From the NCBI GenBank assembly GCA_903822595.1, contig CAIJPS010000020.1:1-64000 (forward strand): a DNA stretch of 64,000 bases. The letters run 5' to 3'. The stretch's first letter is position 1; each line of letters starts with the position of its first letter. Under the pieces are notes generated by a model. It ran no database searches. It was not told the DNA's origin and worked only from the letters and a program-made list of their open reading frames with translations. Below are positions 1-64,000 of the stretch, in pieces. A program made the position numbers and the translations under genes. The stretch comes from an uncultured Chlorobiaceae bacterium (GTDB lineage: Bacteria; Bacteroidota; Chlorobiia; Chlorobiales; Chlorobiaceae).

Positions 1-193
1 GGTCGCCAATAATACGGCGAAGAGGAGGTGGAAGCTCTCTGATGAGAGTCGGTATGGCAATGATCTGATCCCCGGCAGCGAGATGGGGCTGCTGATATAA
101 ATCAATCACCTCCAGAACGTACCGCCCATCCAGTTTTTCTTTGCAAATCTTCTTAATTCTGCTTTTGCCATAATGTATTTCAGCTTCATGATT
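1..193 (-). pseudogene. KaiB-domain C-terminal part, broken gene (runs off window start)
   Basis: The minus-strand frame reads a clear KaiB thioredoxin-like segment: KKICKEKLDGRYVLEVIDLY, then QPHLAAGDQIIAIPTLIREL and PPPLRRIIGD. The ID-L-QP-LA-GD-I-A-PTL and LPPP-R-IIGD strings are KaiB hallmarks. No ATG, GTG or TTG opens this frame before an in-frame TGA at 194-196. Reading through that TGA and shifting frame near 228-232 joins it to the ORF ending at 223, and the spacing from the first strand (YYRILVN) to KKIC fits a normal KaiB N-terminus. I infer one ancestral gene, sensor-like N-terminus plus KaiB domain, broken by a frameshift and a nonsense codon. The 3' end lies outside the window, so the later part could not be checked. 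Confidence 0.75.
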
Positions 194-222
194 TCAATTG
201 ACCAGAATGCGGTAATACGTTC

Positions 223-555
223 TTAACGAGCGCAAGAATATTCAGATCGGCGTAGCGCTTCATGCACTTTTTGCTCTGCTTCCTCGAGAAAAAAAAGTTG
301 TTTTTTCTGTGCTTCAAGTTCTCTGTAGCGAAGCAAAAGCTCCTGAAATATCAGAATAGCCTCTCTGGATGAGAAAGATGCATTCGATCGGTTTTCAAGC
401 TCTTCCTGCAGGCGATTTTCTGCGCTGCGCAACAAATCAGAAGTGTTGTTATCTGCAGGATCAATGTTTTTTTTCACCGCTATGTTTTTGCTTGTGCACG
501 TCCAATGGAACAAATAGCTCGTAGAACTTACGCTTTTTTTATAATTTTTTCGCAA
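223..555 (-). pseudogene. N-terminal fragment of a sensor-like/KaiB-domain gene
   Basis: A 110-residue frame with a TTG start and no internal ATG. Its middle (SDLLRSAENRLQEELENR, then an acidic-hydrophobic helix containing LLLRYRELEAQ and an EEAEQ coil) resembles the short helical region that precedes PAS domains in many bacterial sensor kinases. It ends at TAA just before the region that, in another frame, encodes a KaiB domain (1-193). It is best seen as the 5' part of that broken gene. The first 30 residues look unnatural, so the 5' end may be disrupted too. A short standalone protein cannot be excluded. Confidence 0.45.
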
Positions 556-683
556 AACACCTTTTCAGGCAAGGGCCCTGCTTGAGGATATGGTTGTGGC
601 GGGTGCATAGTGGAGCAAGGATCTCGGCACCTGACTCAAGCTCGGAGATGATCTCAGGATGTTTCCTGAGCGAGAGAGGCTAT

Positions 684-1934
684 TCAGTTTGTTTTGAGAT
701 CAAGCGAGCGGCTTGTGGCAATAAGGGCTGCCTTTCGTGCGGGATAGAGGCTTACCAGAAAACAGAGCAGGATTGCGGTGATGCTGACAGTAATAAAATC
801 GCCAGCTTGCATGTTTATCGGATAGGCCTGGATGATAAAGGCGCTTTTAGAGGGGAGTTGCACAAAGCCGTTGAGTTCCTGGAGTTTGCAGATGCTCCAT
901 GCAATGATTGTTCCTGCGGCAGTTCCTGCGATTCCGGTTATCCCTCCCTGAATGATGAAAATGGCCATGAACTGCGGCTTTTCCATTCCAAGGCAGCGGA
1001 GATAGAAGAGTTCGCGCTGTTTGTCGATGGCGGTCATGGCAAGAGCTCCGGTTAAGCTGAGGGCAGCAACAAGGATAATAAGCATCAGAACGCTGAAACT
1101 CACCCATTTTTCGAGCTGCATAACAGCGAAAATGTTGCTGTATTTTTCATCGAGGGTGCGCACCCGGAAGCTTGTTTTCAGGGGGCTACGAGCCAGCCAT
1201 TTCCTGAGGTTTTCGCTGAAGGTATCACCCGAGCCGTCCTCTTTTCCCCTGATATCAATACCTGAATACTCTCCCCTGCCCATGAGCAGGATTTTTTGGG
1301 CGAAGAGAGCAGAGGTGAGAACATAGCGGTCATCAAATATTTTCTGGAGGGAAAAAAGTGATGAGACGGTGGTTTCGGGAATGCCGAGCATTGGAATGAG
1401 GTAGGGTTCCGACAGCGATTCAAGGCCAAGAGAGATCAGTTCCGGGCTGAAAATCTTGACCTCTCTGAAGGGGTAGAGGTTTGTCCTCAAAGCCAGAAGT
1501 TCTCCGACGGCTATGGTTTCGGGCGTGAAAAAGGGGCGTGTTGCGTGGGTCTGACGCATTAACCTGCGCTGAGCCGCTTCGCTGACTCCTTTTACAATGA
1601 TCAGTTCGCTTTTCTCTCTGGTGGCCAGAATGGCCTCTCCTTCGGCAAACGGCTCTGCAGATCCGACGCCTTCGATTGCTCTTATTGATTGCAGGATGTT
1701 GTCGGATACCTTCATGGTTTTTCCGTCAAGAGGAATAAACTGAACGGGGCTGTCGATGGTGATGAAAAGATCCCGTGCAAGTTTCTGGAATCCGTTCAAA
1801 ACGCTCATGACCACAAGCAGCGTGCTGACGCCAAGAACGATTCCGGCAAGACTGATTGCTGAGATGATGTTGATTACCCTGAACCGTTTTCGGGCAAAAC
1901 TGAACCGTTTGGCAATCCATAAACCTGTTTTCAT
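684..1934 (-). CDS. LolC/LolE-family ABC transporter permease
   Basis: A 416-residue inner-membrane protein of the lipoprotein-releasing (LolCE/FtsX-MacB) permease family. The N-terminus has a basic start ([11 protein letters not shown]) and one membrane helix at about 22-43 with the typical VVMSVLNGF motif. A large periplasmic domain follows to about 270, then three helices near 275-300, 325-347 and 375-398. Family members, with a LolD ATPase, extract lipoproteins from the inner membrane and pass them to a periplasmic carrier. It lies 23 bases downstream of a second permease (1958-3232) on the same strand, so the two may form a heterodimer. No LolD-type ATPase is encoded in this window. Exact substrate is inferred from family only. 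Confidence 0.85.
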
Positions 1935-1957
1935 ACCACTGAACGTAATATTGATGG

Positions 1958-3232
1958 TTAGGCGCCCAATGCAGTTCCGGGTTTCAGCGAGGCAGCAATC
2001 CGTGCCGGAATAAATGCAAAGAGCAGGGTGAGAGCCATCACTGAGATGGAGACAAGAGCATAGTCCATCGGATTGATCAACAGTGGAACATATTTGATGA
2101 AATAGCTTTTTTCGGGCAGGGTGATGAGATGAAAGCGCAACTCGAAGAGCGAGAGCGAAAGGGCAAGAATGTTGCCGGTGACCACTCCGGCAAGTGAGAT
2201 CAGGAAGGCTTGTGCCATGAAAACAATGCTGATTTTACCGGGTTCAAGTCCGAGTGCGCTGAGCATGCCTATTTCACGGGTTTTTTCAATAATCAGCACC
2301 AACAGCGTTGAGATAATGTTGAAAACAGCTACGATGGTGATGGTGACAATCAACAGTGGCGTAATGTTTTTCTGAAGCTTGAGCCATTCAAAGAGATTGG
2401 CATAGCGCTGAAACACCGTATAGCCATAAAAGGGAAATCCAAGAACATTAACCACCTCTTTGACGGTGTTTTGCAGTTGGTTGAGGTTGTGCACGTTGGC
2501 ATCGTAGCCGCTGATCATCATGGGATTGAATCGCTGCTGAAGCTGTTTCAGGTCGGCGATGACAACAAAATCATCAAATCCCTCCTGAAGCCCTGTATCG
2601 TAGATGCCGCGAATCTCTCCAACCTCCAGATCAAGGGAGGAGAGCATGTCGACAATGTTTTTGTTGCCTGCAATAAGTTTGGCGCCCGACGCCTTGCTTC
2701 CAAGGCCGACGAGCATCACCTTTTTCCCTACTCTGAGATCAAGATTTTCGGCCAGCGTCTGACCGGCGTAGAGTGCTATACCGGTAACATTATCTTTCCC
2801 TTCAAGGCTTCCTGCCCGAAGAAATTGTTTCAGAAAGCCTCTCTTTTCCTTATAGCTGACTCCCCTGACGACAACGGGTTTGCTGTGCCAGATTTTATCA
2901 TCGCCTTTAGCACTGCGGCTTCGAAGCACAAAACTTTTTTCCAGAAAGGGTGAGGCGTTTGCAATGTTCGGGTTATCGGCAATCCGTGTAAGATCGATGC
3001 GGCGTTCCTGAAAAAACTGCTCGTCGGGATGGCGGATCTGCATATGGGCGCTGAAGCTGATCAACTTGTTTTCCACACTGCCGGCAAATCCGTTCACAAT
3101 CGAGAGTGTCAGAATAAGGGCGGCTGTTCCGACGGCGATACCGATAACGGCAACCATAACGATAAAGGTTGGTTTCGTTGCCGAACGCTGTTTGAATGCA
3201 AAGCGCCTTGCAATGTAGAACTCGGGTTTCAT
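1958..3232 (-). CDS. LolC/LolE-family ABC transporter permease
   Basis: A 424-residue permease with the same architecture as its downstream neighbour: N-terminal helix at about 22-45 (ending [17 protein letters not shown]), large periplasmic domain, and a C-terminal bundle of three helices from about 290, including a segment rich in I, T and V followed by [21 protein letters not shown], the conserved FtsX-domain loop. The start codon overlaps the stop of the diguanylate cyclase gene upstream by four bases (ATGA), so it is probably translationally coupled in the operon spanning 684-5455. It probably pairs with the 684-1934 product. The energising ATPase must be encoded elsewhere. Confidence 0.87.
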
Positions 3233-4521
3233 CCCGTTTTACTGTTTTGACTGTTCATGGAGAGAAAGGTTACCACGTTGTTCCTTCCGGTAGATTTTGC
3301 CTTGTAGAGTGCCCTGTCGGCATTGTTGACCAGGTTATGCCAGTCAGCAGCATCAGCGGGGAACGTAGCAATGCCGATACTGACCGTGAGCTTTCCGGCT
3401 GCCTGATGCTCTTCATGCGGGAAAGATTTGTCGCTGATAATCTTGCGCAGGCGTTTAGCTATTTCGTATGCTGTATCGGTATCTGTTTTTGGAAACAGCA
3501 CAGCAAACTCTTCACCACCAAAGCGTGAAGGAACATCGTATGCCCTGCATTGCATGCTGATGATATCGGCGAGCGCTTTAAGGGCCCGGTCACCTGCCAT
3601 ATGACCATTGGTATCATTGTAGCGTTTAAAGTAATCAATATCGATCATGGCAAGGGAGACCTGTTCACCAAGTCGCTTCGAGCGTTCAACCTCTATAATC
3701 AAATGCTCCTTGAAATGGCGGTAGTTATAGAGATTTGTCTTTTCGTCTCGAATATGAAGTTCATTAAGCTTTTTGTTTTTGGCTTCAATATCACCGCAAA
3801 AACTCATGATTGAGCGGGTAACCTGGGTGATGTCGCTGGAGTACTCTGTATCAGTCAACTCTTTTTTCATCTCTTCGGCGGTATCGCGAATACTCTCAGG
3901 AATGTTTTTGTTGATTAGTTTTAGCTGTCCGGCAAGCTGGGAAAGAGGAATGAGTGTCTGGCGGTAATTGTTGTGAAGCATCCATCCTGCAGTGATGCTC
4001 AATGTCAACAGTACGGCAAGAATAAATAACAGAAAAAATTCGTTGATGACAACAAGTTTGACTGAGGCATCTTTTGATTCTATTTTGGCCTTTTCAATGC
4101 TCTTTTCCAGGTCAAGTCTCAAGAGTTCAAGATTTTCTCCGGCCAGCAGTGTTGGCCAACTCTCTCTTGTGAGGTTCATTGATGCAAAAGGTTGAAATCC
4201 AGCCTCATGCATCTCATTGAGAAGTTTTTCGTACACGAAGAGCAGTACTTCGGAATGTTGCTCGTTTTTTATTGCCAACTCTTCCGCTGCAACATTCAGG
4301 GATTGTTCAGGATTCCTCGACATTTCGAACTCAATGAGTTTGCCTCTGAAATCAACCAGGTCAAGGTAGCAAGCCTGTTTTTTTTCAACCGCCACAAGAA
4401 GGTTGTGCTGTGTCAAAAAAAAGCCTGCTGTACCGGCTATAACAATGAGTAAACTGATTGTTCCGGTAAAGACAATGGCTTGTAACGGTGAGATTTTTTT
4501 AATGGTAGGCCAAGCGATCAT
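3229..4521 (-). CDS. membrane-bound GGDEF diguanylate cyclase
   Basis: A 430-residue signalling enzyme that should make cyclic di-GMP from GTP. Membrane helices lie at about 15-37 and 158-182 and flank a periplasmic helical domain of about 120 residues. A linker (183-255) leads to a complete GGDEF domain (256-420). The active site reads GGEEF (335-339), and an RxxD inhibitory site (RAYD, 326-329) sits five residues ahead, so both synthesis and product feedback inhibition look intact. DxxxF (DIDYF) and NxxxGHxxGD motifs are also present. It lies 7 bases after a PstS-like lipoprotein gene and overlaps the Lol-type permease gene by four bases. The periplasmic domain is a plausible sensor, and the neighbouring binding protein is a candidate partner (inference). 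Confidence 0.9.
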   Translation of the reverse strand: MIAWPTIKKISPLQAIVFTGTISLLIVIAGTAGFFLTQHNLLVAVEKKQACYLDLVDFRGKLIEFEMSRNPEQSLNVAAEELAIKNEQHSEVLLFVYEKLLNEMHEAGFQPFASMNLTRESWPTLLAGENLELLRLDLEKSIEKAKIESKDASVKLVVINEFFLLFILAVLLTLSITAGWMLHNNYRQTLIPLSQLAGQLKLINKNIPESIRDTAEEMKKELTDTEYSSDITQVTRSIMSFCGDIEAKNKKLNELHIRDEKTNLYNYRHFKEHLIIEVERSKRLGEQVSLAMIDIDYFKRYNDTNGHMAGDRALKALADIISMQCRAYDVPSRFGGEEFAVLFPKTDTDTAYEIAKRLRKIISDKSFPHEEHQAAGKLTVSIGIATFPADAADWHNLVNNADRALYKAKSTGRNNVVTFLSMNSQNSKTG

Positions 4522-4528
4522 TATACAG

Positions 4529-5455
4529 TTATTTCAGAATAATTGTTCGTTCAACAAGCCTGAAAGGGGCAATCGTGCTTCTTTCGAATGCTTTTTGCCC
4601 TGAACTACTGCCGAGCCACGAACCAAACCCTATAGCAAGCCCGTCGCCGGGACAATATACATAGTAAACAGTTGTAATAAGGGGGTATCGTCCTTCAAAG
4701 ATATTTTGCTGGGTTGGCAGATATGCCGCCGTACGGTCCCCCTCTATTGTGAGAGGAACTATCCTGATGTTTTTATCTCTTTTTCCCTCTTTAAGTGCAA
4801 TAGTGAGTCCTCTGTCGAGCGAGGAGCGGAAAAGCAGGCCGACAGCCCTGTTGTCGACAGAAACTCTTTCGATCAGTTCAGCCTCGCTGTTGCATGCCCA
4901 AGGGTGCAAATCCCCTCTTTTTTTCCCCGTTTGTGCTGCAAAAACAGAGAGAAGTCGAAAATCATCAGCGATGACCAGAGGGGTCACTCCCCCCTTTCCC
5001 TGTTCTGAAAAAATGGTAACAAGCTCTTCGATTGAGAGTTTGATGGCTGAATTATTGTTATTGACAATGCAGACAATGGCATCGCGGGCAACTGGTTCAC
5101 GACGAATCGTCCGTTTCAGTTTTGAAAAAAGCGAGTCTTCTGCAGCTTCAGGTTCACCGCTGATCAATGCTGCATTTACCTTGCCATCAAGAAGATTTTT
5201 CAGGCTTTTTCTGGACGCGTCAGGTCGCAGAATTATCTTCGCATCTGGATAATATCGGCTGAACATCTCTGTCTGACTTCCGGCAATCTCCTCAAGCTGA
5301 CGATCAACCGCAAGGGTCATGCTTCCGCTTTTGGCGGTTTCGCTGGCTGGCTGCTGAGTGCAGTTCAGCAATAAAAACGCAGGCCAAAGAAACAACAGAG
5401 AGCTTATGACCTTACAGAGGTCTCTATGAGTGGCTTTTCTTTTCATGGTCATCAC
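4529..5455 (-). CDS. PstS-like periplasmic substrate-binding lipoprotein
   Basis: A 308-residue protein with a hydrophobic N-terminal signal (about 17-31) ending in a lipobox-like LLLNC (Cys32); Asn just before the Cys is atypical. The remainder resembles PstS/PBP-like phosphate-binding proteins: an N-terminal strand (MTLAVDRQLEEI), ALISGEPEAAE, the AIVCIVNNNN segment (family members have VNP-N-), an LSIEELVTIFSE helix, and a C-terminal YPLITTVYYVY strand like the YP-----YI motif. No pst transporter genes are adjacent. Instead it is first in an operon with a diguanylate cyclase. It may therefore act as a ligand sensor rather than a transporter component (inference). Ligand unknown. Confidence 0.75.
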   Translation of the reverse strand: MMTMKRKATHRDLCKVISSLLFLWPAFLLLNCTQQPASETAKSGSMTLAVDRQLEEIAGSQTEMFSRYYPDAKIILRPDASRKSLKNLLDGKVNAALISGEPEAAEDSLFSKLKRTIRREPVARDAIVCIVNNNNSAIKLSIEELVTIFSEQGKGGVTPLVIADDFRLLSVFAAQTGKKRGDLHPWACNSEAELIERVSVDNRAVGLLFRSSLDRGLTIALKEGKRDKNIRIVPLTIEGDRTAAYLPTQQNIFEGRYPLITTVYYVYCPGDGLAIGFGSWLGSSSGQKAFERSTIAPFRLVERTIILK

Positions 5456-5686
5456 ACTCTTTTCTTTTTACCCTTTTGACGGCGCTCTCTCCAAGTTCAA
5501 TCGCTAAGATAAGGAGAAAAAAGATGTTGCCATAAAAAACCGTCTGCATGTTACCAAGATGAAAAAAAACATTTCGTGTTCTTGAAAATCACGTAAAAAA
5601 GGTTAATATTTCGGCCTTCCGGAACATCTGATTGCGAAAACATATCTTTTTTTATTAAAAACGCTTATTACGAGCATATTACATAA

Positions 5687-6727
5687 ATGGCGGCACTTGT
5701 ACCAGAGAGTTCGACAAAGTATTCAGTATCAATAATCGGAGCTTCCGGTTATTCCGGAGCTGAGCTGACGAGACTGCTGCTGCTTCATCCGAATGTCGAG
5801 CTGCAGGAGTTGTATGCTTTTTCCCAGGCAGGTAAACGTGTTTCGGAACTTTATCCTCTCCTTTCCTGCGACAAGCTTTACAAGCCTTACAGCGGAGAGA
5901 CTGAGAGTGATGTTTATTTTCTTGCGTTACCCCATGGTGAGGCTCTGCAACTTGTTCCCCCTCTTGTAGAGGCAGGCAAAACTGTTATCGATCTTTCAGG
6001 CGACTTCAGGCTGAAAAGTGTGATTGAGCATGAGCAGTTCTACAAACAGACCAAATCTTCTGACTCTGTGATGACCTACGGCATGGCAGAATTGTTCCGC
6101 GACGAAATCATCAAGGCAAAGGCGATCAGTAATCCCGGCTGTTTTGCTACGAGCATCATTCTTGGTGTTGCGCCGCTTTTTTCTTCCAATGAGGGTGGAA
6201 TCAAGGTTCGTGCAATCAACTGTACTTCCACGTCCGGTATTTCAGGAGCGGGACGAAGCAGCAAGACCGAGTTGTCGTTTTCGGAGATGAGCGAAAATGT
6301 CAGGGCTTACAAAGTTGGTGTTCATCAGCATATTCCTGAAATCATGCAGGCTCTCGGTACCTCCGCTTCCAATCCGTCATTTGATTTTACCTTTACACCG
6401 ATGATTGGTTCTTTGGTGAGGGGTATTTACAGTATTCTTAATGTTCAATTGGAAAGCTCTCTTGACGTTGAGCGAATCAAGGTGCTCTACCATCGCTTTT
6501 ATCCAAAAAAAAGGACTCCATTTGTCAGGGTTCGCGACGCCATGACCGAAGTCAGACATGTTGCCCATACCAATTTTTGTGATATTCACATCGCTCATGC
6601 CACCGCTACTGGTTCGCTGGTAATCGTCACCGCGATCGATAATCTTCTGAAGGGCGCTGCCGGGCAGGCAGTTCAGAATATGAACCTTATGCTCGATCTG
6701 GGTGAAACAACCGGATTGTCGTTTTAA
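5687..6727 (+). CDS. argC: N-acetyl-gamma-glutamyl-phosphate reductase
   Basis: A 346-residue NADP-dependent reductase for the third step of arginine synthesis, turning N-acetylglutamyl phosphate into the semialdehyde. The N-terminal Rossmann motif is [21 protein letters not shown] (residues 14-34 region), the catalytic cysteine is Cys152 in NPGCFATS, and the His of HQHIPE follows. Length is normal for the short bacterial type. It is the first gene of the run argC-J-B-F-R-G on the plus strand. The 230-base upstream gap separates it from the divergent PstS-like gene, so the operon promoter probably lies there. ArgR is encoded downstream and is the likely repressor. Confidence 0.97.
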
Positions 6728-6759
6728 TTTATTTAACCATTAATCAGGCCTGCACTGCA

Positions 6760-8043
6760 TTGGAGAAATTCCATAAAGGGCTTAAAGTTATCCGTGAGCT
6801 TTCTGCTGTAACTCCCTGGCCGGCATCAGTCACCCCTATGCTGGCGGAATCTGACGGAACCCATGGCTTCTGGCCTGCAGGTTTTTCTGCAGGCGCGGTC
6901 TCTGCTGCCATCAAGTATGAACGGCAAGATCTGATGTTTCTCGTGGCGGATCGCCCTTCAAGCGCGGCTGCGCTCTTTACTCTTAACCTCTGCTGTGCAG
7001 CTCCGGTAATGCTTTCACGTGAGCACCTGCAACGCTCGCCCACCTCAATGCGGGCTATTATATGCAACAGTGGCAATGCCAATGCGGCCACCGGTGAAAA
7101 AGGAATGGATGATGCCCTCGCAATGGCTGAAGCTGTTGCACGGGAACTTGCCATCAGGCCTGAAGAGGTTCTTGTTGCTTCAACCGGTGTTATCGGACAG
7201 CTCTTGCCCATGGAAAGAGTTCTTGGCGGGATTTCCGCTCTCCCCTCCAGCTTGCAGCATGAATCAGGCATTGAGGTGGCCCAGGCAATCATGACCACCG
7301 ATACCTTCCCCAAATTTTTTACTCTCGAACTTCAGTTGTCGAGTGGTACTGTTCGTTTGAGTGGTATAGCCAAAGGCTCAGGCATGATTTGCCCGAACAT
7401 GGCGACCATGCTGGCCATTCTTGCGACAGATGCGTCCATAGCTCCGGCCCTCCTCCAGAAAGCGCTGAAGCTTGCAAACTGCAAAAGTTTTAACGCCATT
7501 ACCGTTGACGGTGATACAAGTACGAATGATATGGTCTCCATTCTGGCCAGTGGCATCGGCCCTGAAATTGTGGCAGAGAGCGGTGATTTTACTCTTTTTT
7601 GTGAAGCACTTGAAGCACTGATGGCTTTTCTTGCCAAGCTTATTGTCATTGATGGAGAGGGGGCAACAAAACTGGTCGCAATCACCGTCGAAGGGGCTGC
7701 TGATGATCGCGATGCCGAGCTTGCAGCCAGAACCATAGCGCAGTCGAGTCTTGTCAAAACAGCCATTCACGGAGAGGATGCCAACTGGGGAAGAGTTGTT
7801 GCTGCTGCTGGTCGCTCCGGAGCATTGTTCAACCAGGAGGATCTTGAACTCTATTTTAACGATCTCTGTATTCTAAAGCCTGGTTTTGTCGCTGATTACT
7901 CTGAAACAGAGGCATTGGAGATCATGGCAAAAGATTCCTACACCATCACGCTCATTCTGGGCAACGGCCCTGGACAAGCAACCGTGTGGAGCTGCGACTT
8001 GAGCAAGGAGTATGTCGATATAAATGGAAGCTACAGAAGCTGA
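6760..8043 (+). CDS. argJ: glutamate N-acetyltransferase / ornithine acetyltransferase (ArgJ)
   Basis: A 427-residue self-cleaving enzyme that moves the acetyl group from N-acetylornithine to glutamate, making the arginine pathway cyclic. The autocleavage site is Thr216 within [16 protein letters not shown]; the new N-terminal Thr is the nucleophile. Other family strings are [10 protein letters not shown] and HGEDANWGR. The reading frame opens with TTG at 6760. The first in-frame ATG (6838) would cut off about 26 residues, and no good ribosome site precedes either, so the start is uncertain. It follows argC by 32 bases. Presence of ArgJ means a separate argE deacetylase is not required. Confidence 0.95.
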
Positions 8044-8078
8044 TACATCCCTTAACCATCAAGAGCAATATTTCCATA

Positions 8079-8993
8079 ATGGACACGTTACCGTGCAATG
8101 AATTGAATCCGGAAAGAAAGGCAGCCCATGCTGCTATCGGCCCTGTACTTATTGAGGCGTTACCTTATATCCGCAAGTTTGAAGGCAAGACCTTTGTTAT
8201 CAAATATGGCGGTGCTGCCATGAAGGATTCCTGCCTTAAAAACAGTTTTGCCCAGAATGTTACCCTTCTGCGTAAAGTTGGCATCAAGATTGTACTTGTA
8301 CATGGTGGAGGCGATGCCATAACCAAAACGGCTGAAAAACTTGGAATCTCTTCACGATTTCTGCATGGACGAAGAGTAACTGACAAAGAGATGATCTCGG
8401 TCATACAGATGACCCTTGCCGGCAAGGTCAACCAGGATATTGTCCAGTTGATCAGTGAGCATGGCGGCAAGGCTGTGGGAGTAACCGGCCTTGATGCCGA
8501 CACCATAAAGGCAGTTCCTCATCAGAATGCTGAAACGCTTGGATTAGTGGGTGAGGTAGAGCAGATTAACACCGTCTATATCGATTTGCTTTGCCGTGCA
8601 GGACTGATTCCTGTCATCGCTCCGATCGGTTTCGACGACAAGGGAAATGTTTACAATATCAATGCTGATGATGCAGCAAGCAGTATCGCGATTGCCCTGA
8701 AAGCTGAAAAGCTCATCTATGTCAGTGATGTCGAAGGTATTCATGTGGGCGAAAGAATCCTCAAAACCATCTGCAAAACTGAAGCCGCTGACTTTATCGA
8801 ACAGGGAATCATTTCTGGCGGCATGATTCCGAAAGTTCTCTCGGCGTTTAAAACGCTTGACAGTGGAGTCGGAAAAATTCATCTTATTGACGGAAAATCA
8901 ACACATTCGCTCCTGCTTGAAATATTTACACACGAAGGGGTTGGAACCCAGTTTATTGCAGAGCAGGACAGTGATCAATCACTAAACAGCTAA
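8079..8993 (+). CDS. argB: acetylglutamate kinase
   Basis: A 304-residue kinase that phosphorylates N-acetylglutamate. It shows the amino-acid-kinase motifs VIKYGGAAM near residue 40, LVHGGG, and a C-terminal SGGMIPKV. The open frame extends 31 codons further upstream into argJ, but ATG 8079 gives [12 protein letters not shown] and the length and N-terminal helix expected of arginine-sensitive hexameric enzymes. An N-terminal extension of this kind is linked to feedback inhibition by arginine in the family. It starts 35 bases after argJ stops and ends 4 bases before argF. Confidence 0.95.
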
Positions 8994-8997
8994 CGGA

Positions 8998-10014
8998 ATG
9001 GAAGATGTTCAAATAAGGAAAGTACCTGCCAAACGTGATTTTCTTGGTTTTTCACCGCTTGATGGCGGCAAGATTATTGAGTTGTTCGATTACTCCCTCT
9101 TCATTAAAAAAAAGAGGGCTGAAAGCCCTTCCGCATCCGGTTTTTTGCCACTTCGCGATAAAACAGTGGCCATGATTTTCAGCAAACCTTCACTGAGAAC
9201 AAGGGTCTCTTTTGAACTTGGCATACATGAACTTGGAGGGTATGCCATCAATCTTGATGGTCAGGCAATTGGTCTTGGTTCACGTGAATCGGTGCAGGAT
9301 GTCGCACAGCTTCTCTCCCGCTACAATGATGCCATCGTTGCACGTTTACATGAACATGCCACTATCGAAGGACTTGCCGAGAACGCCTCAATTCCGGTCA
9401 TCAATGCATTGACCGATCTTTCGCACCCCTGCCAGATATTGGCTGATGCCTTTACGCTCTACGAAAAGTCGATGTGGCATGAGGGAATCAAGGTTGTCTT
9501 TGTCGGTGACGGCAATAATGTCGCCAATTCATGGATAGAGTTGGCAGGAATGCTTCCCTTTCACTTTGTGCTTGCATGCCCGGAAGGGTACATGCCAAAC
9601 GAGGGAGTGCTCAAAGCCGCACGCCAGAAAGGGATCAGCCGTATCGAGATTCTGCATGATCCAAAAGAGGCTGCCGCCAGCGCGGATGTGCTCTATACTG
9701 ATGTCTGGACCAGTATGGGGCAGGAGACCGAGAGAGATGAGCGTCTCCGAATCTTCTCCCCCTTTCAGATCAACCGAACCTTGCTTGCAGAGGCAAAACC
9801 CGGTGCAGTCGTTATGCACTGTATGCCGGCACACCGTGGTCAGGAGATAAGCGCGGAGGTTATGGATGGGCCGCAATCCATCATTCTTGATCAGGCTGAA
9901 AACCGCCTCCATGTCCAGAAGGCTCTTCTGGTCAAGCTTTTGAACCATGAAGAGTACAGAAAATTCCATCTGACACACCGACTCCTGAATGCCGCCAGAA
10001 AAATCAGGCACTGA
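8998..10014 (+). CDS. argF: ornithine carbamoyltransferase
   Basis: A 338-residue enzyme making citrulline from ornithine and carbamoyl phosphate. The carbamoyl phosphate site SLRTR, the HPCQ motif (DLSHPCQILADA) and the ornithine-loop HCMPAHRG are all present. It is somewhat longer than the usual 305-315 residues because of an N-terminal extension and a C-terminal tail. The start ATG lies 4 bases after the argB stop, consistent with coupled translation. The acidic tail after LLVKLLNHE is not needed for catalysis in relatives. Confidence 0.95.
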   Translation: MEDVQIRKVPAKRDFLGFSPLDGGKIIELFDYSLFIKKKRAESPSASGFLPLRDKTVAMIFSKPSLRTRVSFELGIHELGGYAINLDGQAIGLGSRESVQDVAQLLSRYNDAIVARLHEHATIEGLAENASIPVINALTDLSHPCQILADAFTLYEKSMWHEGIKVVFVGDGNNVANSWIELAGMLPFHFVLACPEGYMPNEGVLKAARQKGISRIEILHDPKEAAASADVLYTDVWTSMGQETERDERLRIFSPFQINRTLLAEAKPGAVVMHCMPAHRGQEISAEVMDGPQSIILDQAENRLHVQKALLVKLLNHEEYRKFHLTHRLLNAARKIRH

Positions 10015-10028
10015 AGGATGATGCGACA

Positions 10029-10475
10029 ATGAACAAACATGCACGACAACTGAAGATCAGGGAAATTCTTCAACAAAAAAATGTTAACAATCAGCATGAC
10101 CTTTTGCAACTGCTCCGGGATTCCGGTATGAGGGTTGCCCAGGCCACCCTTTCACGTGACTGCGCCGAACTCGGTATTATCCGCTCCCGAACAAACGGAA
10201 ACTTCAAAATGCTCTTGCCTGATGATGATGCCGACAAGATTATCAAGGGGCTGGTCGGTATTGAGGTACTGGCAATCAACGCCAATGAAACCACCATCAT
10301 CATCATGACCCTTCCGGGCAGGGCTCATGGGGTCGGTTCCTGGCTTGATCAGCTTAAAAGTCCGCTCATCCTTGGCACGATTGCCGGAGATGATACGGTT
10401 CTTGTTATTCCCTCATCAGTGCTGAACATTTCAGCATTGAAATCATATATTCATAAAAATCTTTCCAAAAACTGA
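10029..10475 (+). CDS. argR: arginine repressor ArgR
   Basis: A 148-residue transcription factor that senses arginine. The N-terminal winged helix (about 1-70) contains [16 protein letters not shown], the DNA-reading helix, and the C-terminal part (80-148) is the hexamerising arginine-binding domain with [13 protein letters not shown] and [12 protein letters not shown]. Two adjacent Asp in GDD contact arginine in known structures. Its position between argF and argG suggests that it controls its own operon. I could not confidently locate an operator upstream of argC. Confidence 0.95.
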
Positions 10476-10491
10476 TAATTCACGATATCCC

Positions 10492-11694
10492 ATGAGCAAG
10501 GAAAAAATTGCAATAGCCTATTCCGGTGGACTCGATACCTCCATCATGATCAAGTGGCTGAAAGACAAATATGATGCCGAAATTGTTGCTGTTACGGGCA
10601 ATCTGGGCCAGCAGAAAGAGATTGAAAACCTTGAATCAAAAGCAATCGCCACAGGAGCCTCGAAATTCCAGTTTGTTGATTTGCGCAAGGAGTTTGTTGA
10701 AGAGTACATCTGGCGTGCACTCAAGGCCGGAGCCCTCTATGAGGATGTCTATCCGCTTGCAACCGCACTTGGACGCCCCCTGCTTGCAAAAGCGATTGTC
10801 GATGCCGCCCTTGCTGAAGGCTGCACCATGCTCGCACACGGCTGCACCGGAAAAGGGAACGACCAGGTACGCTTTGAAGTGACCTTTGCCTCACTTGCCC
10901 CCCACCTCAAGGTACTTGCTCCCCTGCGTGAATGGGAGTTCACCTCAAGGGAGGCTGAAATTGCCTACGCCCTCGAGCACAACATTCCGGTCTCTGCTAC
11001 CAAGAAAAATCCCTACTCCATTGACGAAAACATCTGGGGTATCAGCATTGAGTGCGGTGTGCTTGAAGATCCGATGGTTGCACCTCCCGAAGATGCCTAC
11101 CAGATCACCACGTCACCGGAAAATGCGCCCAATACTCCGGCAGTTGTTGAGATCGAGTTCGAAAAAGGGATTCCTGTCTCTCTTGACGGCAAAAAGATGA
11201 GCGGACTTGACCTCATCATCCGCCTGAACGAAATTGGTGCAGCCAATGGAGTCGGACGCCTCGACATGATTGAGAACCGCGTTGTCGGAATCAAATCGCG
11301 TGAAATCTATGAGGCCCCGGCAGCAACCATCCTGCACTTCGCACATCGCGAACTGGAACGCCTCACGCTTGAAAAAACCGTTTTCCAGTACAAAAAGAAC
11401 ATCAGCCAGGACTACGCAAATATCATCTATAATGGACTCTGGTTCTCGCCAATGAGAAAAGCGCTTGATGCTTTTGTGGATGAAACACAGAACCCGGTAA
11501 CCGGTCTTGTCCGCCTGAAGCTTTACAAGGGTGGCGTCACCCTGCTTGGCCGCAACTCCCCGTACTCGCTCTACAACGAGGAGCTTGCCACCTACACCGA
11601 AGCCGACACCTTCAACCACAAGGCCGCAGCTGGCTTCATCCATCTCTATGGACTTGGGCTGAAAACCTACAGCGAAGTGCACTCCGCAAAATAA
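10492..11694 (+). CDS. argG: argininosuccinate synthase
   Basis: A 400-residue ATP-dependent ligase joining citrulline and aspartate. The PP-loop [11 protein letters not shown] begins at residue 9, and [13 protein letters not shown] and SIDENIWG are family signatures. The length is standard. It starts 17 bases after argR and ends the contiguous arg run. A strong hairpin follows at 11714-11745. argH, which uses its product, is 7.7 kb further on, after an accessory island. Confidence 0.97.
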
Positions 11695-11713
11695 GAGCCG
11701 CCCTTTCAGTCAT

Positions 11714-11745
11714 CCGTGCAGGCCATTGTTTCCCGGCCTGCACGG
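11714..11745 (+). terminator. argG 3' hairpin, probable terminator without a U tract
   Basis: A perfect 11-base-pair GC-rich stem (CCGTGCAGGCC and its complement, 11714-11724 with 11735-11745) with a 10-base loop sits 20 bases after the argG stop. No run of T follows, so intrinsic termination is uncertain. A degraded copy of the surrounding 60 bases lies at 12846-12905. Confidence 0.55.
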
Positions 11746-11759
11746 GCGTCTGGCTTGTG

Positions 11760-11945
11760 TTAAAAAGCCCGGACATACCCGCCATCACTCATCGCCCTTG
11801 TTGATGATACTCTGGGCCCCATTTTCGAAACCCAGCTTCCATGCGTTTTGCGCATTGACCTCCGTAGAACTCCAGTAGACACCGAAAGCAAAACCGCCAA
11901 CAGCACATCTGTTGACAGGAGCTTGGTTAACAAATTTCAGAGCAT
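11760..11945 (-). pseudogene. decayed copy of the variable C-type-lectin-like domain of 13129-14802
   Basis: On the minus strand this reads NQAPVNRCAVGGFAFGVYWSS, then TEVNAQNAWKLGFENGAQ, SIINKGDE and a TGA. It is the same stretch as residues about 500-548 of the intact protein at 13129-14802. The 45 bases before the variable zone are almost identical in the two copies. The variable zone (11788-11859 region) then differs at about 27 of 72 bases. After the E codon there is a premature TGA and a small indel, and the final RVRPVRAF is lost to frameshift, although the last 15 bases match again. No start codon or upstream domain remains, so this is a non-functional remnant. Confidence 0.8.
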
Positions 11946-11985
11946 ATTCTCCTTTTCAGAGAGAGCGATATTGACCTGGCAAGGC

Positions 11986-12183
11986 TCAAACCTGTTCTTT
12001 GTTTTGCGACGAAACAGTTTTCTCCTGTCGTTTTTTTTCCTGGCGAACGACCATGGCTTGTGTACGTTTCTGCCAAAACTCCAACTGCTCTTGTTGCGTC
12101 ATGTTTACGAGTAATTTTTCCACATGATCAGCACCACGCCGCTTCAATATGACACATTCCGGTTCACGAATCATCACTTCCAT
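11986..12183 (-). CDS. small partner protein of a PIN toxin (putative antitoxin)
   Basis: A 65-residue charged protein starting MEVMIREPECVILKRRGA, followed by a long amphipathic helix rich in Glu, Gln, Lys and Arg. Its ATG overlaps the end of the PIN-domain frame at 12174 by 10 bases, the close coupling expected of a toxin-antitoxin pair with toxin first. I do not recognise a DNA-binding fold. The assignment as antitoxin is from context only. Confidence 0.5.
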   Translation of the reverse strand: MEVMIREPECVILKRRGADHVEKLLVNMTQQEQLEFWQKRTQAMVVRQEKKRQEKTVSSQNKEQV

Positions 12184-12627
12184 AATTTAATAACCTCCAA
12201 TGGGGAATAAATACCAATCTGGCCACAGCCGTTAAGGGTATTGACCGCGTTATACTTGGGAATCTTGTCAAAATGGACAATGTGCCTGAAATTCCAGCTT
12301 ACGATAAGGTTGCACTGCGTAACCGTGGCAATTGCGACATGCAAAGCATCTTCCGGCGGATTTTGGAGTAACCACACCTGAGTTGATGTACTGTTGCCGC
12401 AATGAATACATTTCACGGGTAATTGTAACAATCTCTGCAATGGCTTCGTAGCGAGCGAAAAACTCCCTGATTGACTGAGGTGCAGGTTCTATCTCCGCTT
12501 CAACAATGGCTGAAGTGACAAGGGTAAAGCGCCCGGCATCTATTTCAAAAAAAAATTGTCTGGTCGGCTCTGAAAACTTTGCATCAAACGCCCCGCCAAA
12601 AACTGATGTATCTACATAAATTCTCAT
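12174..12627 (-). pseudogene. PIN-domain ribonuclease toxin, frameshifted
   Basis: The N-terminal half starts at ATG 12627 with MRIYVDTSVFGGAF, the first PIN acidic motif, and contains SAIVEAEIE. The C-terminal half, in another frame ending at 12174, reads EDALHVAIATVTQCNLIVSW followed by NFRHIV and ends LEVIKLWK, the PIN motif around the second acidic group. The two halves join with a single frame slip near 12356-12372 (around the codons for TPK and PPEDA). VapC-like toxins cleave RNA; this one is probably inactive unless the slip is a sequence error. The small ORF at 11986-12183 is its partner. Confidence 0.75.
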
Positions 12628-12648
12628 ATCCGCGATCTCTGGCAGCAA

Positions 12649-13072
12649 ATTATAGAAGAACGGAGCTTATCAACAGCTCAATCTTACAAAAGCACACCGA
12701 TGCTCTGAAAAAAAGTTCTGCATTGTATGACCAATCAACTCTTCTGGCACAAAAGCACAACGAATGTCGAATTCACGAAAAATTCATGAATAAAAAAATG
12801 ACAACGTTTTTTACAAGCACATTACCCATTCCCCTCTGTCAGGCTAAATAAGAGCCACACCCATCAGTAACAGGCCATAGTTCCCCCGGCTTGCACTGCG
12901 GTGAAAAACTCTTTCATCAAGAACTCTCCCGCATGAATATTTTTCAGTTTGTTCATTTCGGTGACAGTTAATGATTTCTGAGTCTCATCTTCTCAACCAT
13001 GTGAATTGCGCACCTGGTTTTATCGGATTTTCCACTTCCAAAACATTATCTGCACAACTAAAAAAAAATTTA
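12649..13072. other. non-coding spacer with a degraded repeat of the argG 3' region
   Basis: No gene is supported here. Bases 12846-12905 resemble the argG end and hairpin region (11689-11748): both share AATAAGAGCC, then TCAGT, AGGCCAT, GTT, CCCGGC and TTGCAC or CTGCAC in the same order. The second copy has lost most of the stem pairing. This suggests a duplication that created the two lectin-domain copies. Confidence 0.5.
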
Positions 13073-13094
13073 ACAGGGGGCAAAAGCCCCCTGT
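13062..13094 (-). terminator. hairpin with T tract after the variable-protein gene
   Basis: On the minus strand a 9-base-pair GC-rich stem with a four-base TTTT loop (13073-13094) is followed a few bases later by nine T. It lies 34 bases downstream of the stop codon at 13129. It is a good intrinsic terminator for the gene. It also has the stem-plus-four-base-loop form reported just after variable repeats of some diversity-generating retroelements. Confidence 0.75.
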
Positions 13095-13128
13095 ACCCCC
13101 AGAGGTTAATTGTTAAATGGATAAATGG

Positions 13129-14802
13129 TTAAAAAGCCCGGACAGGCCGCACCCGACACTCGCCGCCCTTGTAGTCGCCGCTCTGGTACCCATCGTCGAA
13201 AAACTGGCTCCATGCAAGGTTAGCAACGTACTCCGTAGAACTCCAGTAGACGCCGGAAGCAAAACCGCCAACAGCACTACGGTTGAGATAGAGCTGATTC
13301 AACTCTTCCTTGCTTGGCAAATACCAATTATCATAGCCTCCTCCACGATATGCCCTCGCCACTGCGGCAGCGCTGTTGGGAAAAATTGCAGCAGGGTATT
13401 TTGCCAATATGTTTTCGGTATTGGCTTTGCCTTCACCTATCAGTTTACTGGTGTTTAACAACTCCTGCCAGGCGTAATCACTCTTGTTCTCCTTGTCGGT
13501 TTGGCCAGTACTCCAGCGATAGTATCCAGTAACGGAATCTTTGTCCCAAGCATTAGTGTATGTGGTTTTTATATCTGATTCGGCGGCAATCAGGCCATGC
13601 TGTTCCCCGTTATCGTAACCCTTGTCGCCCGGCTGAAAAATATAGGCAATTTTTCCTCCGCCAGAGTATGTGCCAATACGTGCAAGGTCATCATTGTGAG
13701 TAGGAGAAAGTTTAAGAAACTTAAGCATCTCACTTTCATAAAATGCACGATTCCAATTCACCGCTGTTTTGATTCGATACAGCTCCATCTCTTTTACCTC
13801 CCTGAAATTGGCAGAAAAAAGGTCAGCTTCTTCAAAATCAGCTCCGCCAAGATTTGCTCCCTGAAGATTGGTACCGTTGAGATGTGCTTTTTGCAAATGA
13901 GCCCCCTTGAGATGAGTTCCCTGAAGGTTGGCATTTTGAAGGTCTGCGCCCTGAAGATTTGCTCCACCAAGGTTCGCCCCCTGCAGATTGGCGTTATTCA
14001 TGTCAGCGCCAGCCATATCGAGCTCTTGAAGCCAGGCACCGTGAAGATCCTCCCGCTGAAGATCGAGTGGACGGCGAAATGATTCGGAAAGAGAGGGAAG
14101 ATTGAGCGTGAACACGGCAAGCAGTCCGAAAGCTGCCCAGCGGGGTACATTCCAGAACCCCCGCTTTGAAAAAAGGTTCATTGCTCTCCATCGAAACAAG
14201 TTCCAGAACCACCGTTTTGAAGTGAATTCTGATTGTAGTTTTGAATCGGGACAACGATTGATCTGCAAAAAAAGCAGGGCGAGGGTGACGATGGAGGCTC
14301 CAAAAGAAAAGGGAAGAATGAACTCCCTGAGGGCAAAAGCCTTGCGGGCCATGAACCACAAGGTCAGTGGCACGAACCAGTAAAAAACGAGATTGGTGAA
14401 GAGGCGTGGGAGACGCTCTTTGAAGCTGAAGAGAGCGGGAATGCTCTCGATGGTGGGGTCACCGGTATTTTCTGGTTGCTCGTTAAGATGCTGACGCTCT
14501 CTTTCGAGCCGTAACCAGTGTCCGTAAACGATGTGAAGATAGGCGGTCAGAATAACAAGGAGAAACGGGGCTACACAGAGAAAGCTCTGAAATGAGATGG
14601 AGGTGCCAACTACCGGGGTTTGAATGGTTGCATTGGCAACAAGAAGCGATTTGTCGGATTCGCCAAAGACCTTGAGCAAACAGTAGAGCCCGACACCAAG
14701 CAGCGCAAACATCGTTTTATTGATCGTTTTTGCGTAGCTCTCATGCAGTTTTGCCTGACCGCATCCCTGTGGCGTTCCCCTTGGGGTGGCACAGAATACC
14801 AC
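13129..14802 (-). CDS. multi-pass membrane pentapeptide-repeat protein with C-terminal DUF1566/lectin-like variable domain
   Basis: 557 residues from a GTG start. Hydrophobic segments lie at about 30-47, 73-94, 136-154, 161-181 and 222-237. Residues about 250-335 are pentapeptide repeats (ANLQG, ANLGG, ADLQN and similar), forming a right-handed beta helix. The C-terminus (about 370-557) is a DUF1566/FGE-type C-type-lectin fold with YDNWYLPSKEEL, YWSSTE and a final RVRPVRAF. Codons 525-548 differ strongly from a second copy at 11760-11945 while flanks are conserved, suggesting a hypervariable ligand-binding face. The start is uncertain: the frame stays open upstream to a TAA near 14881, and an ATG at 14888 in another frame suggests a frameshift close to the 5' end. 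Function unknown. Confidence 0.8.
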   Translation of the reverse strand: MVFCATPRGTPQGCGQAKLHESYAKTINKTMFALLGVGLYCLLKVFGESDKSLLVANATIQTPVVGTSISFQSFLCVAPFLLVILTAYLHIVYGHWLRLERERQHLNEQPENTGDPTIESIPALFSFKERLPRLFTNLVFYWFVPLTLWFMARKAFALREFILPFSFGASIVTLALLFLQINRCPDSKLQSEFTSKRWFWNLFRWRAMNLFSKRGFWNVPRWAAFGLLAVFTLNLPSLSESFRRPLDLQREDLHGAWLQELDMAGADMNNANLQGANLGGANLQGADLQNANLQGTHLKGAHLQKAHLNGTNLQGANLGGADFEEADLFSANFREVKEMELYRIKTAVNWNRAFYESEMLKFLKLSPTHNDDLARIGTYSGGGKIAYIFQPGDKGYDNGEQHGLIAAESDIKTTYTNAWDKDSVTGYYRWSTGQTDKENKSDYAWQELLNTSKLIGEGKANTENILAKYPAAIFPNSAAAVARAYRGGGYDNWYLPSKEELNQLYLNRSAVGGFASGVYWSSTEYVANLAWSQFFDDGYQSGDYKGGECRVRPVRAF

Positions 14803-14888
14803 CAGCGGCGGGGTGCCCGGTTTCGGTCGCTGATTCTTGAGTGGATTTTTTTGAAGCTCCAGTCCGCCATGATGTTCTGTTTAATCAT

Positions 14889-15129
14889 GATTGTGCCCCT
14901 TCTCTTTCATGACAATATCAACCTGATGATGCGGCTTTCAAAAATAAAAAAAGGGTGATAATGGGAGATAAGAGCGTTTGGGCTGGAGCAAACTCATGAA
15001 AATGAGCTACCCTTGTGAGAACTTGAATGCCGTAAACACGAAGAGAGAGCCTTCCAGCCCTCTCCTGCGATAAAAATAATCACTGTAAACCATTCAAGTA
15101 TAGACGTTTTGACTCAAGCAGTCTAACGA
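14889..15129. other. intergenic spacer, nothing recognised
   Basis: A spacer of about 240 bases between two minus-strand genes. It presumably holds the promoter of the 13129-14802 gene, but I see no clear sites or conserved structure. Confidence 0.4.
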
Positions 15130-15393
15130 TTAGTGGTGATGATGATGTCTTCTTACTACCTTGTGGTGGTGTTTATGCACCACGACCTTGTGGCCATGTC
15201 CTCTTCCATGCCTTGCACCAATCTTCTCATGATCTGCAGACTTTCTTTCTTCGGCTGGCCTGGATTCGTGTGCTTTTGCTTCTGTACCAACTTTATGATC
15301 TGGACCTTTTGCATTTTCAGCAAAAGAGACACCGCCAAACACTCCGGTCATGGCAAGTGAGACAATAATACCTGAAATAAGATTTCTTTTCAT
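15130..15393 (-). CDS. small secreted histidine-rich protein
   Basis: An 87-residue protein with a classical signal peptide (MKRNLISGIIVSLAMTGVFG, cleavage likely after SFA at about 25) and a charged mature part ending in KHHHKVVRRHHHHH. Twelve or more of the last 30 residues are His. Such tails usually bind Zn, Ni or Cu, so a periplasmic metal buffer is plausible, but that is inference. It has its own transcription unit, as the neighbouring genes are more than 200 bases away. No homologue is recognised by name. Confidence 0.7.
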   Translation of the reverse strand: MKRNLISGIIVSLAMTGVFGGVSFAENAKGPDHKVGTEAKAHESRPAEERKSADHEKIGARHGRGHGHKVVVHKHHHKVVRRHHHHH

Positions 15394-15567
15394 TTTTTTT
15401 ATTTGTAAAAGTTTAAAAAAGCAGAAGTAGCTTGTTCCCCTTCCTATTCATTAGTACGTCCCTCCCTTGATTTTCTTTTAAAAAACTTCTGATGTTGTTA
15501 TTATTATTTGCACTTTCGGTTTATGGGAATTAACTGAACAATAAACTGGACATGAAAAACGAAGAGA

Positions 15568-16164
15568 GTGACTATGAATGAGATGAGTGATCTTCAGGAT
15601 AGGCTCGATGTATCTGTGGCCAAGAATCGCCTCAATAACTGGGTGGCCATAAGCCTCTCTCTTATTTCAGTTTTTATGGCCATTACAAAGGTAAAGGATG
15701 ATAATATTGTCCAGGCCATGCTCCAGAGCAAGTCTGACGCTGTTGACACCTGGAACGAATACCAGTCAAAAAAGATCAAGCATCATCTGGCTGAACTGGG
15801 ACTGAACCAGGTAAAGGCTCTGCAAGTACTGGCTCAAGGGAGCGTTAGTACTGAACTGTCACTCCAGGAGCGAAATTATCAGCAAGACATTGCTCGTTAT
15901 CATGCAGAGGAAGATGCTTTGAGCATGAAGGCCAAGGGATTTGAAAAGCAATATGACGATCTTAACTTTCGGGATGATCAGTTCGACCTTTCAGATGCAA
16001 CCTTTTCCATTACTCTTGCCATGCTTGCAATTACGGCTCTTACCGGAAAGCGAAAACTTCTTGTACTTGCCTGGCTTTTTGCCGGTTTTGGATTATTAAT
16101 GGGTATTGCAGGCCTTATGGGACTTTCCCTGCACCCGGCCGCTTTGGTTAAACTGCTGTCGTAA
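15568..16164 (+). CDS. DUF4337-like membrane protein
   Basis: 198 residues. An N-terminal helix (about 24-42, WVAISLSLISVFMAI) is followed by an amphipathic coiled region of about 100 residues with many Gln, Lys and Glu. Two C-terminal helices follow at about 146-158 and 163-188. The pattern of one helix, EYQSKK-type coil and two helices matches the DUF4337 family of unknown function. The ORF has two closely spaced Met codons, and ATG 15568 or 15574 could start it. It converges on the hybrid kinase gene with only 9 bases between stops. Confidence 0.75.
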   Translation: MTMNEMSDLQDRLDVSVAKNRLNNWVAISLSLISVFMAITKVKDDNIVQAMLQSKSDAVDTWNEYQSKKIKHHLAELGLNQVKALQVLAQGSVSTELSLQERNYQQDIARYHAEEDALSMKAKGFEKQYDDLNFRDDQFDLSDATFSITLAMLAITALTGKRKLLVLAWLFAGFGLLMGIAGLMGLSLHPAALVKLLS

Positions 16165-16173
16165 AGCAGTGCG

Positions 16174-19074
16174 TTATTTATTTGGATTAAGCACATTCTG
16201 TACCATCATTGAGAGTGATTTAAGGGAGAATGGCTTCTGGATAAAATTAACCCCTTCGTCAAGCAGGTTGTCATGAGCAATAACATCGCTTGAATAACCG
16301 GACATAAAGAGGACTTTAAGCTGTGGATTGACTAATTGAAGCTTTTCTGCCAAATCACATCCATTGAGTTCAGACATGACAACATCGGTGAGGAGCAGTG
16401 TAATGTTCCCTTTGTACTGTTCAGCAAGCAGTATTGCTTTGTTTGGTGTGGTAGCCGAGAGTACCGTATATCCGGCTTGTTCGAGCTCAAACTTGCAGAG
16501 GCGCTGGATGTCGGGTTCATCTTCGACAAGAAGTATCGTCTCTTTGCCTTGATGGATGGCTGGTGCGGGTTGTTCACTTTCGTCAGGGTCGGTATACCCT
16601 CCCTTGTACCGGGGCAGGTGAATTTTGAAGTTGGTTCCCTTCCCATAATCACTGTTACATTCTATACAACCATTGTTCTGTTTGACAATACCATAGATCA
16701 TCGAAAGCCCCAGACCGGTACCTTTTCCCGGCTTCTTTGTGGTGAAAAATGGTTCAAAAATATGGGGGAAATGCTCTTTTTTAATCCCGCAGCCGTTATC
16801 GGTGACGGAAAGCGTTACATAGTCACCGGGTACCTTGCAAGGGTTGTGGGGGGTGTGAAGAATTTTGTACTTGCAGAGTTTGCCGATTTTGATGGTGATG
16901 GTGCCGATACCGGCTATTGCATCGCGGGCATTGATGCAAAGGTTGACGAGAATCTGGTCGAGTTGTGATGGATCCGCTTTTACCAAAGCACGATCATTGT
17001 CTGGTATCCAGATAATAGTGATATTTTCACCAATCAATTGTTTTAGAATAGCGAGCATTTTTTCTACCAGAACATTTAGCTCGACAAGTATTGGCATCAC
17101 GGTCTGTTTTCGGGCAAAAGTGACAAGCTGACGGGTAAGGGCGGCAGATCGGGTGGCTGCTGCAAGAATATTCTGGAGGTTGTATTGCAAGGGTTCGTCA
17201 AGAGTATGCTTTTGATCCATGGCCATTTCGATGTTGCCGAGGATTACTCCAAGCATATTATTGAAGTCGTGGGCTATGCCTCCGGCGAGCTGTCCAACGA
17301 GATTCATTTTCTGTAACTGGGTCAGTGTTGTCTGCATCTCCTCAACGTAAAGCTCGGCACGTTTACGGGCTACAATATCCCATGCAATATCGGCAATGAT
17401 GCGCAATAATTTGACATCTTCATCATCGTAAGCGTTTGGTTTGTTTCCAACCCCAAGAATTGCCATAACCTTCTCGCCCTGAAGTATGGGAACAACCAGG
17501 GTGCGCGTGATTTCGGGATGACCGGTTGGCCAGCCCTCTGTCGGATGCTCACGGGTGCCGAAATCGTTGGTTATCACAGCATGCTGCTTCTGTATGGCAT
17601 CAGCCCAGAACAAAGCATTCTTTAGTGAAGGGTGTGGCACGTCACTTTCTACCCCGTGCACCGTTTTCTGAATATTCGATGACGCAACCTGCAGAGAGGG
17701 TATGCTGAGATCCTCTTCAATAAAGTGGCAGAACCCGATACTGCTACCCGTAAGCTGTTCAGCTTTGTCGAGTGTGGCTCGAAGAAGTTCCTCCACAGAA
17801 TGGGACTCTGCCATCTGGAGAATGCGCAGACGGAATGGCGTAAAAGATTCGTGTTTTTTGCGCTTGGTAATGTCAAAAAGCAGGCCAATAATGCCGGAAG
17901 TTCCATTGCCCTGATATTTCTGAACATGCACTTCCCCCCAAAAGAGAGAACCGTTTTTTTTGCTCATCCGGTGTTCAAACACCTTTTTCGGCGAAGTACT
18001 CGATATCGTATCGAAGAAACCTTCCAAAGCCTTTGAAACTTCATCTTCCGCAAGAAACTCTGTGAATTGATGGCCAATCATCTCATGAGGCAGAAATCCG
18101 GAAATTTTTTCAGAGGCTGGCGATACATAGGTCAAGATTCCCTTGGTATCACACATGAAAACCTGGCCGTCAAGTTGCTCTGTAAACGAACGAAACTTCT
18201 TTTCGCTGAGTTCCAGTGCGTTTGCCGCTTGTTTATGATCGTTGATGTCAATGCCAATTCCAATCACCGAGGGATTGTTGTCGATGATTATCCTTTTACC
18301 CTTTAATAAAAACCACCGAAATTCAGCTCCACCACAAAGGAGAACCCTCACCTCAGCGTGTTCTTCAATACCCTGACTCAGAACATTCACCATTTTTTCC
18401 CGGAAAATCGCACGGTCGTCAGGATGAATAAGATCTGCAGCATCAATACCGGCTATCTCGCTGTCAGGCTGGCAGATGATTTCATCGCGCAAATAAGAGT
18501 TCCATACGCTAAGTCGTCCATTTGCATCAGTCATAAAAAAAGTTCCAGGGAGAGCATCAATAAATGACTGACTGAATAGTCGTCCATTTTTTACCTCCTG
18601 CTCAGCCCGTTTATGTTCGGTAATATCTTGTGCAATAATCAACAAGCGGGTGATATTACCTGTTGAAGATCGTACAGGGCTGACTGTTGAGTGGTAGACC
18701 TTGCCTTCATGTTCATCATCGAAAGTGAGTCGCTTGCCTGTGCGCAGCACTTCTTCCGCTTTTTTCCTGCGATATGCTGCAATCTCAGGCATGAAAAGAT
18801 CATAAGAGAGCATATCATAAACGTTGGAACCCAGGCACTCTTCAGGAGATTTGTTGAACCTGGCAGCAAATGTGGCGTTGTTTTCAAGAATAATTCCTTC
18901 AGGGTCAATAATAAAAACCGGTTCAGAAAAGGACTCAAACAAGACGAGAACACTATTATCCGACTGTTGGCCGATTTGGCCTGCAATTTTTTTATGGTTG
19001 CTCTTTTCTTCCTGCATAGGAATTTCTTTCATATTCCGGACGATCACCGATTTTGCCGTTTCGATAGAGATCAT
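16174..19074 (-). CDS. hybrid sensor histidine kinase (PAS-PAS-PAS-GAF-HisKA-HATPase-REC)
   Basis: A 966-residue soluble sensor. Three PAS domains lie at about 40-160, 165-285 and 290-410, then a GAF domain at about 420-575. The phosphoacceptor helix has [17 protein letters not shown] (His followed by DFNN, the HisKA subtype of many hybrid kinases). The ATPase domain shows the N box (NLCINARDA), [14 protein letters not shown] and GTGLGLS. A C-terminal receiver (about 845-960) has VEDEPD, the phosphoacceptor Asp in LLTDVVM, and the QKPFS Lys. There are no membrane helices, so it should sense a cytoplasmic or redox/ligand signal. A paralogue with fewer PAS domains lies at 39253-41343. The output partner is not adjacent. 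Confidence 0.92.
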
Positions 19075-19378
19075 AACCGTATATCTGCCTTGCCGGAGAT
19101 GTTCTGGTTATGATGGGCAAAAAAAAGGATTGTGATCAACAGGTGGTTTGGTTAATATTAAGCCGTTTTCAACAGTGGCAATGTAAAGATACCATTTGAT
19201 TTCAGCAACGATCTTACCCATTTCTCAGTTACCGATAACCGGAAGTGCAGTGGAATTTTAAGCGATTTCCGGATGTTGCAGACAATCTTTTTTTCGAACC
19301 GGGCATCAACTCAAACCAATACGGTAAAATTTATTATTTTGGGTGCAGTTTAACTCCTACCATAACAGATACAATCTT
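19075..19378. other. divergent intergenic region upstream of argH and the hybrid kinase
   Basis: About 300 bases between divergent genes, so it should carry both promoters. Bases near 19181-19196 (GGCAATGTAAAGAT) nearly match bases near 39082-39096 upstream of the second hybrid kinase. Nothing else is recognised. Confidence 0.4.
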
Positions 19379-20761
19379 ATGAGCAGCAAAAAAGAATTAC
19401 TCTGGCAGAGCCGATTTTCATTACCCTTTGACCGCGATGCACTCTTGTTTTCTTCGTCGGTTCATGTTGACAAGAAGCTCTATCGCGAGGATATTCAGGG
19501 TTCTATTGCTCATGTTACCATGCTTGCTGAAGAGCATATTGTCAGTGTTGAGGATGCCGCCCAAATTATTGCAGGACTCAGGGAAATTGAAGTTGAACTT
19601 TCTGATGGCGCTCTTGTTCCCCACTGGGAGGATGAGGATATTCATACGGTCATTGAGAACAGGCTGAAAGAGAAGATAGGAGGTGTTGCCGGTAAACTGC
19701 ACTCCGGCAGGAGTCGTAACGATCAGGTTGCGACCGACACCCGTCTCTATATGCGCAGTCAGATTGCCGAGTTGCAGCAGGCTCTTGGAGTTCTTTTAAG
19801 GGTTCTTGTTGAAAAAGCAGAGTGCTACCACGAAACGATTATTTTCGGTTACACACATCTCCAGCGTGCCCAGCCGATTTCCGCAGGCCACTACTATCTG
19901 GCTTATTTCAACATGTTCAGTCGCGACCGTCAGCGTCTGCAGGATCTCATGAAAAGGGTGAATATCTCACCTCTCGGAGCCGCAGCTTTTGCGGGTAGCA
20001 CTCTGCCGCTCAATGTGGAAAGAACAGCGGTGCTGCTTGGTTTTGACGATCTTTTTTCAAACAGTATTGATGCCGTCAGTGATCGTGACATTGTCATAGA
20101 GTTCATCTCCGACTGTTCCATGATTATGATGCATCTGTCGCGGTTTGCTGAGGATCTGATTCTCTGGAGCTCCTATGAGTTTGGCTATCTTGAGATCAGC
20201 GATGCCTTTGCAACGGGGTCATCAATCATGCCGCAGAAGAAAAATGCCGATATTGCTGAGCTGGTAAGGGGTAAAACGGGGAGGGTGTATGGCAATCTTA
20301 TGGCTATGCTTACCATTATGAAGGGGCTTCCACTCTCTTATAACCGAGATATGCAGGAAGACAAACAACCGCTTTTTGACAGTGCAGAAACAACAATCGG
20401 AAGTGTTTCCATATTTGCCAAATTGCTTGAACATACCAAACTGAAAGAGGAAAAGCTTGCGAAATTGACGGCTGAAGATCTCAGCCTTGCAACAGAGATT
20501 GCTGAATATCTTGTGCGTAAACAGGTTCCTTTCCGCGATGCTCACCGCATTACCGGTAAAATTGTTACCTGGAGCATCGCCTCTGATGTTAACCTGCCGA
20601 ATATCCCTGTAGAAAAGTTAAGGGAGTTTTGTGAAGCTATAGGTTCGGATATCTATGATTGCCTCAAAGCGGACGTGAGTGTGAACTCAAAAAAGACACA
20701 TGGGAGCTGCTCATTTGACTCCGTTGCTCTCCAGATCGAGAAGGCCAGAAAAGAGCTTTAA
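19379..20761 (+). CDS. argH: argininosuccinate lyase
   Basis: 460 residues from ATG 19379. An in-frame GTG at 19343 would add 12 residues of no family character. The enzyme splits argininosuccinate into arginine and fumarate, the last step of the pathway started at argC. The fumarase/aspartase superfamily signature [10 protein letters not shown] is at 280-289, [12 protein letters not shown] at about 109-120, and THLQRAQP at about 159-166. It is separated from argG by the 11.7-19.1 kb island. Its stop overlaps the convergent S41 protease gene by four bases. Confidence 0.96.
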
Positions 20762-22818
20762 TGCGATAATGGCAAGGTTGATGCAGGCGGTTGACCTGCT
20801 TCAATCTCTGCCAGATCGGCCACAACTGCCACTGACTGGCTCAGTACGGCGTCCTTGTTCAGCTCTTGGGTGGTATCCGGTTCCTTAATCCACTGCCGCT
20901 CGATCTGTTTTATTGTTTCTGTTTCCGATTTGACGGTGGAATCCAAAAGTGATACAGCCTTCTTTTTACGAATTTGGTCAAGGGTATCAATATCATGCAG
21001 ATAGTTCTGGTAAAGAGAGTTTTTTGATGACCGTTCCTGAAATTTTTGACGGAGCAGATTCACTTTTTCAGGGCTGATATCTGCAGTCGGCTTATACAAT
21101 GCTGGCGAGATGGTGCTCCATGGTAGACTGCTGGTGTAGGTATCCTCGCCAATTCTTGCCATGTCGATCATGGAGGGCATGACTATATCAGGTTCTACCC
21201 CTTTATGCTGGGTGCTACCCCCAGAAATCCGGTAAAATTTTGCGATGGTCAACTTAATCTCTCCAAGCTCAGGCTGCTTTTCAACATAAGAAGCTGGTCT
21301 TGAAAGTTTGATGAGACTTTGAACAGTTCCCTTCCCGAATGTCCTCTCACCGATGATGATTCCTCGACTGTAATCCTGGATGGCCGCAGCAAAAATTTCA
21401 GAAGCTGAGGCGCTGTAACGGTTGACGAGCACGGCAAGTGGTCCACTATATTGTAACCGGCTGTCTTCATCCTTGAGTACCGCTTTTCCGCCTGCTGAGT
21501 TGCTGATCTGAACGACGGGTCCGCTTGGAATAAAAAGTCCGGTAACGTTGACAGACTCTTCAAGCGAACCGCCACCATTATCGCGAAGGTCAATAATGAT
21601 GCCGTCGACATGCTCGGCGTTCAGTTCATTGAGAATGTGGGCTACATCACGGCTTGTGCTGTTATAATTGCCTGTATTCTGTTGCTCACCTTCGAAATCA
21701 AGGTAAAATGATGGTATGGTAATCACACCAATTTTTTTATCGTTTTGCTGGATAATGCTTTTCTTTGCCGCCTGTTCCTGCAAGTTTACCTTGTCTCGTA
21801 TGAGTTCGACTATTTTTTCCGGTCCCCGTCCACCCTGACTGGACGGGAGGATTTTCAGGCGAACAACGGTACCCTTCTTTCCCCGGATCAGCTTTACCAC
21901 ATCATTGATTCTCCAACCTGATACATCAACGATATTGACAACTTTTCCCTGACCGACACCCACAATTCTGTCACCTTTTTTCAGTGTATTGCTTTTGAAT
22001 GCCGGCCCTCCAGGGATAAGCTCATTTACAACCGTATACTCTCCTTCTGTCTGTAGTTTTGCGCCGATTCCCTCAAGTGAACGACTCATGTCGATCTGAA
22101 AGTTTTGATATTCGTCTGGCGAGAAATAGCTTGTGTGGGGATCGAAGGAGGTTGTCAGGGCATAGGTATAAGCTTGAAAAGCATCATCCGGTTTCTGGCG
22201 GTTCAAAAGGTTCAGTCTGCTGGTAAAGCTTTTTGCAAGGGCTACACGAATAGTTTTGTTGTTTTCTTTGGAATACTTAAGGTTGAGCCACTGGTATTTC
22301 AGTTCTTTTCTCCACAAATCTGTAAGTTGACGCTGGTTGGCAGGCCAAGGATCACTTTTGCGATCAAGATCAAGGGTTTCTGGTGTTGAAAAGTTAAGGT
22401 GCACGGTATCGGCCGCAGCCCTCATATACCGCATTTTCTCTCTGGCCCGTTTAAGAAAGAGGTTATAGATTTCAAATCCGGCATTTGCTTTGCCAGCAAG
22501 AAATTCGTCATCAAGCTTGTTGCCGTATATTTTACTGAGCTGTTCAATATCGCTTGCCAGAAAATAGCTTTTGCTTCCGTCAAGGTTGTCGATATAACGG
22601 TGAAATATCTGCTGCGAAAGCGAGTCATTAACCGAGACTTTTCTGTAATGGTTCTGTAACAGGTATTGGCTGATATAGTTGCCAGCCTCCCTTTCTGCAA
22701 TGGTCGGTTTCAGGGCACCCACAGCTCGAGCCGAAGCTGTTCCTTTGGTATTTCCGCCAAAAACAGGAGTAACACTTCCAAGTGCAACCACAAAGAGAAG
22801 CAGATTTTTTCTCAGCAT
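20758..22818 (-). CDS. Prc-type C-terminal processing protease (S41)
   Basis: A 686-residue periplasmic protease of the tail-specific type. A signal peptide (about 1-22) precedes an N-terminal helical domain, a PDZ domain near 240-330 that recognises C-termini, and the S41 catalytic domain. The Ser-Lys dyad is intact: Ser471 in YSASASEIF and Lys496 in [10 protein letters not shown], 25 residues apart as in E. coli Prc. A C-terminal extension with charged helices follows. A very similar paralogue lies at 23690-25756 and a smaller relative at 60481-62136. Prc cleaves misfolded or tagged envelope proteins and controls peptidoglycan hydrolases in E. coli; the role here is inferred. Confidence 0.93.
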
Positions 22819-22836
22819 TGTTAATTTCTGATGATC

Positions 22837-23355
22837 TTATGAGTAAACCCAGACTGAGGCTGGTGGTATATTTTTCATGACAAACCGCTTTCTTACTTGA
22901 CTCCGGAAGTTTACTTCACCAAGAGGATTGTTGAGCCCATACGTGTACATAACGCACCACTTGAGCAAACCTCCGCTGTAGAGTGTGTTTATGATGGGAA
23001 TAAATGCCGATTTAAACGGGTTGTTTATGAGGGGAATTGACAGCACCAGTCCGAACCGCTCATCAACTTTTTTTAACTGCTCCAGCGCACATGAATTGAC
23101 CGTTTTCAGATGGGGATAATTTTGCCGAAGCAAGGCACAAAACTCCTGATCGATTTCAACCAATAATGGGTTCAAGCTCGATATATGCTTTGTGATTGCT
23201 CCGGTACCTGCACCTATCTCAATAACTGAAGTCTGATCCAACTCTTTAATTGACTTAAAGATAGCTTTCGCTAAAAATTCTGAAGAGGGTATAACCGAAC
23301 CAATACTCTGCGGATTTTTTAAATATTTTTTAAGAAACAGTATCTCTTTATGCAT
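22837..23355 (-). CDS. class I SAM methyltransferase, phospholipid N-methyltransferase-like
   Basis: About 172 residues from ATG 23355, with MHKEILFLKKYLKNPQSIGS, then VIPSS, the typical start of PmtA/KsgA-like methyltransferases. An upstream Met (23457) overlaps tatA and is less likely. The SAM-binding motif VIEIGAGTGAITK and acidic strand end VEID are present. These enzymes methylate phosphatidylethanolamine or related amines at the membrane. The stop is 19 bases before the protease gene and the start is 17 bases after tatA, so all three probably share a transcript. Substrate not certain. Confidence 0.75.
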   Translation of the reverse strand: MHKEILFLKKYLKNPQSIGSVIPSSEFLAKAIFKSIKELDQTSVIEIGAGTGAITKHISSLNPLLVEIDQEFCALLRQNYPHLKTVNSCALEQLKKVDERFGLVLSIPLINNPFKSAFIPIINTLYSGGLLKWCVMYTYGLNNPLGEVNFRSQVRKRFVMKNIPPASVWVYS

Positions 23356-23371
23356 GTATTTGCCCGATGTT

Positions 23372-23593
23372 TTATGTTTTCTTATTATCCTTGGCCGAGA
23401 CATCTTCGTCATTTTTTGATGCCACGGTTTCAACAGCCTTATTGAATTCATTTTCAAGATCAGCCTGTGCTTTTTTGAACTCCCTCATTCCTTTCCCGAG
23501 TCCCCTGGCCAATTCAGGCAGTTTTGATGGACCAAAAAATAACAGCACGACAAACAGAATAAGCAATAGCTCCTGACCACCCAGTCCAAACAT
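23372..23593 (-). CDS. tatA: twin-arginine translocase subunit TatA
   Basis: A 73-residue protein with the TatA/E plan: a short N-terminal membrane helix (about 5-20, [16 protein letters not shown]), the [16 protein letters not shown] hinge and amphipathic helix, and a charged tail. TatA multimers form the pore for folded proteins carrying twin-arginine signals. No tatB or tatC is adjacent. It lies between the two paralogous Prc proteases, which makes a link to envelope protein traffic plausible. Confidence 0.93.
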
Positions 23594-23689
23594 TGAAGCT
23601 CCTCCTCAAAATTTATAGTTATCAATACAATCCTTATCAACACCCTTTCCCATTCATACGCATACCGCTTGATTTTCTTTCAATAAGGC

Positions 23690-25756
23690 TTAGTTCAACG
23701 AAGGCAAAGTTCGTACAATTGTTTGTCTTTGAATGGCTTTCAGATCGGCCAGGTCAGCAACGACTGCTGCTGACTGGTTGAGTAACACATCTTTGTTCTG
23801 GCTTTTAGTCGAATCCTGATCCTGAATCCACTGCCCCTCAATCTGTTTTATCCTCTCTATTTCAGATTTAAATGCAGAATCCTGAAGTGATACCGCCTTT
23901 TTTTTACGAATCTGGTTGAGGATATTCAGATCATGCAGATAGGCCTGGTAATAACGGTTCTTTTTTGACCGTTCCTGCTGCTTTTGGCGGAGAAGTCCGA
24001 TATCTGCCGGGGTGACTTCTGCTGTCGGACGATAAAATGCGCGAGATATCGTGCTCCATGGCAGACTGCTGCTATAAGTATCTTCTCCTACAATAGAGGT
24101 ATCAATCATCGAAGGCATGACAATGTCGGGGATGACCCCTTTATGCTGTGTGCTTCCTCCGGAAATCCGGTAAAATTTTGCGATGGTGAGCTTAATCTGG
24201 CCAAGCTCAGGCTGTTTTCCAAAAAAATTAAAGGGTCTTGACAGTTTTATGAGGCTTTGAACAGTTCCTTTGCCAAACGTTCTCTCGCCAATGATTACAC
24301 CGCGGCCATAATCCTGTATCGCGGCGGCAAAAATTTCTGATGCTGATGCGCTGTAACGGTTGACCAGCACTGCAAGTGGTCCGCTATACAGTACCCTGCG
24401 ATCTTCATCCCTGAGTACCATTTTGCCTCCTGTTGAATTGCTGATTTGAACGACAGGTCCGTTTGGAATAAAAAGTCCGGTAACGTTGACAGACTCTTCA
24501 AGCGAACCGCCACCATTGTCACGAAGGTCAATGACAATGCCATCAACATGTTCAGTATTGAGTTCATTCAGAATACGGGTTACGTCACGGCTTGTGCTGT
24601 TGTAGTTGCCGGTATTTTGTTGCTGGCCTTCAAAATCAAGGTAAAATGACGGGATAGTAATCACACCAATTTTTTCACCATTCTGCTGGATAATACTTTT
24701 CTTTGCAGCCTGTTCCTGCAAGTCGACCTTATCTCGCATAAGCATGACTATTTTTGCCGGGCCGCGCCCACTCTGGCTTGCCGGGAAAATTTTCAGGCGA
24801 ACAATGGTGCCTTTTTTGCCCCGGATCAGTTTTACCACATCATTGATTCTCCAGCCTGAAACATCCAAAATATCAGCATTCCGTCCCTGACCAACGCCTA
24901 CAATTTTATCCCCTTTTTTCAAAAGATTGCTTTTAAATGCTGGTCCTCCAGCAATAACCTCATTCACGACGGTATACTCACTTTCGGTTTGCAGTTTAGC
25001 TCCGATTCCTTCAAGAGAGCGGCTCATGTCTATTTGAAAGTTTTCATACTCGTCTGGAGAGAAATAGCTGGTATGGGGATCAAACGAGGTTGTCAAGGCA
25101 TAGATATAGGTTTGGAAAGCATCTTCCGACTTCTGGCGGTTCAAAATGTTCAAACGGTTTGTGAAGCTTTTTGCAAGTTTTTCTCGAATGGTACTGTTAT
25201 TCTCCCCGGAATATTTAAGGTTGAGCCACTGGTATTTCAGCTCTTTTTTCCACATTTCAGTAAGTTGACGTCTGTCTGCAGGCCAAGGGTCCGCCTTTCG
25301 GTCAAGGTCAAGGGTTTCTGGTACTGAAAAGTTGAAGCGTACGGTATCGGCGGTTGCCTTCATATACCGCATTTTTTCTTTGGCCCGTTTAAGAAAAAAG
25401 TTATAGACACCAAATCCAGCATTTGATTTTCCAGCAAGAAATTCATCATCAATACGGTTTCCGTAAACATGCCGAAGGCTTTCGACCTCGCTTGCTACAA
25501 AATAGCTTTTACTGCCGTCAAGATTGTCAATATAGCGATTGAGTATCTGCTGAGAAAGAGAGTCATTGACCGATACCTTTCTATAGTGGTTCTGCAGAAG
25601 ATATTGACTGATATATTTACCAGCCTCATCCTGTGCCGCAGTCGGCCTGAGAGTAACGACGGTTATGGCTGGATCGGAAGTCCCGGCATTTATTGTAAAT
25701 ACCGGCACAGTACTTCCCAATGCAACAATCATGAGAAGCAGATTTTTTCTAAGCAT
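23690..25756 (-). CDS. Prc-type C-terminal processing protease (S41), paralogue
   Basis: A 688-residue protease closely matching the 20758-22818 product along its whole length. The N-terminus ([17 protein letters not shown]), PDZ block ([16 protein letters not shown]) and catalytic part ([25 protein letters not shown]) are shared. Ser and Lys are both intact. Even the DNA is nearly identical in places, for example around the [12 protein letters not shown] codons, which indicates a fairly recent duplication. The signal peptide and C-terminal tail diverge most. Its gene is upstream of tatA in the same direction with a 96-base gap. Confidence 0.93.
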   Translation of the reverse strand: MLRKNLLLMIVALGSTVPVFTINAGTSDPAITVVTLRPTAAQDEAGKYISQYLLQNHYRKVSVNDSLSQQILNRYIDNLDGSKSYFVASEVESLRHVYGNRIDDEFLAGKSNAGFGVYNFFLKRAKEKMRYMKATADTVRFNFSVPETLDLDRKADPWPADRRQLTEMWKKELKYQWLNLKYSGENNSTIREKLAKSFTNRLNILNRQKSEDAFQTYIYALTTSFDPHTSYFSPDEYENFQIDMSRSLEGIGAKLQTESEYTVVNEVIAGGPAFKSNLLKKGDKIVGVGQGRNADILDVSGWRINDVVKLIRGKKGTIVRLKIFPASQSGRGPAKIVMLMRDKVDLQEQAAKKSIIQQNGEKIGVITIPSFYLDFEGQQQNTGNYNSTSRDVTRILNELNTEHVDGIVIDLRDNGGGSLEESVNVTGLFIPNGPVVQISNSTGGKMVLRDEDRRVLYSGPLAVLVNRYSASASEIFAAAIQDYGRGVIIGERTFGKGTVQSLIKLSRPFNFFGKQPELGQIKLTIAKFYRISGGSTQHKGVIPDIVMPSMIDTSIVGEDTYSSSLPWSTISRAFYRPTAEVTPADIGLLRQKQQERSKKNRYYQAYLHDLNILNQIRKKKAVSLQDSAFKSEIERIKQIEGQWIQDQDSTKSQNKDVLLNQSAAVVADLADLKAIQRQTIVRTLPSLN

Positions 25757-25912
25757 TGTTGTGCGTGATGATTCAGATGTTTAACGGCAGCAGTGAAGCT
25801 GTACTTGAATAAGAAAGCAAATATACATATATTGCGAGGCATTTGGCAACGCCTTTAATAAACAGAGTTTTGATGAAAAACTGACGCGAATAATAACAAT
25901 AAAAAGCTTTCA

Positions 25913-26887
25913 ATGGAAAAGAAAAAAATCAGTTATAAAGAACTCGGACTGTGTAACAGCCGGGAGCTTTTCAGTAAAGCCGTGACAGGCGGTTACGCAA
26001 TTCCGGCGTACAACTTTAATAATCTTGAGCAGATGCAGGCAATCATTCTCGCCTGTGTGGAAACCAAGTCTCCTGTTATCCTGCAGGTTTCAAAAGGAGC
26101 CAGAAGCTATGCAAACGAAACACTGCTTCGCTACCTTGCCCAGGGAGCTGTCGCCTACGCAGCAGAACTTGGCTCACCAATACCAATTGTCCTTCATCTT
26201 GATCACGGAGACAGCTTTGAACTCTGCAAGGACTGTATCGATTCCGGATTCTCTTCTGTGATGATTGATGGTTCACACCTTTCCTATGAAGAGAACATCG
26301 AATTGACAAAAAAAGTTGTTGACTATGCTCACCAGTTTGATGTCACCGTTGAGGGTGAACTTGGTGTGCTGGCAGGTATTGAAGACGAGGTTTCGGCTGC
26401 CCACCATACCTACACCCAACCGGAAGAGGTCGAGGATTTTGTTGCAAAAACCGGTGTAGACAGTCTTGCTATTTCCATCGGTACTTCACACGGTGCTTTC
26501 AAGTTTAAACCGGGTGAAGATCCAAAAATTCGCCTCGATATCCTGACCGAAATTGAAAATCGTATTCCGGGATTTCCTATCGTGTTGCATGGATCTTCTT
26601 CAGTTCCTCAGGAACTGGTAAAGACCATCAATGAGCATGGTGGAAAACTGAAGGATGCAATCGGCATCAGCGAAGATCAGCTTCGTCTTGCGGCCAAGTC
26701 AGCGGTATGTAAAATTAATATCGACTCTGATGGACGGCTTGCCATGACTGCCGCCATCCGCAAGGTGCTTGATGAAAAACCTGAAGAGTTTGATCCAAGA
26801 AAATATCTTGGACCGGCCCGTGATGCTCTCAAGAAACTCTATGTACACAAGATCATCAACGTTCTTGGCTCTGACGGGAAGGCATAA
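25913..26887 (+). CDS. fba: class II fructose-bisphosphate aldolase
   Basis: A 324-residue zinc aldolase. It shows the NFNNLEQ opening, the zinc ligand region HLDHGDSFE, the acidic loop with VEGELG, the phosphate and zinc site GTSHGAFK, and VLHGSSSVP. It cleaves or forms fructose 1,6-bisphosphate, linking glycolysis and gluconeogenesis; autotrophs on the reverse TCA cycle need it for sugar synthesis. It is a single-gene unit with its own spacer upstream and a strong terminator at 26904-26933. Confidence 0.96.
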   Translation: MEKKKISYKELGLCNSRELFSKAVTGGYAIPAYNFNNLEQMQAIILACVETKSPVILQVSKGARSYANETLLRYLAQGAVAYAAELGSPIPIVLHLDHGDSFELCKDCIDSGFSSVMIDGSHLSYEENIELTKKVVDYAHQFDVTVEGELGVLAGIEDEVSAAHHTYTQPEEVEDFVAKTGVDSLAISIGTSHGAFKFKPGEDPKIRLDILTEIENRIPGFPIVLHGSSSVPQELVKTINEHGGKLKDAIGISEDQLRLAAKSAVCKINIDSDGRLAMTAAIRKVLDEKPEEFDPRKYLGPARDALKKLYVHKIINVLGSDGKA

Positions 26888-26903
26888 CTGGTTTCAGTGC
26901 AAT

Positions 26904-26933
26904 AAAAAAAGGCGTCTATAGGCGCCTTTTTTT
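26904..26933. terminator. bidirectional intrinsic terminator
   Basis: A stem with GGCG and CGCC core extended by an A run and a T run of seven (26904-26914 with 26923-26933) follows the aldolase gene. It can also end the converging amidohydrolase transcript on the minus strand. Confidence 0.85.
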
Positions 26934-26974
26934 ATGATAAGTCACGGGGATTGTACAGGATCGGAAGCAGTTTC

Positions 26975-28192
26975 TCATGCAAACTGAAGGAGTCGTAATG
27001 CTGAATAGGCAAGCAATCCACTTCCAATTTCAAGAGCACGTTCTTCAGGGTTGAAGGTTGGCGAGTGCAGGGTATTACCTTTTTCCTGTTGCAGGTTGCC
27101 TGTTCCAATTTGCCAGAAAGTGCCGGGACGCTCCTGCAGATAGTAGGCAAAATCCTCCGCTGTCATGATCGGTTCACTCTCAAGCACATTCTCCGTACCG
27201 AGATATTCGCCGCAGATAATCTCTGCTTTTTCAGTAACAGCAAGGTCGTTGAAAAGAACCGGATAACCTTTCCTGATTTCCACTTTACCCTCAACACCAA
27301 GTCCCTGGGAAACATGGTCGACCGTCTGGCGCAACCTCTCCTGAACTGCACAGCGCACAGCCTCGTTCATGGTTCTCATTGTACCGGACATGGTCACCTG
27401 CATCGGAATGACATTGGGCGCATTGCCGCCATGAATGGATGCTATCGAAACAACTGCAGGTTCATGAGGAGGAACAACCCGGCTGACAAGATGCTGAACC
27501 GCTGTAATGATATGGGCTGCAGCCAGAACAGGATCGGCAGCCTTGTGTGGCGCAGAGGCATGACCTCCCTGCCCTGTCACGGTGAAATACAGTTCATCTG
27601 TAGCCGCCATAAAGCTCCCTTTGCAGAGGGCAACTTTCCCGGTTTCAACATTGGGAAAGCAGTGCTGACCGATAATTATTGAGGGATTGAATTGTTTGAA
27701 AAGACCAGCATCAAGAAAAGGTTTTGCTCCACCAGGGGCTTTTTCTTCGGCTGGCTGAAAAACAAGAAGCACATCTCCTTCGAGCTCATCTTTCATGTCG
27801 GAAAGAATTTTGGCCGCACCGAGAAGCATTGCTGTATGCATGTCATGCCCACATGCGTGCATTTTACCGGACTCAAGGGAACAGAATCCATGCGAATTTT
27901 CTTCGTTAAGGGGGAGTGCATCAATATCTGCCCTTAAAGCCACAACCATGCCTTTGCCCGACTTCCGTTCGCCACGGATCAAGGCGATCACACCGGTTTC
28001 AAGCAAGGGAGGTTCCGGTGTAATGCCAAGACGAAGAAGGTAGTCTGTTATCAGGGCTGTGGTTCTTACCTCTTCATAAGAGAGTTCAGGATGGAGATGG
28101 ATATCCCTGCGCAAAGCAACGATCTCCGGAAACAGCTCTGCAGCACGCTCTTGCATTCGCCCGGCAAGTCCGGGAGAGTGTTCATTTGTCAT
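26975..28192 (-). CDS. M20D-family amidohydrolase (hippurate/IAA-amino acid hydrolase type)
   Basis: A 405-residue metallopeptidase-like enzyme removing an acyl group from an N-acyl amino acid. The N-terminus has ELSYEEVRTTALI; the metal site is ACGHDMHTAMLLGAAKIL, with a Cys and two His as usual in M20D; the dimerisation lid contains GGHASAPHKAADP, and MTAEDFAYY is near the C-terminus. The substrate cannot be told from sequence. It stands alone, with 110 bases to the next minus-strand gene start. Confidence 0.9.
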   Translation of the reverse strand: MTNEHSPGLAGRMQERAAELFPEIVALRRDIHLHPELSYEEVRTTALITDYLLRLGITPEPPLLETGVIALIRGERKSGKGMVVALRADIDALPLNEENSHGFCSLESGKMHACGHDMHTAMLLGAAKILSDMKDELEGDVLLVFQPAEEKAPGGAKPFLDAGLFKQFNPSIIIGQHCFPNVETGKVALCKGSFMAATDELYFTVTGQGGHASAPHKAADPVLAAAHIITAVQHLVSRVVPPHEPAVVSIASIHGGNAPNVIPMQVTMSGTMRTMNEAVRCAVQERLRQTVDHVSQGLGVEGKVEIRKGYPVLFNDLAVTEKAEIICGEYLGTENVLESEPIMTAEDFAYYLQERPGTFWQIGTGNLQQEKGNTLHSPTFNPEERALEIGSGLLAYSALRLLQFA

Positions 28193-28303
28193 ACATCACG
28201 TTGATTTAATAAAATAATAACTTATGATCATAAATCGTGTTGCGCTCTGGAATGGATTACCCTCAGGCAAGTCAGTTAACCGCACATCTGTCTGCTAAAA
28301 TAG

Positions 28304-28996
28304 CTACATATCCATGAAATGGATAAATTCAAGAGCCTTCTCTCTCATGTCATCATCTTTTTCTTTGAAGAACGGAGATGTGTAGCGAATGGCGTAACCA
28401 TATTTTTCGAGATTTTTTACCAGACGAAAGAGGTCATGTGTCTGAAGCCTGAAGGTGATAACCATACTTTCACTCTCTGGAGGTGCGGGGTAGATGCCGA
28501 AACTCAGAACAGTTGCATCGTTTTTCTCAAGTGCGGCAATAACCTCGGAGAGTTTCAGGTCAAACGATGGTACATCCAGTTCAAGGGTCACAGCTTCTTC
28601 GCCTAAATGGAAAAGAGCGGCGATACGCTCAAGAAGAATCACTTTTTCGATAACGCCGATATACTTCCCCTCCTCATCCCAAACTGGAATATGTGATGCG
28701 GAAAAAGTGCCTATCCTTGAGAAAATGTCGAATAGATGCTCATCCAGTCCAATACTTTCAGCTTTTTCAAGATTAAGTTCACTCAGGCGCACTCCCTTTG
28801 TTTTTTTTGACTGCTCCAGGAGCAATAAGAGATCCATAAGAGTCACCATTGCCGAGATTTTCCCATCATGCAGTAACGGTGCACACTCAAACCCTCCTTT
28901 TTGCATGAAGGCAAGGGCCTCTACAACCAAAGCGTCATCACCAAAAACCGGGTAGGTTGCATCAAGACCACTCTTTATGCATTCATTTAACAGCAT
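28304..28996 (-). CDS. CBS-domain pair protein with ACT-like C-terminal part
   Basis: 230 residues. Two CBS motifs occupy about 1-135 (for instance GGFECAPLLHDGKISAMVTL and SHIPVWDEEGKYIGVIEK), which normally bind adenosine nucleotides. The C-terminal 85 residues (VTLELDVPSFDLKLSEVIAA) read as an ACT-like fold, often a small-molecule regulator. The start overlaps the rpiB stop by 10 bases, making it the last gene of the ppk-rpiB operon. A regulatory role is inferred from the domains. Confidence 0.85.
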   Translation of the reverse strand: MLLNECIKSGLDATYPVFGDDALVVEALAFMQKGGFECAPLLHDGKISAMVTLMDLLLLLEQSKKTKGVRLSELNLEKAESIGLDEHLFDIFSRIGTFSASHIPVWDEEGKYIGVIEKVILLERIAALFHLGEEAVTLELDVPSFDLKLSEVIAALEKNDATVLSFGIYPAPPESESMVITFRLQTHDLFRLVKNLEKYGYAIRYTSPFFKEKDDDMREKALEFIHFMDM

Positions 28997-29421
28997 GGCT
29001 CGATTTTATTGACTCTTCGCTGGTGTCTGCCCCCTTCAAAATCGGTGGAAAACCAGTTGTGAAGACTTTTTTCAATAGTTGCCTTATCGGTAAAGCGGGC
29101 AGAGAAACAGATAATATTCGCATTATTATGCTGACGGGCAAGTGTTGCGAATTCCGGGTTGCAGGCAACTGCCGCACGGATCCCCTTTACTTTATTTGCA
29201 GAGATAGAAACTCCAATACCGGTACCACATAACAGTATTCCGGAATCGTAAAGCCCTCCAGCTACAGCCTCGGCAACTTTGCGGGCATAATCGGGATAAT
29301 CCACCGACTCTTCATTGAACGGCCCCATGTCGTTGAATTCATAACCACGGTGTTCAAGCCAGTCAAGAACAGTTTTTTTGAATTCAAAGCCTGCATGATC
29401 GCTTCCAACTGCAATTTTCAT
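28987..29421 (-). CDS. rpiB: ribose-5-phosphate isomerase B
   Basis: A 144-residue enzyme interconverting ribose 5-phosphate and ribulose 5-phosphate. It shows [12 protein letters not shown] at the start, [17 protein letters not shown] with the catalytic Cys, and [12 protein letters not shown]. The length is standard. The start overlaps the ppk stop by four bases (ATGA), and its stop overlaps the CBS protein start, so these genes are co-translated. Confidence 0.96.
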
Positions 29422-31553
29422 AATTCCCTCAGTTTAAATTTACATGATTTTTTTTTTAGACATGCTCTTGTCAAAAACAGAGTTTGACTGTTTACTTTTG
29501 GTGCATCATTGTTAATCCTCGAATAAAGGCCATCTGAGTTCATTTGCCAAGCTTTGACATTATCGCTCAGAATCAGGTCAAGATCTGATTTGACCATTTG
29601 AATGAATACTTTGTCGAACACCGGAAAAAGCGTTTCAACTCTGTCATCAAGGTTTCTTGGCATGATATCGGCACTGCCAAGATATAACTCTTCCTTTCCC
29701 CCATTGTGAAAGTAGTAAGCTCTGCTGTGTTCAAGAAAACGTCCTATGACACTGATAACCCTGATATTTTCGCTGATTCCCGCAATACCTGGCTTCAGGC
29801 AGCAGATCCCCCGGATGATAAGGTCGATCTTCACTCCTTTGCATGATGCCCAGTAAAGTGCCCGGATGGTTTTTGCGTCCACAAGAGCATTCATTTTCAT
29901 GACTATCCTTCCCGTATTTTCTTTCCGGTGCCAATCAACCTCCCTTTCAATCATTCCGATAATCCTTTTTCTGGTATTGATCGGCGATACAAGCAGTTTT
30001 CTATACTCGGTATGCTTTGAGTATCCTGTCAAAGCGTTGAAAAGTTCTGCAACATCGTTGGCAAGTTGCTCATTGGCTGTAAACAGACTGTAATCGGTAT
30101 AGATTTTTCCTGTTGCCGGATTGTAGTTTCCTGTACCGAGATGCAGATATCTTTTCAGCTTTTTTTGTTCGCGACGTACAATCAAGGTAAGCTTTGCGTG
30201 CGTTTTCAGTCTCGGAAGACCGTAGGCAACATGGACTCCGACATCTTCAAGTGCCCGTGCCCAGATAATGTTGTTCTCTTCATCAAATCTTGCCTTGAGT
30301 TCCACGAGTACGGCAACCTGTTTGCCCTCTTCAGCCGCTCGCATCAATGCCTGGACAATCGGCGAATTACTCCCAACTCTGTACAACGTCTGCTTTATCG
30401 AGAGCACATCAGGATCCAGAGCAGCCTGATTGATAAAGTCGACAACAGGCTGAAACGAGTCGTAAGGATGGTAAAGCAACTGATCTTTTGCTTTTATGGC
30501 GCTGAAAATATCAGTGTCAAACTGCTCTGCAATCCGGTTACTGGGCACAAAAGGCTCATCTTTCAGCTCTGGCCGATCTATTTTCAGAAGATCAAGAAGA
30601 CAACTGAACCCAAGTGCACCATCTATCTCATAGACGTTGCGTTCGGTAACGTCAAGATTTTTGATGAGAAGTTTTCTGACAGAAAGAGGCATTGCCGGAG
30701 TAATGTCAAGCCGAACAACCTTTCCATACCGTTGTGAACGAATTCCCTGTTCGATGGTTTCAAGCAGATCGCCCGCTTCATCTTCCTCAATTTCAATATC
30801 AGCATCGCGAATCAATCTGAAAAGATGTGATTTAATAATTCTCATCTTCGGAAACAACTGGGCCAGATTGTTTTCAACAAGATCCTCGAGCCAAATAAAG
30901 CGTATGATCCCGTCATCATGAAAACCCTTGATCTCATTGAGTCGGAGAAGTCGGGGAAGAATACTTGGTACCTTCACGCGAGCAAACTTCACTGTTCTGT
31001 TTTCCTCGTCTTCCAATTCAATAGCCAGGTTCAGCGACAGGTTCGACATAAAAGGAAAGGGATGTCCGGTATCGAACGCAAGGGGGGTTAGTACAGGATA
31101 GATCTCCTTTCGAAAATAATGACTTAAAGCTCTTTGCTGAAGTGCCGAGAGTTCTGAAACCCTAAGAAATACAATACCTTCTTGTTGCAATGCTGGCACC
31201 AGATCACGATAAAAACACTCGTTTCTTTCGATGAGCTGTCGCTGAACCATCATGCGGATCTTTTCGAGTTGTTCAGAAGGGGTATGGCCATCAATCGTTC
31301 GATCTTGAATGCCAGCATCATACTGATCCTCAATGCCAGCAACACGGATCATGAAATATTCATCGAGATTTGAGCTGAAAATCGAGATAAACTTTACCCG
31401 TTCAAGAAGTGGATGCGCCTCTCGATCAAGTGCTTCTTCAAGCACTCGTTGGTTAAAGTATATCCAGCTCAGCTCCCTGTTGACATAAAAGGAGGGATCA
31501 AAAAAATCAGGAAGCGCATCCCCGGCGACATTTTCTTCATTCCCAGTCTGCAT
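29418..31553 (-). CDS. ppk: polyphosphate kinase 1
   Basis: About 711 residues from ATG 31553; a TTG at 31565 that overlaps the upstream stop would add four. It builds polyphosphate from ATP. The N-terminal part has [20 protein letters not shown]. The phospholipase-D-like half has the phospho-histidine in [15 protein letters not shown], then [18 protein letters not shown], and a second site near [11 protein letters not shown]. The length fits PPK1. It is the second gene of the folate-ppk-rpiB-CBS operon. Confidence 0.96.
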
Positions 31554-31561
31554 AAAAACCC

Positions 31562-32167
31562 TCAAAAATTTGAGTTGAATCGAATGATTCCGTGTTCATG
31601 AACAATTACATCAAGAGGTTCGTCCAGTGAGTCGACAGGAACTGCGTCAACCTTCTGCTGAAGGAATGAAAGCCCAATACGGCATGGCGTAATTTCCTGC
31701 CGTGAAAGCCGCTGCAGAAAACGGTCATAAAACCCTTTTCCATAACCGATACGATATCCCCTTTCATCAAAGGCTAAAAGTGGGATCAGCACAACATCAA
31801 GATTCGATTCATCCACAATAGAGAGTTCCTCAGGTTCAGGTTGACCGAATTGTGCCTCTCGAACAGTATCACCTTTTCGGAAAGCAGCGGACAAGAGCTC
31901 CCCATTTTGGATAACAGGAACCGAGAGCGGTTTATCCATTGCTGCAAGTCCGTCCACAATTGCTGTTGTGGACACTTCAGCAATTGTGGATATTGAGAGG
32001 TAAAGATTAATATGGCGAGCATTGATAATTTCAGTCAGAGTAAGAACATGGTGAGCAATAGCCTTACTCTTGGAATCCCGTGACTCTTCCAAAAGTGACT
32101 GCCTGCGGGCAATCATGACAAGCCTTAACGCGGCTTTTTCAGTAACAAGAGTTCTACCTCGGTCCAT
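31562..32167 (-). CDS. 5-formyltetrahydrofolate cyclo-ligase
   Basis: A 201-residue enzyme converting 5-formyl-THF to 5,10-methenyl-THF with ATP. The C-terminal signature [21 protein letters not shown] is complete, and an N-terminal basic helix with [12 protein letters not shown] is typical. It is the first gene of a four-gene minus-strand operon; the ppk start is within 12 bases of its stop. The 250-base gap to pyrC upstream should contain both divergent promoters. Confidence 0.93.
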
Positions 32168-32418
32168 GTCGTCCCAGCTTATCCGTCAACCTTACTTTTA
32201 AATACCTTCAATCCTCCCTGCTCCGTCAATATTGAACACTTCTTCCACATTACGAAACGTAAAATAATAAAATAGAGTTCTTTCTCTGTTAATCAATGCG
32301 CTGTATCAAAACCTGCTCTTCACTCTCCGGCCATACTTATTCATTATTTGTCGTATCTTCCCAAGTTGAGTGGCGTTGACCTTAATTATTACGGGAACAC
32401 AAAAACTATACCCAAACC

Positions 32419-33747
32419 ATGAGCGTTATTTTGCAGCAGGCCCGCATTATTAATCCTCTTGAACAGCTTGACCTCACTGGAACGGTAAAAGTGTCTGACA
32501 ACGGAATTATCGAAGCCGTTGTTTATGGTAGCGAGACTCTTGCTGTATCACCGGAAGATCAGGTTATTGATCTTCGAGGGCAGATGCTTGTTCCGGGACT
32601 TTTTGATATGCATTGCCATTTCCGGGAGCCTGGTCAGGAATACAAGGAAACACTGGAAAGCGGCTCAAAAGCAGCGGTAGCTGGTGGATTTACCGGTGTC
32701 GCCCTCATGCCGAACACGAAACCCGTTATTGACAGTCCGCTTGGCGTAGCCTATATTCGCCATCATGCGGCAAGACTTCCCATAGATATCGAAGTCATCG
32801 GAGCAATGACTGTTGAAAGTAAGGGGGAGCATCTTGCTCCTTTCGGACAGTTCCACTCTTATGGAGTAACAGCCGTTTCGGATGACGGTTCTGCCATTCA
32901 GAACAGTCAGATCATGCGGCTCGCCTTCGAGTACGCATCAAACTTTGATCTTCTCATTATTCAGCACTGTGAAGAGCGTTCGCTTACTTCTGGTGCGGTC
33001 ATGAATGAGGGGCTGTATTCGACACAACTTGGACTGAAAGGAATTCCTGATGTTTCCGAGGCCATCATGCTCAGCCGGGACCTTCTTTTGATGCAGTATC
33101 TTGAACAGCATAAACTGCATGCCCCCCTTGGAAGGTCACGCTACCATGTTGCTCATATCAGTACAAAAGCGGCTCTTGATCTTGTCCGGAAGGCAAAAAA
33201 TGATGGTCTTCAGGTCACTTGCGAAGTGACGCCTCACCATTTCACGCTCTGTGATGAAGATTTGTTTCATGCCGAACTGAAAGGCAATTATATCATGAAG
33301 CCTCCGCTATCCTCCAGGGAGAACCGGGAAGCTTTGCTTGAGGGACTTGCCGATGGAACGATTGATGTCATTGCAACAGATCATGCCCCCCATGCTTCTC
33401 ATGAAAAAGAGTGTCCTTCCGACCAGGCCGCGTTTGGTATAATAGGCCTTGAAACCTCTTTGGGTCTGACCATAACAGAACTTGTTGACAAAGATATTAT
33501 AACCATCTCTCGTGCACTCGAACTGCTATCGGTTAATCCAAGAAAAATAATGAGGCTGAAACCGATTCTTTTTGCGCCGGGAGAAGAGGCTAATTTCACC
33601 ATCATTGACCCTGATCTCCTGTGGAGTTTAAGCGCCAGTTCATTACAGTCCAAATCGTCAAATACGCCCTTTCTCAATCGTTCACTGAAAGGAAAGGCTC
33701 GAGGAATTTTTCATAAGGGAAGGTTTCTTGAATCAGAGGCGCTGTAA
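32419..33747 (+). CDS. pyrC: dihydroorotase (class I)
   Basis: A 442-residue zinc amidohydrolase closing dihydroorotate in pyrimidine synthesis. The metal motif DMHCHFREPGQEYKE, the MPNTKP loop, HISTKAALDLV, EVTPHHFTL and ATDHAPH are all in place. Its size marks it as class I, the type that often associates with aspartate carbamoyltransferase, rather than the short class II E. coli enzyme. No other pyrimidine gene is adjacent. Confidence 0.94.
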   Translation: MSVILQQARIINPLEQLDLTGTVKVSDNGIIEAVVYGSETLAVSPEDQVIDLRGQMLVPGLFDMHCHFREPGQEYKETLESGSKAAVAGGFTGVALMPNTKPVIDSPLGVAYIRHHAARLPIDIEVIGAMTVESKGEHLAPFGQFHSYGVTAVSDDGSAIQNSQIMRLAFEYASNFDLLIIQHCEERSLTSGAVMNEGLYSTQLGLKGIPDVSEAIMLSRDLLLMQYLEQHKLHAPLGRSRYHVAHISTKAALDLVRKAKNDGLQVTCEVTPHHFTLCDEDLFHAELKGNYIMKPPLSSRENREALLEGLADGTIDVIATDHAPHASHEKECPSDQAAFGIIGLETSLGLTITELVDKDIITISRALELLSVNPRKIMRLKPILFAPGEEANFTIIDPDLLWSLSASSLQSKSSNTPFLNRSLKGKARGIFHKGRFLESEAL

Positions 33748-33866
33748 GATGATAATTCTTGCTGGGGGAAGCGCTTGGTTATCGATTAATTTTTTATTAC
33801 TTTCATGTTCTTTTTGAGTAGAAAAAAGAGAGCTGTGTTTTAAACTAAAGAACTACCTCACAAGTC

Positions 33867-34061
33867 ATGGCAAAGAAACAATCGTTTGCAGATAAAGGCA
33901 AAAAAACCGGTACCAGTGATTTCAAGTGTGCAAAAGTAATTTTTTCTGTAAAATCAGAGAAAACCAATGCATGGAAATTCATTGAGAAGAATGTCCGGAT
34001 CCCCAACGGAGAAAATGATCAACTGATTCTTGCAAAAGCAATCACCGATTACGCAAAGTAA
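33867..34061 (+). CDS. small basic conserved-type protein, function unknown
   Basis: 64 residues, Lys-rich (MAKKQSFADKGKKTGTSD), with a regular middle (KVIFSVKSEKTNAWKFIEKN). It has its own ATG and fills an otherwise empty spacer between pyrC and the methyltransferase. Codon use looks genuine, and a hairpin follows at 34081-34102. The size and basic start are reminiscent of DUF4295-type small proteins in related phyla, but this is weak. Function unknown. Confidence 0.6.
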   Translation: MAKKQSFADKGKKTGTSDFKCAKVIFSVKSEKTNAWKFIEKNVRIPNGENDQLILAKAITDYAK

Positions 34062-34080
34062 TCATTCCTGATGCTTTTTT

Positions 34081-34102
34081 CAGGGCATCGCAGGGTGCCC
34101 TG
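34081..34102 (+). terminator. hairpin after the small basic protein gene
   Basis: A seven-base-pair stem (CAGGGCA with TGCCCTG) and eight-base loop, 20 bases after the stop. No strong T tract follows, so termination is uncertain. Confidence 0.4.
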
Positions 34103-34141
34103 AATCTCACCTGATTTCTCATTTTATTTCCTCCCCTTGAC

Positions 34142-34927
34142 ATGGCTGAATATCCAGATAGTTCGGGAACGAACACATCATCACTCTGGTTCGAAAAGTG
34201 GTTTAACCACCCACTATACCTTGATGTATACCGTCACAGGGATAGCGATGAGGCTTCAAGCTGCATTCACACGATACTTTCTCTGTCTGGCCTCGAACTG
34301 ATAGAGCCTGCCTCACTATCGGTACTTGATATTGCCTGCGGGGCTGGCCGACATGTTCTGGAACTCGCCCGACTTGGATACAACGTCACAGGAAATGACC
34401 TTTCTCCATTTTTGCTTGAAGAAGCCAGAAAAGAGGCTTTAAAAAACCAGTTAGCGATCAATCTTACCTGCTGCGATATGAGACATATTTCAGCCTCCGG
34501 ATGTTTTGACCTTGTGGTGCAGCTTTTTACCAGTTTCGGTTATTTCGATCTGAAGGAAGAGGACTGCCTGGTGCTAAACAAGGCTTATGTAGCACTTAAA
34601 TGTGGTGGGTGGTATGTTCTGGACCTTCTTAACCCTGTCCCCCTGGCAAGAAATCTCATTCCCTGTTCCCGCAGAACCGCAGGTAACCTTTCGCTTCTCG
34701 AAGAGCGTGCTTTTGAAAACGACAGAATTACCAAAACCATTACCATTACCCCCGCTCTCGGCGAAACAGTTGTTTTTTCTGAATCAGTCAGACTTTACAA
34801 CAGGGAGGAGATTCTTTCAATGCTTCTGGAGCAGGGATTTTCAGTGGCCAAGATTGCAGGTAATTATCAAGGCGAACCGTTTGTGGAAAATGATTCGCCA
34901 AGGATGATGCTTTTCTGCCGGAAATGA
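34142..34927 (+). CDS. class I SAM-dependent methyltransferase
   Basis: 261 residues. The SAM-binding motif LDIACGAGRHVLELARLGY is at about 61-79, followed by the acidic end GNDLS and an FDLVVQLFTSFGY post-I motif. This pattern is common in small-molecule methyltransferases with broad substrates. It ends 5 bases before the stop of the convergent reductase gene. Substrate unknown. Confidence 0.85.
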   Translation: MAEYPDSSGTNTSSLWFEKWFNHPLYLDVYRHRDSDEASSCIHTILSLSGLELIEPASLSVLDIACGAGRHVLELARLGYNVTGNDLSPFLLEEARKEALKNQLAINLTCCDMRHISASGCFDLVVQLFTSFGYFDLKEEDCLVLNKAYVALKCGGWYVLDLLNPVPLARNLIPCSRRTAGNLSLLEERAFENDRITKTITITPALGETVVFSESVRLYNREEILSMLLEQGFSVAKIAGNYQGEPFVENDSPRMMLFCRK

Positions 34928-34932
34928 GAAGA

Positions 34933-35928
34933 TCAATTAAGCATATTGCGGTCCCGATACCACTCGTAGGCATTTCGAATACTGTGTTCATGGGGTTCAT
35001 ATCGCATATTCAGCTCACGTGTTGCCTTGGCTGAATCAAAATAGAGGAAATGAGATGCAACCCCGAACATTGACATATTGAAAAGCTTTGATATACGGTT
35101 CTTGTTTTTATAGAGATCGAGCGCCAGCTTCAGTATTTTTGCCATCCAGAACGGAAGGGGAAAAAGAACCTTGGGTGCTCCGGTAATCCTGGAAATTGTA
35201 TCAGCAAGCCGCTTGTATGAGACATTTTCACCACCAAGGATATAACGCTCGCCTGTTTTTCCTTTTTTCATGGCGGTCATAATGGTATCTGCTACAATTT
35301 CAACATCGACCACACAGATTCCCCCAAGGGGATAAAACGGTAGTTTTCTGTTGTAAATGTCCTTGATGATCCGTCCAGCATTGAAATTAATATCTCCAGC
35401 TCCAAACACAAAGGCCGGATTGACAATGACGCAGTCCAAACCTTTTTTTATTGCTTCGGCAACCTCAACTTCAGAAAGGTGTTTTGTCCTTGCATATTCG
35501 AGGTCGATCTGGTGGAAATTCCATATAACGGATTCGTTGACCGGCTTTTTATCGAAGGCGATCCCGACCGCAGTAATGGAGCTCACATGCACAACCCTTT
35601 TAACGCCAGCAGCGGCAGAGGCTTGCAGGACATTGCGGGTACCTTCAACATTGATTTTATAGAGCAGTGCGTTTTTTTTATCCCCCATATAGGTAAGGCC
35701 TGCAGAGTGATAAACAAAATCAATACCCTTCAACGCAGAATCCAGAGATGCCTTGTCAGTAATATCGCCATAAACAAGCCTGACCTTGTGCAGTACATCG
35801 GTGAGTGAGGTTAAGTCCGAATTTTTCCGGACAAGAATTGAGACTTCATCATCCGTTGAAGCCAGTTTTTTCACAAGACTTGAACCAATAAAACCAGTTG
35901 CCCCGGTTACAAGAATTTTTTTATTCAC
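34933..35928 (-). CDS. NAD(P)-dependent epimerase/dihydroflavonol-reductase-like extended SDR
   Basis: 331 residues with the extended-SDR pattern: TGATGFIGSSLVKKL at the N-terminus, DFVYHSAG, a catalytic Ser in VHVSSITAVG, and the YxxxK pair in YARTKH. The C-terminal part has a hydrophobic helix near 270. Relatives include HpnA-like and dihydroflavonol-4-reductase-like proteins that act on membrane sterols or hopanoids as well as sugars. The substrate cannot be assigned. Confidence 0.85.
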   Translation of the reverse strand: MNKKILVTGATGFIGSSLVKKLASTDDEVSILVRKNSDLTSLTDVLHKVRLVYGDITDKASLDSALKGIDFVYHSAGLTYMGDKKNALLYKINVEGTRNVLQASAAAGVKRVVHVSSITAVGIAFDKKPVNESVIWNFHQIDLEYARTKHLSEVEVAEAIKKGLDCVIVNPAFVFGAGDINFNAGRIIKDIYNRKLPFYPLGGICVVDVEIVADTIMTAMKKGKTGERYILGGENVSYKRLADTISRITGAPKVLFPLPFWMAKILKLALDLYKNKNRISKLFNMSMFGVASHFLYFDSAKATRELNMRYEPHEHSIRNAYEWYRDRNMLN

Positions 35929-36016
35929 CAGTATTGTACTTCAATCAATTAATAATCCATCATTTTTCCGCTCACCCCAAAAAACCGTCAGTAGATACTG
36001 ACAACTTCTGCGACCA

Positions 36017-37060
36017 TTATTGTACAATGGCGGTCTCATCGACAACAATTTCTCCAGCTACTATTTTTTTTCTGATATCCTCCAACTGTTGATGATTTTT
36101 TGTGCCAATTAATGACGCGTTTTTTTCGTTGTATACATAATCAGTGTAACGATCTGCAAGACCGAATACCGAAACGTCACCACCCTTGAAGCTTCCATTC
36201 AATACCGTCTCCACTGTTTTGAGTACAGCCCTGTCGACAGCTTTTGTCATACTGGTCAGCACGAATCCTGGAGCTGCTTGTTCCTGGTCACGGTCGGTGC
36301 AAATGACAAGCGTCTTTCGCTCTCTTGCTGCTTCAATGACACCGAGTCCACTGGCTCCAGCAGCTTCATAAATAATATCCGCACCCCTTCCGTACTGGCC
36401 AGTTGCGAGTTCTCTGCCTTTAGCCGGATCAGCAAAGGCGCTTCCGGTCATACCGATATAACCTGAAATAACTCTCACACCGGGATTGATTGAGTGAACT
36501 CCTTCAACGAAGCCACTCTCAAATTTTTTTATGACACTTGATTCCATCCCCCCGATGAAACCGACAGTATTCGTTTTGGTAACCAGCGCGGCGAGGGCTC
36601 CTGCAAGAAAAGAGCCTTTTTTCTCTTCAAAAACGACTCCCTGGAGATTTGGGGGTATGACTACTTTTGGTTGACAAATGTAGTCGATGCAGACAAATTT
36701 TTTATCAGGAAATTCCGCTGCGATTTTGGTGATGTCTTCACTGAAAAGCAGGCCAACACCGATAATCAGTCCGATATCGGGGTCCACTGCCATCTGGCGC
36801 AAAGCAGCTTCGCGGTCTGCCCCCTCACCCTGCGGCTCAATGTAGATAAAGTTGATGCCGTGCTTTGCCTTGGCAATTTCGAGACCATTATAAGCCGAAT
36901 CATTGAATGATTTATCGCCTCTGCCGCCGACATCGAAGACCAGGCCGATCTGTAATTTGCCTTCTGAAGAGTGCTCGTTCACTTTTTTTTCTTTGTTTTG
37001 TCCGGAACAGCCGGCAAGAATCAGTAAAAAAAACAGAATCAAAGAGAACGAATGCTTCAT
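36017..37060 (-). CDS. BMP-family (nucleoside-binding type) lipoprotein
   Basis: 347 residues. A lipoprotein signal peptide ends LILAGCSG, with Cys at about 18. The mature protein follows the BMP/Med family: LVFDVGGRGDKSFNDSAYNG near the start, GFIGGMESSVIKKFESGFVEG in the middle, and DIIYEAAGASGLGVIEAA. Family members bind purine nucleosides or simple sugars for ABC import. No permease or ATPase genes are adjacent, so transport partners must be elsewhere, or it acts as a receptor. Confidence 0.9.
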   Translation of the reverse strand: MKHSFSLILFFLLILAGCSGQNKEKKVNEHSSEGKLQIGLVFDVGGRGDKSFNDSAYNGLEIAKAKHGINFIYIEPQGEGADREAALRQMAVDPDIGLIIGVGLLFSEDITKIAAEFPDKKFVCIDYICQPKVVIPPNLQGVVFEEKKGSFLAGALAALVTKTNTVGFIGGMESSVIKKFESGFVEGVHSINPGVRVISGYIGMTGSAFADPAKGRELATGQYGRGADIIYEAAGASGLGVIEAARERKTLVICTDRDQEQAAPGFVLTSMTKAVDRAVLKTVETVLNGSFKGGDVSVFGLADRYTDYVYNEKNASLIGTKNHQQLEDIRKKIVAGEIVVDETAIVQ

Positions 37061-37265
37061 CGATTTGTTGAAAGGAGGTTATTCAAACCCGGTAATTTTT
37101 GGACGCTGCCAATTTATGAAAAACTCGCTGCAATTAAAAGCTGCAACCGATAATGAAAAAAAAATCCATAACGCCGGTACACTGAAGAGGCAGTGAGTCG
37201 TAATCATCACAGTGGCGTCAACTCTTTTCATGGTGCAAGCCAGTATAGCTCCATGAACTGGCAAA

Positions 37266-38102
37266 CTACTTTCCTTTGCCGATAATGCAGGGAATTCCAA
37301 TGATTAACCTGAGAAATGTCATTATAAGGGGTTGATACCTCATTCGACTGTAATACCCGGTTATTGATCGTATTTTCGGCACCAAAACAGACGCAACCTT
37401 TTCGGGTCTTTCAGCTATGATTTTGAACAGTTTTATTGATTTTTCCGGAGCATCTTGAAACAGCAACCTTGTCAGTACAAGTCCGGGGCTGAGCTCATGA
37501 ACGCCGATGCTCGATTTTCTGGCAGTTTTCAACTCACCGGAAAGGAAATGCGTCAGTTCCGCCACTCCCCTTTTCGAAGCTTTATGCGATACTGCTGAAC
37601 GTGAGAGGGATGCCCCCGTCGATGAAAAGCCCATGTTAAAAATGTGATAGCGCGGTTCCGGTGAGGAGGGCTGGCGATCCATTATTCTCACAGCTTCAGC
37701 GCAGAGCATTATGGAACCGGTAAGATTGGTTGTGCATGTTTCGAGGATATCATCCGCATGAAGTTCCCATAGTGGTCGTTTTAACTGCCCCGCAGTACCG
37801 GCATTGTTGATCCATCGATCAATAATGCCGAGCCGGTCAGTAGCGAAAGAGGCAAGCAGCTTTCCGGACGAAGGATCGCCAACATCACATGCGATACCAT
37901 AAACCTCACTGTTTGGCACTGCCAAACGGAGAGTATGTAATGCATCATCGAGGCGTTGTTGATTCCTGCCGCAAATGACCACTCTGTCGCCAGAAGAAAG
38001 AAATACTCTGGCAAAGGCATATCCCAATCCCGTACTTCCGCCGGTAATGACAACCCCAAGAGAGTTTGCCCTCTTTTCTTTTTTCATAGTCACGCGTTTC
38101 AT
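37266..38102 (-). CDS. short-chain dehydrogenase with His in place of the catalytic Tyr, chlorophyll b reductase (NOL)-like
   Basis: 278 residues. The Rossmann motif TGGSTGLGYAFARVF (20-34), DRVVICGRN and the NNAG motif are intact. The overall plan, and the GLG-A---L-SGDRVVI string, resemble NYC1/NOL chlorophyll b reductases. The catalytic YxxxK reads HKASK, with His173 where Tyr is expected and Lys177 kept. The codon is CAT, one base from TAT. Enzyme activity may thus be changed or lost. The C-terminus has a hydrophobic segment. The pigment link is inference from family resemblance. Confidence 0.75.
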   Translation of the reverse strand: MKRVTMKKEKRANSLGVVITGGSTGLGYAFARVFLSSGDRVVICGRNQQRLDDALHTLRLAVPNSEVYGIACDVGDPSSGKLLASFATDRLGIIDRWINNAGTAGQLKRPLWELHADDILETCTTNLTGSIMLCAEAVRIMDRQPSSPEPRYHIFNMGFSSTGASLSRSAVSHKASKRGVAELTHFLSGELKTARKSSIGVHELSPGLVLTRLLFQDAPEKSIKLFKIIAERPEKVASVLVPKIRSITGYYSRMRYQPLIMTFLRLIIGIPCIIGKGK

Positions 38103-38234
38103 CAGAAGCGTTTATTCTAACAAGGCTATTTTATTTCACGCATACAGTTGGAATATTTCCTGATATGTTCTTAAATTGACGAACTAATTTTTAGCATACA
38201 AGAGTACTGAAACCCGTAAGAAAATACTACGCCT

Positions 38235-38879
38235 ATGCCTTTTCAGCAAACTCTTCTCTCCTCTTTTCGAGCTACTCTTCCGCTGAAGAGAGTGTCTCAG
38301 GTCTATTTTTTCATTTTTCTCTGCTTTGCAGCTTCAACCCTTCAACTCTTCCTGCCAGCATACGCTTTTGGCGATATTCCAACTGAAACAATTGTCATAC
38401 AGCAAACTGTCCAGGCGTCCAATACCTCCAGTCATGCCACCTCAATGAAAAGTTTTTTTAATAATGTCGGTCAATATTTTGGAATACGATACCGATTTGG
38501 CGGACAGACTCCTGCAGGGTTTGACTGCTCAGGTTTTGTGCGTTTCATCTACAACAAGGCATTCAATATGCACCTTCCCCGATCTTCGAGGGAGATGTCT
38601 GCCATAGGCAATAAAGTCAACAAGGGTGAGCTTCAGCCAGGGGATCTCGTTTTTTTTCAAACAAAGGGTCAACACATCAACCATGTAGGAATCTTTGTGG
38701 GAAATGATACGTTCGTTCACTCTTCGCTTTCGAAGGGTATTGCTGAAGATAAACTGCAGTACAACTATTATGAAAAGCGATTTGCCGGAGCAGTGAGGTT
38801 ACTTGACCTGTCGACAGACAAGTTGCCCGATCACCCTGCGCAACAACAATCCGTAAAAGACATCACTGAACCTTCCTGA
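38235..38879 (+). CDS. NlpC/P60 cell-wall peptidase
   Basis: 214 residues: a long signal peptide (hydrophobic at about 22-40, cleavage near AYAFG), a 25-residue linker, then an NlpC/P60 domain. The catalytic Cys98 is in GFDCSGFVRFIY, His150 in HINHVGIFVG, and His162 in FVHSS, so the triad is complete. Such enzymes hydrolyse D-gamma-glutamyl-diaminopimelate bonds in peptidoglycan. It is a single-gene unit. Confidence 0.92.
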   Translation: MPFQQTLLSSFRATLPLKRVSQVYFFIFLCFAASTLQLFLPAYAFGDIPTETIVIQQTVQASNTSSHATSMKSFFNNVGQYFGIRYRFGGQTPAGFDCSGFVRFIYNKAFNMHLPRSSREMSAIGNKVNKGELQPGDLVFFQTKGQHINHVGIFVGNDTFVHSSLSKGIAEDKLQYNYYEKRFAGAVRLLDLSTDKLPDHPAQQQSVKDITEPS

Positions 38880-39252
38880 TTCTGCAGCAATAATCCAGAA
38901 CGTACCCTTCCATTCAGTCATCATAACAACAAGATAACGGCAACCGGCAGATCGCAAAGGGTACCTGTACCATTAGTGTTGGGAGCTATCACGGTGCACA
39001 AATCGGCACACTCACGGTTGTTTGCTGATTTCCGGAAAAACCCGTCACATCGGCATGAGATGGGGAAAAACGGCCCGGTTGCCATGTAAAGATGACGTAA
39101 ACTATTCCTTATTTTCCAGCAATCCAGCAGGTTTGTTCATATAAACTTATCGGACTTTATTTTGTTCACTTTTTGGATTCACAAATCTTGTCATGCTCCT
39201 CGATATACACCGAAAAAAGCGGAGAAGGCCATGAATATCACTATTCGAAGTA
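38880..39252. other. non-coding spacer of about 370 bases
   Basis: No ORF is supported. The segment near 39080-39097 (TTGCCATGTAAAGAT) nearly matches a string upstream of the other hybrid kinase (near 19181). The region might hold traces of a mobile element, but I cannot name one. Confidence 0.35.
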
Positions 39253-41343
39253 TCAAGCAAGAGCAAAAATTTTATGGATGGCCAAAATGAGCGCATTAAT
39301 GGAAAACGGTTTCTGAATAAAGTTTACTCCCAAGTCAAGCACGCCCTGGTTGTTAATAACGTCTGTGGTGTAACCGGACATAAAAAGGGTTTTGAGGTTC
39401 GGAAATATTGACTGAAGTTTTTTTGAAAGGTCGCAACCATTCATCTCGGGCAAAACAACATCGGTTATGAGCAGGTGAATTTGGCCCCTGTGTTCACAGG
39501 CAATCCGGATTGCATCACTTGGAGCAGCAGCATCAAGTACCGTATACCCTTTATTTTCAAGCATAAGTTTGCAGATATTGAGGATATCAGGTTCGTCCTC
39601 GACAAGCAGTATCACCTCTTTGCTGCGGCCAACCGATGGTATCAATTGTTCGCTCTCTTCTTGATCAGCATAACCGATATTCCGTTGGAGATAGATTCGG
39701 AAGGTTGTACCCTTACCCTGCTCGCTCAGGCATTCGATAAATGCGCTGTTCTGCTTGATAATGCCATAGATTGTAGAAAGACCCAAGCCGATACTTTTTT
39801 TCTCCTTTGTGGTGAAGAATGGTTCGAAAATATGTGGGAGATCCTTTTTGGCGATGCCGCTGCCGTTATCGGTCACAACAAGCATAATATAATCGCCAGG
39901 CTCCTTGCAGGGATGGTTTGCGCTGCATTGGGATCTTTCAACGTGAACCCTGCGTGTTTCGATGGTAATTGTGCCGATACCATGTATAGCATCGCGTGAG
40001 TTGACACAAAGGTTTCCAAGAATCATGTCTATTTGGGAAGGATCGATCTTGACTGGAGTACTCTGCTGTTCGGGCCTCCAAACCAGAGAGATATTTTCTC
40101 CGATCAATCGCCTTAAAACAGTAAGCATCCTTTCAACCATGGTGTTCAAATCGAGAACAATTGGCATCACGCTCTGCTTTCGGGAGAAAGCAAGCAGTTG
40201 ATTGGTTAGATCGGCAGAGTGTTCAGTAGCCCGAAGAATAGCCTTCATATTGCTCAGGAGTGGCTCTTCGATAGCCTGGTGATTTATGGCCATTTCAACA
40301 TTGCCAAGAATTACCCCCAACATGTTATTGAAGTCGTGAGCTATACCGCCGGCAAGCTGGCCAATCAACTCCATTTTTTGAGCTTGCAGAAGTACCTCCT
40401 GGATCTTCTGTTCCGACAACTCTGCACGTTTACGAGCGACAATATCCCACGCGAGATTTGCCAGTGCATTGACCATTCTTGCATCATCCTCATCATAGTC
40501 GTATAATTTGCCTCCTACGCAAAGGAGTGCCGTAACGGTAACTCCCCGCATCAGGGGAACAAAAAGTATCCGATTCAAGCTGGAAGGGGTGTCCTGCGCA
40601 CCAGACTGATTTGTTGATACGGTGTAATTATTATCAATAACCGTACGTTTTTCCCGTATCGCATGTGCAAGTATCTCTTCTTCGTTCAGTGTGAAATTCA
40701 GTGTTTTTTCTTCCGGTACAGCTCTATTGATCTGCGTGTCGGTTGACGACACCCGCATCAAAAATGTTGCCTGATCATCAGAGATAACATGGAAAAAGCC
40801 GAACGAACTCTCTGTAATGCGTTCAACTTCTTCAAGAGTAACCTTTAGCAACTCCTCAGTGGAATTGTTCTCCATCATATCGAGCAGGCACAGGCGAAAT
40901 GCCGTGATAACTTCAGACCGTTTGCGTTCAGTAATGTCAATACCAACCGCGACAACAAAAGGATTGCCATCAATTATGATCCTCTTACCGGTTATCATAC
41001 GCCACTGGAATTTTGGTCCGCCGCGAAGCAAGACTCTCCCTTCGGAGGTCTCTTCAATACCGAAGTTCAGGACGTTCAGCATTTTTTCTAATGCAAGAGC
41101 TTTATCTGCCGGATGGAAAACCTCAAGGGCATCAGAATAACACATCTCACTTTCATCTTTTCCCACAATCTCATCACGATGATAAGCGTTCCACCATACA
41201 AGTCGTCCGTTGGCATCGTTAATGGAAAAAGAGCCGGGCAGACTCTCAACCATAGCTTTAGTGAAAGCACTTTCACGCTCCTTAATCCGATCTCCATCGG
41301 CTGAAAATGCATCTATTTTTTTGTTGCACTTTTTCTCTGTCAT
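39253..41343 (-). CDS. hybrid sensor histidine kinase (PAS-GAF-HisKA-HATPase-REC)
   Basis: 696 residues. One PAS domain (about 25-145; SFSINDANGRLVWWNAYHRD) precedes a GAF domain (about 155-305), a HisKA helix with [17 protein letters not shown], an ATPase domain ([29 protein letters not shown]) and a C-terminal receiver (VEDEPD, LITDVVLPEMNG, QKPFS). It is a shorter paralogue of the 16174-19074 kinase; the PAS corresponds to that protein's second PAS. No membrane helix is seen. It lies alone with no adjacent response regulator. Confidence 0.92.
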   Translation of the reverse strand: MTEKKCNKKIDAFSADGDRIKERESAFTKAMVESLPGSFSINDANGRLVWWNAYHRDEIVGKDESEMCYSDALEVFHPADKALALEKMLNVLNFGIEETSEGRVLLRGGPKFQWRMITGKRIIIDGNPFVVAVGIDITERKRSEVITAFRLCLLDMMENNSTEELLKVTLEEVERITESSFGFFHVISDDQATFLMRVSSTDTQINRAVPEEKTLNFTLNEEEILAHAIREKRTVIDNNYTVSTNQSGAQDTPSSLNRILFVPLMRGVTVTALLCVGGKLYDYDEDDARMVNALANLAWDIVARKRAELSEQKIQEVLLQAQKMELIGQLAGGIAHDFNNMLGVILGNVEMAINHQAIEEPLLSNMKAILRATEHSADLTNQLLAFSRKQSVMPIVLDLNTMVERMLTVLRRLIGENISLVWRPEQQSTPVKIDPSQIDMILGNLCVNSRDAIHGIGTITIETRRVHVERSQCSANHPCKEPGDYIMLVVTDNGSGIAKKDLPHIFEPFFTTKEKKSIGLGLSTIYGIIKQNSAFIECLSEQGKGTTFRIYLQRNIGYADQEESEQLIPSVGRSKEVILLVEDEPDILNICKLMLENKGYTVLDAAAPSDAIRIACEHRGQIHLLITDVVLPEMNGCDLSKKLQSIFPNLKTLFMSGYTTDVINNQGVLDLGVNFIQKPFSINALILAIHKIFALA

Positions 41344-41739
41344 TGGAAATTGTTTACGCTTTTGTCAAATTTGTGATACTTTCAGTGGTCGTTTTATGCA
41401 GACAGTATTTCGAAGGCATTATGATCAGCAAAAAAAATTTCACGACCATAATCTAAAATAAAATAAAACTATAGCACCGCTTTTTTTCTGGCAAACATTG
41501 CAAAGTTGATAATGGCGCTGACAACGTAGCAGATGATTAACCTGTTCAAAAACCGTGGCAAGCTTTTAAAAAATTGGTTATTATCCGCCATACAGGCACT
41601 AAGGACGTCAGATATCCAAAAAGCTTTTCCTGAAAGATAAGAAACGGTCTTGGGGGCTCCTTTTACTGCCGAGCCTCACTTTTCTTTGTGCGGGCTGCTA
41701 CCAGTTGCACTACAGGCTCCTAACTCTCCAGGCGCATCT
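41344..41739. other. divergent intergenic spacer of about 400 bases
   Basis: Lies between the divergent kinase and DUF218 genes. It should hold two promoters, but I see no clear regulatory sites, repeats or small ORF. Confidence 0.35.
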
Positions 41740-42330
41740 ATGAAACTCTTTTTTAAGCTTACCTTTATTCTTCTTCTTTTGGTAAGTGTCACAGCCACCA
41801 TCTTTTTTTTCAGCCTTGGCATACTTGTTTCGCAAAATGCCGAAAATCCCGAAAAAAGCGATGTCATTATTGTACTGGGTGGTGATAACGGACTCAGGGT
41901 GCGCAAAGGTGCGGAACTCTATAATGGTGGGTATGCCTCCCATGTCATTCTTACGGGGATTGATGAACGATTCTACCATTCCGGCCATCCGAATTGGCGC
42001 GAACGTCGGATGATGGCGCTCGGTGTCCCAAAAAACGCAATTAAGGTCGATACCAAATCCAAAACGACCTGGGAGGAGGCAAAGAACACTTCAAATACTA
42101 TGGAGAAAAAAGGATGGAAAAGTGCGATTGTCGTCAGCGACCCCCCACATATGCTCAGGCTTCATCAAACATGGAGCAGGGCATTTGAAGGGTCGTCAAA
42201 AAAATTTATCCTGGTATCAACAAACCCTTCGTGGTGGCATAAGGGACTTTGGTGGACCAACAGACAAAGCTACCAGTTTGTGATCAGCGAGATCAAAAAA
42301 AACCTCTTTTATGCTGCAGTTTACTACTAA
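41740..42330 (+). CDS. DUF218/YdcF-SanA-like membrane protein
   Basis: 196 residues from ATG 41740; the open frame reaches 41650 but the extra 30 residues lack family character. One N-terminal helix (about 4-27) anchors it. The DUF218 core shows SDVIIVLGGDNGLRVRKGAELY, HVILTG, TTWEEAKNT and AIVVSDPPHMLRL. ElyC/SanA/YdcF members act in envelope integrity, though the chemistry is unclear. Single-gene unit. Confidence 0.88.
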   Translation: MKLFFKLTFILLLLVSVTATIFFFSLGILVSQNAENPEKSDVIIVLGGDNGLRVRKGAELYNGGYASHVILTGIDERFYHSGHPNWRERRMMALGVPKNAIKVDTKSKTTWEEAKNTSNTMEKKGWKSAIVVSDPPHMLRLHQTWSRAFEGSSKKFILVSTNPSWWHKGLWWTNRQSYQFVISEIKKNLFYAAVYY

Positions 42331-42336
42331 AAAAAA

Positions 42337-42495
42337 TCAGGAGTGTCCACCAACAACAATGCGCATGATTTTCACATTTAAAATGACGAAGCGAACAAGT
42401 TGCCATAGCAGGTTTTTCCGCCAATAGAGAGTCCCTTTTGACGGTACCGGAGGATAAGCCTCGTCATAATATGCCTTGACTTTATTTGTGCCCAT
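42337..42495 (-). CDS. 52-residue protein downstream of sulfide:quinone oxidoreductase
   Basis: A short ORF starting MGTNKVKAYYDEAYPPVPSK, then GTLYWRKNLLWQLVRFVI and LNVKIMRIVVGGHS. It begins 37 bases after the SQR stop on the same strand and looks genuine: natural composition, an N-terminal polar part and a C-terminal amphipathic or membrane-touching helix rich in Trp, Leu and Val. Co-transcription with SQR suggests an accessory or anchoring role for this peripheral membrane enzyme, which is inference only. No family recognised. Confidence 0.7.
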   Translation of the reverse strand: MGTNKVKAYYDEAYPPVPSKGTLYWRKNLLWQLVRFVILNVKIMRIVVGGHS

Positions 42496-42532
42496 AATTT
42501 TGCTTATTTAGAGTTGTTCTTCACAGTACAGA

Positions 42533-43987
42533 TTATTCGGGAATTAACCACCAGAACGGATAACCCTTTGCCTTGTGGAAAAAAAGATAGTGCAGGATCA
42601 CTTTTAGCCAATGTCCTGCCAGACCAGCCTCCCCAAGTGAGTAATTCATGTCACGACCCCATTCAGGATACTTGTTCCAGTCAGGGACAACCGGGAAAAG
42701 GGTCATTGATGCGCCAAGACCATCAAATGAACCAAATCCGGCAGATACGACACACGCAGCGCCCATTCTACTCATTGAGGCTTTGTGGCGATGCTCCCCG
42801 GCTCCCTGAATTTTCTCTGCAATATTAAGTGCTACAATTTTCCCCATAACACCAGCCGGCATTCCGGTGCGCGGAGCAGTCGGGAAAATCTGGCGGCCAC
42901 TCGGACTCGACATAGGTTTTGAGATCGGATGCGGGGGGGCAAAGGCAATGCCTGGAGCATAAATGTTTTTGAACATAGGATTCTGGTAAATCGAGGGCCA
43001 ATCATCAGCATCCCACTCCTCAAACGGTTTTACCGTGTAATTCGCATCAACCTTCATAAACTTGTTCGGTGCAAACATCTTCTCAGTAATATCGTTTCCT
43101 GACTTGTCATAAGAGGTAAGTCCCACACCTGAAAATGAAGGAATAAGCATGGCGAAATCAAATTCCTGTGGCTTTTCTTCTCCATCAAGCGTTTCGTAAT
43201 AGGCCATGCCGGGTTCAACCTTATAGACTCCGGCACGTCTGATCCAGTTGATGCCGTACTCGGCCATTATGGATTCGGTGAAAACTTTTGTCGGAGTGTA
43301 GTAGCCTCCCCGGTTAATAAAGGCACCACCCATTCCAAAATCCCCCAGTTCGTACTCATTCGACAGCCAGGTAATTTGCGCCATATGGCTGAGACCGAGT
43401 TTTGAAATTTCGTAGGCAACATTAAGAATATATTCAAAAGCAGCCCCTTGGCAGGTTGCCATTGGATGACCGGTACCAATCAAAATCCGCTGCTTTTGAC
43501 CTGCCTTCATCTTCTTGATATTGTCCTGAAGATTCTCCCAGGCCTGTGCAGCATGATTATAGGTACAAACCGAAAATGTGTTTTTATCCGGTCCAAGGCC
43601 TTCTGTCGCATCAAAATTCAGCTTTGGACCAGTGGCATTGACAAGATAATCATAGTCCACCTGTTCTGTCTGACCTTCTCGTACTCCATCGGTGTATTGA
43701 ATCGTCACATATCCTTTTGCAATTTTTCCATCACCCTCCGGATGGATTTCAACCGCTTTTGCCTGTTTAAGGATAATCCCCCAACGGGTATAGACTTTCT
43801 TCAGCTCGAACCTTACCTCATCAATAGACATGCGGCCAACACCTACCCAGATGTTTGATGGAATCCACTGATAATAAGCGTTAGGAGTAACAACCACCAC
43901 CTCGTGATGCTTCCCAAGTTTCTTTTTGAGAAACGAAGCACAGGTATGCCCTGAAATTCCAGCCCCAAGAACAACAACTTTCGCCAT
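42533..43987 (-). CDS. sqr: sulfide:quinone oxidoreductase family flavoprotein
   Basis: 484 residues. It opens with the FAD motif VVVLGAGISGHTCASFL, has YYQWIPSNIWVGVG, the VNATGPKL motif, ATCQGAAFEYI and GMPAGVMGKIVALNIAEKI, matching divergent SQR types found in green sulfur bacteria. It would oxidise sulfide at the membrane and reduce quinone. Cysteines are at 16, 141, 179 and 412. In well-studied SQRs a third active Cys lies in a GVCVA-PP-like loop; here the loop reads GIAFAPP (346-352) with Ala at that place, so the mechanism may differ. The C-terminal HYLFFHKAKGYPFWW suggests membrane contact. The exact SQR type is not assigned. Confidence 0.85.
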   Translation of the reverse strand: MAKVVVLGAGISGHTCASFLKKKLGKHHEVVVVTPNAYYQWIPSNIWVGVGRMSIDEVRFELKKVYTRWGIILKQAKAVEIHPEGDGKIAKGYVTIQYTDGVREGQTEQVDYDYLVNATGPKLNFDATEGLGPDKNTFSVCTYNHAAQAWENLQDNIKKMKAGQKQRILIGTGHPMATCQGAAFEYILNVAYEISKLGLSHMAQITWLSNEYELGDFGMGGAFINRGGYYTPTKVFTESIMAEYGINWIRRAGVYKVEPGMAYYETLDGEEKPQEFDFAMLIPSFSGVGLTSYDKSGNDITEKMFAPNKFMKVDANYTVKPFEEWDADDWPSIYQNPMFKNIYAPGIAFAPPHPISKPMSSPSGRQIFPTAPRTGMPAGVMGKIVALNIAEKIQGAGEHRHKASMSRMGAACVVSAGFGSFDGLGASMTLFPVVPDWNKYPEWGRDMNYSLGEAGLAGHWLKVILHYLFFHKAKGYPFWWLIPE

Positions 43988-44051
43988 AGATTGTCAATTT
44001 TTTCAATGAAAAACAACAATTACTTGTTATATATGAGTATATAGTTATTTA

Positions 44052-44569
44052 ATGATTAATGAGCAAGCGGGAAATTTGTTTTTACTCATGTTCCCGCCAA
44101 CATGGCCTCAAGATTGCTCTCCACTCTTCCAATAGGTCTGATACCAAATGTATTGATCTGCACGGCTGCAACATTTTGAATAAGGAACTCGGGAAGTGTT
44201 GGTTCGGGACGGATACCTTTCACCTCAAGAAAGAGCAGAGACGGCAGTACGGTAACAGCTTTCTTCTCGTACCAAGCAATATCGAAAGAGATCGGTAGAT
44301 TGTTGATATCCTCAAGGGCAAATGTGCAAGCAAGGCATCCAGCTCGTCATGCATGGCAAGTGTTTTGCGAATTTGTGCCCTGCTTCAACTCTTGCCATTC
44401 CGTGATTACCATAAGCGCGTATTGTCTCACAAAACCGAAGCCCAACGTTGACAACCATGGTGTAATCCCTGAAAGCGCGATGCGTTGGCTCCGCTATGCC
44501 AAGCCTCTGCATTATCCGGTTGAGCAATGATGATTCTGATGATCTTCGAAGTTCTCCCCCGATATCCAC
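44052..44569 (-). pseudogene. remnant of an unrecognised gene
   Basis: Two minus-strand frames together look coding but are broken. The first, 44312-44569, gives residues such as RFCETIRAYGNHGMARVEAG. The second, ending at about 44090, gives EDINNLPISFDIAWYEKKAV and TVLPSLLFLEVKGIRPEPTL. Joining them needs at least one frameshift near 44310. Natural-looking composition and lack of an intact frame argue for a decayed gene. I cannot name the family. Confidence 0.4.
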
Positions 44570-44599
44570 CCATGGTATCTTTCAGTATGGTTTGCAATC

Positions 44600-44815
44600 C
44601 CTTAAATTTCGCAAAAAATACCCTGTCAACAAAAACAAATTTTTAAAAAAAACAGGCATGTTGAAATGCAGGATGAAATGCCAACATCTTCAAGGAAAAA
44701 TGGCAGAGCAAGGATTAGATGGTGTTTAAAAGAGGTGAAATCAATAAAAAAATGGTAACCTGTTCTACACAGTCGAAGGATTGCAAATGAAGGTTACCAC
44801 GAGGAAATGCATATT
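44600..44815 (+). pseudogene. probable higB toxin remnant
   Basis: Immediately upstream of higA, in-frame fragments recall the end of RelE/HigB toxins: ARIRWCLKEV near 44710-44740, and IANEGYHEEMHIM leading into the higA start, comparable with the usual D-E-YH end just before higA. Stops and frame changes interrupt it. The match is by eye and modest, but the position is right. Confidence 0.35.
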
Positions 44816-45124
44816 ATGGTTGTTAAAAAAATGTTGCCTCTTCATCCAGGAACGGTTCTGCTTGAAGAGTACCTTACCCCCATGAACCTTAGTGAAAACA
44901 GAATTGCTGAGGATATGCGTATTCCCGTTTGGCGGATCAATGATATTATTGCCGGAAAGCGGTGCATAACAGCCGAGACGGCCCTGCGTCTTGCGCGCTA
45001 TTTCAGTACACCGCCCCAGTTCTGGTTTGGTCTGCAGATGGATTACGATCTTAAAGTTGCTTTGAACAATGAGGGCGCAAACATAGAGCGTGAGATCAAG
45101 GCCTATGACGAATCAAGACCTTAA
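44807..45124 (+). CDS. higA: HigA-family antitoxin (XRE)
   Basis: 105 residues, or 102 from Met4. It has the HigA opening LHPGTVLLEEYLTPMNLSE, a helix-turn-helix (RIPVWRINDIIAGKR), and TAETALRLARYFSTPPQFWF, then LQMDYDLKVA, all typical of the virulence-associated VapI/HigA group. It should bind its own promoter and neutralise HigB. The toxin gene upstream appears decayed, so this is probably an orphan antitoxin. Confidence 0.88.
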   Translation: MHIMVVKKMLPLHPGTVLLEEYLTPMNLSENRIAEDMRIPVWRINDIIAGKRCITAETALRLARYFSTPPQFWFGLQMDYDLKVALNNEGANIEREIKAYDESRP

Positions 45125-45234
45125 GATTTTCTACTTGCTCTCGACAGCATTACTATCCGCTTCCGCAGCAAGCTCCGGTGGATAACCCATCCTCACATCG
45201 AAAGCTTTCCTGAGCCATATATTTCACGGCCTTT

Positions 45235-45847
45235 TTAAAGCCCTGAGGCCTCAAAGATCTTTTCAATGATCATCCCGCCCCAGTCTCCCTGCTTTTTCGA
45301 GTCGCCCTTTATGGCCCGTGCGCGCATGTTCGCCTCTTCGCTCACTCTGCCACTCAACACTTGCAACTGGCGGACCTGTTCGACAAGGCGTGCTGATTGT
45401 TCGGTATCACTGTGATGCACTTCGTCAACCCTCTTCCGAAATGAGTCAAGCTGTTTTCGCAAGGGCTGCAGAATTCCATCCATTCGTTTGCGATTTTCCA
45501 AACCAAGATCTCTGCCGCGATCCTCGAAAATTCTGTTGGAGAGGTTTTCAAATTCCATTTTCATTCGCGATTCTGACTCCTGCATAAGGGCTATTTTTTC
45601 CCTGGCGCTATGCTGTTCGTTCATGATATCGGCTTCAAGGCGAGCTTGTTTAATTTTAAAATTTTCAAGTTCCTGAGATTTTTACTCAAGCCGCAAGACC
45701 AAAGCTTGGGCATCAACTTCAAGAGATCGAAGGCGCTGAAATTCGGCTTTCAGAGGAGCATCATGCAACAAATACAATACGATAGGTCACAATGGCAAGC
45801 AGAACAAAAAGAGGAAGGAAAAGTAAAAAAGAGATGGCTTCGGTCAT
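45235..45847 (-). pseudogene. rmuC: rmuC remnant, truncated and frameshifted
   Basis: An RmuC-like gene in pieces. ATG 45847 opens MTEAISFLLFLPLFVLLAIV (membrane anchor), then TGA. After a frame change comes DAPLKAEFQRLRSLEVDAQA, ending in an in-frame TAA near 45680. From 45624 an intact 129-residue frame gives FENLSNRIFEDRG, PLRKQLDSFRKRV and KGDSKKQGDWGGMIIEKIFE, ending ASGL and TAA. The nuclease-like C-terminal domain that should follow is absent. RmuC is linked to limiting DNA inversions. Three separate lesions make loss of function near certain. Confidence 0.85.
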
Positions 45848-46004
45848 GAGTATTCCCCGATGTATGAAATGAAAATCGATGGCTTTTTTATGGCCTTTAC
45901 GGTTTATTTAATGATGATAATAATCTTTAGCTGTTGATGAGACAAATAAGAGCGCAGCTAATTTGTAAAGAATAACTTTTTTCTTACCTTGACACACTTG
46001 TAAC

Positions 46005-46078
46005 GGCGAAGTGGCCGAGTGGTTAGGCAGAGGTCTGCAAAACCTTCTACAGCGGTTCGAGTCCGCTCTTCGCCTCCA
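46005..46078 (+). tRNA. tRNA-Cys (GCA)
   Basis: A cloverleaf with acceptor stem GGCGAAG pairing CTTCGCC, anticodon GCA in the loop CTGCAAA, T loop GGTTCGAGTCC, U discriminator and encoded CCA. It sits upstream of a strong terminator at 46084-46115. Confidence 0.95.
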
Positions 46079-46083
46079 GCAAC

Positions 46084-46115
46084 AAAAAAAGCCTGCACGA
46101 ATGCAGGCTTTTTTT
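46084..46115. terminator. bidirectional intrinsic terminator between tRNA-Cys and the sugar operon
   Basis: A seven-base-pair stem (GCCTGCA with TGCAGGC) and four-base loop CGAA, flanked by seven A and seven T, so it works on both strands. It ends the tRNA transcript and, on the other strand, the operon at 46147-51220. Confidence 0.9.
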
Positions 46116-46146
46116 GTTAACAACACAACAAGAAGCAAGTAAAAGG

Positions 46147-47304
46147 CTACCCTATCTTTTCCGCACCGGAAATGATAGCCTCGACCAGCTTGTCAATAGT
46201 CCCGTCATCCATCAGCACGGGAATGTTAAGGCAGATACTGCTGCGTAGCATGATGCCGGTTTTTGGCCAGAGATTTTCAAGATCGGTGCCACGATAGCGG
46301 TCGTATTCACCAAGAAGATGGCCCCAAACGCCAGCGAAATGCCAGTCGAGCGCTTCAGGCAGAATCTTTGTACCGAAACCATGCTCGGTCAGGTGTGCTT
46401 CGAACTGTAATGCCGTATCACGATCCCTGACCCTGAAAATAAGAGTATCTCCCTGTGCACCAGCTTCATCGCTGAAGGGTCGGAAAATAATGTTGTCGAG
46501 ATGGCGGATCGCCTCCTTGATTTTCTTCTTGTTTGCTCTTGATTTTGAAAGAATCGTCTCAATTTTGGCCAACTGGGCAAGACCGATTGCTGCTGTCACT
46601 TCGCTGAGACGCAAATTCAGTCCTTTTGAGCGTCTGGGATCCTTGCCTCTTGGTAACCCTGGAAGATGCATGTGGCCGTGATCAGAAAATTCTGCTGCTC
46701 GGTCATAAATCTCCTTGTCGTTGGTCACAATAATTCCGCCCTCACCGGTATGAAGCGTTTTACCGGCATCAAACGAGAAGGAAGCGACACTGCCAAAGGT
46801 ACCGAGTTTTTGTCCTTTGTATGAGGCTCCAAGCGCCTGTGCAGCATCCTCAATCAAGATGAGACCATGCTTCTTGCAAAGCGCCGAAAGCTCATCCATT
46901 TTTGGAGAAGCCCACATGGGAATGGCTACAACCGCTTTCGTTACCGGAGTAATAGCCTTTTCAACTTCCAGCGGGTCGAGATGATAGGTTTCATCAAGCT
47001 CAACCGGCACCGGCACCGCACCAAGCGCACTGATCGCCTCTACCGGAGCAATAAACGTCCATGCTGTTGTGATGACTTCATCGCCAGGGCCAATCCCCGC
47101 ACCGGCAAGTGCACAATGAATTGCAGCCGTACCGGAAGAAACAGCATGGGCATATTTTACACCCATCCATGCGGCAAATTTCTCTTCAAACTCCCTTGCC
47201 TTGTAATTGCCCCCGCCGTAACGGTATAAATTGACCTTCTCCCTGCTGAACAGCTCCTGTATTTCAGCAAGTTCTTCACGACCGATTAATTCTGCGCCAG
47301 CCAT
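46147..47304 (-). CDS. DegT/DnrJ-family PLP aminotransferase, KdnA-like
   Basis: 385 residues. The PLP Lys is Lys182 in SFDAGKTLHTGEGG; AVSSGTAAIHCALAG, GDEVITTAWTF and IEDAAQALGA are the other family motifs. DegT enzymes aminate keto sugars. It lies 23 bases downstream of an iron-type alcohol dehydrogenase. That pairing is the arrangement of KdnA and KdnB, which in Shewanella replace the C8 hydroxyl of Kdo with an amine to make 8-amino-Kdo. The role is inferred from context and general family resemblance. Confidence 0.85.
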   Translation of the reverse strand: MAGAELIGREELAEIQELFSREKVNLYRYGGGNYKAREFEEKFAAWMGVKYAHAVSSGTAAIHCALAGAGIGPGDEVITTAWTFIAPVEAISALGAVPVPVELDETYHLDPLEVEKAITPVTKAVVAIPMWASPKMDELSALCKKHGLILIEDAAQALGASYKGQKLGTFGSVASFSFDAGKTLHTGEGGIIVTNDKEIYDRAAEFSDHGHMHLPGLPRGKDPRRSKGLNLRLSEVTAAIGLAQLAKIETILSKSRANKKKIKEAIRHLDNIIFRPFSDEAGAQGDTLIFRVRDRDTALQFEAHLTEHGFGTKILPEALDWHFAGVWGHLLGEYDRYRGTDLENLWPKTGIMLRSSICLNIPVLMDDGTIDKLVEAIISGAEKIG

Positions 47305-47327
47305 AATAATGTATTCCTGCTCGTTTT

Positions 47328-48458
47328 TTAGGTTAATTGAGAAACAACGGCGAGTGCCGATTCTTCGGTAAATTCGACAGGATTCCCCGAAAAAGATCCT
47401 TTCAGGGCTTCCGATGCGTTACGGGCAAATTCGGCAATATTGCCCTTGCCATAGCCGTAAGGGACAAGCGAAGGAATCTGCAGTTGCCGATAAAGTTCGT
47501 CCATCTCTTCAAGCAGTTCAATCGTAGCCTCTTTGGGCGAGGGTGTCGAACGCATTGGATTGAGAAGGGCATATTTTTCATAACCCTGAAGATGGTTGTA
47601 ACGCATGACCTCTTTGAGAAAGATTGCCCCGGCAAGACCGTGCGGAACACGGTGCTTTACTCCGAGATAGTAGGCAAAACCATTAGTCGGACCATCTCCG
47701 GAGTTCATAAGTGCCGCTGTACCGCAAACACTGCCAATTGCCAGATCTAAACGTGACTCTGCCCGATCAAGCTGATTTTGTTGCAACGCATAAAAGGTGC
47801 GCTGGAACCCCTCGACGGCAAAAATCCTGCTCAACGCCGTATGCTTTACCGAACCGAAACTGTCAACGCAGTGCACAAGGCTGTCCATAGCCGACGCAAT
47901 AACACTTTCAAGAGGAGCAGTCATGGAGAGTTGCGGGTCGATGACAGCTTTTTTCGGGAAATTTTTCCGGCTGTTAATACCAAGTTTACGCCCCTCAACC
48001 TCATCAATAAAGACAGCGTTAAAGCTGATTTCCGCACCGCTGCCCAGAAGTGATGGAACGGTTACAAGTGGCAGAGGATCATGGACTCCTGAAGGGAATC
48101 CCTTGAGTGAAAGAGCTGGAACGGTGTTCGTCATAAGCAGAGCCACCCCTTTACCAAGATCGAGCGTGCTTCCCCCGCCAATAGCAACAAGAGCGTCAGG
48201 AAGATTGCTCCGGAAAAATTCGGCTACATTTTCAAGATGTGTATAGGTTGGCTCTCCACCAAATTCGTTGCAATAGAGCACTGCATCACTATATGCGGAG
48301 GTAAGCTTCATCAAAACCTCTTGAAAATAAAGACTGCCAGCTACATTGGCGTCGTAGATGATTCCGGGCTTCTTCACTGATAATTGTGCCAAATGTTCAT
48401 TCAGCTTCAGCGCTTCGTTAACCCCGATAACAAGATCGGTGGATAAAAAGAAATTCAT
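47328..48458 (-). CDS. iron-containing alcohol dehydrogenase, KdnB-like
   Basis: 376 residues of the group III (Fe-ADH) family. NAD site GGGSTLDLGK at 94-103, VTVPSLLGSGAEIS, and the metal-binding C-terminal half with SAMDSLVHCVDS and KHRVPHGLAGAI, which carry His ligands. Partnered with a DegT aminotransferase gene, it fits KdnB, which oxidises the C8 hydroxyl of Kdo. Other alcohol or dehydroquinate-like roles are possible. It sits 12 bases after the cytidylyltransferase gene. Confidence 0.85.
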   Translation of the reverse strand: MNFFLSTDLVIGVNEALKLNEHLAQLSVKKPGIIYDANVAGSLYFQEVLMKLTSAYSDAVLYCNEFGGEPTYTHLENVAEFFRSNLPDALVAIGGGSTLDLGKGVALLMTNTVPALSLKGFPSGVHDPLPLVTVPSLLGSGAEISFNAVFIDEVEGRKLGINSRKNFPKKAVIDPQLSMTAPLESVIASAMDSLVHCVDSFGSVKHTALSRIFAVEGFQRTFYALQQNQLDRAESRLDLAIGSVCGTAALMNSGDGPTNGFAYYLGVKHRVPHGLAGAIFLKEVMRYNHLQGYEKYALLNPMRSTPSPKEATIELLEEMDELYRQLQIPSLVPYGYGKGNIAEFARNASEALKGSFSGNPVEFTEESALAVVSQLT

Positions 48459-48470
48459 AACAACAGTGAT

Positions 48471-49184
48471 CTAATGGTTTTGTTTATTTACATCCTGTCC
48501 GGTCAGGTTTTTTTTATTAAGGTAATACTCAATTAAATCTATTTCCTCAAGAGTATCAATCTCCCATGTTTGCCAAAACTCCATTTCGTAGGCAGAAAGC
48601 TTTTCACCGATTCTGTTGCCAAAAGCTGAAAGAATTTCCGGCTTGAAAATATAGATCGAGCCATTTTCAATAAACTGCGCTGGACGATCCTGCCGCATGC
48701 CGCGATTGCGGTAATCGAAGTTGACGCTTTCCCATTTCCCTTCCCGTGATTCCCACAAGGTAAGGTCATCGGCCTTTGTAACGGAGATGAGCGAATCGGC
48801 CCCCTCCTGATAAAAAAGCTCAACAGCCCGATCGATGTCACCGGGTTTTCGCAAGGGCGAGGTTGCCTGCAGAAAAACAATAGTACTGAGAGGCATATTG
48901 AAGTCCCGTTCTATAACACTTGCTGCATGGAGAATGGCTGATTCAGAGCTTGCTTTATCGCCGGAAAGCTCTGAAGGACGAACAATCACCTCTGCCCCAT
49001 ATTTGGAAGCTACCTGGGCAATAGCGCAATCGTCAGTCGAAACAAAAATTTTCTCGATGGTTGTTGATGCCTGTGCCTGTAAAATAGTCCATGCAAGCAG
49101 GGGTTTGCCAGCTACAGGGTAAATATTTTTTTCTTTCAACCCTTTCGACCCGCCTCTTGCAGGGATGATTGCTACGGTATGCAT
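48471..49184 (-). CDS. acylneuraminate (CMP-sugar) cytidylyltransferase
   Basis: 237 residues. The nucleotidyltransferase motif [14 protein letters not shown] is at the start, then [15 protein letters not shown], and [15 protein letters not shown], the NeuA-type pattern rather than the classic KdsB IPARYASTRLPGK. It activates a nonulosonic or octulosonic acid as its CMP form. Together with the aminotransferase and dehydrogenase it suggests CMP-activation of an unusual amino sugar acid for LPS or a capsule. Confidence 0.88.
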
Positions 49185-49205
49185 AAAAAATAGTTGTGTT
49201 TGGAT

Positions 49206-50162
49206 TCAGCCATCGATCACCTGCCGACAGACATCAGCAATCTTTTTTGCTGCAGATTTATTCTGTAAGGGTGTCAGCGATTTTAACTCATCAGGATGCA
49301 GGCCACAATGCACAATCTTGTTCAGGGCGGAGCCTACAAAAATCGTGGATGAAAACTGGGCAATCAGTATCCGGGAGTTGGCAATCATCTCCTCGGTTCT
49401 GCCTTCGCTAAAAACAAGGCTGTCTGGAGCGTAGCGTTCAATTTCCCTTGTCGCCCGTTCAATATTTTCGTTAGGATGCAGCTTGAAAAGAAGCTGACAT
49501 CCATCGGCTATTTCAAGATATTTCCTGATATTTTTGGGACGATTTTCGTAAATAAAAGTCTCTCGGTTATCCGATGTACAGACAAGTACATAGTCGCGAT
49601 GGCTGAAATCATTCTGGAGGTACTGTTCGCAATTATCAAAGTTTGGAATGCTGGTCACCTCAATCTTGGCAGGACTCACCCCCTTGCGGATAAAGAGTTC
49701 GCGATACCCTTCACTGGCAACACAGAACTTCTCATAGGCATTGGACAATCCTGTTGTGGCCGTACCGGCAATCCATCGAGGAATCCACTGAAAGTTTCGT
49801 GCAAGATGGTAAAGAATTGTCTCAGGTTCAGTCATTCCCTCCTGAACCAGCACAATTTTCTTCAGCCTGATATGTTTCGGTACAATGAGATCAGTACAGG
49901 TTACCACAAGATCATAAGCATGCGCAAGACCACCGATATCAAGCTTCAGGTGGTTGGAACGGAGATACTCAAGCGTACGTTCCGACCGTTTGCGGCCCAT
50001 AATGGTAAACTCAAGCAACCCTCTGTCACTGGCAGATCCGAGGAGACCATCACTGAAAAAAGGTGAAAAATATTGGTCATAATCCGTAAGCCACCCGGCG
50101 ATCTGATGCATCTGGGTAGTCTGGTTCATTGATCCGCAAATAAATAATACTTTTTTCTTCAT
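49206..50162 (-). CDS. GT-B-like glycosyl/polyol-phosphate transferase
   Basis: 318 residues. N-terminal KKKVLFICGSMNQTTQMHQI, a central VLVQEGM segment, then a C-terminal LLFKLHPNEN and SRILIAQFSSTIFVGSALN block, which is the nucleotide-binding half seen in CDP-glycerol transferases and UDP-GlcNAc epimerase-like GT-B proteins. The acceptor is unknown. Its start overlaps the stop of the upstream LPG-synthase-like gene by four bases. Confidence 0.65.
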   Translation of the reverse strand: MKKKVLFICGSMNQTTQMHQIAGWLTDYDQYFSPFFSDGLLGSASDRGLLEFTIMGRKRSERTLEYLRSNHLKLDIGGLAHAYDLVVTCTDLIVPKHIRLKKIVLVQEGMTEPETILYHLARNFQWIPRWIAGTATTGLSNAYEKFCVASEGYRELFIRKGVSPAKIEVTSIPNFDNCEQYLQNDFSHRDYVLVCTSDNRETFIYENRPKNIRKYLEIADGCQLLFKLHPNENIERATREIERYAPDSLVFSEGRTEEMIANSRILIAQFSSTIFVGSALNKIVHCGLHPDELKSLTPLQNKSAAKKIADVCRQVIDG

Positions 50163-51220
50163 GAATCTCCCTGACTGACTCCTTCTGCATCGTGCAGATG
50201 AACTCCTGAAAAAAACATGATTCCATAACCGACACTGTACCAGATAAGCTCTTTAAAACGCCTCAAAAGTACAAATGCTCCATAATCCTCGAAATTATGT
50301 ATGCCGAGAGCTTGAAAAAACAGACGATACCCCAACTCCTGCACACCAAGTCCAGAGGGAATGAAAAAAAACAGGGCTCTGAGTATGGTGACGGCCGTAT
50401 CCATGGAAAGCACCTGCAAAAAAGAGATCTCGACACCAAGCAACCGCAGTATAATATAACTCTCAATTGCAAGCATAAACCAGGCAAGGAGATAGATGAG
50501 CAACACAAGGATCAGTCTGCTGGCAAAAGGTGTATCAAAACTCTTCAACTCCTCATCGGTATCAAGAAATCCCGCTTCCTTTGCAAGCAACCATTTTTTT
50601 ACCTTCTCGAATGGGACAAACATCAGGAGTTTGTGCACATTTTGCGCGGCATTGCCGTTGAGCAGAAGAAGAAGAAAAAAGAGAAAAAGGAGAAACACCA
50701 CCATACCGGTTCCCACCATAAGATAGCCGAGCACACCAACGGGAAACATTGGAACGGAAACTCTCTGCAGGAGTGAAAAGCCGGCTAATGCACCGATAAT
50801 GGTATAAATCCCCTGGGCAGCACCAAGCATCAGCTTGCGTACAGCAACGCTTGCAACACCTGCAGGAAGAGGAATTCCAATAAAGCGATTACAGAGAAAA
50901 GGGCGAAGAGGTTCTCCGACAGCTACGCCAGCAGGAAGCGTCATGGATATCGTTTCAGTTATAAACTGTATTTTTAAAAGCTTGAAAAACGGTATTACCC
51001 TTATGCTCGGAGGAAAAACCCTGATCCACGCAAAAGTTTCCAGAAGATGGAGCAAAAAAAAGGGCAAAAGAATAAATGCTGAGGAAAAGCCGATTGACGA
51101 TATCCGGGCAATCACACCAACAAAATCAATTTGGCGGAACTGAAACACAATCAGGATAAAGCCGAGACCAAGACCGATATAACCTGCCAGTGTACCACCG
51201 GATTTTTTCGTCATTTGCAT
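50159..51220 (-). CDS. lysylphosphatidylglycerol-synthase-type (UPF0104) membrane protein
   Basis: 353 residues with about eight hydrophobic helices. LPAGVAVGEPLRPFL and the final block IPSGLGVQELGYRLFFQALG are the characteristic UPF0104/AglD-type motifs. Stand-alone membrane forms act as flippase-like or polyisoprenoid-linked transfer proteins in some pathways. It is the first gene of the five-gene minus-strand operon and could move the finished sugar intermediate across the membrane (inference). Confidence 0.85.
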   Translation of the reverse strand: MQMTKKSGGTLAGYIGLGLGFILIVFQFRQIDFVGVIARISSIGFSSAFILLPFFLLHLLETFAWIRVFPPSIRVIPFFKLLKIQFITETISMTLPAGVAVGEPLRPFLCNRFIGIPLPAGVASVAVRKLMLGAAQGIYTIIGALAGFSLLQRVSVPMFPVGVLGYLMVGTGMVVFLLFLFFLLLLLNGNAAQNVHKLLMFVPFEKVKKWLLAKEAGFLDTDEELKSFDTPFASRLILVLLIYLLAWFMLAIESYIILRLLGVEISFLQVLSMDTAVTILRALFFFIPSGLGVQELGYRLFFQALGIHNFEDYGAFVLLRRFKELIWYSVGYGIMFFSGVHLHDAEGVSQGDS

Positions 51221-51445
51221 AAAAAATCAGAAAACAAAGCTAAAAAAACACTCAAAACTCATTTTCACAATTTGCAAAGATAAGAATGTATGGTTAAATA
51301 TTTGTTAATGATTCGTTATGCCGTGAATCAGCTTTTTTCGGATCGGGTTATCTTAAACAAAATTTATCTTTTATGACGCTCAGGAGGGATCCCGGGCATT
51401 TCTCCCTTTAAGGGATTTCTACCACAAGAATAAACTTTCTCGCTG

Positions 51446-53278
51446 ATGGGACTTATCAATCCTGACTTTCAGACATTACCCGAACTCTTCTCTTCTGTCT
51501 TCCACCATTTCAAAGGGCAGGATGCGAAATTTCCAATTGCAAGGAAGATCAATGGGGTCTATGAACCTATCTCGTATGGTGCATTTGAAAAAGATGTCGA
51601 CACGCTCTCTGTATTTCTGAAAAATAGCGGCATTGTGGCAAAAGATCGTGTTGCTATTCTTTCGGAAAACAGGCCGGGATGGTATCTGTCCGATATGGCT
51701 ATCCTGAATATCGGGGCGATCAATGTACCACTCTACCCCTCCTTGCCAGCCAACCAGATTGAATACATTCTTGGCAACTGTAGCGCGAAGGCTATCATAG
51801 TCTCAAACATGCTGCAACTTGGCAAAATCCTTTCGATCTGGCAAAACCTGCCGGAGTTGACCCTTGTGGTGGTTATGAACCGTCTTGAGGAGGTCGTGGA
51901 GGATGTTCTTGACTTGAACCAGGTCAAGGCAAAGGGGGAAAAAATTCTTGAAGAAAAACCGTGGATTCTTGCCGGAACAATTGTTGAGCCCGACGATGTT
52001 GCCACCATCATTTACACATCCGGTACAACGGGACTTCCGAAAGGGGTGATGCTTACGCACCGCAATATTTGTGAAAATGTCAAATCCTGCTCCTCAATCA
52101 TCCGTCTTGATGAATCTGACTGCAGTCTCTCTTTCCTGCCTCTTTCCCATGCCTATGAACGGACCGGCGGTTATTACCTGCTCTTTTCCTGTGGAGCCGC
52201 CATTTATCTGGCCGAAAGTATAGAAACTATTTCGCTGAACATGACTGAGGCCCGACCGACCATTATCTTTACCGTTCCAAGGCTGTTCGACCGCATCAAA
52301 CTGAGCATACTCAAACAAATTTCAACCCAAAGCGCCATAAAGCAGAAGATATTCTACTGGGCGGTGAAGACGGGAGAAAAGTATCACAAGGAAATCAATG
52401 AAAAAGGCGCTGCAGGAAAAATTCTTTCCGTGCAGCATGCTTTGGCCGAAAAGCTGGTCTATCAAAAAATCAAGAACAAATTCGGCGGAAGGTTGCGCTA
52501 TTTTGTTTCTGGTGGGGCCGCATTGCCGCAAAAGATCGGTGAATTTTTTCAGGCGCTTGACATCAGTATTCTTGAAGGATTTGGCTTGACTGAGACGGCA
52601 CCGGTAACCCATGTGAATCGCCCGGAAAAAATCAAGTATGGCACTGTAGGGCCCGCAGTAGACAAGGTCCATGTCAAGATTGCTGAGGATGGCGAAATTC
52701 TGCTCAAAGGCCCTAACATCATGAAAGGTTACTGGAATGATGAGGATGCAACGCGGGAAGTTATCAAAGACGGATGGTTTTATACCGGCGATATTGGCGT
52801 AATCGATCGGGACGGCTATCTAAAAATAACTGACCGTAAAAAACATATTATTGTCACCTCTGGTGGAAAAAATATTGCACCCATTCCCATTGAGAACCTG
52901 ATATCCGAAAGTCCTTATGTCGACCAGGTCATTGTGATTGGCGAAAAACGGCCATTTCTTATCGCTCTTATTGTCCCTGATTTTAACAAACTCAAGGATT
53001 TTGCTGCCAAGGAAGGAATTCTTGCCGCTACAAGCAAAGAGCTGATTAACAACAAAAGCGTTCAGCAGATTTTTGAAAAACTCATCCATACCGTTTCACG
53101 ACAGCTTGCCACTCATGAAAAAGTGCGCAAATTTTTGCTGGTCGACACGGCATTTACCATTGAAAATGATCACATGACTCCAACCATGAAGCTTAAACGC
53201 AAGGCGATTACTACGCGGTATGCCTCCGAGATCGACAAGGTGTACAACACTCTCAACATGGTCTATAATACGGAATAA
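51446..53278 (+). CDS. long-chain acyl-CoA synthetase (AMP-forming)
   Basis: 610 residues of the ANL superfamily. The AMP-binding P-loop [16 protein letters not shown] is near 190-205, then [29 protein letters not shown] and [25 protein letters not shown]. The insert and length match the FAA1-type long-chain enzymes. It activates fatty acids for lipid repair or recycling. The upstream gap contains the divergent promoters for it and the LPG-synthase-like gene. Confidence 0.92.
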
Positions 53279-53418
53279 ACACGAAGATGCGCTCCGACGA
53301 AAAAATTTCCGGATCAGATGTTACGTTCTTTTGCTGCTAAAATCAAACATGATACACGATTTTGACGAAAAAAAATACGATATCGCTTCTTTGCATCAAA
53401 AGCAATGGGGTCTGAAAC

Positions 53419-54258
53419 TCATTGCTCTTTGATTCTCAGCACTTTTCCACCCAGCCCATTTGAACTCTTGCCCTCATCAACAAGGCCTTCACGAATGAGG
53501 TCATTAATGATCTCCTGCAGACCCCATGGGCACGAACCGTACTTTTCTTCAAGCTCTTCGAGATAAATATGTTGCGAAGCCACCAGTTCTTTCAGCAGCC
53601 TCCCGCGGTACCAGCGTTTTGAGCCCTGGAATTTCGACTGCTTTGTCAGTGAGCGAATTCCTGTTCTGCGGCTGGTAAGATGGAGCGATCCATAGTCCAT
53701 GAGGGCGTTATGCCACTCTCGGCTTTTACCTTTTGGCAAAAGCTGCTCTGCTGCGTATTGGATCTGTTGTTTAGATGTATTTTCAGGAAGGGCGAATTCA
53801 TGAATGATGATCCGGCGAATGTTGGTATCAACAGCAGCGGTGTCGGCATTATCAGCAAAGATCGGAATGGAGCGGCAGGTGTACTCCCCGATTCCCGGCA
53901 GGGTTTTCAGCTTGTCCGGACTTGATGGCACCACCCCACCGAAACCATCCATGATCACCTTTGCACAGTTCTGAAGCCGCTGACCGCGCGAATTGTAGCC
54001 GAGACCACTCCAGAGCAGAAGCACCTCTCTGAGAGTGGCCGAAGCAAGAGCCCCTGTATCCGGTAACCGCTCCATCCAGGCTGTGAATTTTTCAACAACT
54101 CGTTCAGCCTGTGTCTGCTGAAGCATGATCTCACTGACCATGACAGCATACCGGTCAGTGGTATCCCTCCATGGAAAGCTTCTTTTGTTCAGTCGGTAAA
54201 AGTCAAAAATCTTTTCACGAAAAATTTCGATATTCTGACTCTTAAAGTCTGGTGTCAT
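53419..54258 (-). CDS. MutY-like DNA glycosylase lacking the iron-sulfur cluster
   Basis: 279 residues. The HhH-GPD core is intact: FPWRDTTDRYAVMVSEIMLQ with catalytic Glu43 of the SEIMLQQT motif, SGLGYNSRGQRL, LPGIGEYTCRS hairpin and AVDTNIRRI with catalytic Asp144. In MutY four Cys would follow MDLG; here the text is MDYGSLHLTSRRTGIRSLTK with none. The C-terminal 80 residues look like a winged helix (LEELEEKYGSCPWGLQEIIN) instead of the NUDIX-like domain. It probably acts on mispaired adenine or a related lesion, but specificity is uncertain. Confidence 0.8.
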   Translation of the reverse strand: MTPDFKSQNIEIFREKIFDFYRLNKRSFPWRDTTDRYAVMVSEIMLQQTQAERVVEKFTAWMERLPDTGALASATLREVLLLWSGLGYNSRGQRLQNCAKVIMDGFGGVVPSSPDKLKTLPGIGEYTCRSIPIFADNADTAAVDTNIRRIIIHEFALPENTSKQQIQYAAEQLLPKGKSREWHNALMDYGSLHLTSRRTGIRSLTKQSKFQGSKRWYRGRLLKELVASQHIYLEELEEKYGSCPWGLQEIINDLIREGLVDEGKSSNGLGGKVLRIKEQ

Positions 54259-54461
54259 TCGGTGAAATAATATGGGTATGGGTAGGCAAGGAGCTGATTA
54301 TTGGCAGCGCACATTTGCAGGACAATATTTGCAGTAATGGAAAACCTTGTTGATACTTGCAGATATCAGGCCAGAAAAAGCGTACTACCCTTATGGCTGT
54401 TTGCACAGGGAGAATAAAATTCCAGTTCAAGGAGAAGTCACAGGAAAAAGCCTGAAAAGAA

Positions 54462-54490
54462 AAATCCGGCAGCGCCGAAACGTGCCGGAT
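54462..54490 (-). terminator. intrinsic terminator of the ffh-rplS operon
   Basis: A nine-base-pair stem (AATCCGGCA with TGCCGGATT) and eleven-base loop, followed on the minus strand by TTTTC. It lies 12 bases after the rplS stop. Confidence 0.85.
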
Positions 54491-54501
54491 TGCAAAAAAA
54501 A

Positions 54502-54864
54502 TCAGACCTTTTCTACTATCTTGCGCTCCTTGACTTTCAATGCAGCCTTGCCTGTACGTTTGCGCAGGTAGAACAGTTTTGCTCTTCTTGCCTTGCCGTG
54601 CTTGACCACTGTAACACTCTCAATGTTGGGAGAGTTGACCGGGATAATCCTTTCAACACCGACACCATGAGAAATTTTACGAACGGTTATGGTTTTGTTC
54701 CCACCAGCACCCCTGTCGCTGATAACAACACCCTCGAAAGCCTGAAGCCTTTCTTTTTCGCCCTCAATAACCTTCAACTGTATCTTGACGGTATCACCCG
54801 GATTGATTTCCGGAAAATCTGTAACGGCCTGAGTAGCTTCAACCAACTTGATTAACTGATCCAT
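54502..54864 (-). CDS. rplS: 50S ribosomal protein L19
   Basis: 120 residues with the L19 strings [36 protein letters not shown]-like [16 protein letters not shown] and [18 protein letters not shown]. It binds at the 30S-50S interface. Last gene of ffh-rpsP-rimM-trmD-rplS, 12 bases after trmD. Confidence 0.98.
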
Positions 54865-54876
54865 GACAACTTCTAT

Positions 54877-55593
54877 TTACGTTATTTTTTTCTTCAATTC
54901 TAAAAAACCCTGATCCAGAAGATCCGGCCGCCGTTCAATTGTCCGCTTAAGGGCATTTTCGCTGCGCCATTGCTCTATCCTGCAGTGATGACCCGTCAAC
55001 AGCACGTCAGGTACCGTCAACCCCCTGAATTTTGCTGGACGCGTGTAATAGGCGCAATCAAGGATTCCTGTCTGAAAAGAGTCAGTCAGAGCCGACTCGC
55101 TGTCACCAAGAACACCAGGTATCACCCTCACGAGTGCATCCATAAAAAACAGTGCAGGTATCTCCCCACCTGAAACCACAACATCACCCATGGAGATCTC
55201 CATGGTAATCAAATTTTGGCGAATTCTTTCATCAACCGCCTTATAATGACCACAGAGAATAATCAGGTTGTGCATCCTTGAAAACCTGTTTGCCATTTGT
55301 TGATCAAACAAAGTTCCATCGGGTGAAAGAAAAATCACTTCATCATACTCCCTTTCGGTCTGAAGCGCTTCAACACAAGCAAAAACCGGCTCGGGACGAA
55401 GCACCATCCCGGCACCACCGCCAAAAGGTGAATCATCAACCTGTCTATACTTGCCCAGTCCAAAGTCATGCAAGTTATGAACATGAATTTCCGCATGATT
55501 TTTCTTGCGTGCAATGCTGAGCAAGCCATTATCAAGCGGTGAATCAAAAAACCTTGGGATGACGGAAATTACATCAATCCTTATGGCATTCAT
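54877..55593 (-). CDS. trmD: tRNA (guanine-37-N1) methyltransferase
   Basis: About 238 residues from ATG 55593 ([13 protein letters not shown]); an in-frame ATG at 55623 abuts the rimM stop and would add ten residues of no family likeness. It methylates G37 next to the anticodon, preventing frameshifts. The SPOUT knot shows [26 protein letters not shown], and the conserved DSF and PAKFRGL strings follow. Fourth gene in the operon. Confidence 0.96.
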
Positions 55594-55623
55594 GAGCTGA
55601 GAAGGGTTTTCAGGCACAACCAT

Positions 55624-56127
55624 TTACAGAAATTCCTCAAATCTTGGTATAACCATGTACCGTTCACGAAGATTAAACTCTTCAACAAACTCTTCTATAG
55701 CCGGCAGCAGAATTTTTCTATCACCTGCCTGAACCTCGTAGACATCATGTGCAGGCATAGCAATAACATTGGTAACAAGAGCGACATCAATGCGATTGCA
55801 GTCAAGAACCCTCATCCCGATAATCTCATGAAGATAGGCGCGGTCAGGCGGCTGTGGCAAGAGCTGATCTTCTTCAATAAACAATTTCCAGCCCACAAGA
55901 GCATCAGCTTCTTTCATGTTGTCAATTCCTTCAAAGAACAACCATGCAAATCCACCAGCAAGAGCGGCTTTTTTTACCGTTAACCGCTCAACCGAATCGA
56001 CGGATTTTCCAGCGTAATACGTTTTGCGAGAAAGAAAACTTTCCGGGAAGTCCGTAACCGGCTCCACCTTTACCTCACCCTTCAACCCTTTCGGCTTGAG
56101 AATGATACCTGTCAGAAAGAGTTCCAC
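55624..56127 (-). CDS. rimM: ribosome maturation factor RimM
   Basis: 167 residues with the RimM start LFLTGIILKPKGLKGEVKVE, and a PRC-barrel C-terminal half (IGMRVLDCNRIDVALV and ILLPAIEEFVEEFN). It assists 30S head assembly and binds S19. It lies 24 bases after rpsP. Confidence 0.93.
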   Translation of the reverse strand: MELFLTGIILKPKGLKGEVKVEPVTDFPESFLSRKTYYAGKSVDSVERLTVKKAALAGGFAWLFFEGIDNMKEADALVGWKLFIEEDQLLPQPPDRAYLHEIIGMRVLDCNRIDVALVTNVIAMPAHDVYEVQAGDRKILLPAIEEFVEEFNLRERYMVIPRFEEFL

Positions 56128-56151
56128 CCTGACCTCACTTGCAAAAAGAGA

Positions 56152-56562
56152 TTACGCCTCTCCACCGGTTGCAGCTTTGGCTTCTGCCTCTTTTTTGGCA
56201 CTACGGCGATGGGACTTCAGTGCGAGCCTCTTCTGACGTCTTACGTTCTGGTGCTCCTGCCACTTTTCCATCTCTGCTGAAATTTCAGCCTCACTGCGGC
56301 CCATGCTTTTGAGGCGGAGTTCATACAACAATCCGGTCGTGCGGATAAGGCTGTTCACAGTTGCTGTTGGCTGTGCGCCAGTCTGCATCCAGTAAACGAT
56401 ACGATCTTTTTTAATAGTGACAGCGTGTGGCTTCGCTGTTGGCTGATAAGTGCCAACAACTTCAAGAAATTTGCCGTCCCTTGGTGAGCGCGCATCGGCC
56501 ACGACAATCTGGTATACCGGCAATTTTTTTCTTCCTGCTCTTTTCAGTCTGATCTTTACCAA
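56152..56562 (-). CDS. rpsP: 30S ribosomal protein S16
   Basis: 136 residues. It shows [40 protein letters not shown] and the tail helix that is longer than in E. coli (82 residues), ending Ala- and Glu-rich. A long Lys/Arg/Ala extension is common in this phylum. Second gene of the operon. Confidence 0.97.
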
Positions 56563-56610
56563 GGCTAAAGTATTTTAGTTAATGTTTACTGTTAACAGTG
56601 AATGTGCAAT

Positions 56611-57960
56611 CTATCGTTTTAAAAACTTGTCAAGTGCAAGATTTTGCGAAGTAATCTTTCTGCCGGACTGCGACAGTTTTGATACCGAACGCATCATCTT
56701 CTTCATTTCTCCGAATTGTTTCAGCAAAAGGTTGACCTCCTGGACTTTCGTCCCACTCCCCTTTGCAATACGCTGTCGACGGCTGCCGTTAATAATATCG
56801 GGTGTCATTTTTTCCTGCTTTGTCATAGAATTGATCATGGCTTCGATCGGCTTGAAGTCAAGATTTTCAAGATCCTGTTTCGGCACCATCTTGTTCAGTC
56901 CCGGTACCATTTCAATCAATCCCTGAATAGAACCCATTTTCTTGAGCTGCTGCAACTGGTCGAAGAAGTCATTGAGATCAAACTCATTCTTCATCAACTT
57001 TTTCTGCATCTCAAGACTCTTCTCAAGATCAAGATTTTCCTGGGCTTTTTCAACAAAACTGACGATATCGCCCATTCCCAGAATTCTCTGGGCCATACGA
57101 TCGGGGTAGAAAAGATCAAGATCATCAACCTTTTCTCCGATGCTGATAAATTTAATCGGCTTTTCGACAACCTGGCGAATAGAAAGCGCTGCTCCACCTC
57201 TTGAATCACCATCAAGCTTGGTAAGCACAACACCGTCAAAATCAAGGCGATCATTGAAAGCCTTGGCGGTATTGACCGCTTCCTGTCCCATCATGGAGTC
57301 AACAACAAAAAGAAGCTCATCAGGCTTGAGGGCATGCTTCAACGCTTCTGCCTCAGCCATCATGAGATGATCAATCTGCAAACGTCCGGCAGTATCAATA
57401 ATGACAACATCTTTCGCGGCAGATCGCGCAGCTTCCAGTCCCTGAATGGCAGCTTTCATGGCATCCTGCTCCTCAATGGCAAAAACAGGGACATCAACCT
57501 GCTGGCCAAGCGCCTTGAGCTGATCAACCGCCGCCGGGCGATAGACATCAGCCGCAACAAGCATCGGCTGTTTTCCGCTTTTTTTCAAACGTAACGCCAG
57601 TTTGGCGCAGAAAGTCGTCTTTCCGGAACCCTGGAGTCCGGCAACCATGATAACCGCAGGAAGCTTCTTTGGTGAAAGGTTCAATGGCTTTTGCTCTCCT
57701 CCCATCAACTCCGTCAGCTCATCATAAACGATTTTCACAATCATCTGCGCAGGTGATACGCTTTTGATGACCTGTTCGCCAAGAGATTTCTCTCTTATCT
57801 CTTCAATTAATTTCTTTGCTACCTTGTAATTGACGTCAGCACCAAGAAGGGCTCTCTTGATATCGCGCATGGCGAGACCAATATTAACCTCATTAATGGT
57901 GGCTTGCCCAGCAAGCTTTTTAAAGGTGGCCTCTAATTTATCACTTAAACTATCAAACAT
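56611..57960 (-). CDS. ffh: signal recognition particle protein Ffh
   Basis: 449 residues: an N-terminal helical bundle, G domain with [29 protein letters not shown] and [15 protein letters not shown], then the Met-rich M domain with [13 protein letters not shown] and [17 protein letters not shown], the SRP RNA-binding helix pair. It targets membrane proteins cotranslationally. First gene of the operon, with a 110-base divergent promoter region upstream. Confidence 0.98.
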
Positions 57961-58123
57961 TGGTTCCCGCTTTTTTCATATAAAGCTTAAAAATGCTTAG
58001 CTTTAATTATAACAAAAAATACGAAGAAATAAAATGATACAATAACATCTTCACCACATACCTGTTTTTTTGTTTCAATTTTGTTATTTAACAAATACAG
58101 AACATATCACGAAACAAGAGGTT

Positions 58124-59110
58124 ATGACACACTGCCCTATAAAAGACATCTTGCACTCTTTTCGCAGCAAGCGAATTGCCGTTATCGGTGACATTATGCT
58201 TGACAAGTATATTTTTGGCCATGTCTCCCGCATTTCACCGGAGTATCCGGTACCTGTTGTCGATGTCACCCACGAAGATCACCGTCTGGGAGGAGCCGCA
58301 AATGTGGCGCTCAACACACTCTCACTTGGAGCGGAAACCATGTTGATCGGTATTACCGGGATCGATGGCAACCGGGAGATACTCCTGGATCTCTTCCGCA
58401 GTCATGGACTTGCAACAGAAGGACTTATAGGCGATCCCTCCAGGCCAACAACATGCAAAACAAGAATACTTTCGCAAAACCACCATATCACGAGGGTTGA
58501 TTTCGAAAGCAGAAAGGAGATCAATGCGGAAATTGAGCGAGCGGTTCTTGGTTCTTTTGAAGCTGTAGTCGATTCGATTGGTGCAGTAGTGCTTGAAGAC
58601 TATAACAAAGGGTTGCTTGGCGCGCGACTCATTCAAGACATTATTACATCGGCAAGGATGCATTATGTCCCGGTACTTGTTGACCCAAAACTCCAGAATT
58701 TCTTTGCCTACAAAGGGTGTACGGTTTTTAAGCCAAATCTTTCGGAAATGGCTGCATCGCTGGGCATAGTACTTCACAATAACGACGATGAGATTGAAGC
58801 TGCCTGTCGCCTGCTTCAGGAAAAACTTGAGGCAGAAACCATTATTGTGACAAGAAGCGATAAAGGGATGACCATCTATAACGGTTCGTTTACCCATATT
58901 GAAGCAACATCGCTGGAGGTTGCCGATGTTTCAGGGGCTGGAGATACTGTCATCGGTATGCTGGCACTCGGCGCTGCCACAGGTATCGATATTGTAACCA
59001 ATGCAACAATAGCTAACGTTGCCGCAGGAACGGTCTGCCAGGAGGTGGGTGCCGTTCCCGTCAAGTATGAGAAACTGCTTAAGGCGTATCAGGAGCATCT
59101 TCAACTATAG
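58124..59110 (+). CDS. D-glycero-beta-D-manno-heptose-7-phosphate kinase (PfkB family)
   Basis: About 328 residues from ATG 58124; the open frame extends 18 codons upstream without family likeness. Motifs: [46 protein letters not shown], and the catalytic loop [16 protein letters not shown]. This matches the kinase half of HldE (RfaE1), making heptose 1,7-bisphosphate for LPS core. The adenylyltransferase half is absent, so a separate RfaE2 is expected elsewhere. The gene runs 32 bases into the convergent START gene. Confidence 0.92.
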
Positions 59111-59753
59111 AGAGGTGCTGCTCTATCTCATCCGGGTAGGGCGGATTATATGAGCTATCCATCACAAGAGTTCTCATATTGTTCAACGAATAGAATGGTA
59201 CCTCGAACATACCCGCATTACTGACTGGAGCAGGAACATCCTTTCCAGGATCAATATGCATCACGAAGGTAGTGTGAACCGTTCCGTGACCGGTCGGGGT
59301 AAAGACCCACAGCCCCGTCGAGTGACGAACCCGGTGATATTTCGGGTTGTCCGGCAGATAATCAGGCTCACCCTTCATCGTAACCCCTATGGCATTCTCT
59401 CCTGCCGATACCAGCCCGGTACGCATAATCATCTCCCGCTTTTGCAAAGGCCAGGGAGTATTCATGACCTGGCGTACAACGTACTCTACACCGTCATTTT
59501 TTTCAAGAACATCCATATCAGCAAGCTGATGAATCCAGCGACCATAACTTCCCATGTCATGAAAAAGGCTGATCAGCTTTTTCAAAGAGACCGGCATCTC
59601 AGTCTCTCCCTTAAAACTGTGGATATCGGAACCGCTGACCTTTGAAGAAAAGATTTTGATCCCTTTGTGTTCTACACGAAACTTCCAGTCTCCATGAAGA
59701 ATTAACTCAACATCCATACGCTCTCCACTGAAATAATGATTGACAGATAGCAC
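59079..59753 (-). CDS. START/SRPBCC-fold lipid-binding protein
   Basis: 224 residues, or 212 from Met13 (59717). A START-like helix-grip pattern: [20 protein letters not shown], then [31 protein letters not shown], and [17 protein letters not shown] near the end. It should bind a hydrophobic ligand in a central cavity; which one is unknown. Its neighbour at 59770-60429 is a paralogue of the same layout. No signal peptide, so cytoplasmic. Confidence 0.85.
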
Positions 59754-59769
59754 AAAAAATCCAAAAAAC

Positions 59770-60429
59770 TCACTCGGTTATAAATTTTTCATAATGCTGG
59801 ATAACATCTTTGGCTGATTTTTTGAACGGGGCATCAATCGGAATCATGTATTTTTCCTTCTTGACCATTTCACGTAAATTAACCAGGGTATGGTAAGGTG
59901 TATCGATAACGGCAATATTTGCAAGCCAGGAGGGGATTTCTCCACCCGGTTCGATGTGAAGGCGAAAAACCACCCTGCACTGGTTCTCGGAAACAGGGAT
60001 AATGTTCCATGCACCCTCAAGCTCCGGAACACGTACGTATTTATTGTTTATGGGGAGAAAATCCGCCACACACTCAAGTTTGATAAACACTTCGGATGTT
60101 TCAGGATCCATATACCCCTGTGATCGGGTTATGATTTCCCGGTCAGAAACAGGCCAGGGCGCGCTGACAAGCTGATAGACAATCCGCCCTTCATCTTCTT
60201 CCGACAATTCCTGCAGCAGTCGCATTTCTCTTGTTTTCCAGACCCACTCAGGAGCAACTTCAATATCATATAAAAGACTCAAGACAGCATGTTGGGGAGC
60301 GTCGATGAGCGCCACAGCAACAAACGAGAGAAAATCAGAGGTTGGAACAGGGCAGGTGAATATTTTGAGCCAGTCATTCTGAAGTCGTAACGTACAGGCT
60401 GCGCTACTGATTTTTTTTAATAGTGACAT
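59770..60429 (-). CDS. START/SRPBCC-fold lipid-binding protein, paralogue
   Basis: 219 residues. Shared motifs with the downstream gene are [37 protein letters not shown] and a final helical segment ([18 protein letters not shown]). The two are 16 bases apart on the same strand and probably arose by tandem duplication. An N-terminal leader-like segment ([17 protein letters not shown]) is not a clear signal peptide. Ligand unknown. Confidence 0.85.
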
Positions 60430-60480
60430 AAAACAAGGTTTTAACAGTTAACAAACAAAATCACTCTTCATTTCCGGATG

Positions 60481-62136
60481 TCAAGGCCGACTGATCGGCA
60501 CTGTTGCAGCTATTTTGACAACCGGATCAGCATATCGCACCAAAAACCTTATCTGGCCTTCAGCGCCAAAAAGCTGATGGGTAATCTTCGATTTCACTGC
60601 ACGTGCAATGTATTTTCTGTCCCGGATAAAACCAACACGATCAAAGGCAATTTTTTTTGCCTTGCAGATATTTACGACAAGAGACTCAAAGCGGCCCTCT
60701 TCACGATATTCTTCAATAAATCGCTTTAATGAAGAGCGGTATTCCTGAGCCGAGCTGCGGGGATCATCAAGAATCTTTCGCGCCATCTCATCATAAGAAC
60801 CTGACTGGTAGAGCTGCTGATACAAATCCGAGTAAACCCTGCCAGTTACCCAAAAATCAGGAATAACCCCACCCGCATCCCTCAGCGCCGCCAACTTACC
60901 CAACCCGTTCACCTTACCGCCTGCAAGTGACAACACCAACGCGGGTAGAGAGTTGGTCTTATAGACAACAACATCACCGTTTTTAACGTACAACAAACTG
61001 TCGGGGTGCACAAAGAGTTTCTGGGGAAGAATGTTTGTCATTGCTTCCTGATAATAATGTTCACGTCCTGCAACACCCTTACGGTAGACCCGCTGAATTT
61101 GCCTGCCTGAAGGTGTATAATATCGAGCAACTGTCAGCCGAATTGCTGAACTGTCAGGCAACGAAAACTGACGTTGAACAAGGCCCTTGCCGAAGGTCAG
61201 TTCACCGACAACGACAGCCCTCTTGTTGTCCTGCAACGCTCCAGCAAGAATTTCGGATGCCGAGGCACTGCCTTTGTCGACAAGCACAATCAAATCTCCT
61301 TTTTCATATCCATCCCCGGACTTTGCAACAAAACGCTCATCCTCTACACCACCTTTGCGGCTTTTGGTATAGACAATCAACTGGCCCTGAGAAAGAAATT
61401 CATCAGCAACCTCTACAGCCTGTTCAAGAAATCCGCCAGGATTTCCCCGTAGATCAATAACAAGCCGCGCCATCCCTTGTTTCTTCAATAAGGCAAGTAC
61501 CTGACGAAACTCAACGGCTGTAGTGGCAATGAAACGACTCAATCGAATATATCCCACACGATTATCAAGCATAAATGCAGCATCAATACTCGAAGTCGAT
61601 ATTTTTCCCCTGGTCACCTGAAAATCAATAAACTTGCCACTGAGAGGCCTGAGCACTTTTAACCGCACCTTCGTTCCACGTGCTCCTCTCAACTTTTTAA
61701 GCACCTCCTGCCGTGTAATTCCCACTGCTGAAACAGAGTCAATCGCGAGAATACGATCACCGGCAGAAATTCCAACTGCCGCACTTGGTCCCCCGGAAAG
61801 GGATGTGACAACAAGAAGTGTGTCATTGATCACATCAAACTCTATTCCTATGCCATCAAAATTGCCTTTGAATTCCGCCTGATCATAGGAAACCTTTTCT
61901 GGCTCAAGATAAACCGAATGAGGATCCAGAAACTCGGCCATCCCCTTAATACCGGCACTTTCAAGACTGTCGCCATTAACCTCATCAACATAATAATTTT
62001 TTATCAGCCCATAGGCATCAAACATTTTCTGCTGTGGCTCGAGGGCCCTCCCGCCTCCACCATTGAACTTCAAGCCGACTAAACAGCCACAAAAAAAAAC
62101 AACAAGCACCATCAGAATGGTCAGTATACGAGACAT
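60481..62136 (-). CDS. CtpA-type C-terminal processing protease (S41)
   Basis: 551 residues. An N-terminal signal or anchor (about 3-22), a PDZ domain near 85-170 (FDGIGIEFDV and GDRILAIDSV) and the S41 domain with NPGGFLEQAVEVADEF, KGSASASEILAGALQDN (Ser292) and GELTFGKGLVQ (Lys317). The dyad spacing of 25 matches the family. It is shorter than the two Prc-like paralogues and of the CtpA/CtpB type. The C-terminal 150 residues are unlike theirs. It lies 51 bases from the START pair on the same strand. Confidence 0.92.
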   Translation of the reverse strand: MSRILTILMVLVVFFCGCLVGLKFNGGGGRALEPQQKMFDAYGLIKNYYVDEVNGDSLESAGIKGMAEFLDPHSVYLEPEKVSYDQAEFKGNFDGIGIEFDVINDTLLVVTSLSGGPSAAVGISAGDRILAIDSVSAVGITRQEVLKKLRGARGTKVRLKVLRPLSGKFIDFQVTRGKISTSSIDAAFMLDNRVGYIRLSRFIATTAVEFRQVLALLKKQGMARLVIDLRGNPGGFLEQAVEVADEFLSQGQLIVYTKSRKGGVEDERFVAKSGDGYEKGDLIVLVDKGSASASEILAGALQDNKRAVVVGELTFGKGLVQRQFSLPDSSAIRLTVARYYTPSGRQIQRVYRKGVAGREHYYQEAMTNILPQKLFVHPDSLLYVKNGDVVVYKTNSLPALVLSLAGGKVNGLGKLAALRDAGGVIPDFWVTGRVYSDLYQQLYQSGSYDEMARKILDDPRSSAQEYRSSLKRFIEEYREEGRFESLVVNICKAKKIAFDRVGFIRDRKYIARAVKSKITHQLFGAEGQIRFLVRYADPVVKIAATVPISRP

Positions 62137-62914
62137 AAAGGGTTTGTTAGTTGCCAGAGAGAGCGAACGTGATTAATTCCCAAACTGCAGTTTACCGATC
62201 ATGAATCAAAATCACAAAAAACATTATGCAATAAAACAGACAACACTCCTCATGAACTTCATGATGCCAGGAAAGCAGATTCCGCCCCCTCAAAAAAAGA
62301 AAATAGAGCCAACTATCAAAGGCAGTAGATCAGAAGAAAATCAAGTTAAAATCAGAAATATAAACCAACAAGAAACCAAAGGTACTAAATAATTATAACA
62401 CAAAAAAATAGATCGACATGCCACACAAAAAAAAATTATTAACATAACCGATCAAAAAAAATGAACACAATAAATTAATAGATAAAAATTTATAAAGTCC
62501 GAATAAATAACATTGTTAAATCAATGTTTTTGACATAAAAATTGTTTTATTTGTGAAAGTAAAAAAAGCAATAAATAATATAAATATATTATTATATAAA
62601 CGTATGTAAGATATTTTAATAAAACAAATTAATAGATTTTATCTAATGTTAACTTAAATAAGTTTTATCAAATTTTTATTATTTTAATAATAAATTATTC
62701 TTTTGATTAAATAAGGCGTTATTTAATAATATTTATTAAAAAAACTTGTCAAAAGATTTTTTGTTGTTTTGCTGTAAAGTGTTACTATTTAATTATTTAT
62801 GTTGATATTAATAATTTGAATAGTAACACTTTTTTTGTTGGATAACGTTTGTGATTTGGTCGATGGATTACGGTTTTATGGTAATCGATCTGAGGATTAA
62901 GCGTGCGGGAATTT
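62137..62914. other. long AT-rich intergenic region with inverted repeat
   Basis: No gene is supported in about 780 bases. From roughly 62400 to 62830 the sequence is almost all A and T, much lower in GC than the surrounding coding DNA. It holds a perfect 14-base inverted repeat listed separately. A 63-residue frame at 62201-62392 is Lys-rich low-complexity and is not called. Confidence 0.7.
62776..62832. repeat. perfect 14-base inverted repeat (long hairpin)
   Basis: AAAGTGTTACTATT (62776-62789) is mirrored by AATAGTAACACTTT (62819-62832). The 29-base inner part has a further ATTATT/AATAAT pairing, so a long hairpin can form. A T run follows on the plus strand. It lies 83 bases beyond the ridA stop and could mark a terminator or a protein-binding palindrome. 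Confidence 0.75.
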
Positions 62915-63394
62915 TTAAAGTACCGGGAACTTGCACTGCACAATAAGTTCAAGCTCAAGGCTTGCGTTGAGCGGCAATTCAGCAACGCCTACAGCACTTC
63001 TTGCGTGGCTTCCCTTTTCACCGAAGATCTCATGCAGTAATGAAGATGCTCCGTTGGCAACGAGATGCTGGCTTGAAAAGTGGTATTCGCTGGCGACATA
63101 CAGAGTGAGTTTTACAATTCGTTCAATACTGTCAAGCGTTCCTGTCACTGATTTAATGGCTGCAAGCGCATTGAGAAGAGCTACTCTGGATGCATAAACA
63201 GCGCCCTCTTTACTCTCATCATTAACCTTTCCTTTTCCACCTGGTTCCACCAGTTTTCCGTCAAGAAGGGGAAGTTGACCCGAAGTATAGACATTGTTGC
63301 CGCTCCGGATTGCGGGTACGTAAAGACCTGCTGCTGATGATGTCTGTGGCAACAGAAGACCGATAAGGGTGATTTTTTCTTCAAAGATACTCAT
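62915..63394 (-). CDS. RidA/YjgF-family enamine-imine deaminase
   Basis: 159 residues from ATG 63394; an open frame extends 35 codons upstream but without family likeness. Motifs: SGNNVYTSGQLPL, VKLTLYVAS, and HARSAVGVAELPLNASLELE, with the Arg and Glu that line the active cleft. RidA members hydrolyse reactive 2-aminoacrylate and similar imines from PLP enzymes. It is divergent from a thiE-like gene; RidA loss affects thiamine synthesis in enteric bacteria. Confidence 0.93.
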   Translation of the reverse strand: MSIFEEKITLIGLLLPQTSSAAGLYVPAIRSGNNVYTSGQLPLLDGKLVEPGGKGKVNDESKEGAVYASRVALLNALAAIKSVTGTLDSIERIVKLTLYVASEYHFSSQHLVANGASSLLHEIFGEKGSHARSAVGVAELPLNASLELELIVQCKFPVL

Positions 63395-63581
63395 CAGAAA
63401 AGGGGTAAAGAGGTTACAGAAACTGTTGCTAAAGACTTTTTCGGTAGCAATGGTGTCTGGAAAAAAACGTCTGAATAAAATCTCATCCGGTTGGAGCAAA
63501 AAGTAACGCTGGCGGAAGTGCTTGTTGCGATTATGGCTAATATTATTTATAGTCTGTCACAAATCAAAGTATTTTGATTAC

Positions 63582-64000
63582 ATGAAACACAAACAACAAA
63601 AAAAGGCCCCGCTTCCGCGCCTTTATCTCATAAGCAGTGGTGATGAAAATGCTGATATCGGGACACTTCTCCTGAATCAGCTTCATCTCCTTCCCCGCTC
63701 TCACCCCTGTATTATACAAATCCGGGAAAAAAAGCTTACAGCAAAAAAACTTTTGATACTGGCTCAACAGGCTCAGGCAATCGAACTTCCCGAAGGCACT
63801 CTTTTGCTGATGAATGAGCGGGTTGATCTTGCCATTGCGGCCAGCCTTGACGGAGTGCATTTGCCGGAAAACGCTTGTTCAGTCAAGACAATGCGCGGTA
63901 TTGCGCCGGGATTGATCTATGGCTGCAGCATACACTCTCCCTCCGCCCTGCGCATTGCAGAAGAGTCTGGTGCTGAATACCTGCTTTTTGGTCCTGTATT
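63582..64000 (+). CDS. thiamine-phosphate synthase-like protein, cut by window end
   Basis: About 139 residues visible from ATG 63582: PRLYLISSGDEN, CIIQIREKKLTAKKLLILAQ, LLMNERVDLAIAASLDGVHL, YGCSIHSPSALRIAEESGAE and YLLFGPV. This follows ThiE/TenI TIM-barrel motifs: IQ-RE-K, the N-R-DLA strand, DGVHLP, and S-HS-----A---GADY--FGP. It would join the pyrimidine and thiazole parts of thiamine, or be a TenI-like relative. The C-terminal third lies outside the window. It is divergent from ridA with a 187-base gap. Confidence 0.85.
   Translation, partial: MKHKQQKKAPLPRLYLISSGDENADIGTLLLNQLHLLPRSHPCIIQIREKKLTAKKLLILAQQAQAIELPEGTLLLMNERVDLAIAASLDGVHLPENACSVKTMRGIAPGLIYGCSIHSPSALRIAEESGAEYLLFGPV

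Follow-up and report, generated by a model that had tools for sequence, protein, structure and literature searches.

The locus and its conservation

A lipoprotein-like binding protein of the PstS fold, encoded directly ahead of a transmembrane diguanylate cyclase, raises the question of whether the first serves as the receptor of the second or has a job of its own in the cell envelope. The pair lies in the window analysed here (64,000 nucleotides of DNA from an uncultured Chlorobiaceae bacterium; Table 1), and an initial annotation had read it as a possible receptor in which the ligand-bound lipoprotein touches the periplasmic helices of the cyclase and sets cyclic di-GMP (c-di-GMP) output. 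The underlying description holds: the open reading frames place the gene for the binding protein (PBP) 7 bases ahead of the GGDEF gene, and no pst transport gene is found beside the pair among the open reading frames and Pfam matches of the window. That description left out a 4-bp overlap between the cyclase gene and a LolC/E-type permease gene (LolC_a) as well as a second permease gene (LolC_b). Together these form a minus-strand unit of four genes in the order PBP, cyclase, LolC_a, LolC_b, with intergenic distances of 7, −4 and 23 bases, bordered upstream by a divergent gene that we take to be argC-like. Against the TIGR02212 profile, permeases a and b score 187.7 and 190.2 bits (cut-off, 362), and no other LolCE match in the window genome ranks above them. 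A promoter and terminator scan of the locus gave signals no higher than those of shuffled sequence.

Table 1. Features of the locus, in window coordinates.
Feature	Position	Strand	Basis or remark
LolC/E-type permease b (LolC_b)	684..1934	(-)	23 bp after permease a
LolC/E-type permease a (LolC_a)	1958..3232	(-)	first 4 bp shared with the end of the cyclase gene
Transmembrane diguanylate cyclase, 430 aa	3229..4521	(-)	ORF and Pfam
Cyclase active-site GGEEF, residues 335-339	3505..3519	(-)	sequence motif
Cyclase I-site RAYD, residues 326-329	3535..3546	(-)	sequence motif
Cyclase TM2, residues 151-183	3973..4071	(-)	hydropathy scan
Cyclase periplasmic helical part, residues 39-150	4072..4407	(-)	helices in AF2 model; fast evolving
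Cyclase TM1, residues 10-38	4408..4494	(-)	hydropathy scan
PstS-fold (PBP_like_2) lipoprotein-like protein, 308 aa	4529..5455	(-)	ORF and Pfam
PBP Asp51 codon	5303..5305	(-)	acidic at Ser place of PstS GSTS segment
PBP Cys32 codon, putative lipidated Cys (LLNC)	5360..5362	(-)	Cys conservation in genus
argC-like gene (presumed)	5687..6727	(+)	ORF; divergent, upstream border of unit

For the initial annotation, rare adjacency of the two genes in relatives would have counted against its reading, and this is not what the order presents. Of 98 genomes, 74 have the two side by side on the same strand, among them 8 of the 12 from outside the family, and the pairing is therefore more than chance; it is old and real. 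The longer order PBP-DGC-LolC(-LolC) is found in the family and in the out-families alike, and in four out-family genomes the PBP gene lies apart from the cyclase. Such constancy could also, although we think it unlikely, reflect co-transcription only, with the products of a shared operon working apart and slow rearrangement preserving the locus. Within the family argC is an equally constant neighbour, as that account would have it, adjoining the PBP gene in those loci whose stretch reaches argC. However, the order recurs in out-family loci whose retrieved stretches show no argC, and the tight spacing in the window likewise speaks against that account. Most likely, the four genes make up an envelope operon that is old in this order of green sulfur bacteria.

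A PstS fold with its phosphate segments replaced

The PBP shares with the PstS phosphate-binding proteins both its Pfam family (PBP_like_2, PF12849; 94.5 bits, E 1.2e-26) and its fold, the AF2 model (pLDDT 85.9) superposing on the phosphate-binding protein 4gd5 with a Z of 25.4 and an rmsd of 2.5 over 230 residues. It differs from them in scoring only 37.9 bits against TIGR02136, the curated PstS family, far below the cut-off of 206.6, in the lack of pstCAB neighbours, and in the segments GSTS, SSxG and SGT, which contact phosphate in PstS. When aligned with 4gd5 and with the genome's own PstS, these segments read VDRQ, SRKS and FRL in the PBP (the third being YRL in the profile consensus), and the Ser place of the GSTS segment is acidic in all 94 PBP homologues of the order (D in 90, E in 4). 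As judged from these alignments, the PBP is a descendant of the PstS fold that has lost the phosphate segments. Other contigs of the window genome encode two ordinary PstS proteins and, on contig C41, a PstB over the curated cut-off. Because the phosphate segments are replaced and ordinary PstS proteins are present, we reject phosphate sensing as the default role.

The replaced segments also bear on the idea, which we consider possible but doubtful, that the PBP is a dedicated co-receptor: it would bind a small ligand, dock on the helical periplasmic part of the cyclase and set its output, by analogy with NspS and MbaA. Although the loss of the phosphate site counts against this idea, the adjacency of the two genes across the order favours it, as does the way in which the PBP appears to be held at a membrane. 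A Cys near the lipobox place occurs in 60 of 61 PBP homologues of the genus and would provide a lipid anchor; as in the LLNC of the window protein, Asn stands at position −1 in 30 of those 60, which is unusual for a lipobox. In the sister genus, all 21 PBP homologues have instead an N-terminal hydrophobic transmembrane helix and no lipobox. This tether at the inner membrane, which suits a co-receptor, suggests that the PBP probably acts on the periplasmic side of that membrane.

A cyclase with the architecture of a transmembrane sensor

The cyclase is matched by the Pfam GGDEF profile at 155.5 bits (E 1.3e-45). Its active site and I-site, described as intact in the initial annotation, are both present, with five residues between RAYD and GGEEF, and the pattern RxxD-5-GG(D/E)EF recurs in 74 of the 76 homologues examined, the exceptions being one cut by a contig end (G071) and one frameshifted (G016). 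On these motifs the window enzyme should make c-di-GMP, and the I-site would give product feedback. The periplasmic domain, put at about 120 residues, comes to about 112 between the two hydrophobic segments. Taken together, these domains point to a transmembrane sensor whose c-di-GMP output would follow the state of the periplasm or the membrane.

The helical periplasmic part and a HAMP-like linker also suit a co-receptor arrangement, although only a single out-family homologue has a linker that scores above the Pfam cut-off. Pfam names no periplasmic domain in the window cyclase, and 4HB_MCP_1 or CHASE3 match out-family homologues weakly and only below cut-off. The AF2 model (pLDDT 80.9, pTM 0.43) finds PDB matches that are filled by GGDEF domains, so that the periplasmic fold is hardly probed by this comparison. 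The periplasmic part evolves fast, with a tree length of 21.2 compared with 7.7 for the cytoplasmic part. Just 9 of the 130 positions scanned in this region are 85% conserved, which argues against a dedicated co-receptor.

Separate losses of PBP and cyclase

A departure from a strict receptor pair comes from genomes in which one gene is missing. Of 17 cyclase-less genomes, 15 keep the PBP gene; the other two, the drafts G043 and G085 (86% complete), lack both genes and may simply miss the locus. In 14 cyclase-less genomes the PBP gene leads straight into LolC, and in a clade beside the window genome its stop lies 2 bases before LolC_a (10 genomes). Remnants of the cyclase persist in G063, G065 and G034, and in G038 the C-terminal tail of the PBP resembles the last residues of the cyclase. 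With the exception of G043 and G085, the continuous junctions and the remnants rule out an assembly gap as the reason for the absence. The presence and absence of the cyclase require five state changes on the tree, which is silent on their direction; the remnants indicate that absence is loss. No other output enzyme has taken the place of the cyclase in 13 cyclase-less loci, where LolC_a follows, and in G007 neither the cyclase nor LolC_a stands behind the PBP gene. Conversely, a small lineage (G023 and G067) has the cyclase but no PBP gene, and cyclase paralogues without a PBP gene occur in G033 and G060. These independent losses are what co-transcription only would predict, and both kinds weigh against a dedicated co-receptor.

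If the PBP were kept mainly for the cyclase, its constraint might be expected to relax where the cyclase is gone, and no significant rise in its rate was seen in cyclase-less genomes (6 pairs vs 11; p 0.59 and 0.12). Against a job independent of the cyclase, the rate of the PBP relative to LolC_a has a higher median where the cyclase is missing (2.38 vs 1.49 for pairs), as does the clade sum (2.53 vs 2.04 and 1.87), whereas the median PBP/ArgC ratio is not raised (1.45 vs 2.03; clade sums 1.85 vs 2.65 and 1.50). Likewise, a search for an interface footprint found that none of the 39 PBP columns conserved in cyclase-bearing genomes is released in 14 cyclase-less ones, compared with 2 of 42, 0 of 40 and 4 of 44 in control clades.

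Rate covariation follows a similar pattern. With the Arg genes as background, the PBP covaries with LolC_a at 0.55 and with the periplasmic cyclase part at 0.26, the weakest of the operon pairs and a further point against a co-receptor; partial distance correlations are 0.56–0.58 and 0.02–0.03, respectively. With all seven genes as background these covariation values become 0.11 (not significant) and −0.40, and few pairs covary positively, as expected from co-transcription only. Neither mirror-tree nor rate covariation yields a signal specific to the PBP and the cyclase; both measures are crude, the distances in the periplasmic part are large, and rate covariation varies with the chosen background.

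The losses may also be viewed against the other GGDEF proteins of each genome. Of the 45 genomes of the genus that carry the locus cyclase, 39 have it as their sole GGDEF match (E up to 1e-10), and other matches occur in 13 of 14 genus genomes without it, compared with 6 of the 45 with it; G079 has lost the cyclase and has no other match. This association comprises few independent events, and kinship-corrected independent pairs give no significance. Coupling between PBP and cyclase would thus seem optional: either gene can go alone, mostly the cyclase, and mostly where other GGDEF proteins exist. The window genome itself has three GGDEF matches and no EAL (at E 0.001), PilZ or MshEN domains.

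A probable role in the envelope

It is informative to consider the company that relatives of the PBP keep. A scan of genome contigs with a single protein as query gave no match. Profile searches identify PstS-like proteins of Bacteroidota as relatives outside the order, and most share with the Chlorobiaceae PBP the Asp at the Ser place (12 of 18 aligned); most differ from it in an N-S-(S/G)-like segment, and their neighbours are other genes. One lies behind ExbB-ExbD-ExbD-TonB and ahead of a TPR gene, a cluster for which Pfam confirms every member in one stretch and some members in three others. G086 has two relatives, located downstream of genes for MlaE, an ABC ATPase, MlaD and a TPR protein. 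We infer for the PBP a main job that does not depend on the cyclase and is probably carried out with envelope machinery, LolC/E here and TonB/ExbBD or Mla genes in relatives.

The receptor pair of the initial annotation thus stands in part. Adjacency, two transmembrane segments, a helical periplasmic part, a HAMP-like linker and an intact GGDEF domain suit a sensor; the persistence of the PBP beyond the cyclase, its replaced phosphate segments and the weakest covariation do not suit a dedicated partner. Because the phosphate site is lost and the PBP is usually kept where the cyclase is deleted, the PBP is probably not just the receptor of the cyclase, which it may modulate where both are present. 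To the reading that the locus is an envelope operon with a tethered accessory PBP, which has its own, mainly cyclase-independent job and an optional coupling to the cyclase, we give an even chance. Any physical link between the PBP and LolC/E is conjecture, and the adjacency of PBP and LolC is not invariant, as G007, G023, G067 and four out-family genomes show.

A more specific version, which we regard as a long shot, is that the PBP, derived from a phosphate-binding protein but now without a ligand and anchored in the inner membrane, signals how lipoprotein or outer-membrane transport by LolC/E is running to a cyclase that is the only GGDEF protein in most species of the genus; if true, c-di-GMP in green sulfur bacteria would be a read-out of envelope traffic. 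Organisms with one cyclase are a good place to ask how one periplasmic input works and, should the lack of a common c-di-GMP reader in the window genome prove typical, what the signal is for. Genomes that have naturally lost the cyclase can be set against close relatives that retain it, which makes for a ready-made comparison.

Comparison with known systems

Two described systems invite comparison. NspS-MbaA of Vibrio cholerae consists of a periplasmic binding protein and a membrane GGDEF-EAL protein encoded by overlapping genes (PMC8967002), a precedent for a co-receptor and, as here, a case of a binding-protein gene beside that of a membrane c-di-GMP enzyme. The present locus differs in its PstS fold and membrane tether, in a cyclase with GGDEF alone and no EAL, in the LolC/E-type genes that follow, and in a PBP that outlives the enzyme in most losses. 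In YfiBNR of Pseudomonas aeruginosa, a periplasmic regulator and a lipoprotein control a membrane cyclase (PMC3375315), and both loci pair a lipoprotein, putative in the present case, with a transmembrane cyclase in what would be a single envelope signalling unit; here, however, the partner has a PstS fold, and the window cyclase scores far under the cut-off of the DgcN/YfiN equivalog NF007423 (123.9 vs 325).

Operon organization and conservation

The genes for the PstS-fold, lipoprotein-like protein (PBP), the two-TM GGDEF protein (cyclase) and two LolC/E-type permeases (LolC_a and LolC_b) lie in sequence (table), with successive gaps of 7, -4 and 23 bases. ORFs and Pfam bear out the initial annotation in placing the binding-protein gene immediately ahead of a GGDEF gene, and its description of an intact active site and I-site also holds, as the cyclase carries GGEEF and a correctly spaced RxxD. 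Of the 76 cyclase homologues examined, 74 carry both motifs, and the hydrophobic segments of the window cyclase span residues 10-38 and 151-183. Separately, the cyclase of genome G016 shows a frame change directly after the active-site GG, so that either the enzyme is broken or the sequence is in error. LolC_a and LolC_b score under the curated LolCE cut-off, yet they are the top two LolCE matches of the window genome, a 3.04-Mb draft in 109 contigs. In stretches L196, L198, L199, L201, L203, L207, L210, L072 and L073, LolC_a is present but no LolC_b was seen.

Features of the operon and of related loci (window coordinates unless a contig, C, or fetched stretch, L, is named)
Feature	Position	Strand	Description
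PBP	5455-4529	minus	308 aa; Pfam PBP_like_2
Cyclase (DGC)	4521-3229	minus	430 aa; Pfam GGDEF
LolC_a	3232-1958	minus	LolC/E-like
LolC_b	1934-684	minus	LolC/E-like
argC-like gene		opposite	start 231 bases from PBP
Cyclase GGDEF stretch, window genome	G000:C20:3277-3750		
Locus with two PBP genes, G086	L074:1135-7105		
Gene at PBP place, G023	L099:6939-8072		taken to be Fic-like
Cyclase paralogue cluster, G033	L095:3015-10195		
Cyclase, G016	L093:4938-6272		

Across the 98 genomes searched in the order, the PBP was matched in 93 (E up to 0.001) and the cyclase in 84 (E up to 1e-30). The two form a pair, counted as both genes on one strand and at most 2 kb apart, in 46 of 65 genomes of the genus, 20 of 21 of the sister genus and 8 of 12 from other families, or 74 of 98 overall, confirming adjacency by the co-occurrence check proposed for it. 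The 24 remaining genomes comprise 12 with the PBP only, 3 with a cyclase match only, 2 with neither and 7 with both apart; in G051, G055 and G066, three of these seven, the cyclase match is another GGDEF protein, and four genomes of other families have both PBP and cyclase, apart. Where other families do have the pair, two tandem PBP genes precede the cyclase, and argC was not found in the stretches fetched there, indicating that the PBP-cyclase link outlasts that neighbour. The arrangement is old. In an alignment search with the cyclase, the best of 80 loci were from Chlorobiaceae, including Chlorobium ferrooxidans, a Pelodictyon luteolum MAG and Chlorobaculum thiosulfatiphilum. On this basis the genus would probably correspond to Chlorobium in a broad sense, and the sister genus to Chlorobaculum.

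Loss of either gene and covariation

The pair had been proposed to form a receptor in which the ligand-bound lipoprotein sets cyclic di-GMP output, and its conservation across the order favours such a dedicated role. However, the PBP is kept in 15 of 17 cyclase-less genomes; the exceptions, G043 and G085, lack both genes and are 86% complete. In 13 genomes the PBP gene runs directly into LolC_a with no cyclase between, in G034 LolC_a follows after 138 bases, and G007, from the sister genus, retains the PBP without the cyclase, LolC_a not being in the stretch seen. On a tree of ArgC and LolC_a (62 rows), eleven cyclase-less genomes adjoin the window genome, whereas a separate clade, shared with cyclase-bearing species, holds G034, G038 and G065; cyclase presence or absence changes five times on the best tree, in which several forks are open. 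The distance from PBP stop to LolC_a start is 2 bases in 10 of those eleven genomes. G063 and G065 retain a trace of the cyclase end at this junction, G034 has a piece of the cyclase periplasmic part fused to the cyclase's last residues, and the PBP of G038 has a C-terminal tail resembling the cyclase end. Such remnants and differing junctions suggest that an ancestral gene was deleted several times in the genus, at least three times and probably four.

The PBP of cyclase-less genomes shows no significant rate rise in comparisons of few, partly overlapping pairs: the median PBP/LolC_a rate ratio is 2.38 versus 1.49 (p 0.59) and the PBP/ArgC ratio 1.45 versus 2.03 (p 0.12). All 39 conserved PBP positions are retained there. 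Conversely, G023 keeps the cyclase with no PBP trace at that locus, the PBP place being occupied by a gene that, from its own sequence, we take to be Fic-like. In G067, whose genome is 98% complete, the PBP search gave no match, and the cyclase, a fragment cut by the contig end, is 84% identical to that of G023. The PBP is likewise unmatched in G056, where a contig opens with a cyclase fragment.

Partial distance correlations over the 53 genomes past filters were 0.02-0.03 for the PBP and the cyclase periplasmic part versus 0.56-0.58 for the PBP and LolC_a. Branch-rate residuals (46 genomes, 89 branches) gave 0.55 for PBP-LolC_a and 0.26, the lowest among operon pairs, for PBP and the cyclase periplasmic part against an Arg-gene background, and 0.11 and -0.40 against all seven genes. 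We read these values as lending no support to an interface specific to the PBP and the cyclase, but not as proof against one. The conserved pairing stands; its reading as a dedicated receptor is possible but disfavoured. An envelope operon that would carry a separable cyclase is, in our evenly balanced judgement, the better account.

The PBP and its relatives

The predicted PBP structure (21 sequences, pLDDT 85.9) best matches phosphate-binding proteins, with 4gd5 at Z 25.4 and rmsd 2.5 over 230 residues. In the profile alignment to 4gd5, Asp51 occupies the place of the GSTS-segment Ser, and SGT is replaced by FRL in the window PBP and YRL in the profile; the window genome's own two PstS proteins, one compared side by side with the PBP family, retain GSTT and SGT. 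Residue 51 is Asp or Glu in all 94 PBP homologues of the order, and in a wider 35-sequence alignment 29 sequences have Asp there, 4 have Ser and 2 have Ala. None of the 21 sister-genus PBPs has a lipobox (one carries a Cys farther along the chain); each begins with a run of hydrophobic residues bordered by basic ones, and the PBP of G046, in the genus, starts similarly. A tether at the inner membrane is the simplest common reading of these N-termini.

Within the phylum, a profile search covering 296 genomes, those of the order among them, matched 219 (E up to 1e-12). Among 20 stretches fetched around relatives, 18 showed the PBP ORF, and Pfam was run on ten proteins. It confirmed ExbB, two ExbD, TonB and a TPR protein in L299, ExbB and TonB in L298, TonB in L297 and a TPR protein in L306; other stretches have neighbour ORFs of similar size, L303 and L304 being among those that differ upstream. 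G086 has two PstS-like PBP genes immediately downstream of genes for MlaE, an ABC ATPase, MlaD and a TPR protein. From these ExbB/ExbD/TonB and Mla neighbours, the PBP family accompanies envelope transport genes and has no fixed partner.

Other GGDEF proteins

A search of the genus with PF00990 (E up to 1e-10) matched 60 of 65 genomes; six with the locus missing or cut (G043, G056, G067, G071, G072, G085) were set aside. The locus cyclase is kept in 45, of which 39 have no other GGDEF match, and 13 of the 14 genomes without it have other matches (G079 has none), an association with Fisher p 8e-8 that ignores kinship, independent pairs being too few for a test. Contig-end fragments inflate some counts, for example in G063. 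The window genome has three GGDEF matches and none to EAL, PilZ or MshEN. The locus occurs twice in G040, and G033 and G060 each have a second cyclase copy without a PBP neighbour. The G033 copy is flanked by a GAF-HD_5 protein on one side and, on the other, by a YaiO-like outer-membrane barrel, an epimerase/GDP-mannose-dehydratase-like enzyme, a HEAT-repeat protein and a family 2 glycosyltransferase, with a transposase beside the cluster; this suggests exopolysaccharide as an output of this kind of cyclase.

Comparison with known systems

By title and abstract opening, none of the papers found on PstS or LolCDE with diguanylate cyclases or c-di-GMP, or on green sulfur bacteria or Chlorobium with either, PMC1183210 among them, deals with such an operon. 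Control of cyclases by binding proteins is already known; relevant papers concern NspS-MbaA (PMC8967002), solute-binding proteins as partners of receptors (PMC9602780) and YfiBNR (PMC3375315). The window operon would be a variant of this kind, in which the partner protein has the PstS fold and a membrane tether and LolC/E-type genes are also part of the unit.
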